This document shows positions 1 through 64,000 of a stretch of DNA of 64,000 nt, piece by piece (position 1 is the first letter of the stretch; each line of letters starts with the position of its first letter). The stretch covers positions 1-64,000 of the forward strand of contig CAJYJO010000003.1 of the NCBI GenBank assembly GCA_913774845.1, in the 5' to 3' direction. The position numbers and the translations under genes were made by a program. Below the pieces are notes generated by a model. It made no database searches. It had not been told where the DNA came from and saw only the letters and a program-made list of their open reading frames with translations. This DNA comes from an uncultured Microbacterium sp. GTDB lineage: Bacteria; Actinomycetota; Actinomycetes; Actinomycetales; Microbacteriaceae.

Positions 1-142
1 GCTAAGGAGGAGGCGAGCGATCCGCACCCGGTCACGATACCACCGGCCACTGCCCGGGCCGCGTGTAACGCGGCGTCGCACGGTTCGCCGACGCGGACCG
101 GGCCGTGCGAGCCTGGGCCGATCCCGACGGAAGGAGCGCGTC

Positions 143-1453
143 ATGACCGCAGGCGCCGACACCGGATTCTCGACCCGGCAGGTGCACGCCGGCGCGGCGA
201 CGGCACCCGCCACACCGCGCGCGACGCCCATCTACCTCTCCGCCGGGTTCACGTTCAGCGACCTCGAGGAGTCGGCCGCGCACTTCGGCACGGGGGCCGG
301 CTTCGGCTACACGCGCACGGGCAACCCCACGGTGCAAGCCGTCGAAGAACGACTCGCCTCCCTCGAGGGCGGCGATCAGGCGGTGCTGGTCTCGAGCGGT
401 CAGGCCGCCGTGACCGTCGCCCTGCTCGCTCTCGCCGGCGCCGGCGACCACCTCGTCGTCTCGGAGCACATCTACGAGGGCACCCGAGGCCTCCTGCTCG
501 ACAACCTGGCACGCCTCGGCATCGAGACCACCTTCGTCGACGTCTCCGATCTCGACGCGATCCGGGATGCCATCACCCCGCGCACGCGCGCCCTGTTCGC
601 CGAGACGCTCTCCAACGCGCGCAACGACGTGCTCGACGTCGCGGCGGTCGCTGCCGTCGGCGCGGCGCACGGCATCCCCCTCGTGGTGGACAGCACGTTC
701 ACCACGCCCTACCTGCTGCGCCCGATCGAGCACGGTGCCGCCGTCGTCGTGCACTCGGCGAGCAAGTTCCTCGCCGGGCAGGGTGCGGTGCTCGGCGGGG
801 TCATCATCGACGACGGACGCTTCGACGCCGCGGCATCCGGTCACCGCTTCCCCCATCTGGTGCAGGCCGACCGCCTCGGCGGCGCGAGCTACGCCGAGAA
901 GCACGGGCCGCGAGCCCGCGGGGCCTACATCCGCGAGAGCGTCGCGCCGCGCTTCGGGCCGGCGCCGTCTCCGCTGAACGCCTTCCTGATCGGTCAGGGC
1001 ATCGAGACGCTCAGCCTGCGCGTCGAGCGCCAGTCGCAGAACGCCCTCGTCGTCGCCCGGTGGCTCGAACAGCGTCCCGAGGTCGAGCGCGTCGACTACG
1101 TCGGTCTCCCCTCGCATCCGTTCCACGATCTCGGCAGGCGCTACCTCCCGCGCGGGAGCGGCTCGGTCTTCACCGTGACGCTCCGCGGAGGGCTGGAGGC
1201 CGCGCGTCATGTCGTGCAGTCGGTGCGCCTCGTGACGCACATGACGCATCTCGGCGACGTCCGCTCGCTCGTCCTGCACCCGCAGTCCACCTCGCACGCC
1301 TCGCGGACCGTCGCCGAGCGCGAGCGCGCGGGCGTCTTCCCCGGGACGATCCGCCTCTCGATCGGCATCGAGGACGTCGACGACATCCTCGCCGACCTCG
1401 AGCACGCCCTCGTGGGCGTTCCCGCCGCCGAGCGCGAGACGGTCGTGCTGTGA
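143..1453 (+). CDS. O-acetylhomoserine sulfhydrylase-like PLP enzyme
   Basis: The 436-residue protein belongs to the Cys/Met metabolism PLP family. These cytosolic enzymes join O-acetylhomoserine with sulfide or a thiol, or perform related gamma-replacements. The Schiff-base lysine is in HSASKF (about residue 208), TRTGNPT lies near residue 55, and a MetY-type HPQSTSH segment is near the C-terminus. Length and the middle insertion fit MetY better than MetB. A ribosome site (GGAAGGAG) lies just before the ATG. The last codons overlap the GTG of the flavin monooxygenase by 4 nt, so the two are translationally coupled, which points to assimilation of sulfur from organic sources. Substrate is inferred, not proven. 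Confidence 0.85.
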   Translation: MTAGADTGFSTRQVHAGAATAPATPRATPIYLSAGFTFSDLEESAAHFGTGAGFGYTRTGNPTVQAVEERLASLEGGDQAVLVSSGQAAVTVALLALAGAGDHLVVSEHIYEGTRGLLLDNLARLGIETTFVDVSDLDAIRDAITPRTRALFAETLSNARNDVLDVAAVAAVGAAHGIPLVVDSTFTTPYLLRPIEHGAAVVVHSASKFLAGQGAVLGGVIIDDGRFDAAASGHRFPHLVQADRLGGASYAEKHGPRARGAYIRESVAPRFGPAPSPLNAFLIGQGIETLSLRVERQSQNALVVARWLEQRPEVERVDYVGLPSHPFHDLGRRYLPRGSGSVFTVTLRGGLEAARHVVQSVRLVTHMTHLGDVRSLVLHPQSTSHASRTVAERERAGVFPGTIRLSIGIEDVDDILADLEHALVGVPAAERETVVL

Positions 1454-2763
1454 GCCGCCTGCAGCACTTCGGCTGGTTCCTCGCCCGCGGCTTCGGCCCG
1501 CACGGGTGGGGCCACCCGTATCTGCGGTGGAACCACCGCTGGACCGAGCCCGGGCTGTACCAGGACTCCGCGCGCACGCTCGAGCAGGCGGGCTTCGACC
1601 TGCTGATCATCGAAGACGCCCCCTCGCTCGGCAGCGCCGAGACCATCGACCTTCGCGTCCGCCACGCGTTCGGCGGCCCGAAGCACGACCCGCTGCTGCT
1701 CGCGCCCTACCTCTTCGCCGCGACCCGACACCTCGGCGTCGTGCCCACGGTCAACCCGGCGGCGTACCTGCCCTACACGGCGGCACGGCAGTTCGCGACC
1801 CTGCAGCACCTCAGCGGGCACCGACTGGGCCTGAACGTCGTCACCGACACCGGCAGTGCCCGTCACTTCTCCACCGCCCCGCAACTCGGGCACGACGCGG
1901 CCTACGACCGGGCAGAGGAGTGGCTCGACGGCATCCGTCAGCTGTGGCGCAGCTGGGACGAGGGAGCGCTCCTCGCCGACGAGGAGTCCGGCGTGTACGC
2001 CGACGGCACGAGATTGGATGCCACGCGGCACCGCGGCGAGTACTTCGGGTTCGACGGGCCGCTCAACGCGATCCCGTTCACGGACGGCGAGCCCGCGATC
2101 GTCTCCCCCGGCGGTTCGGGCCGGGGTCTGTCGTTCGCCGGCCACAACTCCGACGTGCAGCTCGCGCTCGCGCCCCTCGACGAAGCGAGCATCCGCTCCT
2201 ACCGCGGACGCATCCACGCCGCCGCTGAGGCGGCCGGACGCTCCGCCGACGAGGTGAAGGTCCTGTTCGCGATCCAGCCCGTGATCGTCTCGTCGCCGGA
2301 GGAGGCGGACCGCCTCGTCGCGGCATCCGCCGACCCGTCCGACGACGCGCTGATCGCCATCGCCCGCAAGCAGTCGAGCGACCTCGAGACCGACCTCACG
2401 GGACTCGACCTGGACGCGCCCCTCGATCGTTCGCTCTTCGGCGAGCACGTGTCCGAGGGGAGCATCCGGCGTCTCGTCGGCGCGCACGACGCCGATGCGC
2501 CGCTGCGCACGATCCTCGCGGCGCACGCGCGTCTCGGTCGGCTGAGCGACGGCTCCGGCTTCGTGGGGACCGCCGACGAGTTCGCCGACCGCATCGAGGA
2601 GCTCGGCACGTGGGGCAACGACGGCGTGCTGCTGTGGGGCGACCTGCACCCCGTCACCGTGCACCGGTTGCTCGACGACCTCGTCCCGATCCTGCGACGC
2701 CGCGGCATCCTCCGCGAGGAGTACGTCGACGGCGGCCTGCACGCGAACCTGCGGGCGTTCTAG
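1450..2763 (+). CDS. LLM-class flavin-dependent monooxygenase (NtaA/SnaA/DszA family)
   Basis: The 437-residue protein resembles the NtaA/SnaA/DszA branch of the luciferase-like (bacterial luciferase) flavin monooxygenases, which use FMNH2 from a separate reductase. Family features seen are the N-terminal HFGWFLARGFGPHGWG stretch, the NPAAYLPYTAARQFATLQHL segment and the SGHRLGLNVVTD loop. The start is the GTG that overlaps the stop of the upstream MetY-like gene (GTGA). An earlier in-frame opening is only antisense-like extension into that gene. Coupling with a sulfhydrylase suggests oxidative release of sulfite from an organosulfur compound. An aminopolycarboxylate substrate is equally possible for the family. 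No flavin reductase is nearby. Confidence 0.88.
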   Translation: MSRLQHFGWFLARGFGPHGWGHPYLRWNHRWTEPGLYQDSARTLEQAGFDLLIIEDAPSLGSAETIDLRVRHAFGGPKHDPLLLAPYLFAATRHLGVVPTVNPAAYLPYTAARQFATLQHLSGHRLGLNVVTDTGSARHFSTAPQLGHDAAYDRAEEWLDGIRQLWRSWDEGALLADEESGVYADGTRLDATRHRGEYFGFDGPLNAIPFTDGEPAIVSPGGSGRGLSFAGHNSDVQLALAPLDEASIRSYRGRIHAAAEAAGRSADEVKVLFAIQPVIVSSPEEADRLVAASADPSDDALIAIARKQSSDLETDLTGLDLDAPLDRSLFGEHVSEGSIRRLVGAHDADAPLRTILAAHARLGRLSDGSGFVGTADEFADRIEELGTWGNDGVLLWGDLHPVTVHRLLDDLVPILRRRGILREEYVDGGLHANLRAF

Positions 2764-2778
2764 CGCCCCTCGCCGGGC

Positions 2779-2937
2779 ATGTCCCACTCGGTGCGAGCCA
2801 GGCGCCCCCAGCCTGCACGCAGTGGGACACGCACGACGCGAAGCCGTCTGAGCCCGCCCGTGCGACGCGGCACACGTCGAGAGCATGTCCCACTTCGTGC
2901 GCCCCGCCCGCCCGCAACCTGCACGAAGCGGGACACG
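2779..2937. repeat. Two imperfect palindromic intergenic repeats (TGTCCCAC family)
   Basis: Two hairpin-forming copies lie between convergent genes, at about 2779-2831 and 2885-2937. Arms read TGTCCCACTCGGTGC with GCACGCAGTGGGACA in the first, and TGTCCCACTTCGTGC with GCACGAAGCGGGACA in the second. The loops differ while the arms are kept, so this is a dispersed palindromic element rather than a single terminator. Either copy could also end transcription of the monooxygenase gene or of terC. Confidence 0.7.
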
Positions 2938-2980
2938 CCCGACGCGACGCCGCACGGCGTCAGCCCACCTCGAGCCGCGG

Positions 2981-4042
2981 TCAGTCGCGCTCGGGGTGCT
3001 CCACCGTTGCGGGCGTGCCCTTCTCGTCGGCGACCTCGGCCGCGGCATCCTGAGCTCCGACGGCCGACGGCTGACGGCGCGCGGCGAGCAGGCTCGCGAC
3101 CGTGGCGACCGCCATCGACAGCACGATGACCGCGAGCGACACCCACGTCGAGATCTCGGGCGCCCACTCGATGGGCTCGCCGCCGTTGAGGAAGGGCAGT
3201 TCGTTGACGTGCATCGCGTGCAGGATGAGCTTCACGCCGATGAAGGCGAGGATGAACGCGATGCCGAAGTGGAGGTACTTCAGGCGGTCGAGCAGGTCGC
3301 CGAGCAGGAAGTACAGCTGACGCAGGCCCATGAGAGCGAAAAGGTTCGCCGTGAACACGATGAACGGGCTCTGCGTGATGCCGAAGATCGCGGGGATCGA
3401 GTCGATCGCGAAGAGCAGGTCGGTGACGCCGATAGCGACGAACACGATGATCATGGGCGTGAACAGCTTCTTGCCGTTCACACGGGTGATGACCTTCTTC
3501 CCGTCGTAGGAGTCGCTCATCGGCAGCACTCGGCGGAGCGTGCGGACGATGAGATTCTCCTTCTGCTCGTCGTCATCGTCGTCGCCGGGGAAGGCCTGGC
3601 GGATCGCGGTGTAGATGAGGAATGCGCCGAACAGGTAGAAGACCGGGCTGAAGTTCTCGATGATGGTCGCCCCGACCAGGATGAACGCGCCCCGCAGGAT
3701 GAGCGCGATGATGATGCCCACCATCAGCACCTCCTGCTGGTAGCGACGCGGGACGGCGAACTGCCCCATGATCAGCACGAACACGAAGAGGTTGTCGATC
3801 GAGAGGCTGTACTCGGTGAGCCATCCGGCGACGAACTGCCCGGCGACCTCTCCCCCGGCGACGATCCACAGCACGCCCGCGAAGATGAGCGCGAGGGTCA
3901 CGTAGAACACGACCCAGAGCGTCGACTCCTTGGGCGCGGGGATGTGCGGGCGCTTCAGGATGATCAGCAGGTCGGCGACGAGGATCAGCACGAGCACCAC
4001 CAGCGTGATCGTCTGGAAGAGGGGGTCGAGCTGCAGCTCCAT
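2981..4042 (-). CDS. TerC family integral membrane protein
   Basis: The 353-residue protein has about nine hydrophobic segments and the TerC signatures: SLSIDNLFVFVLIM near residue 80 and GVTDLLFAIDSIPAIFGIT near residue 205. Both carry the acidic residues thought to bind metal ions. TerC/Alx proteins are inner-membrane proteins tied to tellurite resistance and, more recently, to manganese export and metallation of secreted enzymes. An acidic DDDDDE loop lies near residue 150, and the C-terminal tail of about 40 residues is hydrophilic. A ribosome site (GGAGAAAGG) precedes the ATG. The gene stands alone, with no ter operon around it. No manganese riboswitch was recognised upstream. Confidence 0.92.
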   Translation of the reverse strand: MELQLDPLFQTITLVVLVLILVADLLIILKRPHIPAPKESTLWVVFYVTLALIFAGVLWIVAGGEVAGQFVAGWLTEYSLSIDNLFVFVLIMGQFAVPRRYQQEVLMVGIIIALILRGAFILVGATIIENFSPVFYLFGAFLIYTAIRQAFPGDDDDDEQKENLIVRTLRRVLPMSDSYDGKKVITRVNGKKLFTPMIIVFVAIGVTDLLFAIDSIPAIFGITQSPFIVFTANLFALMGLRQLYFLLGDLLDRLKYLHFGIAFILAFIGVKLILHAMHVNELPFLNGGEPIEWAPEISTWVSLAVIVLSMAVATVASLLAARRQPSAVGAQDAAAEVADEKGTPATVEHPERD

Positions 4043-4210
4043 CGCGGGGCCTTTCTCCGGGGGAAACGCTCGAGTCTATCCAGTGGCCCCGAGCGGGCAG
4101 GGCTTGTGCACGTACTGCTCATTGCGTGCGTATGTGCGTGAGACGATCCCGCGCGAGCGGACACCTCTCAGTGAGAGAGTGCTCGCAGAGCCTCGCCCGA
4201 CCGGAAGTGG

Positions 4211-4771
4211 ATGCCGATGACCGACGACGTGATCGACGACAGGGCCCTGCTCGCGCGGGCCGCCGCTGGATCCGACGCGGCCTATCGGGAGCTGTACCGC
4301 GCCTACGCGCGCCCGGTGTACTGGATGGCGTTCGGTCTCGTCGGCAACGCCAGCGACGCCGAGGATGTCATGCAGGAGACCTTCGTCGTCGCGTGGCGCA
4401 AGATCCCGTCGCTGCGCCTGGAGGGGGCGTCCCTCTTGCCGTGGCTCGCGACCGTGTGCCGGCTGCAGGCGCAGAACCGTCTGCGCGCGCGACGACGCCA
4501 CGGTGCGCACGAGCCGCTCGACGACGAGATCCCCTCGCTCGTCGATGTCGAGACGCAGGTCGTCCACGCGCAGACGATGGCGGCGATCCTCGCGGCCGTG
4601 GATCGCCTGGGCGATCTCGACCGCGAGATCCTCCGCCTGTGCGCCGCCGAGGGCTACGGCTACGAGGCGGCCGCGGCATCGCTCGGCGTCTCGCACGGCA
4701 CGGTGCGCAATCGACTCTCCCGCATCCGCTCCCGGATGCGCACCACCGCGATGGAGACGGAGACCCCATGA
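4211..4771 (+). CDS. ECF-type RNA polymerase sigma factor
   Basis: The 186-residue protein has sigma-70 region 2 near residues 20-85 (AYRELYRAYARPVYWMAFGL, then DAEDVMQETFVVAWRK) and region 4 near residues 118-175. The region 4 helix-turn-helix reads YGYEAAAASLGVSHGTVRNRL. It would direct core RNA polymerase to a small regulon. Two start codons are available (4211 and 4217); the first is used here. The stop overlaps the start of the downstream DUF4349 membrane protein (ATGA), so that protein may control the sigma factor in place of a classical zinc anti-sigma factor. Target promoters are unknown. Confidence 0.9.
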   Translation: MPMTDDVIDDRALLARAAAGSDAAYRELYRAYARPVYWMAFGLVGNASDAEDVMQETFVVAWRKIPSLRLEGASLLPWLATVCRLQAQNRLRARRRHGAHEPLDDEIPSLVDVETQVVHAQTMAAILAAVDRLGDLDREILRLCAAEGYGYEAAAASLGVSHGTVRNRLSRIRSRMRTTAMETETP

Positions 4772-5808
4772 CCACTCCCACCCTTCCCCCGTTCCCCGCC
4801 GATCGCATGGATGCCGTCGAGACCGCCGTCTTCGCCCGCATCGCCGACGAGAGGGCGCGCGTGCGCCGCCGTCGTCGAGGTGTCTGGACGGGAGTGGGCG
4901 CGGCCGCAGCCGTCGTCGTGGTCGCCGCCGTCGTGGGTCCTGCCGTGACCTCGTCCTCCGGGTCCGGCGCATCATCGGTCAGCGGGGCGAGCGGCGGCTT
5001 CACAGAGCAGTTCGACAGCGTGCCCGTCGCCCCCGGTCAGGATGCCGCGGGCTCCTCGTCGGAGGCGGTCTCGGGCGGCGTCGCGGCCCGCGACGCCGCG
5101 ACGCGCGACATCGTGGCCACCGGCTCGAGCACCGTGGTGGTCGACGACATCGCCGCGTCGATCGAGGCCGTCGGCGCCGCGGCGACCGCCGCGGGCGGAT
5201 ACGTCGAATCGTCGCAGCTGGGCGGGGCGATCGGCGCGCTGCCCATCGAGGGCTCGGCGACCGGCGCCGCGGCGTCCTCCGGCTGGATCACGGTACGCGT
5301 GCCCGCCGACGCCCTGACCGGGGTCATGGACGACCTGCGCGATGTCGGCGAGGTGACCGCGACGAGCGTGAGTCGCTCCGACGTCACCGAACAGACCGTC
5401 GACCTGCGCGCCCGCGTCGCCGCCGGCGAGGCGTCGGTGGCCCGCCTGACCGAGCTGCTCGCGCAGGCGGGGTCGGTGTCCGACCTCATCACGGCCGAGT
5501 CGGCGCTCGCGGACCGTCAGGCGCAGCTCGACTCCGACCGATCCGTGCTGCAGTCGCTGGAGTCGCAGGTGGCCATGTCGTCGCTCAGCGTGCAACTGAC
5601 GGAGCGCTCCGCCGCCGTCACCGCCGACCCCGCGGGCTTCGGCGACGGCCTCTCCGCCGGCTGGAACGGCCTCGTCGCCACCCTCAACGGCCTCGTGATC
5701 GGGCTCGGCTTCCTGCTGCCGTGGATCGTCGTGGCCGGCGTGGTCTCGGCCTCGGTGTGGGGCGTCCGACGCGCGGTGCGCCGCCGCCGCACCGCGCGCG
5801 AGGGCTGA
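4768..5808 (+). CDS. DUF4349 membrane protein, putative sigma-factor partner
   Basis: The 346-residue protein has a short cytosolic N-terminus that ends in an Arg-rich stretch, a transmembrane segment at about residues 35-58, an extracytoplasmic DUF4349 domain at about 115-300 and a second transmembrane segment near 305-330 followed by basic residues. DUF4349 also contains a coiled region (about 235-280). The start ATG overlaps the sigma-factor stop, so co-translation is likely. The cytosolic tail of about 35 residues is where an anti-sigma contact would have to sit, but no HxxxCxxC anti-sigma motif is present. The pairing with a sigma factor is seen; the regulatory role is inferred. Confidence 0.85.
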   Translation: MTTPTLPPFPADRMDAVETAVFARIADERARVRRRRRGVWTGVGAAAAVVVVAAVVGPAVTSSSGSGASSVSGASGGFTEQFDSVPVAPGQDAAGSSSEAVSGGVAARDAATRDIVATGSSTVVVDDIAASIEAVGAAATAAGGYVESSQLGGAIGALPIEGSATGAAASSGWITVRVPADALTGVMDDLRDVGEVTATSVSRSDVTEQTVDLRARVAAGEASVARLTELLAQAGSVSDLITAESALADRQAQLDSDRSVLQSLESQVAMSSLSVQLTERSAAVTADPAGFGDGLSAGWNGLVATLNGLVIGLGFLLPWIVVAGVVSASVWGVRRAVRRRRTAREG

Positions 5809-5856
5809 GCCGGCGAGCTTCAGCGCGCACCGGATGCGGAGGGGCGCAACGGATGC

Positions 5857-5879
5857 GGATGCCGGGGCCCACGGCATCC
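5857..5879. repeat. Inverted GGATGCC/GGCATCC pair
   Basis: GGATGCC and GGCATCC face each other across nine bases, 49 bp after the DUF4349 stop codon. They can form a short stem in RNA and may help end that transcript. The same inverted pair recurs in other terminator-like hairpins of the window. Confidence 0.55.
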
Positions 5880-5988
5880 GCATTCGTTCGCCGCGTCCGC
5901 AGCCGTGACGTTCGTCGCGGTGCGCGGAGCCTCCGGGCGGTGGGGCCCGACCCGCGCATGCGGCTCCTCGTCCCGCCGCGGCGCGCGG

Positions 5989-6032
5989 ACACGAAAAAAG
6001 CCCCGACCATCCGGTCGAGGCTTTTTTCGTGT
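5989..6032. terminator. Bidirectional intrinsic terminator after tRNA-Glu
   Basis: A strong stem (AAGCCCCGACC with GGTCGAGGCTT, loop ATCC) is flanked by A6 on the left and T6 on the right. On the minus strand it abuts the CCA end of tRNA-Glu. On the plus strand it would stop read-through from the DUF4349 gene. Confidence 0.9.
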
Positions 6033-6108
6033 TGGTGACCCCAGCGGGATTCGAACCCGCGTTACCGCCGTGAGAGGGCGGCGTACTAGGCCGCTATACG
6101 ATGGGGCC
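6033..6108 (-). tRNA. tRNA-Glu (CTC)
   Basis: The 76-nt gene folds as a cloverleaf. Its acceptor stem is GGCCCCA with TGGGGTC (one G-U pair), the anticodon stem is CCGCC with GGCGG around the loop CTCTCAC, and the T-arm loop is TTCGAAT. The anticodon CTC reads GAG. The 3' CCA is encoded. The gene is followed directly by an intrinsic terminator and preceded by a consensus-like promoter, so it is a single-gene transcript. Confidence 0.97.
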
Positions 6109-6124
6109 GCGTCGCAACCGTTCA

Positions 6125-6153
6125 AGTATGCATCACGAACGACGCCCACGCAA
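6125..6153 (-). promoter_or_regulatory. Promoter of tRNA-Glu
   Basis: On the minus strand TTGCGT (6148-6153) and CATACT (6125-6130) are 17 nt apart and end 16 nt before the tRNA 5' end, as expected for a housekeeping-sigma promoter. Confidence 0.7.
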
Positions 6154-6294
6154 AATCGAGGCCGAGCCATCGACTTCCCGGGCGTGTCCGGCCACCGTAC
6201 CGCGTCCGGGGCGCGCGGGGAAGAGGAACGGAACGCTCGACCACGCCGAGCGCCAGCGGTTGAAGACCCCCGCACCGAGGAGTTGACTCGCCTC

Positions 6295-6933
6295 ATGCGT
6301 CTCACCAAGCACGAACACGCCACCCTGGTCCTCTCCGAGTCGGGCCGCACGCTCGTCGTCGATCCCGGGAGCTTCACCTCCCCGCTCGACGACCTCGACG
6401 GTCTCGTCGGCGTGGTCATCACGCACGAGCACCCCGACCACTGGACACCCGAGCACCTCACCCGGCTGCAGAAGGCCCACCCGGGCGTGCCGATCTACGG
6501 ACCGGAGGGGGTGCGCAACGCCGCCGCCGGTTTCGACGTGACGGTGGTCGCCCCCGGCGACACGCTCGACCTCGGCCCGTTCCACCTCGTCTTCAGCGGC
6601 GGTACCCACGCGGTGATCCACGAGTCGATCCCGGTCGTCGACAACGTGGGGGTGCTGATCAACGACGCGGTCTACTACCCCGGCGACTCGTACACCGTGC
6701 CCAAGCACGCGAAGGTCTCGCTTCTCGCCGCGCCGGTGGGCGCGCCCTGGCTCAAGATCGGCGACGCGATCGACTACGTCCTCGCGGTGAAGCCCGAGCG
6801 GGTCTTCGCGACCCACGACATGACGCTGTCGGTCGCGGGCAAGCAGATGGGCGACGCCCGGCTCACCTGGGCCGTCGAGCAGAACGGCGGCTCGTTCGTC
6901 GACCTCAAGCCCGGCGACGGCGTGGAGGTCTGA
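6295..6933 (+). CDS. Metallo-beta-lactamase-fold metal-dependent hydrolase
   Basis: The 212-residue protein has the metallo-beta-lactamase fold seen in UlaG-like and YtnP-like small hydrolases. The metal motif THEHPDHW (HxHxDH) lies at about residues 43-50, further metal ligands are likely in SGGTHAVIH (about 103-111) and GDS, and THD (about 178) is near the end. The ATG at 6295 lies 12 nt after a GAGGAG site; an in-frame TTG four codons earlier is too close to that site. The gene stands alone beside tRNA-Glu. Substrate cannot be told from sequence. Confidence 0.85.
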   Translation: MRLTKHEHATLVLSESGRTLVVDPGSFTSPLDDLDGLVGVVITHEHPDHWTPEHLTRLQKAHPGVPIYGPEGVRNAAAGFDVTVVAPGDTLDLGPFHLVFSGGTHAVIHESIPVVDNVGVLINDAVYYPGDSYTVPKHAKVSLLAAPVGAPWLKIGDAIDYVLAVKPERVFATHDMTLSVAGKQMGDARLTWAVEQNGGSFVDLKPGDGVEV

Positions 6934-6984
6934 CGCCACCGACCTCGGGAGATCTCGCCCCGAACGGCCGCTCGCCACGGCGGG

Positions 6985-7125
6985 CTCACTTCTTCCGGAG
7001 TTCGGCACCGCGCCGGACGCGGCCGCTCGCACTCGCCCCCCTGTCGGCCGACCACACGCCGGAGTTCCCGCTCGCGAACCCGCCGACGCGGTCCCGCGCG
7101 TCGCCGAAGGCCCCGATTCTCCGCA
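6985..7125. repeat. Degenerate arms of the TCCGGAGTTCGGCAC hairpin family
   Basis: One exact arm, TCCGGAGTTCGGCAC (6994-7008), and a worn copy near 7100-7123 (CCCCGATTCTCCGCAGTCGG) lie between a hydrolase gene and the PTS operon. The matching left arm is missing. Intact copies are at 19250-19335, 19394-19475 and 38534-38631, so these look like decayed remnants. Nothing else is recognised in 6934-7158. Confidence 0.5.
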
Positions 7126-7158
7126 GTCGGACACAGCCCGTCCGGCCCGCAGACGCAG

Positions 7159-7203
7159 AAACACCGGATGCCACGAGCCCTGCGGCCCGTGGTATCCGGT
7201 GTT
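7159..7203 (-). terminator. Terminator-like hairpin of the fructose PTS operon
   Basis: Arms AACACCGGATGCCACG and CGTGGTATCCGGTGTT form a 16-bp stem with one G-U or mismatch and a 12-nt loop, 15 bp after the HPr stop on the minus strand. There is no long T tract. The arms contain the GGATGCC motif. Confidence 0.75.
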
Positions 7204-7217
7204 CTGCGGTAAGGCGT

Positions 7218-7487
7218 TTACTGCGCGTCGAGGTCGGTCTCGAGCAGAGCGACGAGCTCGTCGAGCGCCTGCTCGGCGCCCTCGCCCTCGGCCTTGAGCG
7301 TCACGACGGTGCCGTGACCGGCGCCGAGACCCATCAGCGACAGGATGCTGCCGGCGTTGAGGTCGGGTCCGCCGTCGGCCGCGATGGTGACGGGGACCTT
7401 CTTCTCCTGCACGGCCTGCACGAAGAGCTTGGCGGGGCGGGCGTGGAGGCCCGACGCGCTCGCGATGGTGGCCTGACGTTCTGCCAT
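7218..7487 (-). CDS. ptsH: HPr phosphocarrier protein
   Basis: The 89-residue protein is the full length of HPr. The phosphorylated His15 is in SGLHARPA, and the regulatory-site region NAGSILSLM has Ser47. HPr carries phosphate from enzyme I to the sugar-specific PTS enzymes in the cytosol. It is the last gene of the minus-strand fructose operon, 28 bp after fruA, and is followed by a terminator hairpin. Placement in the fructose operon is common in Actinobacteria and suggests fructose-inducible supply. No enzyme I gene is in the window. Confidence 0.95.
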   Translation of the reverse strand: MAERQATIASASGLHARPAKLFVQAVQEKKVPVTIAADGGPDLNAGSILSLMGLGAGHGTVVTLKAEGEGAEQALDELVALLETDLDAQ

Positions 7488-7515
7488 GGTGAATCCTTCC
7501 GATTCGACGGGGGTG

Positions 7516-9579
7516 TTACGCGGCGACCGTGGCTGCAGGAGCAGCCTCGGTGACGGCGGCGTCCTGCGTGCTGCGGCCGATGCCCTTGAGGGCGACGACG
7601 ATCAGCGCAGTCACGACCGTACCTGCCACGATCGCGAGGGCGAAACCCCAGAAGGGGTTGATCGCGAAGAACACGAAGATGCCACCGTGAGGGGCGAACG
7701 ACTGCACCGACAGCAGCATGCTCAGACCACCCGTGATCGCGCCGCCCACCATCGAGGCGGGGATGACGCGCAGCGGGTCGGCCGCGGCGAACGGGATCGC
7801 GCCCTCCGAGATGAACGAGGCGCCGAGCAGCCACGCGGCTGCACCGTTCTCTCGCTCGACGGGGGTGAACTTCTTGCGGGCGAGCAGGGTCGAGGCGAGG
7901 GCCATCGCGAGCGGGGGCACCATTCCGGCGGCCATGACCGCGGCCATGATCAGGTACGGCGTGGTGTTGGTCTGCGAGGCGGCGGCGAGGCCGGTGGTGG
8001 CGAAGACGTAGGCGACCTTGTTGACCGGGCCGCCGAGGTCGAAGCACATCATGAGGCCGAGGATCACGCCGAGGATGATCGCGCCGGCACCGCTGGCGGC
8101 GAGGCCGGTCAGTCCCTCGGTGAGGGCGGCCATGAGGGCCGCGATCGGGCGGCCGAGGAACAGGATCATCAGACCCGAGGCGAAGATCGAGCCGAGGAAG
8201 GGCACGATGACGACGGGCATGAGACCGCGCAGCCAGCGGGGGGCGTCGAAGCGACCGAGCCACCAGGCGATGAAACCGGCGAGCAGACCGCCGATGATGC
8301 CGCCGATGAAGCCGGCGTTCATCAGCACCGCGACGGCTCCCGCGACGAAGCCCGGGGCGATGCCGGGACGGTCGGCGATCGCGTAGGCGATGAAGCCCGC
8401 GAGCACGGCCACGATGAAGCCCATGGAGGTCGCGCCGATCATGAACGCGACGGAGCCGAGGTACTGGCCCACCGGTCCCAGCGGCGAGGTGATGCCGTCG
8501 GTCGGGAGGTCCCACAGCGAGTTCTGGATGATGACGTTGGCCGCGTTCTGGGTGACCTGGTAGCCGCCGAGCAGGAAGCCGAGGGCGATGAGGAGGCCGC
8601 CGCCGGCGACGAACGGGATCATGTAGCTGACGCCGGTGAGCAGCCAGCGCTGGATGCGACGGCCCACCGACTGCTGAGCCGCGGGAGCGTCGGATGCGGA
8701 TGCCGCGGCGGCACCGCCCTGCACGCGGGTGGCGTTCGGGTTCTCGCTCGCGGCGAGGGCCTCGGCGATGAGCTGCTTCGGCTGCTCGATACCGCGCTTG
8801 ACGCCCGCGCGCACGACCGGCTTCCCGGCGAAGCGCTGGGGCTCGCGCACGTCGACGTCGACCGCGAAGATCACGGCGTCGGCGTCGTCGATCACGCTCT
8901 GGGGCAGGGCCTTGTAGCCGCTCGATCCCTGCGGCTCGACGATGAGCTCGACGCCCTCGGCCTCGGCGCCGGCGGCGGTGAGGGCGTCGGCGGCCATGAA
9001 GGTGTGGGCGATGCCCGTGGCGCACGCGGTGACGGCGACGATCTTCTTCGTCTTGGTCGCGGTGGCGGTGCGCGCCTCGGCGCGGGTGGCGGCGGCCGGG
9101 GCGGCAGCGGCCGCGGTGGGCTCGGCGGCCGGGGTGATGGCGTCGGTGATGATGCGCACGGCGTCGGCAGGCGACGAGGCGGCACGCAGGCCGCCGGTGA
9201 AGTCGTCCTTCATGAGGCTGCGGGCGAGCTGCGACAGCACCGAGAGGTGTGCTTCGTCGGCGCCCTCGGGAGCGGCGATGAGGAAGACGATGTCGGCGGG
9301 TCCGTCGGGGGCGCCGAAGTCGACGCCGGGGGCCAGACGCGCGAAGGCGAGGGTCGGCTCGGTGACCGAGGCGCTGCGCGCGTGCGGGATGCCGATGCCG
9401 CCGGGCAGGCCGGTCTCGTCTTTCTGCTCGCGCGCCCAGGCGTCGTCGAACAGCTCCTGGGCGCTGCGCGCGCGGCCCTGCGCGACGACGCGCTCGGCCA
9501 GGGCACGGATCACCGACTGCTTGTCGGAGCCCAGGGGCGCGTCGAGGCTGACGAGCTCCGGAGTGATGATGTCGGACAT
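7516..9579 (-). CDS. fruA: PTS fructose transporter subunit IIABC
   Basis: The 687-residue protein fuses three PTS parts. IIA spans residues 1-150, with the phosphorylated His66 in GIGIPHARS. IIB spans about 178-275, with Cys186 in VTACATGIAHT. The membrane IIC spans about 304-687 with roughly nine to ten hydrophobic helices. It imports fructose as fructose 1-phosphate, the substrate of the upstream FruK. The start chosen (MSDIITPELV) follows a GGAGG site; the reading frame is open further upstream but only through fruK antisense. Ala/Thr-rich linkers join the domains. The gene lies 19 bp after fruK and 28 bp before ptsH. Confidence 0.95.
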   Translation of the reverse strand: MSDIITPELVSLDAPLGSDKQSVIRALAERVVAQGRARSAQELFDDAWAREQKDETGLPGGIGIPHARSASVTEPTLAFARLAPGVDFGAPDGPADIVFLIAAPEGADEAHLSVLSQLARSLMKDDFTGGLRAASSPADAVRIITDAITPAAEPTAAAAAPAAATRAEARTATATKTKKIVAVTACATGIAHTFMAADALTAAGAEAEGVELIVEPQGSSGYKALPQSVIDDADAVIFAVDVDVREPQRFAGKPVVRAGVKRGIEQPKQLIAEALAASENPNATRVQGGAAAASASDAPAAQQSVGRRIQRWLLTGVSYMIPFVAGGGLLIALGFLLGGYQVTQNAANVIIQNSLWDLPTDGITSPLGPVGQYLGSVAFMIGATSMGFIVAVLAGFIAYAIADRPGIAPGFVAGAVAVLMNAGFIGGIIGGLLAGFIAWWLGRFDAPRWLRGLMPVVIVPFLGSIFASGLMILFLGRPIAALMAALTEGLTGLAASGAGAIILGVILGLMMCFDLGGPVNKVAYVFATTGLAAASQTNTTPYLIMAAVMAAGMVPPLAMALASTLLARKKFTPVERENGAAAWLLGASFISEGAIPFAAADPLRVIPASMVGGAITGGLSMLLSVQSFAPHGGIFVFFAINPFWGFALAIVAGTVVTALIVVALKGIGRSTQDAAVTEAAPAATVAA

Positions 9580-9598
9580 GGTGGTGTGACCTCCGTGG

Positions 9599-10564
9599 TC
9601 AGGATGTAGCGATAGGGGTGGCGAAATCGGAGACGGCGATCGGCCCGTCGGGCAGATCGGCCGGTGTCGGGGCCTGGGTCCCCGGCAGGGTCGCGGCCGC
9701 CGCACCGTAGGCGATGCTGCGCGCGAGACGGTCGGGGGCCGAGGCCCCCTCGAGGGCGGCGAGCAGGTATCCGGCGAGCGAGCTGTCGCCCGCGCCGACC
9801 GTGCTGGCCACCTGGATCTTGGGGGCGCGTCCGCGCCAAGCGCCGTCGGCGCCGAACAGCAGCGCACCGTCGGCGCCGAGGGTGACAAGAGCGGATGCCA
9901 CGCGGTCCGGCACGAGCGCCTGCGCGCGTCGCGCGGCGGCGGCGAGGACGTCGTCGTCGGCGGAGGCGTCCTCGCCGACGAGTTCTGCGAGCTCCTCGTG
10001 GTTGGGCTTGATCAGATCGGGTCGTGCGCCGTCGACGACCGCGGCCAGCGCCGCCCCGGACGCGTCGACCGCGACCAGCGGCGCGTCGGCGCCCCAGCGA
10101 TCGCGCACCGCGACGATGAGGTCGGCGTAGAAGCTCACCGGGACCCCGGGCGGCAGGGAGCCCGCCAGCACGAGCCAGGTCGCCCCCTCCGCCGCGGCGA
10201 CGACGCCCTCGACGAGGGCGCGCGCCTCGCCGGCGGAGAGCTCGGCGCCGGGCAGGTTGAGTTTCGTGGTCTCACCGGCGGGGTCGGTGATCGTGAGGTT
10301 CGCGCGGGCGCGCCCGGCGACCTCCACCAGATCGAGCGCGATGCCGGTGTCCTCGAGGAGCAGCCGGTAGGGGTCGTGCGCGTTCACCGGCACGACGGCG
10401 CGAGCGGGTGCGCCGGCGGCCGTCACGACGCGGGCGACGTTGACGCCCTTGCCCCCGGCATCCTCCCGGGACGAGACGGCGCGCTGCACCTCGCCGGGCA
10501 CGAGCTCGGCGGGAAGCACGACGGCACGGTCGGCGGAGGGGTTGGCGGTCAGGGTGACGATCAT
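9599..10564 (-). CDS. fruK: 1-phosphofructokinase
   Basis: The 321-residue protein is a PfkB-family sugar kinase. It carries the substrate motif DAGGKGVNVAR near residue 36 and the ATP-site motif STVGAGDSSLAGYL near residue 260, with the catalytic Asp. It phosphorylates fructose 1-phosphate to fructose 1,6-bisphosphate. Its ATG overlaps the stop of the DeoR regulator by 4 nt, and fruA follows 19 bp later, so the gene sits inside the fructose operon. That context supports 1-phosphofructokinase over tagatose-6-phosphate kinase. Confidence 0.93.
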   Translation of the reverse strand: MIVTLTANPSADRAVVLPAELVPGEVQRAVSSREDAGGKGVNVARVVTAAGAPARAVVPVNAHDPYRLLLEDTGIALDLVEVAGRARANLTITDPAGETTKLNLPGAELSAGEARALVEGVVAAAEGATWLVLAGSLPPGVPVSFYADLIVAVRDRWGADAPLVAVDASGAALAAVVDGARPDLIKPNHEELAELVGEDASADDDVLAAAARRAQALVPDRVASALVTLGADGALLFGADGAWRGRAPKIQVASTVGAGDSSLAGYLLAALEGASAPDRLARSIAYGAAAATLPGTQAPTPADLPDGPIAVSDFATPIATS

Positions 10565-11346
10565 GCGACACGCACCTCGATGTCGGCGTCGGCGAGGGCC
10601 TCCGCGAGGTCGGCGGGCGGTTCCGTGTCGGTGACGAGCACGTCGAGCTCGTCGAGGGTGGCGAAACGCACGAGCAGTTCCTCTCCGAATTTGGCGGAGT
10701 CGGCGAGGAGCACGACGCGCCGGGCCGACTGGATGATGGCGGCCTTGACGGCGGCCTCGTCGGGGTCGGGCGTGCTGAGGCCGAATCCGGCGCTCAGTCC
10801 GTTCGTGCCGACGAAGGCGATGTCGGGGCGAAGCTGTCCGATCGTGCGGACCGTGTGCGCACCGACGGCGGCCGCGGTGACCCCGCGCACGCGTCCGCCG
10901 ATGGTCGTGAGCGAGACGCGCTCTTCGCCCGCGAGCACGTGGGCCGCTTCGAGCGAGTGGGTGACCACCTCGACGCCGCCGATCCCGCCGCCCAGCGTCG
11001 CGGGAAGGAGGGCGGCCAGCGCTGCGGAGGTCGTCCCCGCGTCGAGGAAGATCGATCCGCGGAAGTCGGGGCCGAGCAGCGAGGCCGCCTCGGCGGCGAT
11101 CGCGCGCTTGGCGTCGCTCTTGCGCTCGCGGCGCTCGGTCACGGAGGACTCCGCGGTGCTGGCCCGGCCGATGTCGACGGCGCCGCCGTGCACGCGGCGG
11201 AGGGTGCCGAGTCCTTCGAGGCGGTCGAGGTCGCGACGCACGGTCTCGGTGGTGACGTCGAAACGCCGGGCGAGATCGACGACGCTGACGCGTCCGACCT
11301 CGCGCAGTTCGCGCTCGATGAGCTGCTGGCGCTCCATTGCGTACAC
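10561..11346 (-). CDS. DeoR-family regulator of the fructose operon
   Basis: The 261-residue protein has a DeoR helix-turn-helix at about residues 6-58 (VSVVDLARRFDVTTETVRRDL) and a DeoR sensor domain after it. The sensor usually binds a phosphosugar, here probably fructose 1-phosphate. The start is set at the GTG at 11346 (MYAMERQQ form), 5 nt after an AAGGGG ribosome site; an ATG three codons later is possible. The gene leads the operon and overlaps fruK by 4 nt. Three ACAC repeats spaced 10 bp apart lie upstream and could be its own operator, giving autoregulation. Confidence 0.9.
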   Translation of the reverse strand: MYAMERQQLIERELREVGRVSVVDLARRFDVTTETVRRDLDRLEGLGTLRRVHGGAVDIGRASTAESSVTERRERKSDAKRAIAAEAASLLGPDFRGSIFLDAGTTSAALAALLPATLGGGIGGVEVVTHSLEAAHVLAGEERVSLTTIGGRVRGVTAAAVGAHTVRTIGQLRPDIAFVGTNGLSAGFGLSTPDPDEAAVKAAIIQSARRVVLLADSAKFGEELLVRFATLDELDVLVTDTEPPADLAEALADADIEVRVA

Positions 11347-11365
11347 GGGATCCCCTTCGAAGATT

Positions 11366-11394
11366 CCCACACGATACAACACGAAACCACACAG
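11366..11394 (-). promoter_or_regulatory. Phased direct repeats, putative DeoR/FruR operator
   Basis: On the plus strand the core ACAC recurs at 11369, 11379 and 11389, exactly 10 bp apart, within CACACGAT, CAACACGAA and CCACACA. The site lies about 20-45 bp before the regulator start. Helically phased direct repeats suit binding by a DeoR-type oligomer. Confidence 0.5.
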
Positions 11395-11473
11395 GGCAAC
11401 AGATTCTCCGACAGCGCCTCCGCTCCCGGCATCCACTCCCCTCGCGGGCGTCCGGTCCGTGGAACGAAAGAAG

Positions 11474-11492
11474 TGAGGCTATCCTTACCTAC
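11474..11492 (+). promoter_or_regulatory. DtxR/IdeR-type iron box
   Basis: The 19-mer TGAGGCTATCCTTACCTAC matches the DtxR consensus (TTAGGTTAGCCTAACCTAA) at about 14 of 19 positions. It sits 50 bp before the siderophore-binding lipoprotein start, so the importer is probably repressed by iron. Confidence 0.75.
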
Positions 11493-11541
11493 GGTCCACC
11501 GTCGGACCGGAAAGCCACCCTCGATCCCACGGAGTTCCCGG

Positions 11542-12588
11542 ATGCCACGCGCCCGCGCCCTCGCTCTTCCCCTCGTCCTCGTCGCCACCGCCGCCCTGCT
11601 CACCGGCTGCGGAGCGTCGGAGGCGGTCCCGGAAGCGAGCGCCGCCGCGGCCGGCGAGGGGTCGACGACCTACCCGCTCACCGTGGAGAACTGCGGTCGC
11701 GAGATCACCTTCGCGGCCCCGCCGTCGCGCACCGTCTCATTGGATCAGGATTCGACGGAGATCCTGCTCTCCCTGGGCCTCGCGGACCGCATCGCGGGGA
11801 CGGCATCCTGGACCGACCCGGTGCTGGATTCGCTCGCCGACGCCAACGCGGCGGTTCCACGGCTGTCCGACAACGCCCCGTCGTACGAGGTGGTGCTGGG
11901 CACCGACCCCGACTTCGTGACGGCCTCCTTCGGTCGGCACTTCGCGCAGGGCGGCGTGGCCACCCGCGACCGCTTCGCGGAGACCGGCATCCCCTCGTAC
12001 CTCTCGCCCACCGATTGCGACGGCGACGTCAGCTTCAATGCGGGCGGCACGCGCACCGCGCCGCTCACGGTCGACACGCTCTACGGCGAGATCCGCGACC
12101 TCGCCCGCATCTTCGACGTCGCCGACCGCGGCGAGGCTCTCGTCGCCTCGCTGCAGGAGCGCGCCGCCGCCGCCACCGAGGGCATCGACTTCGGCGGCAG
12201 CAGCGTCGCCTTCTGGTTCGCCGACACCAAGACGCCCTACGTCGCCGGTGGCTTCTCGAACGCCGCGCTGCTGGCATCCACCACCGACATGACCAACGTC
12301 TTCGCCGATCAGACCGACGACTGGCCCGCGGTCGGCTGGGAGAGCCTGGTCGCGAAGGACCCCGACGTGCTCGTGCTCGGCGACCTGCAGCGCGACCGCT
12401 TCCCCGGCGACCGTCTGGCCGACAAGATCGCGTTCCTCGAGAGCGACCCGCTCACCAGCACCATGACCGCCGTGAAGAACAAGCGGTACATCGCCCTGCA
12501 CGGCGCCGAGCTCAACCCCTCGATCCGGTTCGTGGACGCGCTCGACAAGATCCGCGCGTGGTACGACGAGAACGGGAGCTCGCTCTGA
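11542..12588 (+). CDS. Iron/siderophore ABC transporter substrate-binding lipoprotein
   Basis: The 348-residue protein has a lipoprotein signal with lipobox LLTGC (Cys23), then a FepB/FecB-type periplasmic-binding domain (about residues 55-345; SRTVSLDQDSTEILLSLGL is a typical opening). It is anchored outside the membrane and delivers ferric siderophore or heme to the permease. Its gene starts the three-gene importer behind a DtxR-like box. A possible ribosome site is GGAG at 11531-11534. Siderophore type cannot be told. No siderophore synthesis genes are near, so it may take up foreign siderophores. Confidence 0.92.
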   Translation: MPRARALALPLVLVATAALLTGCGASEAVPEASAAAAGEGSTTYPLTVENCGREITFAAPPSRTVSLDQDSTEILLSLGLADRIAGTASWTDPVLDSLADANAAVPRLSDNAPSYEVVLGTDPDFVTASFGRHFAQGGVATRDRFAETGIPSYLSPTDCDGDVSFNAGGTRTAPLTVDTLYGEIRDLARIFDVADRGEALVASLQERAAAATEGIDFGGSSVAFWFADTKTPYVAGGFSNAALLASTTDMTNVFADQTDDWPAVGWESLVAKDPDVLVLGDLQRDRFPGDRLADKIAFLESDPLTSTMTAVKNKRYIALHGAELNPSIRFVDALDKIRAWYDENGSSL

Positions 12589-13640
12589 GCGCGAGCGCGA
12601 TCTCGCGGGTCCGCCTCGACCGGGGCTCCGCGGGACTCGGCGTCGTCCTCGCCCTCCTCGGTCTCGGAGTGCTCGTGCTCTCGGTGGGAGTGGCCGTCAC
12701 GCTCGGTCCGGCCGACGTGTCCCTGGTGAACGTCCGAGACGTGCTGCTGAATCACCTCGGGCTCGCCGAGATCCCGGTCAAGGCCGCGAAGGACGCGATC
12801 GTGTGGGAGGAGCGCCTCCCCCGGGCGCTCGTCGCCGCGTGCGCCGGCGCGGGACTGGCCCTGTGCGGCGTCGTGATGCAGTCGCTGCTGCGCAACCCCC
12901 TCGCCGAACCGTTCGTCCTCGGCGTGTCGTCGGGCGCCTCGACCGGAGCCGTCGTCATCGGCGTGCTCGGCATCGGAGGCGGCGTGCTCGGTCTCTCCGG
13001 CGGCGCGTTCGTCGGAGCCCTCGTGGCCTTCTCGCTCGTGCTGCTGCTCGCCCGCTTCACGTCGGGCGGCACCTCGGGCGTCATCCTCGCCGGTGTTGCG
13101 AGCACGCAGTTCTTCTCGGCACTGACCTCGCTCGTCGTGTTCGCCGTGGCCGACAGCGACGAGACCCGCGGCGTGATGTTCTGGTTGCTCGGCTCGCTCG
13201 AGGGCATGCGGTGGGACCGCGTCGCGCTGTGCGCGGTCGTGGTGGTCGTCGGCGGCACCGTGTGCCTCTTCGCCGCACGCGCGCTCGACGCCTTCACCTT
13301 CGGCGACGACGTCGCCGCCTCGCTCGGCATCGACGTGGCCCGCACGCGCATCGGACTCCTGGTGGTCACGGCCCTGATGACCGCCGCGCTCGTGAGCGTC
13401 GTGGGCGCGGTCGGCTTCGTCGGCCTGGTCGTCCCGCACGCCGTCCGCCTGCTGGTCGGTCACCGCCATTCGCGTGTGGTCCCGCTCGCGGCGATCGTCG
13501 GCGCCGTGTTCATGGTGTGGGTGGATGCCGCCACCCGCACGCTCTTCGCCCCCACTCCCCTGCCGGTCGGCGTGGGGACGGCGATCGTCGGCGTCCCCGT
13601 GTTCGTCGCTCTCCTCGTGCGGCGGAGGACCCGCGCATGA
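12585..13640 (+). CDS. FecCD-family iron ABC permease, probable CTG start
   Basis: The 351-residue membrane protein has about nine to ten helices and FecCD motifs: RLPRALVAACAGAGLALCG near residue 78 and VGFVGLVVPHAVRLLVGH near residue 275. It forms the channel for the upstream binding protein. No ATG, GTG or TTG sits at the expected place. A CTG at 12585 overlaps the upstream stop (CTGA), lies 6 nt after GGGAG, and gives a normal family length. A GTG at 12558 is in frame but has no ribosome site and would overlap 31 nt. The ATPase gene overlaps its stop by 4 nt. Confidence 0.9.
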   Translation: MSASAISRVRLDRGSAGLGVVLALLGLGVLVLSVGVAVTLGPADVSLVNVRDVLLNHLGLAEIPVKAAKDAIVWEERLPRALVAACAGAGLALCGVVMQSLLRNPLAEPFVLGVSSGASTGAVVIGVLGIGGGVLGLSGGAFVGALVAFSLVLLLARFTSGGTSGVILAGVASTQFFSALTSLVVFAVADSDETRGVMFWLLGSLEGMRWDRVALCAVVVVVGGTVCLFAARALDAFTFGDDVAASLGIDVARTRIGLLVVTALMTAALVSVVGAVGFVGLVVPHAVRLLVGHRHSRVVPLAAIVGAVFMVWVDAATRTLFAPTPLPVGVGTAIVGVPVFVALLVRRRTRA

Positions 13641-14410
13641 CCCTCGAGACGCGCGATGTGCACTGGACGCGCGGCGGCACCCTCGTGGTCGACGGCGTCT
13701 CGCTGCGACCCGAATCCGGATCGACGGTGGGGCTCCTGGGCCCGAACGGTTCGGGCAAGTCGTCGCTGCTGCGGCTGCTGCAGGGAGCCGCCCGCGCGGA
13801 CGGCGGAGAGGTGCTGCTCGACGACCGTCCGCTGTCGACCTGGCGTCGCCGCGACCTCGCCCGCACCGTCGCCGTGGTGACGCAGCACGCCGAGACCGAC
13901 GCCGACATCGTCGTTCGCGACGTCGTGCGGCTCGGGCGCACCCCGCACCGCCCCGTCTGGGGCGGCGCGAATGCGCGAGACGAGGCCGCCGTCGACGCCG
14001 CACTCGAGCGCGTCGGCCTGACCGACAAAGCCGACCGGCTGTGGCACACGCTCTCGGGAGGTGAGCGTCAGCGCGCGCAGATCGCCCGGGCACTCGCGCA
14101 GGAGCCGCGGGAGCTGCTCCTCGACGAGCCCACCAACCACCTCGACATCCGCCACCAGCTCGACATCCTCGCGCTGGTCTCCGCGCTGCCGGTGACGAGC
14201 ATCGTGGCGCTGCACGACCTGAACCTCGCGGCCACCTACTGCGACACGGTGGTCGTGCTGCGCAGCGGTCGGGTCGTGGCGGCCGGCGCGCCCGCCGCCG
14301 TCCTCACCCCGGAGCTCATCGCCGACGTCTACGGCGTGAGCGCACGGGTGATCCCGGATGCCGGCACGGGCCGCAGCGTGATCCTCTTCGACGGGCCCGC
14401 GGCATCCTGA
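13637..14410 (+). CDS. Iron/siderophore ABC transporter ATP-binding protein
   Basis: The 257-residue ATPase has Walker A GPNGSGKSS near residue 36, the signature LSGGERQRAQIARAL near residue 138, Walker B ELLLDEPTNHLD near residue 158 and the switch His in ALHDLNLA. It is of the FepC/FhuC type that powers FecCD importers on the inner membrane face. The start ATG overlaps the permease stop (ATGA) with GGCGGAGG upstream. It ends the operon and converges on a small lipoprotein gene with only 13 bp between them. Confidence 0.94.
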   Translation: MTLETRDVHWTRGGTLVVDGVSLRPESGSTVGLLGPNGSGKSSLLRLLQGAARADGGEVLLDDRPLSTWRRRDLARTVAVVTQHAETDADIVVRDVVRLGRTPHRPVWGGANARDEAAVDAALERVGLTDKADRLWHTLSGGERQRAQIARALAQEPRELLLDEPTNHLDIRHQLDILALVSALPVTSIVALHDLNLAATYCDTVVVLRSGRVVAAGAPAAVLTPELIADVYGVSARVIPDAGTGRSVILFDGPAAS

Positions 14411-14423
14411 ACCGGGCGGCGCC

Positions 14424-14843
14424 TCAGTACGGCACGACGTCGATGGTGAACGAGACCGTCTGACCGTCGGGACCGGTCAGCGTGGCCGTCGTGGTGCCCA
14501 CGGCGCGCACGAGGAAGCCCGGTTGGAACACGGCACCCTCGGACGGCCCGCCGGGGTTGAACTCCGCGATCGCGACGTCGGCGGTGGTTCCCGTCCACTG
14601 CGACTCGGTGCCCTCGGGCACGGTGAGCACGAGCGAGGTGCCCAGGACGACCCGCTGCTCCGTCCCCTCGAGGTCGGTGGGCGCGACGATCGCGGGCGGC
14701 AGCATGCCGTCCATCGTCGTCGACGACGGGCTCGGCGCGGGGGCCGTGACCTCGGTCGCGGGGGCCTCGGGCGCTTCGGGCGCGCAGCCCACCGCGAGCA
14801 GCGGGACGGCGATGAGGACGGCGGCGATACCGGAGCGCTTCAC
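14424..14843 (-). CDS. Small secreted lipoprotein of unknown function
   Basis: The 139-residue protein starts at a GTG 7 nt after AGAAGG. It has a lipoprotein signal (lipobox LAVGC, Cys20), a Pro/Ala/Ser/Thr-rich spacer (about 21-50) and a compact beta-rich domain of about 85 residues ending in TLTGPDGQTVSFTIDVVPY. That domain looks like a small immunoglobulin-like or thrombin-like surface domain, but I do not recognise the family. It converges on the iron importer and is not obviously part of it. Confidence 0.75.
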   Translation of the reverse strand: MKRSGIAAVLIAVPLLAVGCAPEAPEAPATEVTAPAPSPSSTTMDGMLPPAIVAPTDLEGTEQRVVLGTSLVLTVPEGTESQWTGTTADVAIAEFNPGGPSEGAVFQPGFLVRAVGTTTATLTGPDGQTVSFTIDVVPY

Positions 14844-14958
14844 GAGGACCTTCTTCCGCGGGACGAGGGGCCGGGGTCGCCCGTCGTTCGGATCGTAACG
14901 GCGGTGACCCCGACGAGCCGGTACGCCCCTCCGCGAGCGCACAGGTCGGTGCGGTGCC

Positions 14959-15177
14959 TCAGTCGGTGGCCGCAGCATCGTCCCGCGCAGCGGCGGGGGC
15001 GGCGTCGATCGAGATCGAGGTCACCGGTGCGTCGACGAGGCCGAGCAGTCCCGAGGGAGAGGCCTCCGGCCGCCCGTCGTCGGGCAGAACCTCGGCCTGC
15101 GTCCGCGGACGGGCCGGTTCTCCGGGAAGCCCCGCCCACTCGCTCGGTTCTTCGGGTCGCTGCGTGAAGAGTCCCAT
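14959..15177 (-). CDS. Small hypothetical protein
   Basis: The 72-residue acidic protein begins MGLFTQRPEEPSEWAGLPGE and has an Ala-rich C-terminus (AAPAAARDDAAATD). It has no signal peptide, membrane helix or known motif. The N-terminal stretch, MGLFT followed by PEEPxEWAGLP, looks conserved in style and argues for a real gene. No clear ribosome site or -10 box was found. It lies between the lipoprotein and tRNA-Gln on the same strand. Confidence 0.5.
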   Translation of the reverse strand: MGLFTQRPEEPSEWAGLPGEPARPRTQAEVLPDDGRPEASPSGLLGLVDAPVTSISIDAAPAAARDDAAATD

Positions 15178-15218
15178 GCACCCAGTGTGGCGGACGGGTT
15201 TCCGCAGCGCCTGGGAAA

Positions 15219-15260
15219 GCGAAAGGCCCGGTGATCTTCGTGATCATCGGGCCTTTTCGA
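15219..15260. terminator. Intrinsic terminator after tRNA-Gln
   Basis: CGAAAGGCCCGGTGATC pairs with GATCATCGGGCCTTTTCG around a short loop. It ends 4 bp from the 3' end of tRNA-Gln, with a T run on either strand. Confidence 0.88.
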
Positions 15261-15263
15261 AAG

Positions 15264-15335
15264 CTGGGGTACCTGGACTCGAACCAAGAACAACGGAACC
15301 AGAAACCGCCGTGTTGCCAATTACACCATACCCCA
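15264..15335 (-). tRNA. tRNA-Gln (CTG)
   Basis: The 72-nt gene has acceptor arms TGGGGTA and TACCCCA, D-stem GTGT/ACAC, anticodon loop TTCTGGT with anticodon CTG, and T-loop TTCGAGT. The 5-bp anticodon stem (GCGGT with TCCGT) has a G-U end and a U-U closing mismatch. CCA is not encoded. It lies 128 bp downstream of gltX on the same strand. In Actinobacteria GluRS usually loads this tRNA with Glu for later amidation by GatCAB. Confidence 0.95.
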
Positions 15336-15368
15336 ATGGCTTCGAGCCGTAACTCGTGCCGAGGATCA

Positions 15369-15397
15369 AGCTTACGTGAGAGGGGGGTGTGTGCCAA
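15369..15397 (-). promoter_or_regulatory. Promoter of tRNA-Gln
   Basis: On the minus strand TTGGCA (15392-15397) and TAAGCT (15369-15374) are 17 nt apart, about 33 nt before the tRNA 5' end. Confidence 0.75.
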
Positions 15398-15463
15398 ATC
15401 CGGCCCCGCCCGCGCGCGTCGCGCCGGGATCCCCGTCGCGACGACGGGGACCCGGTCCAGGCG

Positions 15464-16972
15464 TCACGCCAGGTGCGCGACCAACGCCTCGAGACGACGC
15501 ACCGTCTCGTCCTTGCCGAGCAGCTCCATCGACTCGAACAGGGGCGGAGACACCCGACGACCCGTGAGGGCCACGCGGGGCGGCCCGTACGCGACGCGAG
15601 GCTTCAGCCCCAGCTCCTCGACGAGCGCGCGCGAGAGCGCCTCCTGCACACTCACGGTGCTGAAGTCGTCCAGTCCCCGCAGAGCCTCGACGGAGGCCGA
15701 GAGCACCTCCGCGGCGTTCGCCGGCAGGCCCTTCAGCGCGTCCTCGGCGTACTCCACCTCGGAGACGAAGAGGAAGCCGAGCATCCCGGGCACCTCGCCG
15801 AGCAGCTGCACCCGCTCCTGCACGAGCGGCGCGGCGGCGGCGATGATCGCCCGGTGCTCCTCGCTCGGCTGCTCGGCGATGAGGCCGGCACCCGCGAGGT
15901 AGGGAACGATCCGGGCGGCGAAGTCGTCGGCATCCAGCATGCGGATGTGGTCGCCGTTGATTGCCTCGGCCTTCTTCTGGTCGAAGCGCGCGGGGTTGGG
16001 GTTCACGTCGGCGATGTCGAACGCGGCGATCAGCTCGTCGAGCGAGAAGACGTCGCGGTCGCTCGCGAGCGACCAGCCCAGCAGCGAGAGGTAATTGAGC
16101 AGCCCCTCGTGGATGAAGCCCTTCTCGCGCTGCAGGAACAGGTCGGCCTGCGGGTCGCGCTTGGAGAGCTTCTTGTTGCCGGTCTCACCCAGCACCAGCG
16201 GCATGTGGCCGAAGCGCGGGATGAACGTCGTGACCCCGGCATCCACCAGCGCGGAGTACAGCGCGAGCTGGCGCGCCGTCGACGGCATGAGGTCCTCACC
16301 GCGGATGACGTGGGTGATCCCCATGAGGGCGTCGTCGACCGGGTTCACGAACGGGTACAGCGGCACTCCCCCGGCGCGCACGAGCACGAAGTCGGGGAAC
16401 GACCCGGCCGGGAAGGTGACCTCGCCGCGGATGAGATCGACGTACGTGAGGTCGTGGTCGGGAACGCGCAGACGCCACGCCGGCTGACGCCCCTCGGCGC
16501 GGAAGGCGGCCTTCTGCTCGTCGGTGAGGTCGCGGTCGAAGTTGTCGTAACCGAGCTGCTTGGCGCGGCCGTTCGCCTCGTTGCGCGCGTCGATCTCTTC
16601 GGCGGTCGAATAGCTCTCGTAGACGGCGCCCGCGGCGACGAGCTTGTCGAGCACCTCGCGGTAGATCTCGTGGCGCTGCGACTGCCGGTACGGCGCGTGG
16701 GGTCCGCCGACCTCGACACCCTCGTCCCAGTCGATGTTCATCCACCGCAGGGCCTCCAGCAGCTGCTGGTAGCTCTCTTCGCTGTCGCGGGCGGCGTCGG
16801 TGTCCTCGATGCGGAAGACGAGCTTGCCGCCGTTGTGCCGGGCGTAGGCCCAGTTGAACAGGACGGTGCGGATGAGACCGACGTGCGGCAGGCCCGTCGG
16901 AGACGGGCAGAAGCGGACGCGGACGTCGGCGCCGGAGGCGGTCGTGGTGCGGGGATCGGGTGAGGAAGACAT
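15464..16972 (-). CDS. gltX: Glutamyl-tRNA synthetase
   Basis: The 502-residue class I synthetase has the HIGH-type motif [10 protein letters not shown] near residue 25 and the KMSKS-type motif KLSKR near residue 255. It loads Glu onto tRNA-Glu, and probably also tRNA-Gln, in the cytosol. No glutaminyl-tRNA synthetase is in the window. A -10 box TAGGAT (16980-16985) is 7 nt before the ATG, so the message may be leaderless, though GAGGGG also sits directly before the start. The LysR gene lies 10 bp upstream on the same strand. Confidence 0.97.
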
Positions 16973-16982
16973 CCCCTCGATC

Positions 16983-17954
16983 CTAGCCGCGCGGCCCCCC
17001 GCCGCCCGGGTGCCGATGGGCGGAGAGCACCTCGCCGATCGCCTCGAGGGCCGCGCCGACCGCGGGCACGCGCTCGGCCCCGCCGGCGGTCACCACGTGC
17101 AGCGTGCGCGACTCGGTCGCGGGCAGCCGACACGCGGCGATGCCCGCCACGAGAGGGAGGGATGCCACGGCCATCCGCGGCAGGATGGCGACACCGACGC
17201 CGAGGGCGACGAGGTTCTCGACGGCGATGTAGTTGTCGGTCTCGAACGCGATCTCGGGTGCGAAGCCCGCTCGGGCGCACGCCTCGAGCAGGTGCCCGCG
17301 GCACTGCGGGCAGCCGGCGATCCAGCGCTCCGCGGCGAGCTGGGCGAGGTCGACCGGATCGTGCGCGGCGACGGGGTGCTCGGCGGGGACCACCACCACG
17401 GTGTCGTCGGCGCCGACGGTGGTCACCGACAGCCCCGTCGCCGCCGCGTCGAGCTGCGCCCGCCGGTCGCCGGGGAAGCTGTAGGTCAGGGCGATGTCGG
17501 CGCGATCCTCGCGGACCGCCATGACCGCCTCGGGAGGCTCGGCCTCGACGAAGCTGATCGACACCCCCGGGCGCCGCGCCGTCACCGCCGCGATCACCCG
17601 CGGGACGACGATCGACGAGGCCGAGGGAAACGCCGCGATCCGCACGCGTCCCGCACGCAGTCCGCGAAGCTCCGCGAGATCGCCGGTGGCGGCGTCGAGG
17701 GCCGTGGTGACGGCCGCCGCGTGACGGGCGAGCACCCGACCCGCCTCGGTGAGACGCACGCCCCGTCCGACGCGCTCCACGATCGGCATCCCCGCCCGCC
17801 GCTCGAGGCGCCGCAGCTGCTGGCTCACCGCGGGCTGGCTGTATCCGAGAGCGCGAGCCGCGGCCGTGATCGAACCGGCATCGGCGACGGCCTTCACCAC
17901 CCGCAGGGCATGGGCGTCGAGAGAGTCGTCCGGGAGGAGGTCGGTCACGCTCAT
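16983..17954 (-). CDS. LysR-family transcriptional regulator
   Basis: The 323-residue protein has an N-terminal winged helix-turn-helix (about residues 14-73; [20 protein letters not shown]) and a LysR effector-binding domain after residue 95. The start [10 protein letters not shown] is the first ATG after the divergent promoter region. It is divergent from the class V aminotransferase-like gene, with 53 bp between, which is the usual layout for a LysR regulator and its target. A TGCAT-TTC-ATGCA palindrome sits between them. Two cysteines in GCPQCRGH (about residue 225) are unusual and could sense redox state or metal. Confidence 0.92.
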
Positions 17955-17970
17955 ACATAACCTGATCGAA

Positions 17971-17983
17971 TGCATTTCATGCA
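17971..17983. promoter_or_regulatory. Palindrome TGCATTTCATGCA, putative LysR operator
   Basis: A perfect 5-3-5 palindrome lies centrally in the 53-bp divergent gap. A further TGCA half-site follows at 17997-18000. It is a likely binding site for the neighbouring LysR regulator. Confidence 0.5.
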
Positions 17984-18007
17984 ACACCTGCTCTAGTGCA
18001 ATGAGGG

Positions 18008-19111
18008 ATGCCGCGAGAACCTGGACGCATGCCCGCTCTCGCCTCGCTGTTCGCCGGTGGCCGCGACTACCTCGCCGCCTGCACCGTCGGCCTCCCGTCT
18101 CGCGCCACGGTCCGAGCCGTGCGCGCGGACCTCGAGGCCGCGGCATCCGGTCGCCCCGACGTCGCCGCCGCGACGCGCGCGGTCGAGGACGCCCGCGCCG
18201 CCTACGCGCGGATCGTCCGCTCCCCGATCGGCGAGGTGGCGATCGCGTCGCAGACCTCGGTGATGGTGTCGCTCATCGCGGCGGCGGCGCCGGACGGCGC
18301 CGAGGTGCTGTGCCCGGAGGGCGACTTCGCCTCGCTCGTCGCTCCGTTCGCGCACGCCGGCCGCGGGATCCGCGTGCGCGAGGTCGCGCTGGCCGACCTC
18401 CCCCACGCGATGACGAGCGATACCTGGCTCGTGGCGTTCTCGCTCGTGCAATCGGCCACGGGCGAGGTGGCGGATGCCGCCGGGATTGCCGCGGCGGCCG
18501 CCCGAGCCGGCGCCTTCACCCTCTGCGACGTGACGCAGGCCGCCGGCTGGCTGCCCGTGGATGCCACGATGTTCGACGCGACCGTCTGCCACGCGTACAA
18601 GTGGCTGTGCTGTCCGCGCGGCGTCGGTTTCCTCACGGTCGGCCCCGCCCTCTCCCCGCACCTGCGCCCGGTCCAGGCCGGCTGGTACTCGGGCGACGAC
18701 CCGTGGTCGTCGTGCTACGGCACCGACGCCCCCCTGGCCCCGGACGCACGCCGCTTCGACGTCTCGCCCGCGTGGCAGGCGTTCGTGGGAGCAGCCCCGG
18801 CGCTCGAGATGTTCGCCGGCGCCGACATCACAGAGCTGTACGCGCACGCGACCGGCCTCGCGGCCCGCTTCCGCATCGGCATCGGACTCGCTCAGCCGCT
18901 CCGGCCGTCGGCGATCGTGACCTGGCCGGATGCCACGGGCGAGGCGCTCGCGCAGCTCACCGCGCACGGCATCACGGCGTCGGGACGCGCCGGTCGGGCA
19001 CGCGTGGCGTTCCACGTGTTCAACGACGAGGCCGACGTCGATCGGGCGCTGCACGCTCTCGGCTGGGGTGCTCCCGTCGTGCTCGACTCCGCTCTCGACT
19101 ACGCCATCTGA
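18008..19111 (+). CDS. Class V aminotransferase-fold PLP protein
   Basis: The 367-residue protein (360 if the ATG at 18029 is used) has the class V fold of cysteine desulfurases and kynureninases. The PLP Asp is in FTLCDVTQAAGW near residue 175, and the Schiff-base Lys is in CHAYKWLCCPRG near residue 198. The reaction is unknown: desulfurase, selenocysteine-lyase-like or isopenicillin-epimerase-like activity are all possible. Neither start has a clear ribosome site. It is divergent from a LysR regulator that may respond to its substrate. Confidence 0.85.
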   Translation: MPREPGRMPALASLFAGGRDYLAACTVGLPSRATVRAVRADLEAAASGRPDVAAATRAVEDARAAYARIVRSPIGEVAIASQTSVMVSLIAAAAPDGAEVLCPEGDFASLVAPFAHAGRGIRVREVALADLPHAMTSDTWLVAFSLVQSATGEVADAAGIAAAAARAGAFTLCDVTQAAGWLPVDATMFDATVCHAYKWLCCPRGVGFLTVGPALSPHLRPVQAGWYSGDDPWSSCYGTDAPLAPDARRFDVSPAWQAFVGAAPALEMFAGADITELYAHATGLAARFRIGIGLAQPLRPSAIVTWPDATGEALAQLTAHGITASGRAGRARVAFHVFNDEADVDRALHALGWGAPVVLDSALDYAI

Positions 19112-19249
19112 CGCGCGTCGGCCGGGTAGGACCGGGGCAAGGCGTCGGGCCCGCGTGGGGGCGGCCGGGCGGGGACGGCCGGGCGGGGCCGCCGGTCCGC
19201 GCAGCAGCGGGGTCGTGCGGCAGCGAGGTCGCGCGGCCTGAGATCCGCC
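19112..19249. other. GC-rich intergenic stretch without a recognised gene
   Basis: This is the first part of a 416-bp gap between the aminotransferase-like gene and a convergent MFS gene. It holds runs such as GGCCGGGCGGGGACGGCCGGGCGGGG, a near-tandem 13-bp duplication, but no ORF with start signals. The rest of the gap is taken up by two hairpin repeats. Confidence 0.5.
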
Positions 19250-19335
19250 GTGCCGAACTCCGGAAGAACCGACCGATCGACCCCCGAAACCGCCGCAGAA
19301 CCCGGGCTTCCGTCCAATTCTCCGGAGTTCGGCAC
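19250..19335. repeat. 86-bp palindromic repeat, TCCGGAGTTCGGCAC family, copy 1
   Basis: Arms GTGCCGAACTCCGGA and TCCGGAGTTCGGCAC are exact 15-bp inverted repeats around a 56-bp GC-rich loop. Related copies are at 19394-19475 and 38534-38631. Confidence 0.85.
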
Positions 19336-19393
19336 GCCCCTCCGGCACATCCGACGCACCGACGTTCCGGCATCCCGCCAGCCCGCGCACCGG

Positions 19394-19475
19394 GCCGCAC
19401 TCCGGACAAACGGCCCACCCCACCGCCGAACCGCGGCGAACACGGGTCGAACGCCCCGATTGTCCGGAGTGCGGC
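19394..19475. repeat. 82-bp palindromic repeat, same family, copy 2
   Basis: Arms GCCGCACTCCGGACAA and TTGTCCGGAGTGCGGC are exact 16-bp inverted repeats. Compared with copy 1, both arms changed together (GAACTC to GCACTC), so pairing is kept. Confidence 0.85.
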
Positions 19476-19527
19476 ACATCGCACCCGCGCGAGAAGAGGC
19501 CGATCGCGCGCCGGGCAGAGCCGGGAC

Positions 19528-20769
19528 TCAGACCCGGCGTGTGCGCGCGAAGACGGCACCCGCGCACACCAGCGCGACGGGGACGAACGCCCAGAGCGCG
19601 AGACCGCCGTAGCCGACCAGACCGAGGATCACTCCGGCGAGCACCGATCCCACCGCCGCGCACGCCGTCATGAGCGTGTCGCTGCGGCCTTGGCGCCGCG
19701 GTCGATCGGCCAGCGGAGTAACCTCGGTCAGTAGCGCCGAGCCGGCCACCGTCGCCGCGCTCCACCCGAGTCCGAGCAGGACCAGCGCGACCAGCACGCC
19801 GCCCGGGATCTCGGACGATACCGCCGCCACCACCAGCGCGGCGGCGAGCAGCACCTGGCCCAGCACGATCACCGCGATGCGCCCGAGCCGATCCGCGAGC
19901 GCGCCGAAGAGCGGTGACAGCCCGTACATGCCGAACACGTGCAGCGCGATCGTGACTCCGACGGCGAGGGTGACGGCATCCGGGGCCACGATGTGCGACA
20001 GGTGCACCGGCGTCATCGCCATCACCGACGCCATCGTGACGTGGGAGGCCGCGACGGCGAGCATCGCGAAGCGCGCGAGGGCGGGACGGTCGGTCAGCGG
20101 CGCCGTCGGGGTCGATGCGCTGCGTTCCCGATCGAGGCGTTGCGCGAGCAGCAGCGGATCCGGTCGCAGCACCAGGACGTACAGCGCGAAGGCGCACACC
20201 TGTGCGGCGAACGAGAAGAGGTACGCGCCGGTCAGGCGCGGCATCCCGATACTCGCGCCGATGAGTTCGCCCGGGGCCAGCAGCAGCGGGCCGACGACCC
20301 CGCCCACGGTCGTCGCCCATACCACCGTCGCCAGATCGCGGCCGCGGCGTGCTGTCGTGGCCAGGTCGGTTGCGGCGAAACGCGACTGCAGCGTCCCGGC
20401 GTTGCCAGCACCGATGAGGGCGATCCCGACCAGCAGCAAAGGGAACAGGCGCAGAGCCGCCGCCGCGATGACCACCGCGATACCGGTCAGCGCGGCGAGG
20501 TTGCCCGTCGTCAGCGCGAAACGGCGACCACGCCGGGCGGCCAGGCGCGCGAGCGGGATCGCTGTGAGCGCGGCCCCCAGGGTCACGGATGCCGTCGCGA
20601 ACCCCGACAGAGCCTCCTGCCCCGAGAGATCGGCGGCGAGCAGAGCGCCGAGCGACAGCGTCGCCCCGAAAGCCACCCCGGTGAGCACCTGTCCCGCCGC
20701 GAGCACCCGCACCGTCCGGCGCTGGGTGGCGGCGACGTCGACACCCGCCGGGGCGGCGAGCTCAGGCAT
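19528..20769 (-). CDS. MFS transporter
   Basis: The 413-residue protein has about twelve hydrophobic helices in two halves joined by a basic central loop (around residue 210, QRLDRERSAS). The MFS loop motif between helices 2 and 3 reads ARLAARRGRR. The ATG at 20769 overlaps the last bases of the FAH-family hydrolase gene, so the two form a unit. It may import or export that enzyme's substrate or an unrelated drug. Substrate is unknown. Confidence 0.88.
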   Translation of the reverse strand: MPELAAPAGVDVAATQRRTVRVLAAGQVLTGVAFGATLSLGALLAADLSGQEALSGFATASVTLGAALTAIPLARLAARRGRRFALTTGNLAALTGIAVVIAAAALRLFPLLLVGIALIGAGNAGTLQSRFAATDLATTARRGRDLATVVWATTVGGVVGPLLLAPGELIGASIGMPRLTGAYLFSFAAQVCAFALYVLVLRPDPLLLAQRLDRERSASTPTAPLTDRPALARFAMLAVAASHVTMASVMAMTPVHLSHIVAPDAVTLAVGVTIALHVFGMYGLSPLFGALADRLGRIAVIVLGQVLLAAALVVAAVSSEIPGGVLVALVLLGLGWSAATVAGSALLTEVTPLADRPRRQGRSDTLMTACAAVGSVLAGVILGLVGYGGLALWAFVPVALVCAGAVFARTRRV

Positions 20770-21529
20770 CGCGCGCGGTGTTGCGCAGCGTTCCGATGCC
20801 GTCGATCTCGACCTCGATCTCGTCTCCCGCCGCGAACGGCCCCACCCCGGCGGGGGTGCCCGTGAGGATGAGGTCGCCCGGGAGAAGGGTGAAGACCGAC
20901 GAGGCGTAGGCGATGAGCGCGGGGACGTCATGGATCATGTCCGAGACGGGACCGTTCTGACGCACCTCGCCGTTGACGCGGGTGGTGATCGACGCCGCAG
21001 CGAGGTCGAGATCGGTCTCGATCACCGGTCCGACCGGGCAGAAGGTGTCGAAGCCCTTCGCCCGCGACCACTGCCCGTCGGTGCGCTGCAGGTCGCGCGC
21101 GGTGACGTCGTTGGCGACGGTGTATCCGAAGACGTAGTCGAGAGCGCGCTCGGCGGGGACGTTCTTGGCGATGCGGCCGATGACCACGGCGAGCTCACCC
21201 TCGAAGTCGGTCTGCGAGCTGAGCGTCGTGGGGCGCACGATCGCGTCGCCCGGTCCGATGACGGAGGTGTTCGGCTTGAGGAACATCAACGGCTCGGCCG
21301 GCGCCTCGCCGCCCATTTCGGCGGCGTGGTCGTGGTAGTTCTTGCCGATGCAGACCACCTTGGAGCGCGGGATGACCGGCGCGAGCAGAGCGACGTCGTG
21401 CAGCGGCACGCGCTCGCCCGTCGTCTCGAACCCGGCGAACATCGGGTCGGCTTCGAGGACCACGAGCTCGCCGTCGTCGACGATCCCGTAGCGGAGGACA
21501 TCCTGGTGACTGAATCGAGCGATCTTCAC
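20762..21529 (-). CDS. Fumarylacetoacetate hydrolase family protein
   Basis: The 255-residue cytosolic protein has the FAH fold (about residues 55-250). Metal-binding acidic residues are seen in DFEGELAVVIG (the E-x-E pair) and the following VANDVTARD segment. Relatives cleave acylpyruvates, decarboxylate oxaloacetate or open catechol-derived dienes; the exact reaction is not clear. The gene starts with GTG, 6 nt after a TAGGCT -10 box (21536-21541), so the message is probably leaderless. It overlaps the MFS gene by 8 bp. Confidence 0.88.
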   Translation of the reverse strand: MKIARFSHQDVLRYGIVDDGELVVLEADPMFAGFETTGERVPLHDVALLAPVIPRSKVVCIGKNYHDHAAEMGGEAPAEPLMFLKPNTSVIGPGDAIVRPTTLSSQTDFEGELAVVIGRIAKNVPAERALDYVFGYTVANDVTARDLQRTDGQWSRAKGFDTFCPVGPVIETDLDLAAASITTRVNGEVRQNGPVSDMIHDVPALIAYASSVFTLLPGDLILTGTPAGVGPFAAGDEIEVEIDGIGTLRNTARDA

Positions 21530-21605
21530 CGTGCCAGCCTATCCACGGGGTGCGGTGCGGCCACGGCGTCGTGTGCGCCCCCTCGAGAAACGCCGTCCGT
21601 CGTGA

Positions 21606-21628
21606 GAAACGCGGTGCCACAGCGTTTC
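21606..21628. repeat. Short palindrome GAAACGC/GCGTTTC
   Basis: GAAACGC and GCGTTTC flank an inner GTG-C-CAC pair. Further GAGAAACGC and GCGTTTG words on both sides suggest a larger degenerate hairpin in the gap between ilvE and the FAH gene. Confidence 0.4.
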
Positions 21629-21714
21629 CCGCCCGGGACAGCGTTTGTTGCCGCTGCCGGGGGCACGCGCGGGAGGCGACCACCGCAGCCGCCACGACGC
21701 GCCCGCGAACGGCA

Positions 21715-21744
21715 GAGGGGCCCCCGGCATCCGGGAGCCCCTCC
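21715..21744 (-). terminator. Terminator-like hairpin after ilvE
   Basis: GAGGGGCCCCCGG and CCGGGAGCCCCTC form a strong stem with a four-base CATC-type loop, 13 bp after the ilvE stop on the minus strand. It has no long T run. Confidence 0.75.
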
Positions 21745-21757
21745 GATCGCCTCGCGC

Positions 21758-22864
21758 TCAGGCGTCGAGGCGGTACAGCCAGCCGTGCTTGTCCTCGGCG
21801 CGGCCGTACTGGATGTTCGTGAGCTCCTCGCGCAGCTCGAGGGCGAGGGTGCCCGACGGCTGCTCGTCGATGAAGTCGCGACCCTTGAGGACGCCGATCG
21901 GGGTGACGACCGCGGCGGTACCGCACGCGAACACCTCGACGATGTCCCCGGATGCCACACCCTGACGCCACTCGTCGAGCGAGACGTTGCGGCCCGCGAC
22001 GTGGTGACCGCGGTCGCGCGCGAGCTGCAGGAGCGAGTCGCGCGTGATGCCCTCGAGGATCGAATCGGACTGCGGCGTGACGATGGTGCCGTCCTTGTAG
22101 ACGAACACGACGTTCATGCCGCCGAGCTCTTCGACGTTGCGGTCCTGGTCGAGGAAGACGACCTGATCGCACTCGTTCTCGTACGCCTCGGACTGCGGGA
22201 GCAGGCTCGCGGCGTAGTTGCCGCCGGTCTTCGCCGCGCCCGTGCCGCCCTTGCCCGCGCGCGAGTAGTCCTCGCTGAGCCAGATCGACACCGGCTGCAC
22301 GCCGCCCTTGAAATAGGCGCCGGCGGGGCTGGCGATGAGGTAATACGCGACCTTGTGCGCGGGGCGGACGCCGAGGAACGCCTCCTTCGCGAACATGAAC
22401 GGGCGAAGGTAAAGGCTCTGGTCGTCGCCGGACGGCACCCACGCGCCATCGACCGCGATGAGCTCCTTCAGCGACTGCAGGAAGTAGGGCACCGGCAGCT
22501 CGGGCAGGGCGAGCCGGCGCGCCGAGCGCTGAAGGCGACGACCGTTCTGGTCGGGACGGAAGGTGTGCACCGAGCCGTCGGCGTGACGGTACGCCTTGAT
22601 GCCCTCGAAGATCTCCTGGCCGTAGTGCAGCACGGCCGCAGCGGGGTCGAGCGAGATGGGACCGTAGGGCGAGACTCGCGGGCGGTGCCAACCACCGCGG
22701 ACCGACCAGCAGATGTCGACCATGTGATCGGTGAAGTTCTGCCCGAAACCGGGGCTGGCAAGGATGGCGTCGCGCTCGGCCGGGCTCTTCGCGGCGAGGT
22801 TGCGGGTGACGGCGAACTCGAGAGGGTCGAGTCCGGTGTCGGGGTCGGTATCGATCGTGGTCAT
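21758..22864 (-). CDS. ilvE: Branched-chain amino acid aminotransferase
   Basis: The 368-residue protein is a class IV PLP aminotransferase of the long (IlvE group II) type. The PLP lysine lies in the GGTGAAKTGGNYAASL stretch near residue 205; EVFACGTAAVVTPIG is a further signature near residue 315. It performs the last step in Leu, Ile and Val synthesis in the cytosol. The gene lies 52 bp after leuB on the same strand and ends at a hairpin, so leuB-ilvE form a unit. It fits the ilv and serA genes found further right. Confidence 0.95.
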   Translation of the reverse strand: MTTIDTDPDTGLDPLEFAVTRNLAAKSPAERDAILASPGFGQNFTDHMVDICWSVRGGWHRPRVSPYGPISLDPAAAVLHYGQEIFEGIKAYRHADGSVHTFRPDQNGRRLQRSARRLALPELPVPYFLQSLKELIAVDGAWVPSGDDQSLYLRPFMFAKEAFLGVRPAHKVAYYLIASPAGAYFKGGVQPVSIWLSEDYSRAGKGGTGAAKTGGNYAASLLPQSEAYENECDQVVFLDQDRNVEELGGMNVVFVYKDGTIVTPQSDSILEGITRDSLLQLARDRGHHVAGRNVSLDEWRQGVASGDIVEVFACGTAAVVTPIGVLKGRDFIDEQPSGTLALELREELTNIQYGRAEDKHGWLYRLDA

Positions 22865-22916
22865 CTGTGATCCAAAACTTCTCGTGTGCGGGGCGACGCG
22901 GGCCGTGCGGTCCAGG

Positions 22917-23966
22917 TTACGCCTGGAGGCCCGCGACGATTGCGTCGCCGATTTCGGCGGTGCTGCGGCGGCCGGTGCGACTCGCGATATCGGTCTCGAC
23001 CGCGCGGGTGACGCGGGCGGCTTCGTCGACGAGCCCGAGGTGATCGAGCAGGAGGGCGACGGAGAGGATCGCGGCCGTCGGATCGGCCGTCTGGGTACCC
23101 GCGATGTCGGGCGCCGATCCGTGGACGGGCTCGAACATCGAGGGGAACGCGCCGTCGGGGTTGATGTTGCCCGAAGCGGCGAGGCCGATGCCTCCGGTGA
23201 CGGCGCCGGCCAGGTCGGTCAGGATGTCGCCGAAGAGGTTGTCGGTGACGATCACGTCGAAACGACCCGGGTTCGTGACCAGGAAGATGGTTGCCGCATC
23301 GACGTGCAGGTAGTCTACGTCGACCCCCGGGAACTCCGATGCCACCGCATCGACGATCCGCTTCCACATGCCGCCCGCGTGGACGAGCACGTTGGTCTTG
23401 TGCACGAGGGTGAGCTTGTGCCGACGCCGCTCGGCGAGGGCGAAGGCGTAGCGGACGACCCGCTCCACCCCGTAGGCGGTGTTCACGGAGGTCTCGTTCG
23501 CGACCTCGTGAGGGGTACCCCGGCGGATGGAACCGCCGTTGCCGACGTACGGGCCCTCGGTGCCTTCGCGGACCACCACGAAGTCGATCTCGCCCGGCTC
23601 GGCCAAGGGGCCCGCGGCACCCGGGTACAGCTTGGACGGACGGAGGTTGACGTAGTGGTCGAGCTCGAAGCGCAGCTTGAGCAGCAGTCCGCGCTCGATG
23701 TTCGCGTCCTTCAGGCGCGGGTCGCCGGGCACTCCCCCGACGGCGCCGAGCAGGATGGCGTCGTGCGCGGCAATGGCGCTCAGGTCGTCGTCGGTGAGGG
23801 TGTCGCCCGTCTCGAGGAAACGACCGGCGCCGAGCGAGAACGGGGTCTTCTCGAACGACACGTCTGCGCCGGCCGTGACGGCGTCGAGCACCTTCACGGC
23901 CTCGGCGACGACCTCGGGACCGATGCCGTCACCGGGGATGACGGCCAGCTTCACGACACGCGACAT
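22917..23966 (-). CDS. leuB: 3-isopropylmalate dehydrogenase
   Basis: The 349-residue protein has the isocitrate/isopropylmalate dehydrogenase signature [20 protein letters not shown] near residue 235 and an NAD-type nucleotide loop ([20 protein letters not shown]) near residue 280. It oxidises and decarboxylates 3-isopropylmalate in leucine synthesis. A GAGGAG ribosome site precedes the ATG. No leuA, leuC or leuD is in the window. Confidence 0.95.
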
Positions 23967-23990
23967 CGCTCTCCTCAGAGCTCGGGCACG

Positions 23991-25529
23991 TCACTTCGTC
24001 GACGTGCTGCGGGATCCTCCCAGGGTAGTGGCAGCGATGACCGCGGCCACGACGATGAGCGCCGCGCCGATGAGCGCGGTGACCACGACACCCGCGTCGA
24101 AGGCGTGTGCGGCGGCGAGGCGCAGAGCGTCCGCCAGGGCGGCGTCGTCGAGGGTGTTCGCCACCGCGACCGCTCCGGCGAGGGTCTCGCGTGCCGCCTG
24201 GGCAGCGGCATCCGGGAGTCCGTCGGGAAGCACGAGCTGCGCGCGGTAGAAGGCCGCGAGGATGCCCCCGAGCACGGCCGTGCCGAGGACGGCGCCGACC
24301 TCGTAGGCGGTCTCGGACACCGCGCTGGCCGCCCCGGCCTTCGCCGAGGGCGCGCTCGAGAGAATGAGTTCGTTCGACACGGTTTCGGCGGCGCCGATCC
24401 CGATGCCGAGCAGACCGAAGGCCACGATCAGCAGCGTGAGGTCGGCCGTGGACAGCGCGACCATGATGTACGCGACCACCGAGAACGACAGGGCCACAGG
24501 CACGACGGTACGCGCCGGGAACCGCTTCGCGACGGGGACGACCGCGAGCCCCGAGATGATCATGAGCACGAGCCCCGGCAGCAGCGCGAAGCCGGCGACC
24601 ATCGGCGAGAGACCGACGACGAGCTGAAGGTGCTGCGCGACGAAGTAGAGGAACCCGACGAGCCCGACCACGCTGAGCAGGTTGACCAGGATCGCACCCG
24701 AGAACGTCCCCTGGCGAAACAGGGTCATGTCGAGCATGGGCGTGGGGAGGCGGCGCTGGCGGCGCACGAAGAGCCAGCCGAAGACGACTCCGACCACGAA
24801 GAGCACCGGTGCGAGCGACAGCGGCCCGTCGACCGCGAGCTTCTTGATGCCGTAGACGATCGGCACCATCGTCGCCAACGAGAGCACGACGCTGACGGGG
24901 TCGAAGCGACCCGGGTGGGGGTCGCGGCTCTCGGGTACGAAGAACGGGGCGAGCACGACCAGCGGCACGAGAACCGGCACGGCCATGAGGAAGACCGAGC
25001 CCCAGGTGAAGTGCTCGAGAAGGAACCCGCCGACGATGGGTCCGAGCGCCGCGCCCGCCGAGAAGCCAGACGCCCAGACGGCGATCGCGATCCGGCGCTG
25101 GTCGCGGTCACGGAAGATGCTGCGCAGCAGCGACAGCGTCGACGGCATGAGCATGGCACCGAAGACGCCCATGAGGGCCCGACCCGTGATGAGCAGCGCC
25201 GCGGTGGGCGCGAACGCCGACAAGGCGGACACCGCAGCGAAGCCGGTCGCTCCGATCAGCAGCATGCGGCGGCGACCGAACCGGTCGCCCAGGGTGCCCA
25301 TGGTGACGAGGAGGCCCGCGAGCACGAGGGGGTAGACGTCGATGATCCACAACTGCTCGATGCTCGAGGGCTGCAGCGACAGTGCGATCTCGGGCAGCGC
25401 GAAGCTCAGCACCGTGTTGTCGACCGATACGAGCAGCACGGGCAGCATGAGCACAGCCAGCGCGAACCATCCGCGCCAGCCGGCGCGCGTCACGCTGATC
25501 TCCGAGGTGGGCAACGACGAGGTGAGCAT
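23991..25529 (-). CDS. MFS drug efflux transporter, 14-helix DHA2 type
   Basis: The 512-residue protein has about fourteen hydrophobic helices. It shows the DHA2 signs VDNTVLSFALPEIALSL near residue 37, LGDRFGRRRML near residue 80 and GPIVGGFLLEHFTWGSVFL near residue 145. The start MLTSSLPTSE is chosen because it follows GGAA and clears the operator. It probably exports a toxic cationic or amphipathic compound across the membrane. It is divergent from a TetR regulator with an inverted repeat between them, the usual drug-efflux layout. Confidence 0.92.
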   Translation of the reverse strand: MLTSSLPTSEISVTRAGWRGWFALAVLMLPVLLVSVDNTVLSFALPEIALSLQPSSIEQLWIIDVYPLVLAGLLVTMGTLGDRFGRRRMLLIGATGFAAVSALSAFAPTAALLITGRALMGVFGAMLMPSTLSLLRSIFRDRDQRRIAIAVWASGFSAGAALGPIVGGFLLEHFTWGSVFLMAVPVLVPLVVLAPFFVPESRDPHPGRFDPVSVVLSLATMVPIVYGIKKLAVDGPLSLAPVLFVVGVVFGWLFVRRQRRLPTPMLDMTLFRQGTFSGAILVNLLSVVGLVGFLYFVAQHLQLVVGLSPMVAGFALLPGLVLMIISGLAVVPVAKRFPARTVVPVALSFSVVAYIMVALSTADLTLLIVAFGLLGIGIGAAETVSNELILSSAPSAKAGAASAVSETAYEVGAVLGTAVLGGILAAFYRAQLVLPDGLPDAAAQAARETLAGAVAVANTLDDAALADALRLAAAHAFDAGVVVTALIGAALIVVAAVIAATTLGGSRSTSTK

Positions 25530-25546
25530 TTCCGATCCGTTTCTAA

Positions 25547-25560
25547 ACCGTCCAGCCGGT
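25547..25560. promoter_or_regulatory. Inverted repeat ACCG-N6-CGGT, putative TetR operator
   Basis: ACCGTCCAGCCGGT lies within the 77-bp gap between the divergent efflux and TetR genes, 18 bp before the efflux start. It is the best candidate operator there. Confidence 0.55.
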
Positions 25561-25606
25561 ATAGTAACAGACGCCGCATGCACACCGCCAGTACGATCGA
25601 GGAGTC

Positions 25607-26149
25607 ATGAGCCGCCCCCCTCTCGCCCGCGAAGCCGTCCTCGACGCTTTCACCCGCATCCTCGTCGACGACGGAGAGCGGGCGGCCACGATGGACGCCA
25701 CAGCGAAGGCCGCGGGTGTCTCGAAGGGCGGACTGCTCTACCACTTCTCCTCCAAGAGCGCCCTCGAAGCGGCGCTGGTCGACCGACTCGAACAGCTCGC
25801 GCGCGACGACGTCGACGAGATCGAACGCTCGACCGAGGGCGTCGTGGCCGCGCACCTGCGGTCGTCGCAGAACACCGGGTCGCCGCTCGACGTGACGATC
25901 CTCGCGGTCTCCCGACTCGCTCAGAACGGCAGCGATGCCGCCTCGGCATCGCTTCGACGTGTTCGTGAGCTCTGGGAGGACAGCCTGCGCTCGCATACGC
26001 GCGACGAGACCGCTCTGCAGATGGTGCTGCTGGTCAGCGACGGCTTGTACTTCAACGCAGTGCTCGATCTGAACGCCGTGCCCGGGCCGCAGCTCGAGGG
26101 GGCGGACCTCGACCGTCTCATCGACGCGGTCGTCGCGGCGACCACCTGA
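25607..26149 (+). CDS. TetR-family transcriptional regulator
   Basis: The 180-residue protein has a TetR helix-turn-helix at about residues 25-58 (MDATAKAAGVSKGGLLYHF) and an all-helical ligand domain (TetR_C-like, about residues 80-175). It probably represses the divergent DHA2 transporter and is released by its drug substrate. A GGAG ribosome site lies 6 nt before the ATG. The tandem-repeat array begins about 90 bp after its stop. Confidence 0.92.
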   Translation: MSRPPLAREAVLDAFTRILVDDGERAATMDATAKAAGVSKGGLLYHFSSKSALEAALVDRLEQLARDDVDEIERSTEGVVAAHLRSSQNTGSPLDVTILAVSRLAQNGSDAASASLRRVRELWEDSLRSHTRDETALQMVLLVSDGLYFNAVLDLNAVPGPQLEGADLDRLIDAVVAATT

Positions 26150-26242
26150 TTCGCGCGTAGCCGCTGCCCTCCCGCGCGCCGTCGGAACGACGTCACGGCG
26201 CCGTCACCCCCTCTGCATCCGCCGGATCGCGTGTGCCACTGC

Positions 26243-27450
26243 GGAGGAGATTCAGCGACGGGAGGACCGCCCGGGCCCCCGGCATCCTCCCCTCCCTAAC
26301 TCTCCTCCGCCCCGCCGGAGACACCCCGCGTCGCCCGCTGCGCGCAGCCCTCGGACGGGAGGAGAAACAGCGACGGGAGGACCAACCCAGCCCTTGGCAT
26401 CCTCCATCGCCCGATTCCCCTCCCCGCCGGGACACCCCGACTCACCCTCCCCCGCGCAGCCCCCGGACGGGAGGAGAAACAGCGACGGGAGGATCGACCA
26501 AGCCCCTGGCATCCTCCATCGCCCGAGTCCCCTCCCCGCCGGGACGCCCCGCACCGCCTGCTCTCCAGCGCAGCCCCGACGGGAGGAGAAATTGCGACGA
26601 GAGGACTACCCAGGCCCCCGGCATCCTGCCCCAGCTCTCCCCCCGCCCCCGCACGAAAGACACCGCATCGCCCTCCCCCGCGCCCAAGCGCAGCCCTCGG
26701 ATGGGAGGAGAAGCAGCGACCGGAGGACCGGCCGGGCCCCTGGCATCCTCCGCCGCCCGATTCCCCTCCTCGCCGGGACACCCCGCGTCGCCCTCCCACG
26801 CGCAGCCCCCGAACGGGAGGAGAAGCAACGACGGGAGGACCGACCAAGCCCTTGGCATCCTCCGCCGCCCGATTCCCCTCCTCGCCGGGACACCCCGCGT
26901 CGCCCTCACCCGAGCGCAGCCCGCGGACGGGAGGAGAGTCAGCGATGAAAGGACCGACCAAGTCCGTGACATCCTCCATCGCCCGATTCCCCTCGGTCAT
27001 GGCCGGTGACAGCCCGCATTGCCCGCTCCCGCGCGCAGCCCGGGACGGGAGGAGAAACAGCGACGGGAGGACCGGTCGCGCCCCTGCATCCTCCATCGCC
27101 CAACTCTCCTCCGCCCCGCCGGAGACAGCGCGCATCACCCTCACCCCGAGCGCAACCCCAGGACGGGAGGAGAAACAGCGACGGGAGGACGGGCCAGGCC
27201 CCCGGCATCCTCCCCTCCTCAACTCCGCCCCCCGCCCAGGAAACCCTGCATCGGAGGAAAAGCAGCGACGGAAGGACCCGCCGAGCCCCCGCCATCCTCC
27301 GCCGCCCGATTCCCCTCCTTGTCGGGGCACCCCGCGTCGCCCTCACCCGTGCAGCCCCCGGACGGGAGGAGAAACAGCGCCGGGAGGATCACCCCGGCCC
27401 GCGGCATCCTCCGCCGCACGATTCCCCTCCGCCCCGGCAAACCCGCACGC
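26243..27450. repeat. Array of 11 tandem repeats of about 112 bp
   Basis: Eleven diverged copies follow one another. Taking the word GGAGGAG as anchor, units begin at 26243, 26358, 26470, 26582, 26704, 26816, 26930, 27048, 27166, 27253 and 27365. The usual period is 112 bp (range 87-122). Each unit runs from a purine-rich block (GGAGGAGAAACAGCGACGGG, then AGGA) through a GGCATCCTCC word to a pyrimidine-rich block (CGCCCGATTCCCCTCC) and a GC-rich tail. The two blocks can pair as a long imperfect hairpin. Reading frames stay open on both strands only because stops are rare. The array lies between the TetR stop and the serA terminator. Origin and role are unknown. Confidence 0.92.
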
Positions 27451-27481
27451 GCGACCAGCGCGGCGCCAGCGGGGCAAAAGA

Positions 27482-27508
27482 AGAGGGGGCCGCCGAAGCG
27501 ACCCCCTA
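27482..27508 (-). terminator. Intrinsic terminator after serA
   Basis: On the minus strand TAGGGGGTCGCTTCGGCG pairs with its partner CCGCCCCCTC-like arm around a TTCG loop (GGGGGTCG-CTTC-GGCGGCCCCC), followed by TCTTCTTTT. It lies 16 bp after the serA stop and separates serA from the tandem array. Confidence 0.85.
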
Positions 27509-27523
27509 CGACGTTCCGAGGAC

Positions 27524-29128
27524 TCAGCCCTCGACGATCTCGATCTGCCGGAACAGGTCGGCGCCGACGGCCTCGCGCATCGCGCCGAGGATCTCGTCGG
27601 GCACCGGCGAGTCGACCGTGAGCACGGAGAGCGCGCGGCCAGTGGCATCCGGAGCCGCCACCTGCAGCCCCGCGATGTTGATACCGGCCTCGCCGAGCTT
27701 CTGACCGTAGATCGCGACGATGCCGGGGCGATCGGCGTAGCGCATGACGACGTGGTGCTGGACGATGGGCACCTCGATCTCGTAGCCGTTGATCGAGACG
27801 ACCTTGGGGACCATCCGCGTACCGGCGAGCGTGCCGGCGATCTCGAGGGTGGAGCCGTCGGCCAGCGTGCCGCGGAGGATCGTGATGTTGCGGTACAGCG
27901 GGCTCTCGGCCTCGACGACGAGGCGCGCATCGACACCGCGCTGCTCGGCGAAGAGCGGTGCGTTGACGTACGAGACGCTCTCGCTGACGATGCGGCTGAA
28001 GTAGCCCTTCAGGGCCGCGAGGCGGTAGACGCTCACGTCGTACTGAGCGAGCTCGCCGCGCACCTCGATCTCAAGCGAGGTCAGGGCGCTGTCGGCGAGG
28101 CCGCTGAAGAACTGGCCGAGCATCTCGACGAGCGCGATGCCGGGGCGCACGAACGGGTCGATCGCTCCGCCGGCGACGTTCACGGCATCCGGGACGAGGT
28201 CTCCCTCGAGCGCGAGCTTCACCGAGCGGGCGACGGAGACGCCCGCCTTCTCCTGCGCCTCTTCGGTGCTCGCGCCGAGGTGCGGGGTGACGACGACGTT
28301 CGGCAGGTCGAGGAGCTTTCGCGCGGGGCCGCCCTCGGCGGGGGGCTCCGTCGAGAACACATCGAGGCCGGCACCGGCGATCTCACCGGTCGTGAGGGCC
28401 TCGAAGAGCGCTTCCTCGTCGATGAGACCACCGCGGGCGACGTTGACGACGTACGCGGTCTTCTTCATGCGGCGCAACTGCTCGGCGCCGATCATCCCGG
28501 TCGTCTCGGGCGTCTTCGGCATGTGGATGGTGACGAAGTCGCTCTGCTCGAGCAGCTCGTCGAGCGAGACGAGCTGCACGCCGAGCTGCTGGGCCCGGGC
28601 GGCGGTGACGTAGGGGTCGTAGGCGATCACGCGCATGTCGAAGCCCTGCAGACGAGCCGCGATGAGCGCTCCGATGCGGCCGAGGCCGATGATGCCGATC
28701 GTCTTCTCGAACAGCTCCGTGCCGGTGAACGAGCTGCGCTTCCATAGGCCCTGCGCGAGCGAGGCGTGGGCGGCGGGAATGCGGCGAGCGAGGCTCAGCA
28801 CGTGGCCGACGGTGAGCTCGGCGGCCGAGATGATGTTGGAGGTCGGCGCGTTGACGACCATGACTCCCGCCGCGGTCGCCGACTTGATGTCGACGTTGTC
28901 GAGACCGACGCCGGCGCGGGCGACGACCTTGAGCGACGGCGCCGCGGCGAGGGCCTCGGCGTCGATCTGCGTGGCGGAGCGCACGAGCACCGCGTGCGCG
29001 TCGGCGAGAGCCGAGAGCAGCGCGGGGCGGTCGGTCCCGTCGACGCCTCGCACGTCGAAGTCGGGGCCGAGCGCGTCGATCGTGGCGGGAGAGAGTTCTT
29101 CGGCGATGAGCACGACGGGCTTCGTCAC
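27524..29128 (-). CDS. serA: D-3-phosphoglycerate dehydrogenase
   Basis: The 534-residue protein has the long form of the enzyme: substrate and NAD domains to about residue 310 (GLGRIGALIAARLQGFDMRV near 148), an intervening domain (about 320-450) and a C-terminal ACT domain (about 455-534) that binds serine for feedback inhibition. The active-site His is in TPHLGASTEEAQ near residue 283. It starts serine synthesis from 3-phosphoglycerate. It is transcribed as a single gene and ends at an intrinsic terminator. Confidence 0.96.
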   Translation of the reverse strand: MTKPVVLIAEELSPATIDALGPDFDVRGVDGTDRPALLSALADAHAVLVRSATQIDAEALAAAPSLKVVARAGVGLDNVDIKSATAAGVMVVNAPTSNIISAAELTVGHVLSLARRIPAAHASLAQGLWKRSSFTGTELFEKTIGIIGLGRIGALIAARLQGFDMRVIAYDPYVTAARAQQLGVQLVSLDELLEQSDFVTIHMPKTPETTGMIGAEQLRRMKKTAYVVNVARGGLIDEEALFEALTTGEIAGAGLDVFSTEPPAEGGPARKLLDLPNVVVTPHLGASTEEAQEKAGVSVARSVKLALEGDLVPDAVNVAGGAIDPFVRPGIALVEMLGQFFSGLADSALTSLEIEVRGELAQYDVSVYRLAALKGYFSRIVSESVSYVNAPLFAEQRGVDARLVVEAESPLYRNITILRGTLADGSTLEIAGTLAGTRMVPKVVSINGYEIEVPIVQHHVVMRYADRPGIVAIYGQKLGEAGINIAGLQVAAPDATGRALSVLTVDSPVPDEILGAMREAVGADLFRQIEIVEG

Positions 29129-29298
29129 GGATGCGTCCTTCGAAACGGTGCTGGGGATCGGCGCGCACCGCCGCGCACCACCGGCGCGAGCCGGGCGCGC
29201 GACCCGTGCGGGCCGTCTGTCAGCCTAGCGCGGAGGCGGAGCCGGCCCCGACCGTGTGACGGCGGGCGACGAACCCCGGATGCCGAGACCCCGGCGGA

Positions 29299-29637
29299 TC
29301 AGCCGCCGTAAAGCCCGTACGAGGTCGTCCCGTACCCCACGATGGCGAGCCAGAACGCCGCCGAGAGCGTCAGACCCGCGAGCAGGGTGATGGCGAGCTC
29401 CCCCGCCTTGCGGCGCTGCCCGATCGCGAAGGCGATGCCGAACGCGCCGAGCGGGAAGACGATCGGCAGGATGTAGACGAACCACCCCAGGCCGTTGAGC
29501 CCCAGCGGGCCGTTGACCTGCTGAACGAGCAGGGCGACCGAGCTCCACACGACGTAGGCGTAGAACAGACCGAACAGTCCCGAGATCGTGACGAGCAGCC
29601 AGGTGGGCAGGTGACGGGTGCGGACCGGAGTGCTCAT
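29299..29637 (-). CDS. Small membrane protein, three helices
   Basis: The 112-residue protein has about three to four hydrophobic segments (roughly residues 13-35, 48-70 and 80-105). Its ATG overlaps the stop of the next upstream gene (ATGA). I do not recognise the family. Together with its neighbour it forms a two-gene membrane unit between serA and ilvC. A direct role in amino acid synthesis is not supported by sequence. Confidence 0.8.
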   Translation of the reverse strand: MSTPVRTRHLPTWLLVTISGLFGLFYAYVVWSSVALLVQQVNGPLGLNGLGWFVYILPIVFPLGAFGIAFAIGQRRKAGELAITLLAGLTLSAAFWLAIVGYGTTSYGLYGG

Positions 29638-30191
29638 GCGAAGGCTCCCAGCGACAGGAACGGCCAGGGGACGAGCAGCACGATCCCCACGATCAGCAGC
29701 AGGAACCGCTGCCATGTGCGCCGGTTGCGGGTCAGGGCAAGCACCGCGACGAACCAGACGAGGGGCGCGAGAGCCGCCCCGATCGTGAGCGCGATCACGG
29801 TGACCGACGGGATGGGCAGCCCCAACCCGTTCAGGCGGAAGCCCGCGAGCAGCCACCCGATCGCGAACAGCAGGAAGGTCGCCGCGACCATGCCGATGCC
29901 CACGAGGCCGACGTTGCCGAGGGGCGCCGCGTGTTCGGCATCCGGATCAACGTCGTCGCCCGTCTCGGGGCGGGTCGCTTCGGCGACGGCCGGCTCCGCG
30001 GCGGTGGATTCGGGATGCCGGGCCACCGGCGCCGCAGCCGGAGCCTCGGGCTGCAGCGGCTCGAGGGGTTCGGCCTCGACCCGCGGCTCGGCGCCCGACT
30101 TGCGCGTCGGCGCGTGCTTCTCGCCGACGTCGAGCGTGGGATCGTCGTCACCGCCCCAGGACAGGGCGTCGTCATCGCGCGGAGTGCTCAC
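29634..30191 (-). CDS. Membrane protein with acidic N-terminal region
   Basis: The 185-residue protein starts at a GTG placed 6 nt after TACCGT (30198-30203), so it is probably leaderless. Residues 1-85 are Pro/Ala/Glu-rich and disordered; residues 90-185 hold three hydrophobic helices. The tail of the gene overlaps the next small membrane gene by 4 nt. The family is not recognised. The two may form a complex. The open frame extends upstream only as antisense to ilvC. Confidence 0.78.
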   Translation of the reverse strand: MSTPRDDDALSWGGDDDPTLDVGEKHAPTRKSGAEPRVEAEPLEPLQPEAPAAAPVARHPESTAAEPAVAEATRPETGDDVDPDAEHAAPLGNVGLVGIGMVAATFLLFAIGWLLAGFRLNGLGLPIPSVTVIALTIGAALAPLVWFVAVLALTRNRRTWQRFLLLIVGIVLLVPWPFLSLGAFA

Positions 30192-30286
30192 GGCTCCACG
30201 GTAGCGGCGCTCCCCCGCGACCGGGCCGCGCCCCGCCGCGCGACGGAGTGCGCGGCATCCGGGACCGGGACACCTCACGGAAACGG

Positions 30287-30322
30287 CGAACGCCCCGGAA
30301 CCGTGAAGTCCCGGGGCGTTCG
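30287..30322 (-). terminator. Terminator-like hairpin after ilvC
   Basis: CGAACGCCCCGG and CCGGGGCGTTCG are exact 12-bp inverted repeats around a 12-nt loop, 10 bp after the ilvC stop. Confidence 0.8.
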
Positions 30323-30331
30323 TGCGGAGGA

Positions 30332-31548
<1,217 letters not shown>

Positions 31549-31572
31549 GACGGGCTCGGGGACCGACGGGGC

Positions 31573-32082
31573 TCAGCCGCGCAGGACGCGCTCGGTGATG
31601 CTCTTTCCGCCGCGACCGACGGCGAGCAAGCCCGACTGCGCGAGCTCCTTCACGCCGAAGGGCTCGATGGCCTTGAGGAACGCGCTGACCTTGCCCGAGT
31701 CGCCCGTGATCTCGATCACGATGGCATCCGGTGCGTAGTCGACGACCGAGGCGCGGAAGAGGTTGACGACCTCGAGCACGTTCGAGCGGCTGGCGTTGTC
31801 GGCACGCACCTTGACGAGCACGTGCTCGCGCTGCACGGAGCTGGCGGGGTCGAGCTCGACGATCTTGATGACGTTGATGAGCTTGTTCAGCTGCTTCGTC
31901 ACCTGCTCGAGGGGCAGCCCCTCGACGTCGACGACGACCGTGATGCGCGAGAGTCCCGGCACTTCGGTGACGCCCACGGCGAGCGATTCGATGTTGAAGC
32001 CGCGGCGGGCGAACAGACCCGCGACGCGGGTGAGCAGACCGGGCTTGTCCTCGACGAGGAGGCTCAGAACGTGACGAGACAT
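31573..32082 (-). CDS. ilvN: Acetolactate synthase small (regulatory) subunit
   Basis: The 169-residue protein has an N-terminal ACT domain (LSLLVEDKPGLLTRVAGLFA, residues 6-25 onward) and a C-terminal IlvN domain. It binds valine and controls the large subunit. The start ATG lies one base after the ilvB stop, so translation is coupled. The first residue choice MSRHVLSLLVED matches the family. Confidence 0.96.
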   Translation of the reverse strand: MSRHVLSLLVEDKPGLLTRVAGLFARRGFNIESLAVGVTEVPGLSRITVVVDVEGLPLEQVTKQLNKLINVIKIVELDPASSVQREHVLVKVRADNASRSNVLEVVNLFRASVVDYAPDAIVIEITGDSGKVSAFLKAIEPFGVKELAQSGLLAVGRGGKSITERVLRG

Positions 32083-32083
32083 C

Positions 32084-33892
32084 TCAGTCCTCCTGCTCGT
32101 TGAAGGCGGGCGAGTGGTCGCGCGCGTACTGGACGTAGCTGTTGCTGACACCCTGCGGGACCATCGGCCACACCATCGCGTCGGCGCTCACCACGAAGTC
32201 GATCACGACCGGGCGATCGTTGGTGTCGAGGGCGAGCTGGATCGCGGCGTCGATCTCGTCTTCCTTCTCGACGCGGATGGCGAGGCACCCGTACGCTTCG
32301 GCGAGCTTGACGAAGTCGGGGATGCGGCGTGTCCCGTGCCCCGTGTTCAGGTCGGTGTTCGAGTGGCGACCGTCGAAGAACAGCGTCTGCCACTGGCGCA
32401 CCATGCCCAGCGAGGAGTTATTGATGATCGCGACCTTGATGGGGATGTCGTTGATGACGCAGGTCGCGAGCTCCTGGTTGGTCATCTGGAAGCAGCCGTC
32501 GCCGTCGATCGCCCACACGGCGCGCTCGGGCTGGGCCACCTTGGCGCCCATCGCCGCGGGCACCGCGTAGCCCATGGTGCCGGCACCGCCGGAGTTCAGC
32601 CACGCGTTCGGGCGCTCGTACTTGATGAACTGCGCGGCCCACATCTGATGCTGGCCCACGCCCGAGGCGTAGACGCCCTCGGGTCCGGTCATCTCTCCGA
32701 TGCGCTGGATCACGTGCTGCGGTGAGAGCAGACCGTCCGAGGTCGGCGTGTACCCGAGCGGGAACTCCTCGCGAAGCCCGTTCAGGTACGTCCACCACTC
32801 GCTGTAGTCGTGCGGGTGCTCGGCGTCGGCGGTGCGGAAGGCGGCATCCAGGTCGATGAGCACCTCCCGCAGGTCGCCCACGATCGGCACGTCGGCCGTG
32901 CGGATCTTGGAGATCTCGGCGGGGTCGATGTCGACGTGCACGACCTGCGCGTGTGGAGCGAAGAGCGAGGCCTTGCCCGTCACCCGGTCGTCGAAGCGGG
33001 CGCCGAGCGACACGATGAGGTCACTCTCCTGCAGGGCGAGGACCGCGGGCACGGTGCCGTGCATGCCGGGCATGCCGAGGTGCTGCTCGTGCGAGTCGGG
33101 GAAGGCCCCGCGCGCCATGAGCGTCGTGACGACGGGCGCACCGGTCGCCTCGGCGAGCACCTTGAGCTCGGCGGACGCGTTCGAGCGGATCGCACCGCCG
33201 CCGACGTACAGCACGGGCTTCTTCGCGGTGGCCAGCAGCTGGGCCGCGGCCTGGATCTGCTTGCCGTGGGCCTTGGTCACCGGGCGGTATCCGGGCAGGT
33301 CGATCTTGGGCGGCCAGACGAACGGCGCCTCGGCCTGCTGGGCGTCCTTGGTGATGTCGACGAGCACGGGGCCGGGGCGACCGGTCGAGGCGATCTCGAA
33401 CGCCGCGGCGATCGCGCCGGGGATCTCGTCGGCCGACTTCACCAGGAACGAGTGCTTGGTGATCGGCATCGTGATGCCGACGATGTCGGCCTCCTGGAAG
33501 GCGTCCGTCCCCATGAGGGTGGAGAACACCTGCCCGGTGATGCAGACGAGCGGCACCGAGTCCATGTAGGCGTCGGCGATCGCGGTGACGAGGTTTGTGG
33601 CGCCGGGGCCCGACGTCGCGATGGCGACGCCGACCTTGCCGGATGCCGCGGCATAGCCCTCGGCCGCGTGGCCGGCGCCCTGCTCGTGACGCACGAGGAT
33701 GTGCCGCACGTGCTCGTCGTCCATGAGCGGGTCGTAGACGGGCATGATCGCCCCGCCCGGCAGACCGAACACGTCGGTGACGCCGAGCAGGTCGAGCGAA
33801 CGGACCACGGCCTGCGCACCCGTCATCACGGGCGCCGGTGCGGTGCGGGCGGGCGGCCGCGGGATGGCGGCCGTAGGGGAATCGATGGACAT
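32084..33892 (-). CDS. ilvB: Acetolactate synthase large (catalytic) subunit
   Basis: The 602-residue protein is a thiamine-diphosphate enzyme. The catalytic Glu is in [15 protein letters not shown] near residue 70, and the ThDP-Mg motif [15 protein letters not shown] is near residue 460. It condenses pyruvate with pyruvate or 2-oxobutyrate, the first shared step for branched-chain amino acids. It follows ilvD by 45 bp and precedes ilvN directly, so ilvD-ilvB-ilvN form an operon. Confidence 0.97.
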
Positions 33893-33937
33893 GGGAGTAC
33901 CTCGAGAACCGGGAGAAGGTGAGAAGGGGGACGGCCG

Positions 33938-35656
33938 TCAGCCCGTGACCGCGCCCTCCGCGGCGGAGTGCACGAGCTTGGAGTACTTGGCCAGAACGCC
34001 ACGGGTATAGCGCGGGGGAAGCGGTTCCCAGCCTTCGCGGCGGGAACTCAGCTCGGCGTCATCGACGATCAAGTCGAGAGTGCGAGCGGCGATATCGACC
34101 CGTATCAGATCACCATCGCGCACGAAGGCGATGGGACCTGCGTCCACCGCTTCGGGAGCTATGTGGCCGATGCAGAGGCCGGTTGTGCCGCCTGAGAATC
34201 GACCGTCCGTCAAGAGTAGTACATCTTTTCCGAGCCCCGCGCCCTTGATGGCGGCGGTGATCGCCAGCATCTCGCGCATACCGGGACCGCCCTTGGGGCC
34301 CTCGTAGCGGATGACGACGACGTCGCCGGCGTTGATCTCGCCCGCCTCGAGGGCGTCCATCGCGCCGCGCTCGCGCTCGAACACGCGCGCGGGACCCTCG
34401 AAGACGTTGCCGTCGAAACCGGCCGACTTCACCACAGCACCCTCGGGGGCCATCGACCCGTGCAGGATCGTGATGCCACCGGTGGCGTGGATGGGGTTGT
34501 CGAACGAGTGGATGACCTTGCCGTCGACCGGGTCGGGGTTGAGGTCGGCGAGGTTCTCGGCGAGCGTCTTGCCCGTGACGGTGAGCGCGTCGCCGTGCAG
34601 CAGGCCCTCGTCGAGCATGGCCTTCATGATGACCGGGATGCCGCCGTGGCGGTCGACGTCGTTCATGACGTACTGACCGAAGGGCTTCATGTCGGCCACG
34701 TGCGGCGTCTTGTCGCCGATGCGGTTGAAGTCGTGCAGCGTCAGCTCGACCTCGGCCTCGTTGGCGATGGCCAGCAGGTGGAGCACGACGTTGGTCGAGC
34801 CGCCGAGCGCCATGGCGAGGGCGATGGCGTTCTCGAACGCCTCCTTGGTGAGGATGTCGCGCGTGGTGATGCCCTGGCGCAGCAGGTTGACCACAGCCTC
34901 GCCCGAGCGGTGGGCGAAGTAGTCGCGGCGGCGGTCGGCGGACGGCGGGGCGGCCGAGCCCGGGAGGCTGAGGCCGAGGGCCTCGGCCACGGAGGCCATG
35001 GTGTTGGCGGTGTACATGCCACCGCAGGCCCCCTCACCCGGGGCGATGGCGCACTCGATGCGCTTGAGGTCTTCCTCGCTCATCTTGCCCGCGAGGCACG
35101 CGCCCACGGCCTCGAACGAGTCGATGATCGTCACGTCTTTCTCGGTGCCGTCGCTGAGCTTGACCCAGCCCGGCGCGATCGAGCCCGCGTAGAGGAAGAC
35201 GCTCGAGAGGTCGAGGCGAGCGGATGCCATGAGCATGCCGGGGATCGACTTGTCGCAGCCCGCGAGCAGCACGGACCCGTCGAGTCGCTCGGCCATCATG
35301 ACGGTCTCGACGCTGTCGGCGATGACCTCGCGCGACACGAGCGAGAAGTGCATGCCCTCGTGGCCCATGGAGATGCCGTCGGAGACGGAGATGGTGCCGA
35401 ACTGCAGCGGGTACCCGCCGCCGGCGTGCACGCCCTCTTTCGCGCCCTGCGCGAGGCGGTCGAGGCTGAGGTTGCAGGGCGTGATCTCGTTCCAGCTCGA
35501 CGCGATGCCGATCTGGGGCTTGTCCCAGTCTTCGTCACCCATACCGACCGCGCGGAGCATGCCCCGCGAGGTGGTGGCTTCGATGCCGTCGGTGACGACG
35601 CGACTGCGCGGCTTGATGTCGAACTCGCCGGTGTTCGGATTCTGCGGTGCGGGCAT
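33938..35656 (-). CDS. ilvD: Dihydroxy-acid dehydratase
   Basis: The 572-residue protein has Fe-S ligand cysteines in [13 protein letters not shown] near residue 130 and [14 protein letters not shown] near residue 205, and the conserved [16 protein letters not shown] near residue 490. It dehydrates dihydroxy acids to the 2-keto acids used by IlvE and the leucine branch. A -10 box TAGACT (35663-35668) lies 6 nt before the ATG, so the ilvDBN message is probably leaderless and no leader-peptide attenuator can exist upstream. It heads the operon. Confidence 0.97.
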
Positions 35657-35720
35657 TCTCGAAGTCTATTGCGCGCGCCGAGGCCGTGATGCGAACGGAG
35701 CCGGTCGAGAAGGCGTCGGA

Positions 35721-36500
35721 TCAGCGGATGTGGGCGTCCCGGAGGCGCGCGACGTCGGCGAGCACCGCGACGAAGGCGTCGATGTCGGCGACGCGCAGGG
35801 TCGCCGCGGTCTCTCCCCCGCCGACGCGCACGCCGAGGTCCCCGGCATCCAGGGAACCCAACGCGTCTTCGTCGGTGACGTCGTCGCCGGCGAACAGCAC
35901 GGCCGTCGCGCCGATCCGCTCGCGCAGGTGCGCGACGGCGGAGTCCTTGCCCTCGTGGCGGAAGGAGAACTCGAGGATGTCGTGACCGGTGCGGCGGCGC
36001 CACGCGGGCGCCTCCGCCGCCAGCAGACGGTCGACGAGCTCTCTCGCGTCCGCGGCCGTGTCGGCATCCGCCCTGCGCGTGTGCACGCCGAGACCGTACT
36101 CCTTGGGTTCGATCCAGACGCCCTGCATGTCGGCTGTGCGCTCGCCCACCTCCTTCTGCAGGCGGTCGCGCAGCCGAAGGTCGGCGGCGTCGTCACCGGC
36201 GGCCTCGATCCCCGAGCCGGGGACCCAGAACTGGGCGCCGTGCGACCCCGCGAGCCAGATCGGCGACGCGTCGTCGTGCTCGGCGATCTCGCGCAGGTGT
36301 CCGAGCGAGCGGCCGGAGACGAGGGCGACGACCGTACGCGGCAGCGCCGCGAGCGCGTCGACGACGGATCGCGCGCCCGGTGTCATCCGTGCCGACATCG
36401 GCTCGTCGACGAGGGGCGAGAGGGTGCCGTCGAAATCGAGGGCGACCAGCAGCGTGTCGGTGGTGGCTACGGCCTCGACGGCCGCGTCGGCGGCGGTCAC
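35721..36500 (-). CDS. otsB: Trehalose-6-phosphate phosphatase
   Basis: The 259-residue HAD-family phosphatase has motif I DFDGTLSPL near residue 22, motif II SGRS near residue 62, and GDDVTDEDAL near residue 208. It removes phosphate from trehalose 6-phosphate in the cytosol. Its GTG start overlaps the otsA stop by 4 nt. The pair makes the osmo- and stress-protectant trehalose. Confidence 0.95.
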   Translation of the reverse strand: MTAADAAVEAVATTDTLLVALDFDGTLSPLVDEPMSARMTPGARSVVDALAALPRTVVALVSGRSLGHLREIAEHDDASPIWLAGSHGAQFWVPGSGIEAAGDDAADLRLRDRLQKEVGERTADMQGVWIEPKEYGLGVHTRRADADTAADARELVDRLLAAEAPAWRRRTGHDILEFSFRHEGKDSAVAHLRERIGATAVLFAGDDVTDEDALGSLDAGDLGVRVGGGETAATLRVADIDAFVAVLADVARLRDAHIR

Positions 36501-37987
36501 TCGGCATCCGTCTCGTCGATGGGCTCCCGTTCAGGGGCCGAACCGTCGTCGTCCCTGCCGACCTCGGCGGCGGCGGCCGCGCTCGACGCCTTCTCGTGGA
36601 AGACCGACAGGGCGTCGAGGAACTCCCGCGACCAGTCCTCGACGTCGTGGTCGCGCACGCGCTTGCGCAGGGCCCGCATGCGGCGTCCCTGCTCGGCGGC
36701 CGGCATGTCGATCGCCCGCACGATCTGGTCCTTAAGACCGTCGATGTCATGTGGATTGATGAGCAGGCTGCTGCCCATCTCGTCGGCGGCGCCGGCGAAT
36801 TCGCTCAGCAGCAGCACGCCGCGGTTGTCGATGCGGCTGGCCACGTACTCCTTCGCGACGAGGTTCATGCCGTCGCGCAGCGCCGTGACGAGCATCACGT
36901 CGGCGGCGAGGAACAGCGCCACCATCTCCTCGCGCGGGTACGACTGGTGCAGGTAGCGGATCGCGGTGTGCGTGGTCGTGTCGTAGTCGCCGTTGATGCG
37001 GCCGACGGTCATCTCGATCTCGTCGCGCAGCTGCACGTAGGCGTCGACGCGTTCGCGGCTCGGGCTCGCCACCTGCACGAGGGTGGCGTCCTCGACGGTG
37101 GCCCGGCCGTCTTCGAGCAGCTCCCCCCACGCCTTCAGACGGTGGCGGATGCCCTTGGTGTAGTCGAGACGGTCGACGCCCAGCAGGATCTTGCGCGGAT
37201 TGCCGAGTCCCTCACGGATCTCTTTGGCGCGCTGCTGGATCTCGGGCTTCTGTGCGAGCTCGATGTACGAGTCGGCGTCGATCGAGATGGGGAACGCCTT
37301 CGCGAGGGCGACGCGCGTCCCACCCGAGGCGTCGGGCACCAGGATGCCGCTCGCCTTGGTCTCGTACCGCAGCTGGCGTCGCACGGCTCGGGCGAAGTTG
37401 CCGGCGTCGGCCACCCGCTGAAATCCGATGACGTCGGCGCCGAGCAGGCCCTCGAGCACCTGCTTGCGCCACGGCAGCTGCGAGTAGAGCCCGTACGCGG
37501 GGAACGGGATGTGGTGGAAGTACCCGATCGTGAGGTCGGGCCGCAGCTCGCGCAGCATCTTCGGAACGAGCTGCAACTGGTAGTCCTGCACCCACACGAT
37601 CCCGCCCTCGGCGGAGACGTCGGCGGCAGCGCGAGCGAAGCGCTCGTTGACCTTGACGTAGGCGTCCCACCAGGCGCGCTTGTACGTGGGCGCGGCGATG
37701 ACGTCGTGGTAGAGCGGCCAAATGGTGTCGTTCGAGAAGCCCTCGTAGTACAGCTGCACGTCCGAGGCCGACAGGGTCACGGGAACGAGGTGCGTGCCCT
37801 CGAAGTCGAAGGGCTCGACGCTGGCATCGGCCTGGCCGGCCCATCCCACCCACGCGCCCTCGGCGCGGTGCATCACGGGTTCGAGAGCGGTGACGAGACC
37901 GCCGGGTGAGCGTCTCCACCCCTCTCCGTCGGGGGTGCGATCGACGGGCAGTCGGTTGGCGACGACGACGAACTCGGCCTGGGTCAC
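36497..37987 (-). CDS. otsA: Trehalose-6-phosphate synthase
   Basis: The 496-residue GT20 glycosyltransferase joins UDP- or GDP-glucose to glucose 6-phosphate. Seen are VVVANRLPVDR at the N-terminus, WVQDYQLQLVPKMLRELRP near residue 135 and the nucleotide-sugar site DGMNLVAKEYVASR near residue 370. The GTG start is placed 4 nt after GAGGAGG, a strong ribosome site; longer frames upstream are spurious. The C-terminal 30 residues after the catalytic domain are acidic and variable. Confidence 0.95.
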   Translation of the reverse strand: MTQAEFVVVANRLPVDRTPDGEGWRRSPGGLVTALEPVMHRAEGAWVGWAGQADASVEPFDFEGTHLVPVTLSASDVQLYYEGFSNDTIWPLYHDVIAAPTYKRAWWDAYVKVNERFARAAADVSAEGGIVWVQDYQLQLVPKMLRELRPDLTIGYFHHIPFPAYGLYSQLPWRKQVLEGLLGADVIGFQRVADAGNFARAVRRQLRYETKASGILVPDASGGTRVALAKAFPISIDADSYIELAQKPEIQQRAKEIREGLGNPRKILLGVDRLDYTKGIRHRLKAWGELLEDGRATVEDATLVQVASPSRERVDAYVQLRDEIEMTVGRINGDYDTTTHTAIRYLHQSYPREEMVALFLAADVMLVTALRDGMNLVAKEYVASRIDNRGVLLLSEFAGAADEMGSSLLINPHDIDGLKDQIVRAIDMPAAEQGRRMRALRKRVRDHDVEDWSREFLDALSVFHEKASSAAAAAEVGRDDDGSAPEREPIDETDAE

Positions 37988-38173
37988 AGGTCCTCCTCGG
38001 GGAATCGTCCTCAGGCTAACAGCGGGCCGGATGCCGTCGAGGGGGTGGACGGGGTGCGATAGACGCCCTCCCGTCGAGAGCCGTGCCGCCGCGGACCGAT
38101 CCGTTCCTCCGTCGCGATCGCGCGCGCCTGTCAAGGTCCGGCGGGCGATCCCGCCGCTCGATAGGTTGGGCGC

Positions 38174-38428
38174 ATGCGGCAGTACATCTTCGGCACCGGT
38201 CTCCTCAGCGCCATCACCGGCGGCGTCACGCTCCTGCGCGGTCTCAAGAACGACGAGCCGTTCACCTGGCGCACGGCGCTGGCGTGGCTGAGCTGGGGCA
38301 TCACTCTCGCGCTCGCGATCGGAGCGGTCGTCGACACGCGCCGCGCACGTCGGGGTCGCGTGATCGCGGGAGACTCCCCCGTCTCGAAGAAGCAGGAGAA
38401 GCTGTTCAAGAAGCGTCTCGCGCGCTGA
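38174..38428 (+). CDS. Small membrane protein
   Basis: The 84-residue protein has two hydrophobic segments (about residues 5-22 and 34-52) and a strongly basic C-terminus (KKQEKLFKKRLAR). A -10 box TAGGTT (38162-38167) lies 6 nt before the ATG, so it is probably a leaderless transcript, which supports the gene being real. Function unknown. It is divergent from otsA. Confidence 0.75.
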   Translation: MRQYIFGTGLLSAITGGVTLLRGLKNDEPFTWRTALAWLSWGITLALAIGAVVDTRRARRGRVIAGDSPVSKKQEKLFKKRLAR

Positions 38429-38440
38429 CCCGTAGACCTC

Positions 38441-38476
38441 GACGGATGCCATGACCGAACGGTCGTGGCATCCGTC
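38441..38476 (+). terminator. Terminator-like hairpin with GGATGCC/GGCATCC arms
   Basis: GACGGATGCCATGACC and GGTCGTGGCATCCGTC form a 16-bp stem (one G-U) with a 4-nt loop, 12 bp after the small membrane gene. A TCTTCGTC stretch follows. Confidence 0.8.
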
Positions 38477-38533
38477 GTCTTCGTCGGAGTGAGGTCAGCT
38501 CGGGCTGTTCGGGGTGGGTCACCGGCGGGCGGC

Positions 38534-38631
38534 GTGCACAACTCCGGAAAAAGCCGAGGCTCAGCAGCACCGACCCCCGGAATTGCGCGGAAGCCGGAAC
38601 CCGGCCAGACCGAATCTCCGGAGTTGTGCAC
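38534..38631. repeat. 98-bp palindromic repeat, same family as 19250, copy 3
   Basis: Exact 15-bp arms GTGCACAACTCCGGA and TCCGGAGTTGTGCAC flank a loop sharing the GACCCCCG word with copy 1. Arm bases differ from copy 1 in pairs (GCCGA to GCACA), keeping the stem. Confidence 0.85.
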
Positions 38632-38672
38632 CCCACCCCGCCCGCACCGGAGCGCCGCCGCGCCGGCGGGCG

Positions 38673-39860
38673 TCAGCGCGTCAGGATCAGCGCGTCGCCC
38701 TGACCGCCGCCGCCGCACAGCGCCACCGCGGCGGTGCCGCTCCCCCGCCGCACGAGCTCGTGCACGGCGTGCACGACGAGGCGGTTGCCCGAGACGCCGA
38801 TGGGGTGGCCGATCGCGATGCCCCCGCCGTGCGGGTTGACGACGTCGTCGTCCAGACCGAGCTCCGTCTGCGAGCGCGCGACGACCGCACCGAACGCCTC
38901 GTTGATCTCGACGAGGTCGAGGTCGGATGCCGAGATGCCCTGCTTCTCGAGGGCCCGGGCGATGGCACGGGCCGGCTGATCGTGCAGGGAGTTGTCGGGA
39001 CCGGCGACCTGGCCGGCGGCACCGACGACCGCGAGCACGTCCCAGCCGTGCTGCTCGGCGAGGCCGCGGGTGGTCACGACGACGGCGGAGGCGCCGTCGG
39101 AGATCTGCGAGGCGTTGCCCGCGGTGATCGAGCCGCCCTCGGCGAAGGCCGGGCGCAGTCTCGCGAGGGTCTCCACCGTCGTGTCGGCGCGGATCCCCTC
39201 GTCGGCGCTCACGACGACCGGATCGCCCTTGCGCTGCGGAATCGACACCGGAACGATCTCAGCGTCGAAGATCCCCTCCGCCTGCGCGGCGGCGGCGCGC
39301 TGGTGGGAGCGCGCGGCCACGGCATCCTGAGCTTCGCGCGTGACCTCGTACCGGGCGTTCGCGCGCTCGGTCGAGGCGCCCATGCTCTCGCGGTCGTACG
39401 CATCGGTGAGCCCGTCGTACGCCAGGTGGTCGAGCACCTCGACGGAGCCGTAGGCGTAGCCCTCGCGCGAGTTCATCAGCAGGTGCGGGGCGCGGGTCAT
39501 CGATTCCATGCCCGCGGCGACGACGACCGTCGCGTCACCGAGGCGCAGCATGCGCGCGGCGTCGATGATCGCGGTGAGCCCCGAGAGGCAGACCTTGTTG
39601 ATCGTGGCGCTGTGGACGTCCCACCCGATGCCGGCGGCGATCGCTGCCTGCCGTGCGGCGTTCTGCCCCGCTCCGGCCTGCAGCACCTGCCCCACGAGCA
39701 CGGCGTCGACGGACTCGGCCGGGATGCCGCCGCGCTCGAGCGCTCCACGGATGGCGGCGGCACCCAGCTGCACGGCGGTGAGTGCGGCGAGCTGGCCCTT
39801 CAGGCGCCCCTGCGGGGTGCGGGCGGCGGCGACGATGACGACGTCGTGGTCGGTGGTCAT
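38673..39860 (-). CDS. Acetyl-CoA C-acyltransferase (thiolase)
   Basis: The 395-residue thiolase has the acyl-binding Cys91 in NKVCLSG, the His in [14 protein letters not shown] near residue 350 and the second Cys in CGGGGQGDA near residue 382. It cleaves 3-oxoacyl-CoA with CoA. Its start overlaps the CoA-transferase subunit B stop (ATGA). Together they would convert a 3-oxoacid to acetyl-CoA plus acyl-CoA, as in acetoacetate use or the end of the beta-ketoadipate path. Which 3-oxoacid is not clear. Confidence 0.93.
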
Positions 39861-40507
39861 GCGATCTCCTCGGTGAGTCTCACGGTCAGCGGGGGCTCGG
39901 TGGCATCCCGCACCTCGTCGACGCTCACCCCGGGGGCCAGTTCGACGAGCACGAGTCCATCCTGCGTCACGTCGATGACGGCGAGGTCGGTGATGATGCG
40001 ATCGACCACGCCGCGACCCGTGAGGGGCAGCGAGCAGGAGTCGACGATCTTGGGCGAGCCGTCGCGGGCGACGTGCTCCATCAACACGATCACGCGCGCG
40101 GCGCCGTGGACGAGGTCCATCGCGCCGCCGGGACCCTTGACCATCTTCCCGGGGATCATCCAGTTCGCCAGATCTCCGGATGCCGACACCTGCATCGCCC
40201 CGAGGATGGCGGCGTCGATCTTGCCCCCGCGGATCATCCCGAAGCTCAGGGCCGAGTCGAAGAAGGCGGCGCCGGGGAGCGTCGTGACCGTCTCTTTGCC
40301 GGCGTTGATGAGGTCGGCATCCACCGCATCCTCGGTCGGGTAAGGGCCGACGCCGAGGATGCCGTTCTCGGACTGCAGCACGACGGTGACGCCGTCGGGG
40401 ACGTGGTTCGGCACGAGCGTGGGCAGGCCGATGCCGAGGTTGACGTACGAGCCGTCGGCGAGTTCGAGAGCGGCGCGAGCGGCCATCTCGGTGCGGGACA
40501 GAGGCAT
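39857..40507 (-). CDS. 3-oxoacid CoA-transferase subunit B
   Basis: The 216-residue protein is a SCOT/PcaJ-type beta subunit. The catalytic Glu47, which forms the CoA thioester, is in [24 protein letters not shown] near residue 23 is also typical. It moves CoA from succinyl-CoA to a 3-oxoacid together with subunit A, encoded 125 bp upstream. The gap between the subunits is unusually long for this operon because it holds a three-copy repeat. It overlaps the thiolase gene by 4 nt. Confidence 0.94.
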
Positions 40508-40535
40508 GTCAGGACTCCTTCACGGACAGGGCGGA

Positions 40536-40690
40536 GGTCCCTGAGCCTGTCGAACGGCACAACGGCATCATCACGACTCCCTCACAGACGGAACGAAGGT
40601 CCCTGAGCCCGTCGAACGGCACAACGGCATCATCAGGACTCCCTCGCAGACGGAACGGAGGTCCCTGAGCCTGTCGAAGGGACCGGGCCC
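40536..40690. repeat. 62-bp tandem repeats with CTGAGCCTGTCGAA core
   Basis: GGTCCCTGAGC begins at 40536, 40598 and 40660, exactly 62 bp apart. Each unit also holds an AGGACTCC word and CGGCACAACGGCATCATC. Only the last copy keeps the full AGGGACC right arm; the others read ACGGCAC there. The array separates scoA-like and scoB-like genes and runs into the 3' end of the subunit A gene. Confidence 0.92.
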
Positions 40691-41463
40691 GGCTCCGCGA
40701 AACCCTCACGGACGGTGCGCTTCTCGATGCGCTTCTCGACCTCGCCGACCGCCACGATGCGGTGGACGTACACACCGGGGAGGTGGACGGCATCCGGGTC
40801 CAGCTCCCCCGGCTCGACGAGGTGCTCGACCTGCACGATGCAGGTGCGGCCGGCCATCGCGGCCAGCGGGTTGAAGCTGCGCGCGGCCTTGCGGAAGACG
40901 AGGTTGCCGTGCCGGTCGCCCTTCCAGGCGTGCACGAGCGAGAAGTCGGTGGTGATGGCCTCCTCGAGCACGAATTCGCGCGGCTCGCCGTCCACGGCGA
41001 ACGTGCGCACGTCCTTCGGCGGGGAGGCGACGGCGACGCCTCCGGCGCCGTCGTACCGGCGGGGCAGGCCGCCCTCGGCGACCTGCGTACCGACACCGGT
41101 CTGTGTGAAGAACGCCGCGATCCCCGACCCGCCCGCGCGCAGTTTCTCGGCGAGGGTGCCCTGCGGCGTGAGCTCGAGCTCGAGCTCACCGGAGAGGAAC
41201 TGCCGCTCGAACTCCTTGTTCTCTCCGACGTACGACGAGGTCATCTTGCGGATGCGACCGGCCCCGAGCAGGATGCCGAGCCCCCAGTCGTCGACGCCGC
41301 AGTTGTTCGACACGACCGACAGATCGCGGGTGCCCTGCGCGAGCAGTGCCTCGATGAGGGCGATGGGGTTGCCCGAGAGGCCGAACCCGCCGACGGCGAG
41401 CGAGGCCCCGTCGGGGATGTCGGCGACGGCTTCGGCGGCGGTGGCGACGGTCTTGTCGATCAC
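40633..41463 (-). CDS. 3-oxoacid CoA-transferase subunit A
   Basis: The 276-residue alpha subunit has the family motif AVGGFGLSGNPIALIEAL near residue 23 and NNCGVDDWGLGILL near residue 55. The GTG start lies 5 nt after AAGGAG. The conserved domain ends near the KRIEKRTVR stretch (about residue 252); the last 20 or so residues, including GPVPSTGSGTSVP, are encoded by the palindromic repeat DNA and look like an invaded 3' end. It pairs with subunit B downstream. An IclR regulator is divergent. Confidence 0.93.
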   Translation of the reverse strand: MIDKTVATAAEAVADIPDGASLAVGGFGLSGNPIALIEALLAQGTRDLSVVSNNCGVDDWGLGILLGAGRIRKMTSSYVGENKEFERQFLSGELELELTPQGTLAEKLRAGGSGIAAFFTQTGVGTQVAEGGLPRRYDGAGGVAVASPPKDVRTFAVDGEPREFVLEEAITTDFSLVHAWKGDRHGNLVFRKAARSFNPLAAMAGRTCIVQVEHLVEPGELDPDAVHLPGVYVHRIVAVGEVEKRIEKRTVREGFAEPGPVPSTGSGTSVPSARES

Positions 41464-41566
41464 GCGAACTCCTTCGTCTGTGCGTCCTCCCACGGTGCGT
41501 CGCCGACGCCTCCCGCGTCGAGCGGGCGCTTGTCATGTGGATGCCGCTGGGCGTAGCGTCCACATC

Positions 41567-42349
41567 GTGGACAACGTCGTTCGAACCGTTCCCGGAGCGC
41601 AGGCCATCGCCCGCGCGGCCCATCTGCTCCGCCTGGTCACCGCGGCCGGGGCGACGGGCGCGACGGTCGCCGACCTGGCGCGGGGCAGCGATCTGACCCG
41701 TCCCACCGTCCACCGCCTGCTCACCGCGCTCCGCGTCGAGGGGCTCGTCGACCGCGACGAGGCGACGGGGCACTGGCTGCCCGGGCCGGAGCTGTATCTG
41801 ATGGGCAGCGTCGCGGCATCCCGTTTCGACATCACCTCGACCGCGCGCGACATCGTGCGCTCCCTCGCGGTGCGCACCGAGGAGAGTGCCTTCCTGTCGG
41901 TGCGGCGCGGCGACGAGACGGTCTGCCTGGTCCGCGAGGACGGGAGCTTCCCGATCCGATCCTTCGTCCTGTCGGAGGGCGTGCGCTTCCCCCTCGGCGT
42001 GGCCTCGGCGGGATTGGCGATCCTCGCGTTCCTGCCGCCGCTCGATGTCGACGCGTATCTCGAGCGGCATCCGGAACTCGGCGAGAAGTGGGGAGCGTCG
42101 CACTCCCCCGCACGTCTTCGCGGACGGATCCGCGACACGCAGGCCCGGGGGTACGCCGTGAATCCGGGACTCATCGTCGAAGGCAGCTGGGGCCTGGGCG
42201 CCGCCGTCTTCACGCGCACGGGCGATCCGCAGTGGGCGCTGAGCCTAACGGGCGTGGAGTTCCGCTTCGGCGGCGAGCGCCTCGCCGAGCTGGGTCGCAT
42301 CCTCCTCGCCCACGCCCACCAGCTGTCGACGCGGATTTCGGGGCGCTGA
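41567..42349 (+). CDS. IclR-family transcriptional regulator
   Basis: The 260-residue protein has an N-terminal winged helix-turn-helix (about residues 14-75; VADLARGSDLTRPTVHRLL) and a C-terminal IclR effector domain. The GTG start is placed 7 nt after a TAGCGT -10 box (41554-41559), so it is probably leaderless. It is divergent from the CoA-transferase/thiolase operon, which is its likely target; IclR proteins often control beta-ketoadipate genes (PcaR, PcaU). Confidence 0.9.
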   Translation: MDNVVRTVPGAQAIARAAHLLRLVTAAGATGATVADLARGSDLTRPTVHRLLTALRVEGLVDRDEATGHWLPGPELYLMGSVAASRFDITSTARDIVRSLAVRTEESAFLSVRRGDETVCLVREDGSFPIRSFVLSEGVRFPLGVASAGLAILAFLPPLDVDAYLERHPELGEKWGASHSPARLRGRIRDTQARGYAVNPGLIVEGSWGLGAAVFTRTGDPQWALSLTGVEFRFGGERLAELGRILLAHAHQLSTRISGR

Positions 42350-42363
42350 CGTCCGACCAATAG

Positions 42364-42389
42364 ATACCTCAGGTATATACCTGCGGTAT
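42364..42389. promoter_or_regulatory. Two adjacent 13-bp palindromes, putative MarR operator
   Basis: ATACCTCAGGTAT (42364-42376) and ATACCTGCGGTAT (42377-42389) are back to back. The second overlaps the TATACT -10 box (42387-42392), which lies 7 nt before the MarR ATG. Binding would block transcription, so autorepression is expected. Confidence 0.75.
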
Positions 42390-42399
42390 ACTTCTAGAT

Positions 42400-42927
42400 A
42401 TGACCCGTGACGACGACCTGCAGACGCTGCTGCTCGCAGTCCACGCGCTCACCCGGATCGCCGCTCTCGACACGCAGACCGAGGCGCCCGCCGCCCAGTG
42501 GCGCACGCTGACGCTATTGCGCGACCACGGCCCGCAGCGCCTCGGCGATCTCGCGACCCTGAGTCGCGTGACGCAGCCGGGCATGACCCGACTCGTCCAC
42601 CAGATGGACGCGGCGGGGCTCGTGGAGCGCCGCCGGCACCCCGACGATTCGCGCGTGAGCGTGATCGCCGCGACCACCGAAGGCCTGGCCGCGCTGGCCG
42701 GCTGGTACGAGCAGTTCCGCGCCGCCCTCGCCCCCCACGTCGCCGACCTCTCGGGGAGCGAATGGGATGCCGTGGGCGTCGCCGCCGCCGCGCTGTCGCT
42801 GCGCGTGGGGATGGCACCCACCGCACCGGGTCGCACGAAAACCATCGACGACGAAGACGACGCCGACTCGACCGATGATCGCGGAGCCCTCGCGGGAGCC
42901 GCAGAAGAACAGGAGGTGGTCCGGTGA
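42400..42927 (+). CDS. MarR-family transcriptional regulator
   Basis: The 175-residue protein has a winged helix-turn-helix at about residues 35-105 (LGDLATLSRVTQPGMTRLVH, then the wing RRRHPDDSRVSV). The C-terminal 35 residues are acidic. TATACT 7 nt before the ATG shows a leaderless transcript. It overlaps the MFS gene by 4 nt (GTGA), so the efflux pump and its likely repressor are co-transcribed from a promoter covered by two palindromes. Confidence 0.92.
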   Translation: MTRDDDLQTLLLAVHALTRIAALDTQTEAPAAQWRTLTLLRDHGPQRLGDLATLSRVTQPGMTRLVHQMDAAGLVERRRHPDDSRVSVIAATTEGLAALAGWYEQFRAALAPHVADLSGSEWDAVGVAAAALSLRVGMAPTAPGRTKTIDDEDDADSTDDRGALAGAAEEQEVVR

Positions 42928-44165
42928 GTGCCGGTACCGCAGCAGTCCGCAAGGCGCCCAGCGTCTGGAAACAGCCCGCTCAGGTGTGGGCGGTCGCGTT
43001 CGCGTGCGTCGTGGCGTTCATGGGCATCGGCTTGGTCGACCCCATCCTGCCGGCCATCGCCGAGTCGCTGAAGGCGTCGCCGGTCGAGACCGAGCTGCTG
43101 TTCACCAGCTACCTCGTCGTCACCGGCCTCGCGATGCTCGTCACGAGCTGGATCTCGAGCCGCATCGGCGCAAAGGCCACCCTTCTCGTGGGCCTGGGCC
43201 TGATCGTCGTCTTCGCGTTCTTCTGCGCGGTCAGCGGGAGCGTCGACGCGGTCATCGGCTTCCGCGCCGGGTGGGGTCTGGGTAACGCCCTCTTCATCTC
43301 CACGGCGCTGGCGACCATCGTGGGCGCAGCCTCCGGCGGCAGCTCCGCGGCGATCATCCTCTACGAAGCGGCTCTCGGCCTCGGCATCGCGGTGGGACCG
43401 CTGCTCGGCGGCATCCTGGGCGAGGTCAGCTGGCGCGGGCCGTTCTTCGGCGTCGTGGTGCTGATGGCGATCGCGTTCGTCGCCGTGCTCGCTCTCCTGC
43501 GCGGACCGAAGCCCGAGCGCACGCCGCTCCCCTTCAGCGCGCCGTTCCGCGCGCTGGGGCGTCCGGCGCTGGCGATCCTCGCGGCGACCGCGCTGTTCTA
43601 CAACATCGGCTTCTTCACGCTGCTGGCGTTCTCGCCGTTCCCCCTCGGCTTCGGGGCGATGGGCATCGGCCTGACCTTCTTCGGCTGGGGCGTGGGCCTG
43701 GCGATCACGAGCGTCTGGGTCGCTCCCCTGCTGCTGCGCCGCCTGCGGCTGACCACGGTGCTGCTGATCGCTCTGCCGCTGCTAGCTCTCGACCTGCTCG
43801 TCGCCGCCTTCCTGGTCTCGTCGGCGGCCGCCCTGGTCGTCTGCATCATCGTCGGCGGTCTCGTGCTCGGCGTCGTCAACACCGCGCTCACCGAGGCCGT
43901 CATGGAGGCCACCGACCTGCCCCGCTCGGTCGCCTCGTCGGCGTACTCCGCCGTGCGCTTCCTCGGCGGGGCGGTCGCTCCCCCGCTCGCGGCTCTGCTG
44001 TGGCACGCCTACGGCGCCGGCGTCCCCTACGTGATGGCCGCGGTCTCGGTCGCGATCTCGGCCGCGTGCATCCTGTTCGGTCGGCGTCTGCTCGCCCACG
44101 TCGACGGCGCGCACCCGGATGCCGCCGACGAGGGCGCCGCGGTGCTGGTCGGCGACGCGGCCTGA
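42924..44165 (+). CDS. MFS efflux transporter
   Basis: The 413-residue protein has about twelve hydrophobic helices. DPILPAIAESL near residue 37 and the positions of the loop residues fit the drug-efflux MFS group. The GTG start overlaps the marR stop, with AGGAGG 8-9 nt before it. It probably exports a compound that releases the MarR repressor. A GC-rich hairpin follows the stop. Confidence 0.9.
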   Translation: MSAGTAAVRKAPSVWKQPAQVWAVAFACVVAFMGIGLVDPILPAIAESLKASPVETELLFTSYLVVTGLAMLVTSWISSRIGAKATLLVGLGLIVVFAFFCAVSGSVDAVIGFRAGWGLGNALFISTALATIVGAASGGSSAAIILYEAALGLGIAVGPLLGGILGEVSWRGPFFGVVVLMAIAFVAVLALLRGPKPERTPLPFSAPFRALGRPALAILAATALFYNIGFFTLLAFSPFPLGFGAMGIGLTFFGWGVGLAITSVWVAPLLLRRLRLTTVLLIALPLLALDLLVAAFLVSSAAALVVCIIVGGLVLGVVNTALTEAVMEATDLPRSVASSAYSAVRFLGGAVAPPLAALLWHAYGAGVPYVMAAVSVAISAACILFGRRLLAHVDGAHPDAADEGAAVLVGDAA

Positions 44166-44175
44166 CGCGGTCTCA

Positions 44176-44216
44176 GGCGCCCCGCCCTCGCGCTTCGTGC
44201 GCGGGGGTGGGCGCCC
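44176..44216 (+). terminator. Terminator-like GC hairpin after the MFS gene
   Basis: GGCGCCCCGCCC and GGGGGTGGGCGCC pair with an inner GCGC-TTC-GTGC segment, 10 bp after the stop. The remaining 187 bp to the next gene hold no recognised element. Confidence 0.7.
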
Positions 44217-44403
44217 CGGGGTTCCGCACAGGTAGATCCGGATACCGACGTTCGCTATTCCGCGTCTACCGGTACCCGGACGGCATTGGGCAGAAAAGGA
44301 GCGGGCCCGGCCCATCAGGGGTCCGGGATTCACCCGCAAGGGCCACGGAATTCACCCGTGTCGCTGGAGTCCTGGCCGCACCTCGCCTTGGTCGACTTAT
44401 CCC

Positions 44404-45384
44404 ATGACCGAGACCCTCGCCTGGACCGTCTGCGCCGTCGCCGCTGTCATCTCCGTCGCCCTGCTGACGGGGATGCGACGGAGGTACCGTTCCACCGCTG
44501 ATGCGACGCGGCAGGAGCACGCCGCCGCGATGACCGCCCTCGACGCCGAGCACTTGCAGGCCCGCGAAGAGCTGCGGGCGAGTCTCAGCGCCGCGATCGT
44601 CACCGAGGCCTCGGCGAGGGAGGCTGAGCGCCAGCGTGCTGAAGCCATCCTCGATTACACCCGTCGCGCCCTGACATGGGATCAGGTAGCTCACGCCGAC
44701 ATCGTCGCGGCGCTGGAGGCCGAGCGCATAGATGCCGTGGTCGCGACGAACGTCGTCCGTACGGTCGCGGCCGAGGGACGCGCCTTCGTCGAACAGATCG
44801 ACCACGTCGTGCTCACCGACCGCGACGCCGTCGTCATCGAGGGAAAGCACTGGACAGGACTGACGTTCGACGGTGTGCGACCGCAGGAGGCGCACGCGGG
44901 TCTGGGTGCACTCTTCGACGAGGACGACCTGTCGGGCGAGTTCGCGCTCAATCTCACGCGGCGTCCGGGAGGCACGCTCGCGGTCCGTCTCACATCGACG
45001 GCGTCCTTCGCCGCGGGGACGACCAACCGACCCCCGAGGGCGCAGGCTCGCGCGCACGCCGCGCACCTCAAAGACGCCCTGGTCGCCGCAGGCCACGACA
45101 TCGCCTGGATCACACCGGTGGTGTACTACTCGCACCGCGACGGTGTGCTGGTCGCGGACACCCCGGCGACCGGCAACGGCCCCGGCCGGGTCGCCGGCCG
45201 GACGCAGACCCCGGTGGTGGGCGACCCCCGCACCTTGCAGCGCTGGCTGGGGCGCACGCTCCGCCCCGCTCGGTCGTCGACGCCGGCGTGGGACCTCGAG
45301 GGGATCGCCCAGCAGCTCCGCGCGTGGGGCGCGGACCTGGAAGGAACGGGGAGCTACCGCGACCGCTGGCAGAGCATCCTCTGA
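44404..45384 (+). CDS. NERD-domain protein with N-terminal membrane anchor
   Basis: The 326-residue protein has a transmembrane segment (about residues 5-24), an Ala/Glu-rich coiled coil (about 30-85) and a nuclease-related domain (NERD) with IDHVVLTDRDAVVIEGKHW near residue 135; the E-x-K pair is the nuclease-like core. The C-terminal part is not recognised. NERD proteins are thought to act on nucleic acids, but few are proven. It stands alone and converges with the Nudix gene, 4 bp apart. Confidence 0.78.
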   Translation: MTETLAWTVCAVAAVISVALLTGMRRRYRSTADATRQEHAAAMTALDAEHLQAREELRASLSAAIVTEASAREAERQRAEAILDYTRRALTWDQVAHADIVAALEAERIDAVVATNVVRTVAAEGRAFVEQIDHVVLTDRDAVVIEGKHWTGLTFDGVRPQEAHAGLGALFDEDDLSGEFALNLTRRPGGTLAVRLTSTASFAAGTTNRPPRAQARAHAAHLKDALVAAGHDIAWITPVVYYSHRDGVLVADTPATGNGPGRVAGRTQTPVVGDPRTLQRWLGRTLRPARSSTPAWDLEGIAQQLRAWGADLEGTGSYRDRWQSIL

Positions 45385-45388
45385 CGCC

Positions 45389-45913
45389 TCAGCCCCTGCG
45401 GGACGCCACCCGCTCGCTCAGCACGTCCCACAGCTGGTCGAAGCGGGCGTTCCACGGCGTCGCGAAGACGCCGGCCTTCCACCGGCGGTGCACCTCGTCG
45501 AGGCCGACCCATTCGGCATCCAGAACCTCCTCCGGATCCGGCACGGGCTCGGGCTCGCCGTCGACCGGAGCCGACCACAGGTCGAACAGGGCGCTCTCCT
45601 CGACGACACGACCCACGAGCACGAGGTCGTCCGGCGCGACGGCGATCCCCGTCTCCTCCTCGAGCTCGCGTCGGGCACCGGCGCGGCTCGTCTCGCCGCG
45701 CAGCGCGCTCCCGGCCGGGAACTCCCACGCCAGCGGGTAGTCCTTGCCCTCTGCGCGCCGGCTGAGCAGCACGCGCCCGGTCGTCGACACGAGACACACG
45801 GATGCCACGACGTGGAACGACCCGGCGGGCACGGAACCGTCGCCGCGGCGGTGGAGGGCACCGGTGGGTGTCCCGTGGATGTCGGTGACGTCCCAGATCT
45901 CGTCGTCGGCCAT
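45389..45913 (-). CDS. Nudix hydrolase
   Basis: The 174-residue protein has a full Nudix box (G-x5-E-x7-REU-x-EE-x-G-U) in the GSALRGETSRAGARRELEEE segment near residue 68. It hydrolyses a nucleoside diphosphate linked to another group, or an isopentenyl-type pyrophosphate. The N-terminal HRRGDGSVPAGSFHVVASV resembles the IPP-isomerase-like group of unknown substrate. It converges on the NERD gene. Confidence 0.88.
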   Translation of the reverse strand: MADDEIWDVTDIHGTPTGALHRRGDGSVPAGSFHVVASVCLVSTTGRVLLSRRAEGKDYPLAWEFPAGSALRGETSRAGARRELEEETGIAVAPDDLVLVGRVVEESALFDLWSAPVDGEPEPVPDPEEVLDAEWVGLDEVHRRWKAGVFATPWNARFDQLWDVLSERVASRRG

Positions 45914-45946
45914 CAGCCCCAGCTCTCCGTCATGGTTGCCAGCAGA

Positions 45947-46204
45947 TCACTCGGCGTCACGGGGCGGCCAGATGCCGCGCCGCTTCACCTCCTTCTCGAC
46001 GGTCCACCGCGCGTCGTCGAGAGCCGGGTTCCCGAGGTGGGACTCCGTGGCGACGAACGACCGCGAGCTCAGGTGCTCGTGGAACTCCGCGCGTTCGATC
46101 CGCAGGAGTGCCCGCCGCCGTGCCCCGAGATCCGCGTCGGTCATCTCCGCGATCTGCGCCACGTCGCACAGCGCCGTCCGGTCATCGCTCTGCCGTGGGT
46201 CCAC
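45947..46204 (-). CDS. Small hypothetical protein
   Basis: The 85-residue protein starts at a GTG 6 nt after TATCGT (46211-46216), a leaderless pattern that supports this start over longer open frames. It is charged and helical, with RRRALLRIERAEFHEHL in the middle and no membrane segment. No family is recognised. It is 33 bp upstream of the Nudix gene on the same strand and may be co-transcribed with it. Confidence 0.6.
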   Translation of the reverse strand: MDPRQSDDRTALCDVAQIAEMTDADLGARRRALLRIERAEFHEHLSSRSFVATESHLGNPALDDARWTVEKEVKRRGIWPPRDAE

Positions 46205-46300
46205 GACGACACGATATCGCCGGCATCGCCGTTTCCGGGCGCCGTGAACTCGCACTTCGGTCTTTGCGAACGCCGACCGACAGCAACAACGCTGGACGCA

Positions 46301-46329
46301 GAAAAGGCCCGGTTTCCCGGGCCTTTTCC
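46301..46329. terminator. Intrinsic terminator after tRNA-Lys
   Basis: GAAAAGGCCCGG and CCGGGCCTTTTC are exact 12-bp arms with a TTTC loop. It lies 2 bp from the CCA end of tRNA-Lys. Confidence 0.92.
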
Positions 46330-46331
46330 TT

Positions 46332-46407
46332 TGGTGCACCCCCTGGGACTCGAACCCAGAACCCACTGATTAAGAGTCAGTTGCTCTGCCGATTGAGCTA
46401 GAGGTGC
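46332..46407 (-). tRNA. tRNA-Lys (CTT)
   Basis: The 76-nt gene has acceptor arms GCACCTC and GGGGTGC (with wobble pairs), anticodon arm CTGA-CTCTTAA-TCAG with anticodon CTT, T-loop TTCGAGT and an encoded CCA. It is a single-gene transcript with its own promoter and terminator. Confidence 0.97.
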
Positions 46408-46449
46408 GTTCCGTTTCGGCCCGGAAATCTCTTTCCGAACCGAGGGATT

Positions 46450-46479
46450 ACGTTACCAGGGATGACGCACACGCGCCAA
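46450..46479 (-). promoter_or_regulatory. Promoter of tRNA-Lys
   Basis: On the minus strand TTGGCG (46474-46479) and TAACGT (46450-46455) are 18 nt apart, upstream of the tRNA. It nearly abuts the divergent hisN -10 box (46500-46505). Confidence 0.6.
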
Positions 46480-46511
46480 ATCGGCCGGGGTGGCGCGGTT
46501 ATCCTGGAGCC

Positions 46512-47336
46512 GTGCCCCCCACCGAAGAGCCTGCCGCGCGCCCCGTGGAGCCGACCGACGACCTCGCTCTCGCCCTCCGGCTCGCCGATGCGGCGGACGC
46601 CGTCGCGATGGCGCGCTTCGACGCGGCCGACCTGCGGATCGACACCAAACCGGACCGCACGCACGTCACCGAGGCGGATCTCGAGACCGAGCGTGCGATC
46701 CGGCGCATCCTCGATGCCGAGCGTCCGGACGACGGCATCCTCGGGGAGGAGTACGGGTCGTCGGGCGACACGTCGCGACGCTGGGTGATCGACCCGATCG
46801 ACGGCACCCACAACTACATGCGCGGGATCCCCGTGTGGGCCACCCTGATCGCACTCACGGTCGACGGCGTCCCGGTGGTCGGGGTCGTGAGCCAGCCGGC
46901 GCTCGGCCGACGCTGGTGGGCGGCCGCCGGTCAGGGCGCCTGGACCACCACCGCGGCCGGCGAGACCCGCCGCATCCGCGTCTCGGGCATCGACGAGATC
47001 GCGGCCTCCAGCATCAGCTTCCAGAGCGTCGAGCAGTGGGACGACGTCGACCTCGTCCCGACGCTCGAGCGCCTCACGCGCGCCGTGTGGCGCGATCGCG
47101 GATACGGCGACGCCCTCCCCTACATGTGGCTCGCGGAGGGACGCCTGGAGCTCGTGGCGGAGTTCGGCGTGAAAGAGTACGACATCGCCGCGATCGCCCC
47201 GATCGTCCGCGAGGCGGGCGGACGGTTCACCGCCTTCGACGGCACCGATCGTCTGGATGCCGAGTCCTCCCTCGCCACGAACGGCGTGCTGCACGACGCC
47301 TTCCTGACGCTCCTGCACGAGGAGGACGACCGATGA
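46512..47336 (+). CDS. hisN: Inositol-monophosphatase-family phosphatase, probable histidinol-phosphatase
   Basis: The 274-residue protein has the metal motifs GEE near residue 80 and DPIDGTHNYMRG near residue 97. The last motif is KEYDIAAIAPIVREAGG, where the usual WD is YD. It most resembles actinobacterial HisN, which makes histidinol, but inositol phosphatase activity cannot be excluded. The GTG start is 6 nt after TATCCT (46500-46505), so it is probably leaderless. It overlaps the downstream lipoprotein gene by 4 nt. Confidence 0.85.
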   Translation: MPPTEEPAARPVEPTDDLALALRLADAADAVAMARFDAADLRIDTKPDRTHVTEADLETERAIRRILDAERPDDGILGEEYGSSGDTSRRWVIDPIDGTHNYMRGIPVWATLIALTVDGVPVVGVVSQPALGRRWWAAAGQGAWTTTAAGETRRIRVSGIDEIAASSISFQSVEQWDDVDLVPTLERLTRAVWRDRGYGDALPYMWLAEGRLELVAEFGVKEYDIAAIAPIVREAGGRFTAFDGTDRLDAESSLATNGVLHDAFLTLLHEEDDR

Positions 47337-47911
47337 CGTCGCCGCGCAGACCGCTGCTCGCCGCCTGCGCTGCTCTGACGGCCGTCCTCGCCCTCGCGGG
47401 CTGTTCGAGCACCGCGGGTCCCGATGGCGGGCCGAGCGTCGCCGCCACCGCCACGGGCCCCGCGATCGACGCACCGGCGACCACGGCGACGCCGAAGTCC
47501 GAGGCCGAGGCGACGGCCCCGACATGCGAGAACATCATTCCGCAGGCCACCGCCGACGATTTCGCGAGTCTCGGCTGGAGCTATCAGCAGGAGGCGTTCC
47601 GCATCGGCGCGACGGCGCTCGATGACGGCATCCAGTGCAAGTGGGGCGATCAGAACGTCGCGTCCGATCGCGTGCAGATCTTCGGATGGGCGCCGATCGA
47701 CGACGCCGCGGCCGCCGCGGCCGAGAAGGAACTCACCGCCTCGGGGTGGAAGGTCGAGCGCGAAGACGAAGGCACCTACGTCACCGAGAACCCGGAATGG
47801 CTCGGCGGGCGCGGCGTCGACGGTTACGGCCTGACCTACCTCTTCGGCGACGGCTGGGTGAAGTTCGCCGACACCCGGCAGAGCCTGCTGCTCGTCGACA
47901 GCCCGCGCTGA
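47333..47911 (+). CDS. Lipoprotein of unknown function
   Basis: The 192-residue protein has a lipoprotein signal (LALAGC, Cys near residue 24), a Thr/Ala-rich spacer and a domain of about 130 residues with Cys in PTCENIIP and IQCKWGD that may form a disulfide. Its ATG overlaps the hisN stop, so it is co-translated, but no link to histidine synthesis is evident. GGAGG lies just upstream. Family not recognised. Confidence 0.85.
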   Translation: MTSPRRPLLAACAALTAVLALAGCSSTAGPDGGPSVAATATGPAIDAPATTATPKSEAEATAPTCENIIPQATADDFASLGWSYQQEAFRIGATALDDGIQCKWGDQNVASDRVQIFGWAPIDDAAAAAAEKELTASGWKVEREDEGTYVTENPEWLGGRGVDGYGLTYLFGDGWVKFADTRQSLLLVDSPR

Positions 47912-47918
47912 CCCTCGA

Positions 47919-48185
47919 TCACCGGTACGGGTTGACCGCGGCGGCGTCGCGCGCGGCGGCGAACCCCTCGTCCCAGGCGTCTCCGCGCGCCTCGAGACCG
48001 CGCCACAGCTCGTCGGCCCGCAGCACCCGCTGAGCGAGAGCCACCCAGTCGCTCCAGCCGCCAGTGATCCCGGATGCCGCCGACTCGGCGCCGCCCCGCG
48101 GTGCGGCGGTCCAGGTCGCCGCGTCGGGAGTGGGCTCGAGGTGGAACGGACCGACATCGATGCGCGAGGCGCGGGGATCTGGCAT
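47919..48185 (-). CDS. Small hypothetical protein
   Basis: The 88-residue protein begins MPDPRASRIDVGPFHLEPTP and ends with a helical, Ala-rich part (AFAAARDAAA-like, FAAARDAAAVNPYR). The ATG is 6 nt after TAGCGT (48192-48197), a leaderless promoter pattern that supports the gene. It is divergent from yaeQ with 84 bp between. No known domain. Confidence 0.65.
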   Translation of the reverse strand: MPDPRASRIDVGPFHLEPTPDAATWTAAPRGGAESAASGITGGWSDWVALAQRVLRADELWRGLEARGDAWDEGFAAARDAAAVNPYR

Positions 48186-48269
48186 CCCTCGACGCTAGAC
48201 GCCCCGTGCGAAGCCGGACAATCCCCGCGCGGCGGGCGCCGCCGCCGCGACCACGTAGGCTCGAATCCC

Positions 48270-48809
48270 GTGGCTATCGGCTCGACCATTCACACGTTCA
48301 CCGTGCAGCTCTCCGACGTCGATCGCGGCGTCTACGACGAACTGCAGCTGCGCGTCGCGCGGCATCCCTCCGAGACCGCGCCGTACATGCTGACACGCGT
48401 GCTGGCGTACTGCCTCGAGTTCGAGGAGGGCATCGCCTTCAGCGAGGGCGTCGCCGCCACGGACGAGCCGGCCGTGATGGTCCGCGATCTGACCGGGGCT
48501 CTCGTCGCGTGGGTCGAGGTGGGGGCTCCGGATGCCGCCCGCCTCCACACCGGCAGCATGAAGGCAGAGAGGGTCGCCGTGTATACGCACCGCGACCCCG
48601 AGAAGGTCGCCGCCGCCTGGGCCGGCAAGCGCATCCACCGCGCGGACGAGGTGCTGCTGCACAGCTTCGACCCCGGATTCGTCGAGCGCCTCGCCGAGGC
48701 GATCGAGCGCCGGAACACGGCTACGCTCACGCGCACGGAGGGGCGTCTCTACCTCGAGCTGAACGACGTGTCGGGCGAGAGCGACATCCACACGCGAAGC
48801 GCGGGCTGA
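48270..48809 (+). CDS. YaeQ family protein
   Basis: The 179-residue protein matches the YaeQ family along its length: IHTFTVQLSDVDRGVYDEL at the start and a PD-(D/E)XK-like core (WVEVGAPDAARLH with a following lysine) near residue 80. YaeQ has a nuclease-like fold of unknown task. The GTG start is 8 nt after TAGGCT (48256-48261), so it is probably leaderless. It converges on ssrA, with a shared bidirectional terminator. Confidence 0.9.
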   Translation: MAIGSTIHTFTVQLSDVDRGVYDELQLRVARHPSETAPYMLTRVLAYCLEFEEGIAFSEGVAATDEPAVMVRDLTGALVAWVEVGAPDAARLHTGSMKAERVAVYTHRDPEKVAAAWAGKRIHRADEVLLHSFDPGFVERLAEAIERRNTATLTRTEGRLYLELNDVSGESDIHTRSAG

Positions 48810-48814
48810 GAAGC

Positions 48815-48859
48815 AGAAAGCCCCCGCCCCGCCGAAACGGGCGGGAGCGGGGGCTTTCT
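48815..48859. terminator. Bidirectional terminator between yaeQ and ssrA
   Basis: AGAAAGCCCCCGC and GCGGGGGCTTTCT flank an inner CCGCC-GAAA-CGGGCGG hairpin, giving a very stable stem with T runs on both strands. Confidence 0.93.
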
Positions 48860-48877
48860 CATCGTGACAACGGCTCG

Positions 48878-49244
48878 TGGAGCTGGGGGGAATCGAACCC
48901 CCGTCCAACGCTGGGTCTCCGCGTTTTCTCCGGGCGCAGTCTGTGCAGACGTTCTGCTCGGCTCCGACCTTTGTCACAGACACCTAAGTCGACGAGCCCA
49001 GCCTGGGAAAAGTCCCGCGTGACGTCCAGACGCCGTCACGCAGCAAGACCCCTAAATGACGCCAGGATCCGTGGCGGGGTCACACACGGTCTGACGGACT
49101 ATCGGGCTCGCTTAGGCAGCGAGGGCGAAGTCAGTGCGCTTAGCATTGGCACTTATTGGTTTGCAGGGAGCGTTTACGAGATAACCCCACATCCTCGGCC
49201 CGCTGCTCGCGGGTTCGCAGGCGCTGTCGAAACCGATCAGCCCC
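48878..49244 (-). ncRNA. ssrA: Transfer-messenger RNA
   Basis: The 367-nt gene has tRNA-like ends: 5' GGGGCTG pairs with 3' CAGCTCC, and the T-loop TTCGATT lies near the 3' end. CCA is not encoded. The tag frame runs on the minus strand from 49150 to 49112 and reads ANAKRTDFALAA followed by TAA. This RNA rescues stalled ribosomes and tags the nascent chain for proteolysis. Its protein partner smpB lies 0.9 kb away on the same strand. Confidence 0.97.
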
Positions 49245-49462
49245 GGGAACTCCGTGAAGGAGCGGCCGTTGTCACGCTGTTGAATTGCCATCTCGGGAGC
49301 CGGAGCACCCGAGCATCACAGTCTACAACGGATCGAGGGGCCGGAGGATTCCCGCTGTCCTTTGCGCGCGTTCGCGGCCCCGGGGCCACTCCACGCGCCC
49401 CGGCGCCGCCACCGCGCGAGGCATCCCCGCGCCCTCCATGGCGCCTCGTCTATGCTCACGCC

Positions 49463-50119
49463 ATGAGCGACGTCGTCATCACCGTCCGGGGCGAGAGCAA
49501 CGCCCGCGTCCGTGCCGAGGAGGCCGCGGTGCGCGTCACGGTCTCCACCGACGGCCCCGCCCGCGGGCCGGTCGTCGAGCGGGCGCAGGAGCGCGCGGCC
49601 TCGGTGCAGGACGGTCTCGTCGCCCACCTGCGTTCCGGGGAGGTGTCGGAGTGGTCGAGCGCGCGCGTGTCGGTGTGGTCGGACCGCCCCTGGAACAACG
49701 AGGGGGCGCAGCTGCCGCTCGTGCATCACGCGAGCGTCGAGCTGTCGGCGACGTTCACCGATGCCGGGGCGCTGTCCTGGTGGCTGGGCGACGTCGCCGA
49801 ATCCGACGATGTACAGGTCACCGCCGTCGAGTGGCGCCTCTCCCCCGCGACGCGTGCGCGCGTCGAGCGCGAGGTCGCGGCCGAGGCCGTGCACGTCGCC
49901 GTCGAACGCGCCGCGGCCTACGCCGACGCGCTGGGGTTGTCGTCGGTCGCGGCGGTCGAGATCGCGGATGCCGGGCTGCTCGGCATCCGGCCCGAACACC
50001 CCTCCCCGCTCGCCCCGCGCCTCATGGCCGCGTCGGCGGGCGGTGGACCGTCGTTCAGCCTGCAGCCGCCGGAGATCGAGGTGACCTCGGTGGTCGAGGG
50101 GCGCTTCCGCGCCGAGTGA
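49463..50119 (+). CDS. SIMPL domain-containing protein
   Basis: The 218-residue protein has a SIMPL (DUF541) domain across nearly its whole length, opening with VVITVRGESNARVRAEEA. It has no signal peptide, unlike many SIMPL proteins of Gram-negatives. A -10 box TATGCT (49451-49456) is 6 nt before the ATG, indicating a leaderless transcript. Function is unknown. It converges on smpB. Confidence 0.85.
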   Translation: MSDVVITVRGESNARVRAEEAAVRVTVSTDGPARGPVVERAQERAASVQDGLVAHLRSGEVSEWSSARVSVWSDRPWNNEGAQLPLVHHASVELSATFTDAGALSWWLGDVAESDDVQVTAVEWRLSPATRARVEREVAAEAVHVAVERAAAYADALGLSSVAAVEIADAGLLGIRPEHPSPLAPRLMAASAGGGPSFSLQPPEIEVTSVVEGRFRAE

Positions 50120-50129
50120 CGACCGGGCT

Positions 50130-50606
50130 CTACTCGCCCAGGCGATTCTTGGTGCGCATCGCGCGCTCGGCCTCGCGCTTGTCCTCGCGCTCGCGGATCG
50201 TCTGGCGCTTCTCGAACTCGCGCTTGCCCTTCGCCACCGCGATCTCGACCTTCGCCCGACCGTCGAGGAAGTACAACCGCAGCGGCACGAGCGTGTAGCC
50301 GCCCGCCGCGACCGCGTGCGAGAGCTTGATGATCTCTTCTTTGTGCAGCAGAAGTTTGCGTGTGCGCTTGGCCGAGTGGTTGGTCCAGTGCCCCTGCGAG
50401 TACTCGGGGATGTGGACGGCGTCGAGGAAGGCCTGTCCGCCGTCGATGTAGGCGTAGCCGTCGGTCAGATTCGCCCGCCCCTGACGCAGCGACTTCACCT
50501 CGGTTCCGGTCAGCACGAGACCGGCTTCGTAGGTCTTCTCGATGGCGTAGTCGTGACGCGCCTTCTTGTTCGACGCGATGAGCTTCTCACCCTGCTCACG
50601 AGGCAT
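50130..50606 (-). CDS. smpB: SsrA-binding protein
   Basis: The 158-residue protein is full-length SmpB. Seen are [21 protein letters not shown] near the start (oligonucleotide-binding barrel) and the basic C-terminal tail ([16 protein letters not shown]) that enters the mRNA channel. It works with tmRNA in ribosome rescue. An AGGAGG site lies 6 nt before the ATG. It is 75 bp downstream of ftsX, and the ftsE-ftsX-smpB order is a conserved actinobacterial cluster. Confidence 0.97.
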
Positions 50607-50681
50607 GGTGCCACCTCCTCATGATCATGGGCACACAGAGCCCTTCAGTCTACCGGAACGCCCGCCGCCAGGCGGCGGGTG

Positions 50682-51599
50682 CTATGCCCGCAGCCAGCGT
50701 CTGATCGCGAAGCTGGCGCTGAGCGCGGCCAGGATGACACCCATCACGACGAGCGCCGGGATGACCACGGCCACGTCGGCCAGGTTGACCCACGAGGTGA
50801 TGAAGCTGATCCGGTCGCGCAGGTACTGGTTGACTCCCACGCCCACGATCGCCCAGACCGCGACGCTCGCGAGCGCCGACCCGATGAGGGCCGCCAGCAC
50901 GCCCTCGACGATGAACGGCGTCTGGATGAAGCGGTTGGACGCCCCGACCAGACGCATGATGCCGAGCTCGCGCCGACGGGCGAATGCCGACAGACGGATG
51001 GTCGTCGCGATGAGGAGCACCGCCGCGATGAGCATCAGGCCGGCGATGCCGACGGCGACGTAGGTGGCCACCGTCAACGCCTGGAAGAGCGGTTCGAGGT
51101 ACTGCATCTGATCGGTGACGGACTCGACTCCCGCCTGACCGCTGAACGCCTCCGCGATCACGTCGGACTGGTTCTGGTCCACCAGGTTGATGTTGAACGT
51201 GGCGTTGAACTGGTCGGCGGTGACGACACCCAGGATGTCGTCGGGCAGCTGCTGCTTCGCGTTCTCGAACACCTGGTCGGCGGTGAGGAACGTGTAGTCG
51301 CGGATCAGGGGAGCGAGCGCCGGGCCGTTGAGCGTGGCCGTCACCTGGTCGATCTGATCCTGCGATGCCGCCTCCCCCGCCGTGCAGGACGGGGCATTCG
51401 ACGAGGTGGCGCACATGAACACCGCGACCTGCGCACGGTCGGCCCAGTACGACTGCATCTTGCCGATCTGCATCTGCATGAGCATGGCGGCGCCGACGAA
51501 GGTCAGCGACACGAACGTGACGAGGATGACGGAGATCACCATCGAGGCGTTGCGGCGGAGACCGGTGAAGGCCTCCGAGAGGATGAGCCCGAACCTCAT
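50682..51599 (-). CDS. ftsX: Cell-division ABC transporter permease FtsX
   Basis: The 305-residue protein has four helices (about residues 20-42, 180-202, 228-250 and 275-297) and a large extracellular loop between helices 1 and 2 with a Cys pair ([16 protein letters not shown]). It joins FtsE to cell-wall hydrolases at division, which it controls through the loop. The start overlaps the ftsE stop by 4 nt. Confidence 0.96.
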
Positions 51600-52648
51600 G
51601 ACGTGGGTCCCACTTCGTCGTTGCGATCTGTCGTGCGGCCGAGCCCGAGTCGGTCGGCGAGGCCGAGGGCGTCGACGTCGGGCGTCGTCACGGGCACGGA
51701 GCGCGTGGTGGTGTTCGGCTCGCGGCTCGGCTCCTCCGCAGCGGCGGAGGGGGCGGATGCCGCGTCGTCCGACGCCTCTTGCGCGGCGGCGGCGCGCGGC
51801 GCGGCGCTCGCGGCACGCGGCACCGACGGGGCCACCTCGGCGCGCAGCGGCTCGACCGGCCCGGTGAGACCGGTGACCTCGCGCTGCACCTCGAGCACCG
51901 CGGTCAGGGCGGCGACCGCAGCGGCTCCGCGTTCGACCTCGGGGGCCAGACGCGGAAGGCTCGACGTGTCGCCGTAGCCGCCGTGACGCTCGTCGCGCAC
52001 CATCTCGCCGCCGCGCAGTTCGATCACGCGGCGCTGCATCTGGTCGACGAAGCCGGCCTCGTGCGTGGCCATGACGACGGTCGTGCCGCCGGCGTTGATG
52101 CGCGCGAGCAGCCGCATGATGTCGATCGACGTGCCGGGGTCGAGGTTTCCGGTCGGCTCGTCGGCCAGCAGCACCTGCGGGCGGTTGACGAGCGCGCGCG
52201 CGATCGCGACGCGCTGCTGCTCGCCGCCCGACAGCTCGTGCGGAAGGCGCTTCTCCTTGCCGTCGAGACCGACGAGCGCGAGCACCTCGGGAACGGCCTG
52301 CTGGATGAAGCCGCGCGAGGCGCCGGTCACCTGGAGGGTGAAGGCGACGTTCTGGTGCACCGTCTTGTTCGGCAGCAGACGGAAGTCCTGGAAGACCGAA
52401 CCGATATGGCGGCGGAAGTAGGGCACCTTGCGGTTCGACAGCGTGCGCAGGTCACGACCGAGCACCACGACGCGACCGTCGCTGGGCGTCTCGGCGCGCA
52501 GGATGAGCTGCAGGCACGACGATTTGCCGGAGCCCGAAGCGCCGACGAGGAAGACGAACTCCCCGCGCTGCACTTCGAAGTCGACGGCGTTCAGCGCGGG
52601 CTTCGCGGTGCCGCGATACCGCTTGGTGACGTTCTCGAACCGGATCAT
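51596..52648 (-). CDS. ftsE: Cell-division ATP-binding protein FtsE with long C-terminal extension
   Basis: Residues 1-225 are a normal FtsE ATPase: Walker [10 protein letters not shown] near residue 38, signature [15 protein letters not shown] near residue 140 and Walker [15 protein letters not shown] near residue 162. Residues 226-350 are an extra, mostly disordered Ala/Pro/Glu-rich tail. FtsE is usually about 225-230 residues. A -10 box TAGGCT (52658-52663) lies 9 nt before the ATG. The tail might contact other division proteins; this is inferred only. Confidence 0.96.
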
Positions 52649-52710
52649 GGCTCGATGAGCCTAAGCGCGGGTCCGGGGCAGACCGACAGGACGCGCCGTG
52701 TCGCGAAACG

Positions 52711-52757
52711 GAGAAAGCCCTATGGATGCCGAGGTGCCGGCATCCACAGGGCTTTCC
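52711..52757 (-). terminator. Terminator-like hairpin after prfB
   Basis: GGAAAGCCCTGTGGATGCC and GGCATCCATAGGGCTTTCTC (minus strand) pair almost fully around a short loop, 19 bp after the prfB stop. The arms include GGATGCC and GGCATCC. Confidence 0.88.
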
Positions 52758-52775
52758 GTCGGATCGGGAGACGTG

Positions 52776-53888
52776 TCAGTCGTCGTCGTCCTTGCGCTTG
52801 CGCCAACGGATGCCGGCCGCGATCAGGCCGTCGAGGTCGCCGTCGAAGACGACCGCGGGGTTGCCGACCTCGTAGCCCGTGCGCAGGTCTTTCACGAGCT
52901 GCTGGCCGTAGAGGAAGTAGGAGCGCATCTGGTCGCCCCAGCTCGCCGTGATCGTGCCGGCGAGCTCCTTCTTCTTCGCGGCCTCTTCTTCGCGCTTGAG
53001 CAGGAGCAGACGCGTCTGGAGCACACGCATGGCGGCGGCGCGGTTCTGGATCTGCGACTTCTCGTTCTGCATCGAGACGACGAGGCCCGTGGGGAGGTGC
53101 GTGATGCGCACGGCCGAGTCGGTCGTGTTGACGGACTGCCCGCCGGGGCCCGACGAGCGGAACACGTCGACACGGATGTCGCCCTCGGGGACGTCGACCT
53201 CGACGGCCTCTTCCATGACGGGGATGACCTCGACCGCGGCGAAGCTCGTCTGCCGCTTGTCGGCGCCGCCGAAGGGGCTGATGCGCGCGAGACGGTGCGT
53301 GCCGGCCTCGACCGACAGCGTGCCGTAGGCGTAGGGCACGTCGACCTCGAAGGTGGCCGACTTGATGCCGGCGCCCTCGGCGTAGGAGGTGTCCATGACC
53401 TTCACGGGGTACTTGTGGCGCTCGGCCCAGCGCAGGTACATGCGCAGCAGCATCTCGGCGAAGTCGGTGGCGTCGTCGCCGCCGGCGCCGGAGCGGATCG
53501 TCACGACCGCGGAGCGCGGGTCGTACTCGCCGTCGAGGAGCGTCTGCACCTCGAGCTGGCCGATCACGTCTTTCAGCGACGCGAGTTCACGGCGCGCCTC
53601 GTCGGCGGACTCCTCGTCGTCCATCTCGATCGCGAGCCCCACCAGCACCTCGAGGTCGTCGAGGCGCTGCTCGATCTCCGAGACGCGCTTCAGCTCCGCC
53701 TGGCGGTGGCTGAGACGGCTGGTGACCTTCTGAGCGTTCTCGACGTCGTCCCAGAGGTCGGGGGCACCGGCCTCTTCGCTGAGGCGTTCGATGTCGGCTT
53801 TGAGTGCGTCGACGTCGACCACGGCCTGGATATCGGCGAAGGTCGAGCGCAGCGCCTGGATGTCGGCGGTCAAATCGAGTTCGAGCAT
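52776..53888 (-). CDS. prfB: Peptide chain release factor 2
   Basis: The 370-residue protein has the catalytic GGQ in [17 protein letters not shown] near residue 248 and the RF2-type codon-reading tripeptide SPF in ARISPFGG near residue 206, so it reads UGA and UAA. The gene is one continuous frame, without the programmed frameshift of many bacterial prfB genes, as is usual in Actinobacteria. A TAGGCT -10 box is 9 nt before the ATG and overlaps the divergent MFS promoter. Confidence 0.97.
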
Positions 53889-53897
53889 TTGCGGACA

Positions 53898-53907
53898 AGC
53901 CTATCGT
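53898..53907. promoter_or_regulatory. Overlapping divergent -10 boxes
   Basis: TAGGCT on the minus strand (53898-53903) serves prfB, and TATCGT on the plus strand (53902-53907) serves the MFS gene. They share the TA at 53902-53903. The ATG of prfB is 9 nt and the GTG of the MFS gene 7 nt beyond their own boxes. Confidence 0.6.
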
Positions 53908-53914
53908 GGAGACG

Positions 53915-55192
53915 GTGACAGCCGACTCTCCCCGGAACGTGCTGGTGCGCTTCGCACCGATGATCTACGGCCCCACCCTGCTCTTCGCGCTGGGCGAGGG
54001 CGCCGTGATCCCCCTCATTCCCGTGATCGCCGACCGCCTGGGCGCCGACGTCGCCCTCGCGGCTCTCGTGGCCGCGGCCCTCGTCGTCGGTCAGTTGTGC
54101 GGGAACATCCCCGCGGGCTGGGCCGTCGCCCGCTTCGGCGAGCGCCTCACGATGGGCGTCGCCGGGATCATCGTGCTGGCGGGGTTGCTCGGGATCGTGT
54201 TCGCGCAGTCGCTCGCGTTCTTCACCGCGGCGGTGTTCCTGATCGGTTTCTGCGCGGCCTCGTTCGCCCTGGCCCGCCACTCGTTCATGACCACGCGCGT
54301 CCCGCTGACCTTCCGGGCGCGCGCCCTGTCGCTGCTGGGCGGCACGTTCCGCCTGGGCATGTTCGTGGGCCCGTTCATCTCGGCGGCGCTGCTGGCGGTC
54401 TTCGGGACCGAGACGGCATCCATCGTCTTCTTCGCCGTCTGCCAGGTCGCCACGATCCTGCTGGTGTTCTTCGGTCCCGATCCCGAGAAGGCCGTGCCGG
54501 TGGGGGCGCCCGCTCCGCGCCACCGCGGCGACTCGCGCGACGCGGAAGACACCGGAGAGCCCGTCACCGGGTCGATTCCCACGGTCGAGCGCGAAGGCGT
54601 CTTCCGCACGATGTGGCGGTTCCGCGGCGTGCTCGCGCGTCTCGGGCTCGCGGCGGCCTCCCTGTCGGCGGTGCGTTCCGCTCGCCAGGTGGTGCTGCCC
54701 CTGTGGGGGGTGTCGCTGGGGCTAGATGCCGGCACGATCGCCGTCGTGGTCGGCGTCTCCGGGGCGATCGACTTCGCGCTCTTCTACGCGAGCGGTCAGG
54801 TGATGGACCGGTTCGGACGCCTCTGGGCGGCCCTTCCCGCGATGGTGCTGATGGGATCCGGATTCCTCGCGCTGTCGTTCACGCACGATCTCGCGTCAGC
54901 GGCCATGTGGTACGCGATGTTCGCCGCGGTCCTGGGGGTCGGTAACGGCTTGTCGAGCGGCATCCTGCTCACCCTCGGTGCCGACATCGCCCCGCCGACC
55001 GATCCCGCGGCATTCCTGGGCTCCTGGCGCACGTTGACGGATGCCGGCGGCGCCATCGCCCCGCTCATCGTGTCGGCTCTGACGGCGGCGACGTCGTTGT
55101 CGATCGGCGTGGGCGCGATGGGCCTGATCGCCGTCCTGGGTGCGGCCGGCTTCATCCGCTGGGTCCCCCGCTACGTCCCCCGCACCCGCTGA
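53915..55192 (+). CDS. MFS transporter
   Basis: The 425-residue protein has about twelve hydrophobic helices with a charged central loop (about residues 195-230, PRHRGDSRDAEDTGE). The start GTG at 53915 is 7 nt after TATCGT; a GTG three codons earlier overlaps that box and is less likely. Substrate unknown. It is divergent from prfB, with the two promoters overlapping. Confidence 0.88.
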   Translation: MTADSPRNVLVRFAPMIYGPTLLFALGEGAVIPLIPVIADRLGADVALAALVAAALVVGQLCGNIPAGWAVARFGERLTMGVAGIIVLAGLLGIVFAQSLAFFTAAVFLIGFCAASFALARHSFMTTRVPLTFRARALSLLGGTFRLGMFVGPFISAALLAVFGTETASIVFFAVCQVATILLVFFGPDPEKAVPVGAPAPRHRGDSRDAEDTGEPVTGSIPTVEREGVFRTMWRFRGVLARLGLAAASLSAVRSARQVVLPLWGVSLGLDAGTIAVVVGVSGAIDFALFYASGQVMDRFGRLWAALPAMVLMGSGFLALSFTHDLASAAMWYAMFAAVLGVGNGLSSGILLTLGADIAPPTDPAAFLGSWRTLTDAGGAIAPLIVSALTAATSLSIGVGAMGLIAVLGAAGFIRWVPRYVPRTR

Positions 55193-55196
55193 CCCC

Positions 55197-55260
55197 GCGT
55201 GAGTCGCCAGATGTCGTCGCTCGAGGGCGCTCGTAGGCGACGAATTCTGGCGACTCACGC
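55197..55260. repeat. 64-bp palindromic intergenic repeat (GAGTCGCCAGA)
   Basis: GCGTGAGTCGCCAGATGTCG and a near-identical inverted copy (CGACGAATTCTGGCGACTCA then CGC) form a long stem with 2-3 mismatches. It lies between the convergent MFS and quinone reductase genes and may also end both transcripts. Confidence 0.8.
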
Positions 55261-55271
55261 GCGAGGACCGG

Positions 55272-56291
55272 TCAGTCGGCGACGCGGATCAGGACCTTTC
55301 CGAGCGCTCCCTGTTCGACGGCGTCGTGCGCCCCGGCCGTGTCGTCCAGGTCGAAGAAGGTCAGCGGGAGACCCTTGTCCACGCCCACGGGGAGCGCTCC
55401 GTCGGCGACCGCGGCGGCGACGTCCTCCGCAGCGGCGAGGAGCGCCCGCTCCCCCACCGTGTACAGCAGCAGGCCCTGCCAGCGCACGTTCTTCGCGAAG
55501 CTCTCGCGCACGCGCGCGGTGAACTCGGCGCCACCGTTGTCGGCGTAGTAGCCGATGGTTCCGTGGTTGGCGACGACCTCGACGTCGAGACCGGCGTTGT
55601 CGGCGATCGCGACCTCGACGATGTGCTCGACGCCGCTCGGGGCGAGCTCGCGGATGCCATCCGCCAGCGTCTCGCTCGGGTACTTCAGAACGTGGTGCGC
55701 GCCGGCCGCGCGGGCCAGCGTTTCCTTCTCGTCGCTGCTCACCGTGGCGATGACCGTGGCCCCCGCCCAGACGGCGAGCTGGATCGCGGCGTGACCGACG
55801 GCTCCGGCGCCGCCCTGCACGAGAACGGTGCGGCCGGCGAGCGCGCCGGGAGCGAGGCGGGAGGGACCGTCCTCGTGCACGGTGAGCGCGCGGTGCGCGG
55901 TCATCGCGGGAACGCCGAGGCTCGCCCCGAGCTCGAACGATGCGTCATCGGGAAGCGGCACGGCACGCGAGGCCGGGAGCACGGTGTACTCGGCGGCGGT
56001 GCCGGTCGGGCGCTGGTGGGCGGCCAGGTACACCCACACCCGCTGACCCACCGACAGCGTGTCGACGCCGTCGCCGACGGCATCCACCACTCCCGCTCCG
56101 TCCTGGTTGGGCGTGACCTCGTCGAAGGGCAGGGGCCGGCCGGTCGTCGCGCGGGCCTTCCAATCCGTGGGATTCACCCCCGAGACGGTGAGGCGCACAC
56201 GCACCTCTCCGGCTGCCGGTTCGGGCAGCGGCCGCTCCTCGAGCGAGAGGACGGAGGAGTCGCCGGGCTGGGAGTACGTGATCGCCTTCAT
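55272..56291 (-). CDS. NADPH:quinone reductase-type zinc-independent MDR protein
   Basis: The 339-residue medium-chain dehydrogenase/reductase has an N-terminal GroES-like domain (NPTDWKAR near residue 40) and a Rossmann domain with VLVQGGAGAVGHAAIQLA near residue 155. No zinc-binding Cys set is seen. It probably reduces quinones or enones with NADPH. It is a single gene; substrate unknown. Confidence 0.9.
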   Translation of the reverse strand: MKAITYSQPGDSSVLSLEERPLPEPAAGEVRVRLTVSGVNPTDWKARATTGRPLPFDEVTPNQDGAGVVDAVGDGVDTLSVGQRVWVYLAAHQRPTGTAAEYTVLPASRAVPLPDDASFELGASLGVPAMTAHRALTVHEDGPSRLAPGALAGRTVLVQGGAGAVGHAAIQLAVWAGATVIATVSSDEKETLARAAGAHHVLKYPSETLADGIRELAPSGVEHIVEVAIADNAGLDVEVVANHGTIGYYADNGGAEFTARVRESFAKNVRWQGLLLYTVGERALLAAAEDVAAAVADGALPVGVDKGLPLTFFDLDDTAGAHDAVEQGALGKVLIRVAD

Positions 56292-56397
56292 ACGGAGGAC
56301 AAGGCGCGGCGGCGGGGTGACATTCCCGACGGCGTGTCGGACGCACGTCGTCGCCGGTTGACGGAGGCTTCACATCGAACGGCCCGGCCCTCCCGTT

Positions 56398-56403
56398 TAG
56401 ACT
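56398..56403 (+). promoter_or_regulatory. -10 box of tRNA-Leu
   Basis: TAGACT lies 10 nt before the tRNA 5' end. No convincing -35 at normal spacing was found. Confidence 0.5.
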
Positions 56404-56413
56404 GTTGCCACTC

Positions 56414-56495
56414 GCGGGAGTGGTGAAATCGGCAGACACGCAGGATTTAGGTTCCTGTGCCTTCGGGCGTGGGGGTTCAAGTCCCCCCTTCCGCA
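56414..56495 (+). tRNA. tRNA-Leu (TAG)
   Basis: The 82-nt type II tRNA has acceptor arms GCGGGAG and CTTCCGC, anticodon stem CAGGA/TCCTG around TTTAGGT (anticodon TAG), a long variable arm (TGCCTTCGGGCG) and T-loop TTCAAGT. CCA is not encoded. dedA starts 49 bp later on the same strand and may be read through. Confidence 0.96.
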
Positions 56496-56543
56496 CGTCA
56501 GCCGCTGTACCCAGCACCGTTTCTCCGACCCGACGGGACCGAT

Positions 56544-57293
56544 GTGATCCACACCACTGCCGCACTGCTTCCGTGGCTCGACCCGGCGAGCATCATCACC
56601 AACTCGCAGCCGTGGGCCCTGCTGGTCGTCTGCTTCATCATCTTCGCCGAGACGGGCCTGCTGATCGGCTTCCTCCTGCCGGGCGACACCCTGCTCATCA
56701 TGGCGGGTCTGCTCTCGCACTCCACGCCCGCAGCCCCGAACGGCGTCTTCGGCCTCAACGCCTGGTGGGTCGCCCTCGCGATCGGCGTCGCGGCCTTCAT
56801 CGGCGGTGAGGTCGGGTACTTCATCGGCCACAAGGCCGGCCCCTCGATCTTCGAGCGCAAAGAATCGGGGCTCTTCAGCAAGAAGAACGTCGAGCGCACC
56901 AATGCCTTCTTCGAGCGTTTCGGTGGTCTGACCGTGATCCTCGCCCGCTTCGTGCCGGTCGTGCGCACCTTCGCCCCCATAGCCGCCGGTGTCGGCCACA
57001 TGCCGTGGAAGAAGTACTCGCTCTACAACCTCATCGGCGCGATCATCTGGGGCATCGGCCTGACGATGCTCGGCTATGCGGTCGGGTACATCCCCTTCAT
57101 CCGCGACATCGTCACCGAGTACATCGACGTGATCCTGCTGGCCGCGGTCGCCGGCACCGCCCTGTTCATCGCGATCCACTACTTCCGCGAGCGCGCGGCC
57201 GCCAGGCGCGAGGGCGCCGTCGGTCCCGCCGAGGCCGAGGCGCTGACCCTCGACCCGAAGACCCTCGAAGACGGCGACCAGCCGACCCGCTAA
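56544..57293 (+). CDS. DedA family membrane protein
   Basis: The 249-residue protein has about five to six hydrophobic segments and the DedA signs: FAETGLLIGFLLPGDTLLIM near residue 30 and FGGLTVILARFVPVVRTFAP near residue 128, with GHMPWKKY after it. DedA proteins are flippases or transporters for undecaprenyl phosphate or lipids, and proton-dependent. The GTG at 56544 is the first start past the tRNA. It overlaps the convergent ku gene by 4 bp at its 3' end. Confidence 0.92.
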   Translation: MIHTTAALLPWLDPASIITNSQPWALLVVCFIIFAETGLLIGFLLPGDTLLIMAGLLSHSTPAAPNGVFGLNAWWVALAIGVAAFIGGEVGYFIGHKAGPSIFERKESGLFSKKNVERTNAFFERFGGLTVILARFVPVVRTFAPIAAGVGHMPWKKYSLYNLIGAIIWGIGLTMLGYAVGYIPFIRDIVTEYIDVILLAAVAGTALFIAIHYFRERAAARREGAVGPAEAEALTLDPKTLEDGDQPTR

Positions 57294-58147
57294 GACGCCT
57301 TCGACGTCTTCTTCTTCGCGGGGGCCTTCTTCTTCGGGGCGTCCTCCGCCGTCTCCGCGCGCGCCGCTCGGCTACGTTCGACGCTCGCGCGGAGGGCCTC
57401 CATCAGGTCGATGACCTCGCCGCCGTCTTCGTCCTCCTGCGTCCCGAAGGTGGCGTCGGTGTCGAGCGCGTCGCCCTGCTCGAGCTTCGCGTCGATGAGG
57501 GTGCGCAGTTCGGCCTGGTACTCGTCGGTGAACTCCTCCGGGTCGAAGTCCTTCGAGAAGCTGTCGACGAGGGATGCCGACATCTCCAGCTCCTTCGCGG
57601 AGATGCGCACGCTCTCGTCGAGCGACGGGAACACCGCGTCCCGGACCTCGTCGGCCCAGAGCAGTGTCTGCAGCACGAGCACGTCGCCGCGCACACGGAG
57701 GGCGGCGAGGCGGGTCTTCTGCCGCAGCGAGAACCGGACGATCGCGGTGCGGTCGGTCTGCTCGAGCGTCTTGCGCAGCAGCACGTACGCCTTCGGTGAC
57801 GACGAATCCGGCTCGAGGTAGTACGCCTTGTCGAGCGTCAGCAGGTCGACCTGGTCGCTCGGCACGAACTCGACCACCTCGATCTCGCGGCTGCGCTCGC
57901 TGGGCAGCGACGCGAGGTCGTCCTTGGTCAGCACGACCGTCTGCTCGCCGTCGTCGTAGGCCTTGTCGATGTCGGGGTAGGGAACGACCTCGCCGTCGAT
58001 CTCGCAGATGCGCTGATACCGGATGCGGCCGCCGTCCTTGTTGTGCACCTGGTGCAGCGAGACGTCGTGGTCTTCGGTGGCCGAGTACACCTTCACGGGC
58101 ACGTTGACGAGGCCGAACGTCAGGGCGCCCTTCCAGATCGATCGCAT
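57290..58147 (-). CDS. ku: Ku protein
   Basis: The 285-residue protein is a bacterial Ku, beginning MRSIWKGALTFGLVNVPVKV. The beta-barrel core reaches to about residue 250, and a Lys/Ala-rich tail (APKKKAPAKKKTSKAS) follows, as in other Actinobacteria. It binds broken DNA ends as a homodimer and recruits LigD for non-homologous end joining. It is divergent from ligD with 283 bp between that contain hairpin repeats. Confidence 0.96.
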   Translation of the reverse strand: MRSIWKGALTFGLVNVPVKVYSATEDHDVSLHQVHNKDGGRIRYQRICEIDGEVVPYPDIDKAYDDGEQTVVLTKDDLASLPSERSREIEVVEFVPSDQVDLLTLDKAYYLEPDSSSPKAYVLLRKTLEQTDRTAIVRFSLRQKTRLAALRVRGDVLVLQTLLWADEVRDAVFPSLDESVRISAKELEMSASLVDSFSKDFDPEEFTDEYQAELRTLIDAKLEQGDALDTDATFGTQEDEDGGEVIDLMEALRASVERSRAARAETAEDAPKKKAPAKKKTSKAS

Positions 58148-58221
58148 GGGATCAGTGAACACCGAAAGAGGGCCGGATGCCGAGACCCTTGCGCCACACC
58201 CTAGACCGGCGCATCCCCCCG

Positions 58222-58373
58222 ACCCAGGTGGCTGAGCCCGTCGAAGCCGTCGGGCCCCCGACCCAGGTGGCTGAGCCTGTCGAAGCCACCGGCACCCGCA
58301 GCTGACCGGAGCCTTCGACAAGCTGAAGGCCCTCCCAACCCAGATGGCTGAGCCTGTCGAAGCCACCGGCACC
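58222..58373. repeat. CTGAGCCTGTCGAAG-family hairpins with changed stems
   Basis: Three direct copies (near 58227, 58266 and 58343) carry arms GGTGGCT and AGCCACC around the loop GAGCCTGTCGA. One inverted copy (about 58310-58331) reads with arms GGCCTT-type. The loop is the same as in the 31.4-kb and 40.5-kb copies while the arms differ and still pair. The array fills the ku-ligD gap. Confidence 0.9.
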
Positions 58374-58430
58374 CGCGCCGCACCGCAACCCCCTCGGCAT
58401 CCGGGACCTCACCCGCCCTACGCTGGGGCG

Positions 58431-60923
58431 ATGGCGGAGCAGACGGTGCGCATCGACGGCCGCCGGCTGCGCCTGTCGAACCTCGACAAGGTGCTGTACC
58501 CCGAGACGGGGACCACCAAGGGCGAGATCATCGACTACTACTCGCGTATCGCTCCGCTGCTGCTCCCCCACGTGCGCGATCGTCCCGTCACCCGCAAGCG
58601 CTGGCCCGACGGCGTCGGCACCGAGGCCGATCCCGTCGACGCGTTCTTCGCGAAGGCCCTCGAGCCCGGCGCCCCCGCGTGGGTGCGGCGATTCCCCATC
58701 GACCACTCCTCCGGGGCGAAGGACTACCCGCTGGTCGACGACCTGCCCACGCTCGTCTACCTCGCGCAGGTCGCGAGCCTCGAATTGCACGTGCCGCAGT
58801 GGCGGTTCGATGCCGCAGGGACCAGGCGGAACCCCGACCGGATCGTGCTCGACCTCGACCCGGGCCCGGGAGTGGGTCTCGCCGAGTGCGCCGAGGTCGC
58901 CCGGTGGGCGCGCGCCATCCTCACCGACATCGGCCTCGAGCCGCTGCCGGTCACCAGCGGCAGCAAGGGGATCCACCTCTACGCGCACCTCGACGGCTCG
59001 CAGTCCAGCGACGCGGTCAGCGCCGTCGCGAAGGAACTCGCCCGCGCCATCGAGGCCGACCATCCTGACCTTGTCCTCAGTCAGATGGCCAAGGCCGCCC
59101 GCCCCGGCAAGGTGTTCATCGACTGGAGCCAGAACAACGGCTCCAAGACGACCATTGCGCCGTATTCGCTCCGGGGGCGCGCGCACCCCACCGTCGCCGC
59201 GCCGCGCACCTGGGCCGAGCTCGACGATCCCGACCTGCGCCATCTGCTGTTCAGCGAGGTCCTGGAGCGCCACGACGACCCCCTCGCGCCGGTGGAGCGC
59301 GACAGCGGACCCCTGCGCTCCTACATCGCCAAGCGCACCGCCGGGAAGACACCCGAGCCCGTACCCGACGCCCCGCACGGCGACCCCGCCCCCGACGGGC
59401 TGCCGCGTTTCGTCATCCAGGAGCATCACGCGACGCGCCTGCACTGGGATCTGCGGCTCGAACACCACGGCGTGCTCGCCAGCTGGGCCGTGCCGAAGGG
59501 CGTGCCCTCGACGACCGCGAAGAACAGCCTCGCCGTACAGACCGAGGATCATCCGATGCAGTACCTGGACTTCGCCGGAGAGATTCCCCGCGGCGAGTAC
59601 GGTGCGGGGTCGATGACGGTCTGGGACACGGGCACCTACGAGCTCGAGAAGTGGCGCGACGACGAGGTGATCGCCACCCTCGAGGGGCGCCCCGACGGCC
59701 CGCTCGGACGCGTGCGCCTCGCCCTCATCCGCACGCAGGGATCGGGCGAGAAGTCGCAGTGGCTGCTGCACCGGATGAAGACGGATGCCACCGGCGCACC
59801 GCAGCACGACGGCGCCGCCGTGGTGCCGCGGGCGGACGGCGCCGCGGTGGCGCAGCAGCCGGGCGGCGCCGCAGCGCCGGCGGCCGATGGCGCGGCGACG
59901 CCCAGCGACACCGGCGCGACACCTGGGACCGCCTCCCCCGCCTCGCCGACCGCGGCGGAGTTGCGGCCCATGCTCGCCACCTCCGCGACCCCGGGGCTGG
60001 CGCGCGCCGCCGCGGAGCGCTGGGGCCGGGCGTGGGTGGAGATGAAGTGGGACGGCATCCGCGGCATCGGCCTGTGGGACGGGGAGCGACTACGCCTGCG
60101 CTCCCGCAACGGCAACGACCTCACCGCCGCCTACCCCGAGCTGACCGCCGCCGACCTCGGGCTCGGCCCCGCCCCGGCGGTCGTCGACGGTGAGATCGTC
60201 GCCCTCGACGACCAGGGCCGCCCGAGCTTCCCCCTGCTGCAGAAGCGCATGAACCTGGCGCAGCCTCGCGAGATCGAGCGGGAGACGAAGCGCACCCCGG
60301 TGCAGCTCTACCTGTTCGACGTGCTCAGTGCGGAGGGGCGAGATGTGGCATCCCTCCCCCTCCAGGAACGTCGCGAGATCCTCGAGCGACTCGCCGCGGA
60401 CGCCGGCGCCCCTGTCGTCGTCCCGCCGGTCTTCGACGACGTGGATGCCGCGGTCGCCACGAGCGGCCGGTTCGGCCTCGAAGGGGTCGTGGTGAAAGAC
60501 CCGACCTCGACCTACCGTCGTGGCGTGCGATCGGAGCAATGGCTGAAGGTGAAGCACTCCCGCACCCAGGAGGTGGTGATCGGCGGCATCCGGCCGGGCA
60601 AGGGCAACCGCTCGGGGACGATCGGTTCACTGCTCGTGGGCCTGCCCACCGCCGAGGGGCTGCAGTATGCCGGTCGGGTCGGTTCCGGGTTCGGCGAGCA
60701 GACCCTTGCGCGGCTCACCGCGTTGCTCGAGCCGCTTCGCGCCGACGCCGACCCGTTCGTCGGCGTGCCGCGCGAGGACGCCCGCGACGCCCTCTGGGTG
60801 CGCCCCGAACTCGTCGGCGAGGTCGAGTTCGCGGAGTTCACCCCGGGCGGCATCCTGCGCCAGGCACGGTGGCGCGGCCTGCGGCCCGACAAGCATCCGG
60901 GCGAGGTGGTTCGGGAGGACTGA
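58431..60923 (+). CDS. ligD: ATP-dependent DNA ligase LigD (polymerase, phosphoesterase, ligase)
   Basis: The 830-residue enzyme has all three parts in the mycobacterial order: polymerase/primase (about residues 1-295, catalytic acids in VLDLDPGPG near 140), 3'-phosphoesterase (about 325-465, HHATRLHWDLRLEHHG) and ATP-dependent ligase (about 520-830, with adenylated Lys539 in EMKWDGIRG). It fills, trims and seals broken ends held by Ku. TACGCT (58419-58424) is 6 nt before the ATG, so the message is probably leaderless. An Ala/Pro-rich linker joins the last two domains. Confidence 0.97.
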   Translation: MAEQTVRIDGRRLRLSNLDKVLYPETGTTKGEIIDYYSRIAPLLLPHVRDRPVTRKRWPDGVGTEADPVDAFFAKALEPGAPAWVRRFPIDHSSGAKDYPLVDDLPTLVYLAQVASLELHVPQWRFDAAGTRRNPDRIVLDLDPGPGVGLAECAEVARWARAILTDIGLEPLPVTSGSKGIHLYAHLDGSQSSDAVSAVAKELARAIEADHPDLVLSQMAKAARPGKVFIDWSQNNGSKTTIAPYSLRGRAHPTVAAPRTWAELDDPDLRHLLFSEVLERHDDPLAPVERDSGPLRSYIAKRTAGKTPEPVPDAPHGDPAPDGLPRFVIQEHHATRLHWDLRLEHHGVLASWAVPKGVPSTTAKNSLAVQTEDHPMQYLDFAGEIPRGEYGAGSMTVWDTGTYELEKWRDDEVIATLEGRPDGPLGRVRLALIRTQGSGEKSQWLLHRMKTDATGAPQHDGAAVVPRADGAAVAQQPGGAAAPAADGAATPSDTGATPGTASPASPTAAELRPMLATSATPGLARAAAERWGRAWVEMKWDGIRGIGLWDGERLRLRSRNGNDLTAAYPELTAADLGLGPAPAVVDGEIVALDDQGRPSFPLLQKRMNLAQPREIERETKRTPVQLYLFDVLSAEGRDVASLPLQERREILERLAADAGAPVVVPPVFDDVDAAVATSGRFGLEGVVVKDPTSTYRRGVRSEQWLKVKHSRTQEVVIGGIRPGKGNRSGTIGSLLVGLPTAEGLQYAGRVGSGFGEQTLARLTALLEPLRADADPFVGVPREDARDALWVRPELVGEVEFAEFTPGGILRQARWRGLRPDKHPGEVVRED

Positions 60924-61052
60924 CCGCTGAGCGTCTCGAGCTCCGACCAGCTTGTCAGTTGTCGCCCAGTGAGCGCGCGCACGGCGTGAGTCGTCGTTCA
61001 CGGTCCATTCGAGCCTCATCCCAGGACGGACCAGACGCTCGGTTCTTCACAC

Positions 61053-61484
61053 CTAGTACTTCAAGCCGCGGACCGCCCGAGCCATCCGACAGACCTCGAA
61101 CCCGAGCGCACCGCCGGCCGGGATTCGACGTGTCCACCAGTATTGAGGATCCGCTCGGTACTTCTCCAACAGGGGCTCGGAGTCGATCACGGCGAAACCC
61201 GGATCATCACGCGTCAGGCTACTAAACAGCTCGTCAGAAGCCTTGATGACGTAGTGCTCATGGTCGCTTTCCGTAATCTTTGTTTCCAGCGCCGCCTTTT
61301 CGAGAAAGGTGCGTGTGAATAACGCGTCGATAAAGTCGTCATAACCGAAATTGCCCACCATCTCGGCAGGGAAGTTCCTCATGTCCGCGGACATCTTCAC
61401 AACTTGCGCGGACCACAGACCGATCACAGATCCGAGTGTGACCCTCTCATCGTGCCAGTCGACAAATTGGTCGAACTTCGACAT
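61053..61484 (-). CDS. Probable immunity protein, paralogue of the next gene
   Basis: The 143-residue protein is closely related to the product at 61628-62056: both share the blocks MVGNFGYDDFIDALF / VVGDFGYDDYIGALF, SLTRDDPG, and a C-terminal GALG-E-RxAR. No known family is recognised. The ATG lies 6 nt after GGAGGTG, a strong ribosome site. It sits downstream of an RHS toxin gene, where immunity genes are found, and codon use is less GC-rich than in neighbours. It may be a spare or older immunity gene for another toxin variant. Confidence 0.8.
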   Translation of the reverse strand: MSKFDQFVDWHDERVTLGSVIGLWSAQVVKMSADMRNFPAEMVGNFGYDDFIDALFTRTFLEKAALETKITESDHEHYVIKASDELFSSLTRDDPGFAVIDSEPLLEKYRADPQYWWTRRIPAGGALGFEVCRMARAVRGLKY

Positions 61485-61627
61485 GTTCTGCACCTCCGGT
61501 TATCTGAGAACGCCGTGAATCTGAACGGACCTTTCCCGGCAGGGAGCAAGCCCCGGAGGCGCTCAAGTGAGCGAGGCGCTGGCGCGTGGGTCACGAGCGC
61601 TCGCCTGAAAATGGATTCGATCCCCAC

Positions 61628-62056
61628 TCAGTACACGAGACCAGCCCTCGCGCGAGCCACTCTCGCAACCTCGTATCCGAGAGCCCCAGTATGGGGAATG
61701 CGTCGAAGCCACCAAAAGGATTCGTCGTGCTGATGCTCAGCAAACAATGGCTCAGACTCGATGACAACACCACCCGGGTCATCACGGGTCAGGGACCGAA
61801 AGTACTCATCAGCCGTTTGAGCGAAGTGCCATTCAACGTCGAGTCGTGTCACGGACAACTCGTCCATTGCGCGACGCAGATGATTCCGAGCGAAGAGAGC
61901 ACCGATGTAATCATCGTACCCGAAGTCGCCGACGACCTCGGACTGATATTTCCGCATGTCCGCCGCCATCTCAAGAACGTAAGCGGTCCAAGACCCCATC
62001 ACGTCGGCCAGCGTTGTCGGCTGATCTCGCCAGGAAACAACCTCCCCGAACTTCAT
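61628..62056 (-). CDS. Probable immunity protein for the RHS toxin
   Basis: The 142-residue soluble protein begins MKFGEVVSWRDQPTTLADVM. It follows the RHS gene by 11 bp on the same strand, the usual place for the cognate immunity gene, with GAGGGG upstream of the ATG. It is about half identical by eye to the 61053 gene. No catalytic motif is seen, and acidic and aromatic residues are frequent, as in many immunity proteins. Cognate pairing is inferred. Confidence 0.82.
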   Translation of the reverse strand: MKFGEVVSWRDQPTTLADVMGSWTAYVLEMAADMRKYQSEVVGDFGYDDYIGALFARNHLRRAMDELSVTRLDVEWHFAQTADEYFRSLTRDDPGGVVIESEPLFAEHQHDESFWWLRRIPHTGALGYEVARVARARAGLVY

Positions 62057-62067
62057 CACTAAACCCC

Positions 62068-64000
62068 TCACTCCTTGAAGAAACCCGTCGATTTGAAGGG
62101 ATTGTTCTCGTTGATAATGACACGAACGTTTTTGTAATCGAAGACAAGACCGTCCTGACCGGGTCTGCGGAACGGCGCCCCGTTTTTTAGGGCAGCTTCG
62201 ATCTCCGCGAGCGAAGGTCGCGCTTGACCATTTGCCCATCCGTCCCCGCTGTGACCTCGTACAAACTGGGCTAGCTCGTCCACATCGTAGTTGGCCGCCT
62301 CTCCTTCGATCTTCTCCTGGGGGGCTCGATTCGAGTTCGCGTCCTTGAACCCGTTGCTTTGGGGGCACGAGAACTCGAAGAAGGCTTTGGGGTCACAGTT
62401 GGGTGAGCCGCTACCGGAGCGAGCGTCCGCCGCCACAGATGCATCTGACGGCGACCCCGCCGCCTCGTTGTTTCGTATCCCGATGCCCGACGAATCACCA
62501 CTCAGCGAAAGAAGCAGCAAGCCGGTTGCCGCTCCTGCGGCGACGAGCCCGGCCGCGAGAGCTGCGGCGGCCGCCGTTTCCGCGGTCGCCGCAGCCCCTG
62601 CGCCGAACAGAGGCAAGCCGGGCCACAACACACCGACTGATCCCGCAGAGTGGCGTACGGTCGGTTGCGATTTGCTTTTCGGTGTTCCCACCCGCGGCTT
62701 CAGCGGGTAACCGGTGAACGTCTTGGATGGACTGTACGACGACGGCTGCGCCCGCACGTTTCTCGTCGGCCACAGGCCTGGCGCAGTGAACCGCGGCCGC
62801 ACAGAGTTCCCGTCGGCCCAGTCGTAGCGACCCAATGGCCTGAACCCGAGCAGATCCCGCGAGGTCGTCGGATTGCTCTCGACGTACGCATACCCGTTCA
62901 AAGACGCGGGTGACCCGAGTACCCCCTCCCAGGAGTCCTCCGACAGCCACGACCCCGATCGGGGATCGTATCCCCGCGAGTAGAACAAATCGAGGCCGGC
63001 GACGGGGTCAACACGCTCGCCCGAGTGCCCGACCGAGGCGTTCCATCCCGAGGTGGAGAAACTGGGGACGCCCCAATCCGATCCACCCATTACCTGTGTG
63101 ATCCGCGAGGTGCGGTCCGTCGCCGAGTCGCGAGCGCTCTGCAGCGGGTGGTTCAGTGACGACCCGAGCCGGGAATCCCCCACCTGCGCGATGGCGCTCC
63201 CCAACCGGTCGAGCAGATCCCAGGTCGCGGCACCGGAGGTGCGGCCCTCGAGCAGCAACTCCCCGGCGACGTCGCGCACCAGGGTGGTTGTCCCTGCGAT
63301 ATCGCTGGAGTCTTGGAGGGGCTGCATGCCGTTCCACACCGTCGAGGTGTTCACGGAACCATACGCACTATCTGTGGTGCTGGCGACGCGGCGGCCGAGA
63401 GCGTCGTACTCGAATCGCGTCGAGCCGGAGGGGTCGGTGTACCCGGTGAGTTGTCCGAGCTCGTTCCAGCGGTACGTCGCCTCAAAACCGCCGCCCGTCA
63501 CGGACGTGCGGTGCCCATCGACGTCATATCCGTACGTGTGTGCGCCAGCAGGGCCGCCGGTGGAGGAGACGAGCTGGTTCAGGCTGTTGAACGCTTGCGT
63601 CTGATCGAACGAGACATCGCTTGCTTTGACAGTCCCGGTTGCGAGCGAAGCGGGCGGGCGGGGGACACTCGCTCCCGACGCGTCCACCATCAGAACCGGA
63701 TCCAAAACACCCGATGAGGAGGTAGCCGCGGTGTGCGACCACGCCGTGCGGTTGCCGACCTGATCGTAGGCGTAGTCGTCGGCTGCGCCGGTGCTCTGCG
63801 TCGACGTGGTCAGCCGGTTGCCGGCGTCGTACGCATACTTCGTGGTCACCGTGTCGAGGACGGTCATCGTCGCGTCCGACGCCCCGAGGACGGCACCCGC
63901 CGGTGCGACGCCGCCGGGCAAAGCCGATATCGGTGCGGTGGCAGTGCGGGTGGCCTCGGCCACGTTACCGATGGCGTCGTACTCGTATCGGAGCGACAAC
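62068..64000 (-). CDS. RHS-repeat polymorphic toxin, 5' part outside the window
   Basis: At least 643 residues are visible and the frame continues past the window edge. Tyr-Asp RHS repeats (YEYDAIGNV, YAYDQVGNRT, YGYDVDGHRT, FEYDALGRRV) fill the first 220 residues seen. The RHS core motif GLDLFYSRGYDPRSGSWLSE is near visible residue 335, then the presumed cleavage site (SRDLLG, about 380), a hydrophobic Ala/Leu/Gly segment (about 460-500) and a C-terminal toxin of about 90 residues. The last part (RPSLAEIEAALKNG to NPFKSTGFF) resembles small RNase-like BECR-fold toxins, a weak guess. It is probably exported and acts on neighbouring cells. Confidence 0.9.
   Translation of the reverse strand, partial: LSLRYEYDAIGNVAEATRTATAPISALPGGVAPAGAVLGASDATMTVLDTVTTKYAYDAGNRLTTSTQSTGAADDYAYDQVGNRTAWSHTAATSSSGVLDPVLMVDASGASVPRPPASLATGTVKASDVSFDQTQAFNSLNQLVSSTGGPAGAHTYGYDVDGHRTSVTGGGFEATYRWNELGQLTGYTDPSGSTRFEYDALGRRVASTTDSAYGSVNTSTVWNGMQPLQDSSDIAGTTTLVRDVAGELLLEGRTSGAATWDLLDRLGSAIAQVGDSRLGSSLNHPLQSARDSATDRTSRITQVMGGSDWGVPSFSTSGWNASVGHSGERVDPVAGLDLFYSRGYDPRSGSWLSEDSWEGVLGSPASLNGYAYVESNPTTSRDLLGFRPLGRYDWADGNSVRPRFTAPGLWPTRNVRAQPSSYSPSKTFTGYPLKPRVGTPKSKSQPTVRHSAGSVGVLWPGLPLFGAGAAATAETAAAAALAAGLVAAGAATGLLLLSLSGDSSGIGIRNNEAAGSPSDASVAADARSGSGSPNCDPKAFFEFSCPQSNGFKDANSNRAPQEKIEGEAANYDVDELAQFVRGHSGDGWANGQARPSLAEIEAALKNGAPFRRPGQDGLVFDYKNVRVIINENNPFKSTGFFKE

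Follow-up and report, generated by a model that had tools for sequence, protein, structure and literature searches.

The window, i.e. the whole stretch of 64,000 nucleotides that was analysed, contains an array of eleven tandem palindromic units between two convergent genes. The array occupies positions 26243-27430 on the minus strand and consists of eleven cores and locus-specific spacers, as delimited with TRF, a covariance model of the core (R1) and a count of the spacings. It is approached on one side by a TetR-family regulator gene (25607-26149, plus strand; PF00440, E 4e-9), a neighbour that lies outside the system, and on the other side by serA, which encodes D-3-phosphoglycerate dehydrogenase (27524-29128, minus strand; PF02826, PF00389, PF19304). 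The array is thus located 3' of this second neighbour, and a terminator-like hairpin of serA, predicted from the sequence (27484-27507, minus strand), precedes it in the direction of serA.

TRF reported a 112-bp period over positions 26243-27213, with 8.4 copies, 76% matches and a score of 889, and the R1 model recovered all eleven units, each best on the minus strand. The array is therefore confirmed as real, with the eleven tandem units between the TetR gene and the serA terminator that the initial annotation had described. The repeat unit of 112 bp proposed there holds for the period, but the conserved part is a core of 66 bp. Cores were found at 26243-26308 (unit 1; 74.0 bits with R1), 26358-26423 (unit 2; 75.7 bits), 26470-26535 (unit 3; 71.2 bits), 26704-26769 (unit 5; 77.2 bits), 26816-26881 (unit 6; 73.1 bits), 27253-27318 (unit 10; 66.5 bits) and 27365-27430 (unit 11; 68.8 bits). 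Unit 4 is degenerate (26582-26643; 36.3 bits), unit 7 has diverged (26930-26995; 50.9 bits), unit 8 has a core of 65 bp (27048-27112; 59.7 bits), and the outer box of unit 9 is degenerate (27166-27231; 52.5 bits).

The start-to-start spacings of the units are 115, 112, 112, 122, 112, 114, 118, 118, 87 and 112 bp, with spacers of approximately 46-60 bp, except that units 9 and 10 are separated by approximately 21 bp. The mean unit-to-unit identity is 75.7% (units 4 and 8 being slightly out of register in this count), and because the units have diverged from each other, a misassembled repeat is argued against. A CRISPR array was rejected, since the spacers recur together with the unit at the 112-bp period instead of being unrelated to each other, in line with the absence of CRISPR spacing noted before. 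When folded as single-stranded DNA and compared with shuffled sequences, nine of the eleven units gave z-scores of -1.15 to -4.65, the lowest value being that of unit 1, while the units at 26582 (+1.16, no better than shuffles) and 27166 (-0.72) were unremarkable. The motif GGATGCC, seen earlier in several units as GGCATCC on the plus strand, was counted in 8 of the 11.

Box architecture and dispersal of the element

The core is symmetric, with column i opposite column 67-i, and has the layout GGAGG-13-GGAGG-20-CCTCC-13-CCTCC, in which the boxes occupy columns 1-5, 19-23, 44-48 and 62-66. The boxes read GGAGG, GGAGG, CCTCC and CCTCC in the genome of the window, where the rows behind this reading were picked by a pattern that itself requires the boxes. 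They are located at both feet of the palindrome and recur inside it, and occur as GGAGG, CGAGG, GCAGG, TTCGG and, in genome G090, GTAGG. All five elements read in genome G077 carry CGAGG in all four boxes, all five read in G090 carry GTAGG, and the single element read in G060 carries GCAGG. In an alignment of 30 elements from 28 genomes, the four boxes were identical within the element in 24 cases, which shows that the boxes of an element change in concert.

The two blocks of the unit had been described as nearly complementary, and whether they covary depended on the breadth of the alignment. Covariation was absent from a first, narrow alignment of 27 elements, 20 of which came from the window's genome, as shuffled alignments exceeded the observed values, but it was strong in the alignment from 28 genomes. 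Here, 115 cells with compensatory changes were counted against 52.9 ± 6.0 in shuffled alignments, none of 500 shuffles matched this value, and slid controls peaked at 45; because the elements had been gathered by structure-aware searches (26 with the R1 model and 4 with a palindrome script), pairing is favoured by the selection of the elements, a bias that the slid and shuffled controls remove incompletely. At the level of aligned sequences, this shows a palindrome that appears to be maintained across species divergence through compensatory changes.

Core matches were present in 102 of the 149 Microbacterium genomes sampled, thus the units occur well beyond one assembly. In the genome of the window, 13 loci together contain at least 35 copies (with at most 35 candidates scored per genome), further copies were also retrieved with a 112-base query, and there are other tandem arrays of 6, 5, 3 and 2 units. 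Within these arrays, the identity was 0.782 (n=75), versus 0.648 (n=225) between arrays, so arrays expand or homogenise locally. An element was found 3' of serA in 4 of 30 serA loci, the window's own included, with eleven copies here and one each in G095, G006 and G081, and several other serA loci are visibly empty at this site. Since three other species hold one copy where there are eleven here, the array in the window arose, judged from this comparison, when an older single copy was amplified in tandem at this site, and the earlier suggestion that a dispersed palindromic element had been expanded was the one borne out. Of note, the serA site of G007 contains, by eye, a TCAG/CTGA-type stretch 3' of serA that resembles the elements of another nuclease class, and different element classes may use one intergenic site.

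The elements at all four occupied serA sites share the orientation of serA, as would be expected if they terminated transcription, stabilised 3' ends or acted as small RNAs. Strand asymmetry in the window's genome points in the same direction, as 25 units, which are related copies (from the window and loci L009-L011 and L013), have 79 G-T pairs on one strand and 9 on the other, and the split between G-T and A-C per element is mildly overdispersed across species (p 0.019). However, the bias across species is weak, with 37 G-T wobbles versus 28 A-C mismatches in the 30-element alignment, in which the orientation of the elements was mostly set by a model favouring G-T, and because G-U is thus barely preferred, the palindrome would fit DNA better than RNA. 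In addition, serA has its own terminator-like hairpin ahead of the array, elements are also located, by eye, between divergent genes (contig C13, at 37 kb) and ahead of a dnaX-like gene, and at the gathering score Rfam matched only tmRNA and tRNAs in the window and nothing in the array. A role as RNA hairpins is therefore very unlikely, and with it the set of small structured RNAs that the initial annotation had offered as an option.

Nuclease genes between paired elements

Pairs of elements approximately 1.05 kb apart recur across genomes. Seven of the nine pairs with listed inner open reading frames enclose a protein of 274-284 amino acids with DUF559 at its C-terminus, as assigned by a Pfam run on three of the enclosed proteins, and the other two (L064 and L083) enclose different genes. 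Relatives of this protein, which we refer to as AbiEi-DUF559, were found in 143 of the 149 genomes of the genus, with one to ten per genome. Its structure model matched AbiEi and the Vsr/I-Bth0305I fold, and the matches beyond these groups (VIA-align) were mostly winged helices of many kinds. According to this model, AbiEi-DUF559 has an N-terminal part that contains a winged helix and resembles AbiEi, joined to a predicted Vsr-type PD-(D/E)XK nuclease. The initial annotation, which had made no connection to a nuclease, had also considered a nucleoid-protein or recombination site; the protein that accompanies the elements is a predicted nuclease. Sequence searches gave weak matches in the PDB (3r3p, E 0.15) and weak AbiEi matches with PADLOC in two of three proteins, whereas NCBIfam gave no match in three AbiEi-DUF559 proteins, and plasmid and phage collections gave none with the single nuclease used as query.

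An R1 match (E ≤ 0.001, within 1.5 kb) was present at 21 of the 30 best nuclease loci, and at 14 of 23 after exclusion of the seven query rows to which elements had led in the first place, compared to the 4 of 30 serA loci. Nuclease loci with other boxes carry palindromes of the same grammar, with a box spacing of mostly 18 or 19. At 55 of 78 nuclease loci, all taken from named records (80 minus two dropped for short flanks), the left and right flanks shared a motif with a score of at least 14, and the remaining 23 DUF559 loci had no shared flank motif at this threshold; the same score was reached by 36 of 624 cross-locus pairs, 0 of 78 pairs inside genes and 2 of 65 control open reading frames. 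An earlier run with 44 loci gave a mean of 27.9 for a locus's own flanks versus 13.8, with orthologous loci often outranking the own pair. A joint score of left and right elements at 80 loci left own and cross pairs unseparated, with 10 of 80 above the 95% level of the cross pairs, because true elements whose boxes are alike also occur in the cross pairs. Of 23 loci outside the genus, 12 reached a score of 14 (400-bp flanks), and two of these 12, L230 and L233, look orthologous, and some of the shared motifs are not four-box palindromes; cross pairs reached 14 in 1 of 162 cases over all 27 loci of this test. Together, this shows that elements of the same geometry flank most of the nuclease genes examined. 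In a genome from another family (G036), a DUF559 gene (L242) lies between near-perfect palindromes of 60 bp that differ at one symmetric pair.

Were the nuclease to read the boxes, a genome whose boxes are unusual would be expected to contain a nuclease gene that carries the same box, and a matching box was found on both sides of a nuclease gene in three of the four genomes tested. The nuclease gene L137 of G077 is flanked on both sides by CGAGG, as in the dispersed elements of this genome, L145 of G090 has GTAGG on either side, one of the inner boxes being GGAGG, and L142 of G060 is flanked on both sides by GCAGG. The fourth genome, G115, contains GGAGG elements, yet none of its three DUF559 genes is flanked by GGAGG, and its purM site has, by eye, only a remnant-like stretch. 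Mutual information between box and protein columns, calculated for those 43 of the 80 loci to which a box had been assigned (GGAGG in 24), peaked around residues 100-106, outside the winged helix, and is confounded by phylogeny.

Searches of the window's draft genome recovered no cognate GGAGG nuclease, and a clear four-box GGAGG element was absent beside both of its DUF559 genes. The closest AbiEi-DUF559 gene of this genome (L119; G000, contig C32, 28034-28855) has flanking palindromes with a TCGGA-type box, unlike the GGAGG array. Contig C33 of the same genome ends approximately 93 bp before purM, the gene beside which G006, G095, G081, G093, G009 and G078 carry a nuclease and GGAGG elements, and the cognate nuclease has either been lost or falls within the gap in the assembly next to purM.

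The palindromes around the nuclease gene could also serve as autoregulatory operators, with dispersed copies acting as regulatory or decoy sites and the nuclease serving defence, not the movement of repeats. This is the main rival explanation. AbiEi proteins bind inverted repeats in their own promoters, the N-terminal part of the nuclease matches the AbiEi antitoxin fold, and the boxes differ among many paralogues, even within one genome, all of which would suit an operator. However, the elements are present on both sides of the gene, including downstream of the stop codon, dispersed copies are located between convergent genes, as in the window, and form tandem arrays of 5, 6 and 11 units, and one site is found both with and without an entire cassette, as described below. 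In view of this, we consider the operator explanation unlikely.

Gain and loss at the purM site

The purM gene was identified by its AIR synthase domains, and the site is located between purM and a conserved divergent gene. In G086 and G027 it is empty, with 95-96 bp and no element, in G067 it contains one element and no nuclease, and in G081, G093, G009 and G078 it is occupied by cassettes of 1278 to 1694 bp. Comparison of these genomes shows that the site exists in an empty, an element-only and an element-nuclease-element state, with empty and occupied sites too diverged to place an insertion boundary or a target-site duplication to the base.

The occurrence of element-only and cassette states at one site would also agree with a transposase or recombinase that has escaped recognition and moves whatever lies between two palindromes, comparable to MITEs, with nuclease and repeats as its passengers. 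Some element pairs approximately 1 kb apart indeed flank other genes, for example a cyclase-like open reading frame (by eye) in G090 and another open reading frame in G077. Evidence against such a third factor is that matched flanks are seen repeatedly at DUF559 genes, both throughout the genus and in other families, with matching boxes, and that the Y1 HUH transposase (PF01797, Y1_Tnp/RAYT), the transposase family covered, was found in 0 of 35 genomes of the genus, including that of the window, with controls positive in 5 of 14. We therefore regard a third factor as improbable.

Element turnover seems to be slow: the aligned blocks of a 200-kb stretch of G162 and G073, two species with 94-95% identity, contain four indels of at least 40 bp, none of which was an element. 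In G162 (L168, contig C1 at 60608), an element is accompanied by a stretch of approximately 1.4 kb with an open frame of 452 amino acids, LytR-CpsA-like by eye, which is absent in G073 (L167).

Relation to known repeat systems and proposed explanation

The arrangement found here resembles that of the REPtrons, in which short imperfect palindromes are scattered through the genome, a cognate gene lies between them, the tags are specific to a class, and both orphan repeats and tandem arrays occur (PMC3116915, PMC3686654, PMC8266576, PMC3733652). REP/REPIN sequences with their RAYT (TnpA-REP) thus share with our elements the dispersed short palindromes and the flanked gene, with which the box covaries, as well as repeats without a gene and copies arranged in tandem. 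Both GGAGG and GTAGG also resemble REP tags, and the tag GTAG is contained in the GTAGG box of G090. The boxes in our elements are located at both feet and inside the palindrome. A difference lies in the unit, which has four boxes in a frame of mostly 66 bp with a box spacing of 18 bp. Moreover, a RAYT is a Y1 HUH protein, whereas the enzyme here combines an AbiEi-like part with a Vsr-fold nuclease. Membership of the REP/RAYT (REPtron) systems was rejected, since Y1_Tnp is absent from the 35 genomes mentioned above and the flanked gene is of another fold, and it is most improbable that these are classical, BIME-like REP/RAYT repeats whose transposase was missed.

The BIME-2 elements of Escherichia coli undergo local tandem expansion with locus-specific linkers, and the higher identity within than between arrays suggests a similar local expansion here, but core, boxes and partner enzyme differ. 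I-Bth0305I, which we take to be a Vsr-like homing endonuclease of the EDxHD family, differs from the system described here, which has an intergenic cassette between palindromes, dispersed repeats without the gene and an AbiEi-like N-terminus, and for which the observation that bears on homing into an empty allele is the site polymorphism at purM. Compared to the AbiE toxin-antitoxin system, the AbiEi-like part is here fused to a nuclease.

The CGTC-tagged REPs are, according to excerpts of PMC3733652, palindromic repeats without a dedicated RAYT; in our case, a candidate dedicated enzyme exists and the tag is a doubled box of 5 nucleotides. In the open-access literature, with subscription papers and bioRxiv outside its scope, we found in the portions consulted no description of such a nuclease-repeat pair, and no paper joining DUF559 to inverted repeats, to AbiEi, or to a transposon and an endonuclease. 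The titles and abstract openings of open-access papers on DUF559 and palindromic repeats gave no link to such a system.

Taken together, we favour the explanation that the array in the window is a local amplification of a dispersed, REPIN-like repeat tied to an AbiEi-DUF559 nuclease, i.e. a REPtron-like system with an unrelated enzyme, in which the nuclease presumably drives the movement of the repeat. The AbiEi-like N-terminal part would read and bind the boxes, and the Vsr-like part would nick or cut the palindrome as a dyad, a cruciform or a single-strand hairpin. Repair of the break, or copying, could then carry elements to other intergenic sites, and the same process could duplicate elements in tandem. 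Whether this extends to a new class of repeat systems across the Actinomycetales, in which AbiEi-DUF559 (Vsr-fold) nucleases recognise, copy and amplify their own palindromes and the box diversifies between nucleases, we consider an evenly balanced question.

Many bacteria carry palindromic repeats without a known mobiliser, the CGTC REPs being the example stated in excerpts of PMC3733652, and AbiEi-DUF559 proteins, which lie outside the HUH superfamily, would be candidate enzymes for repeats of this kind in Actinobacteria. The doubled box would represent a built-in specificity code, which can be tested by swapping boxes. If the explanation is true, it would provide a function for part of DUF559, which is of unknown function in Pfam. 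A widespread class of such systems would mean that the REP/RAYT strategy had been invented independently a second time.

The window contains a second, unrelated dispersed repeat, TTCGACAGGCTCAG, at positions 31385-31543, 40541-40678 and 58232-58480. This repeat has 11 matches with at most one mismatch, against 0.02 expected, and is partly tandem, with periods of 43 and 62 bp. G073 and G162 differ by an indel of 93 bp that contains a motif similar to TTCGACAGGCTCAG, and for this reason the repeat may show more activity than the GGAGG element.
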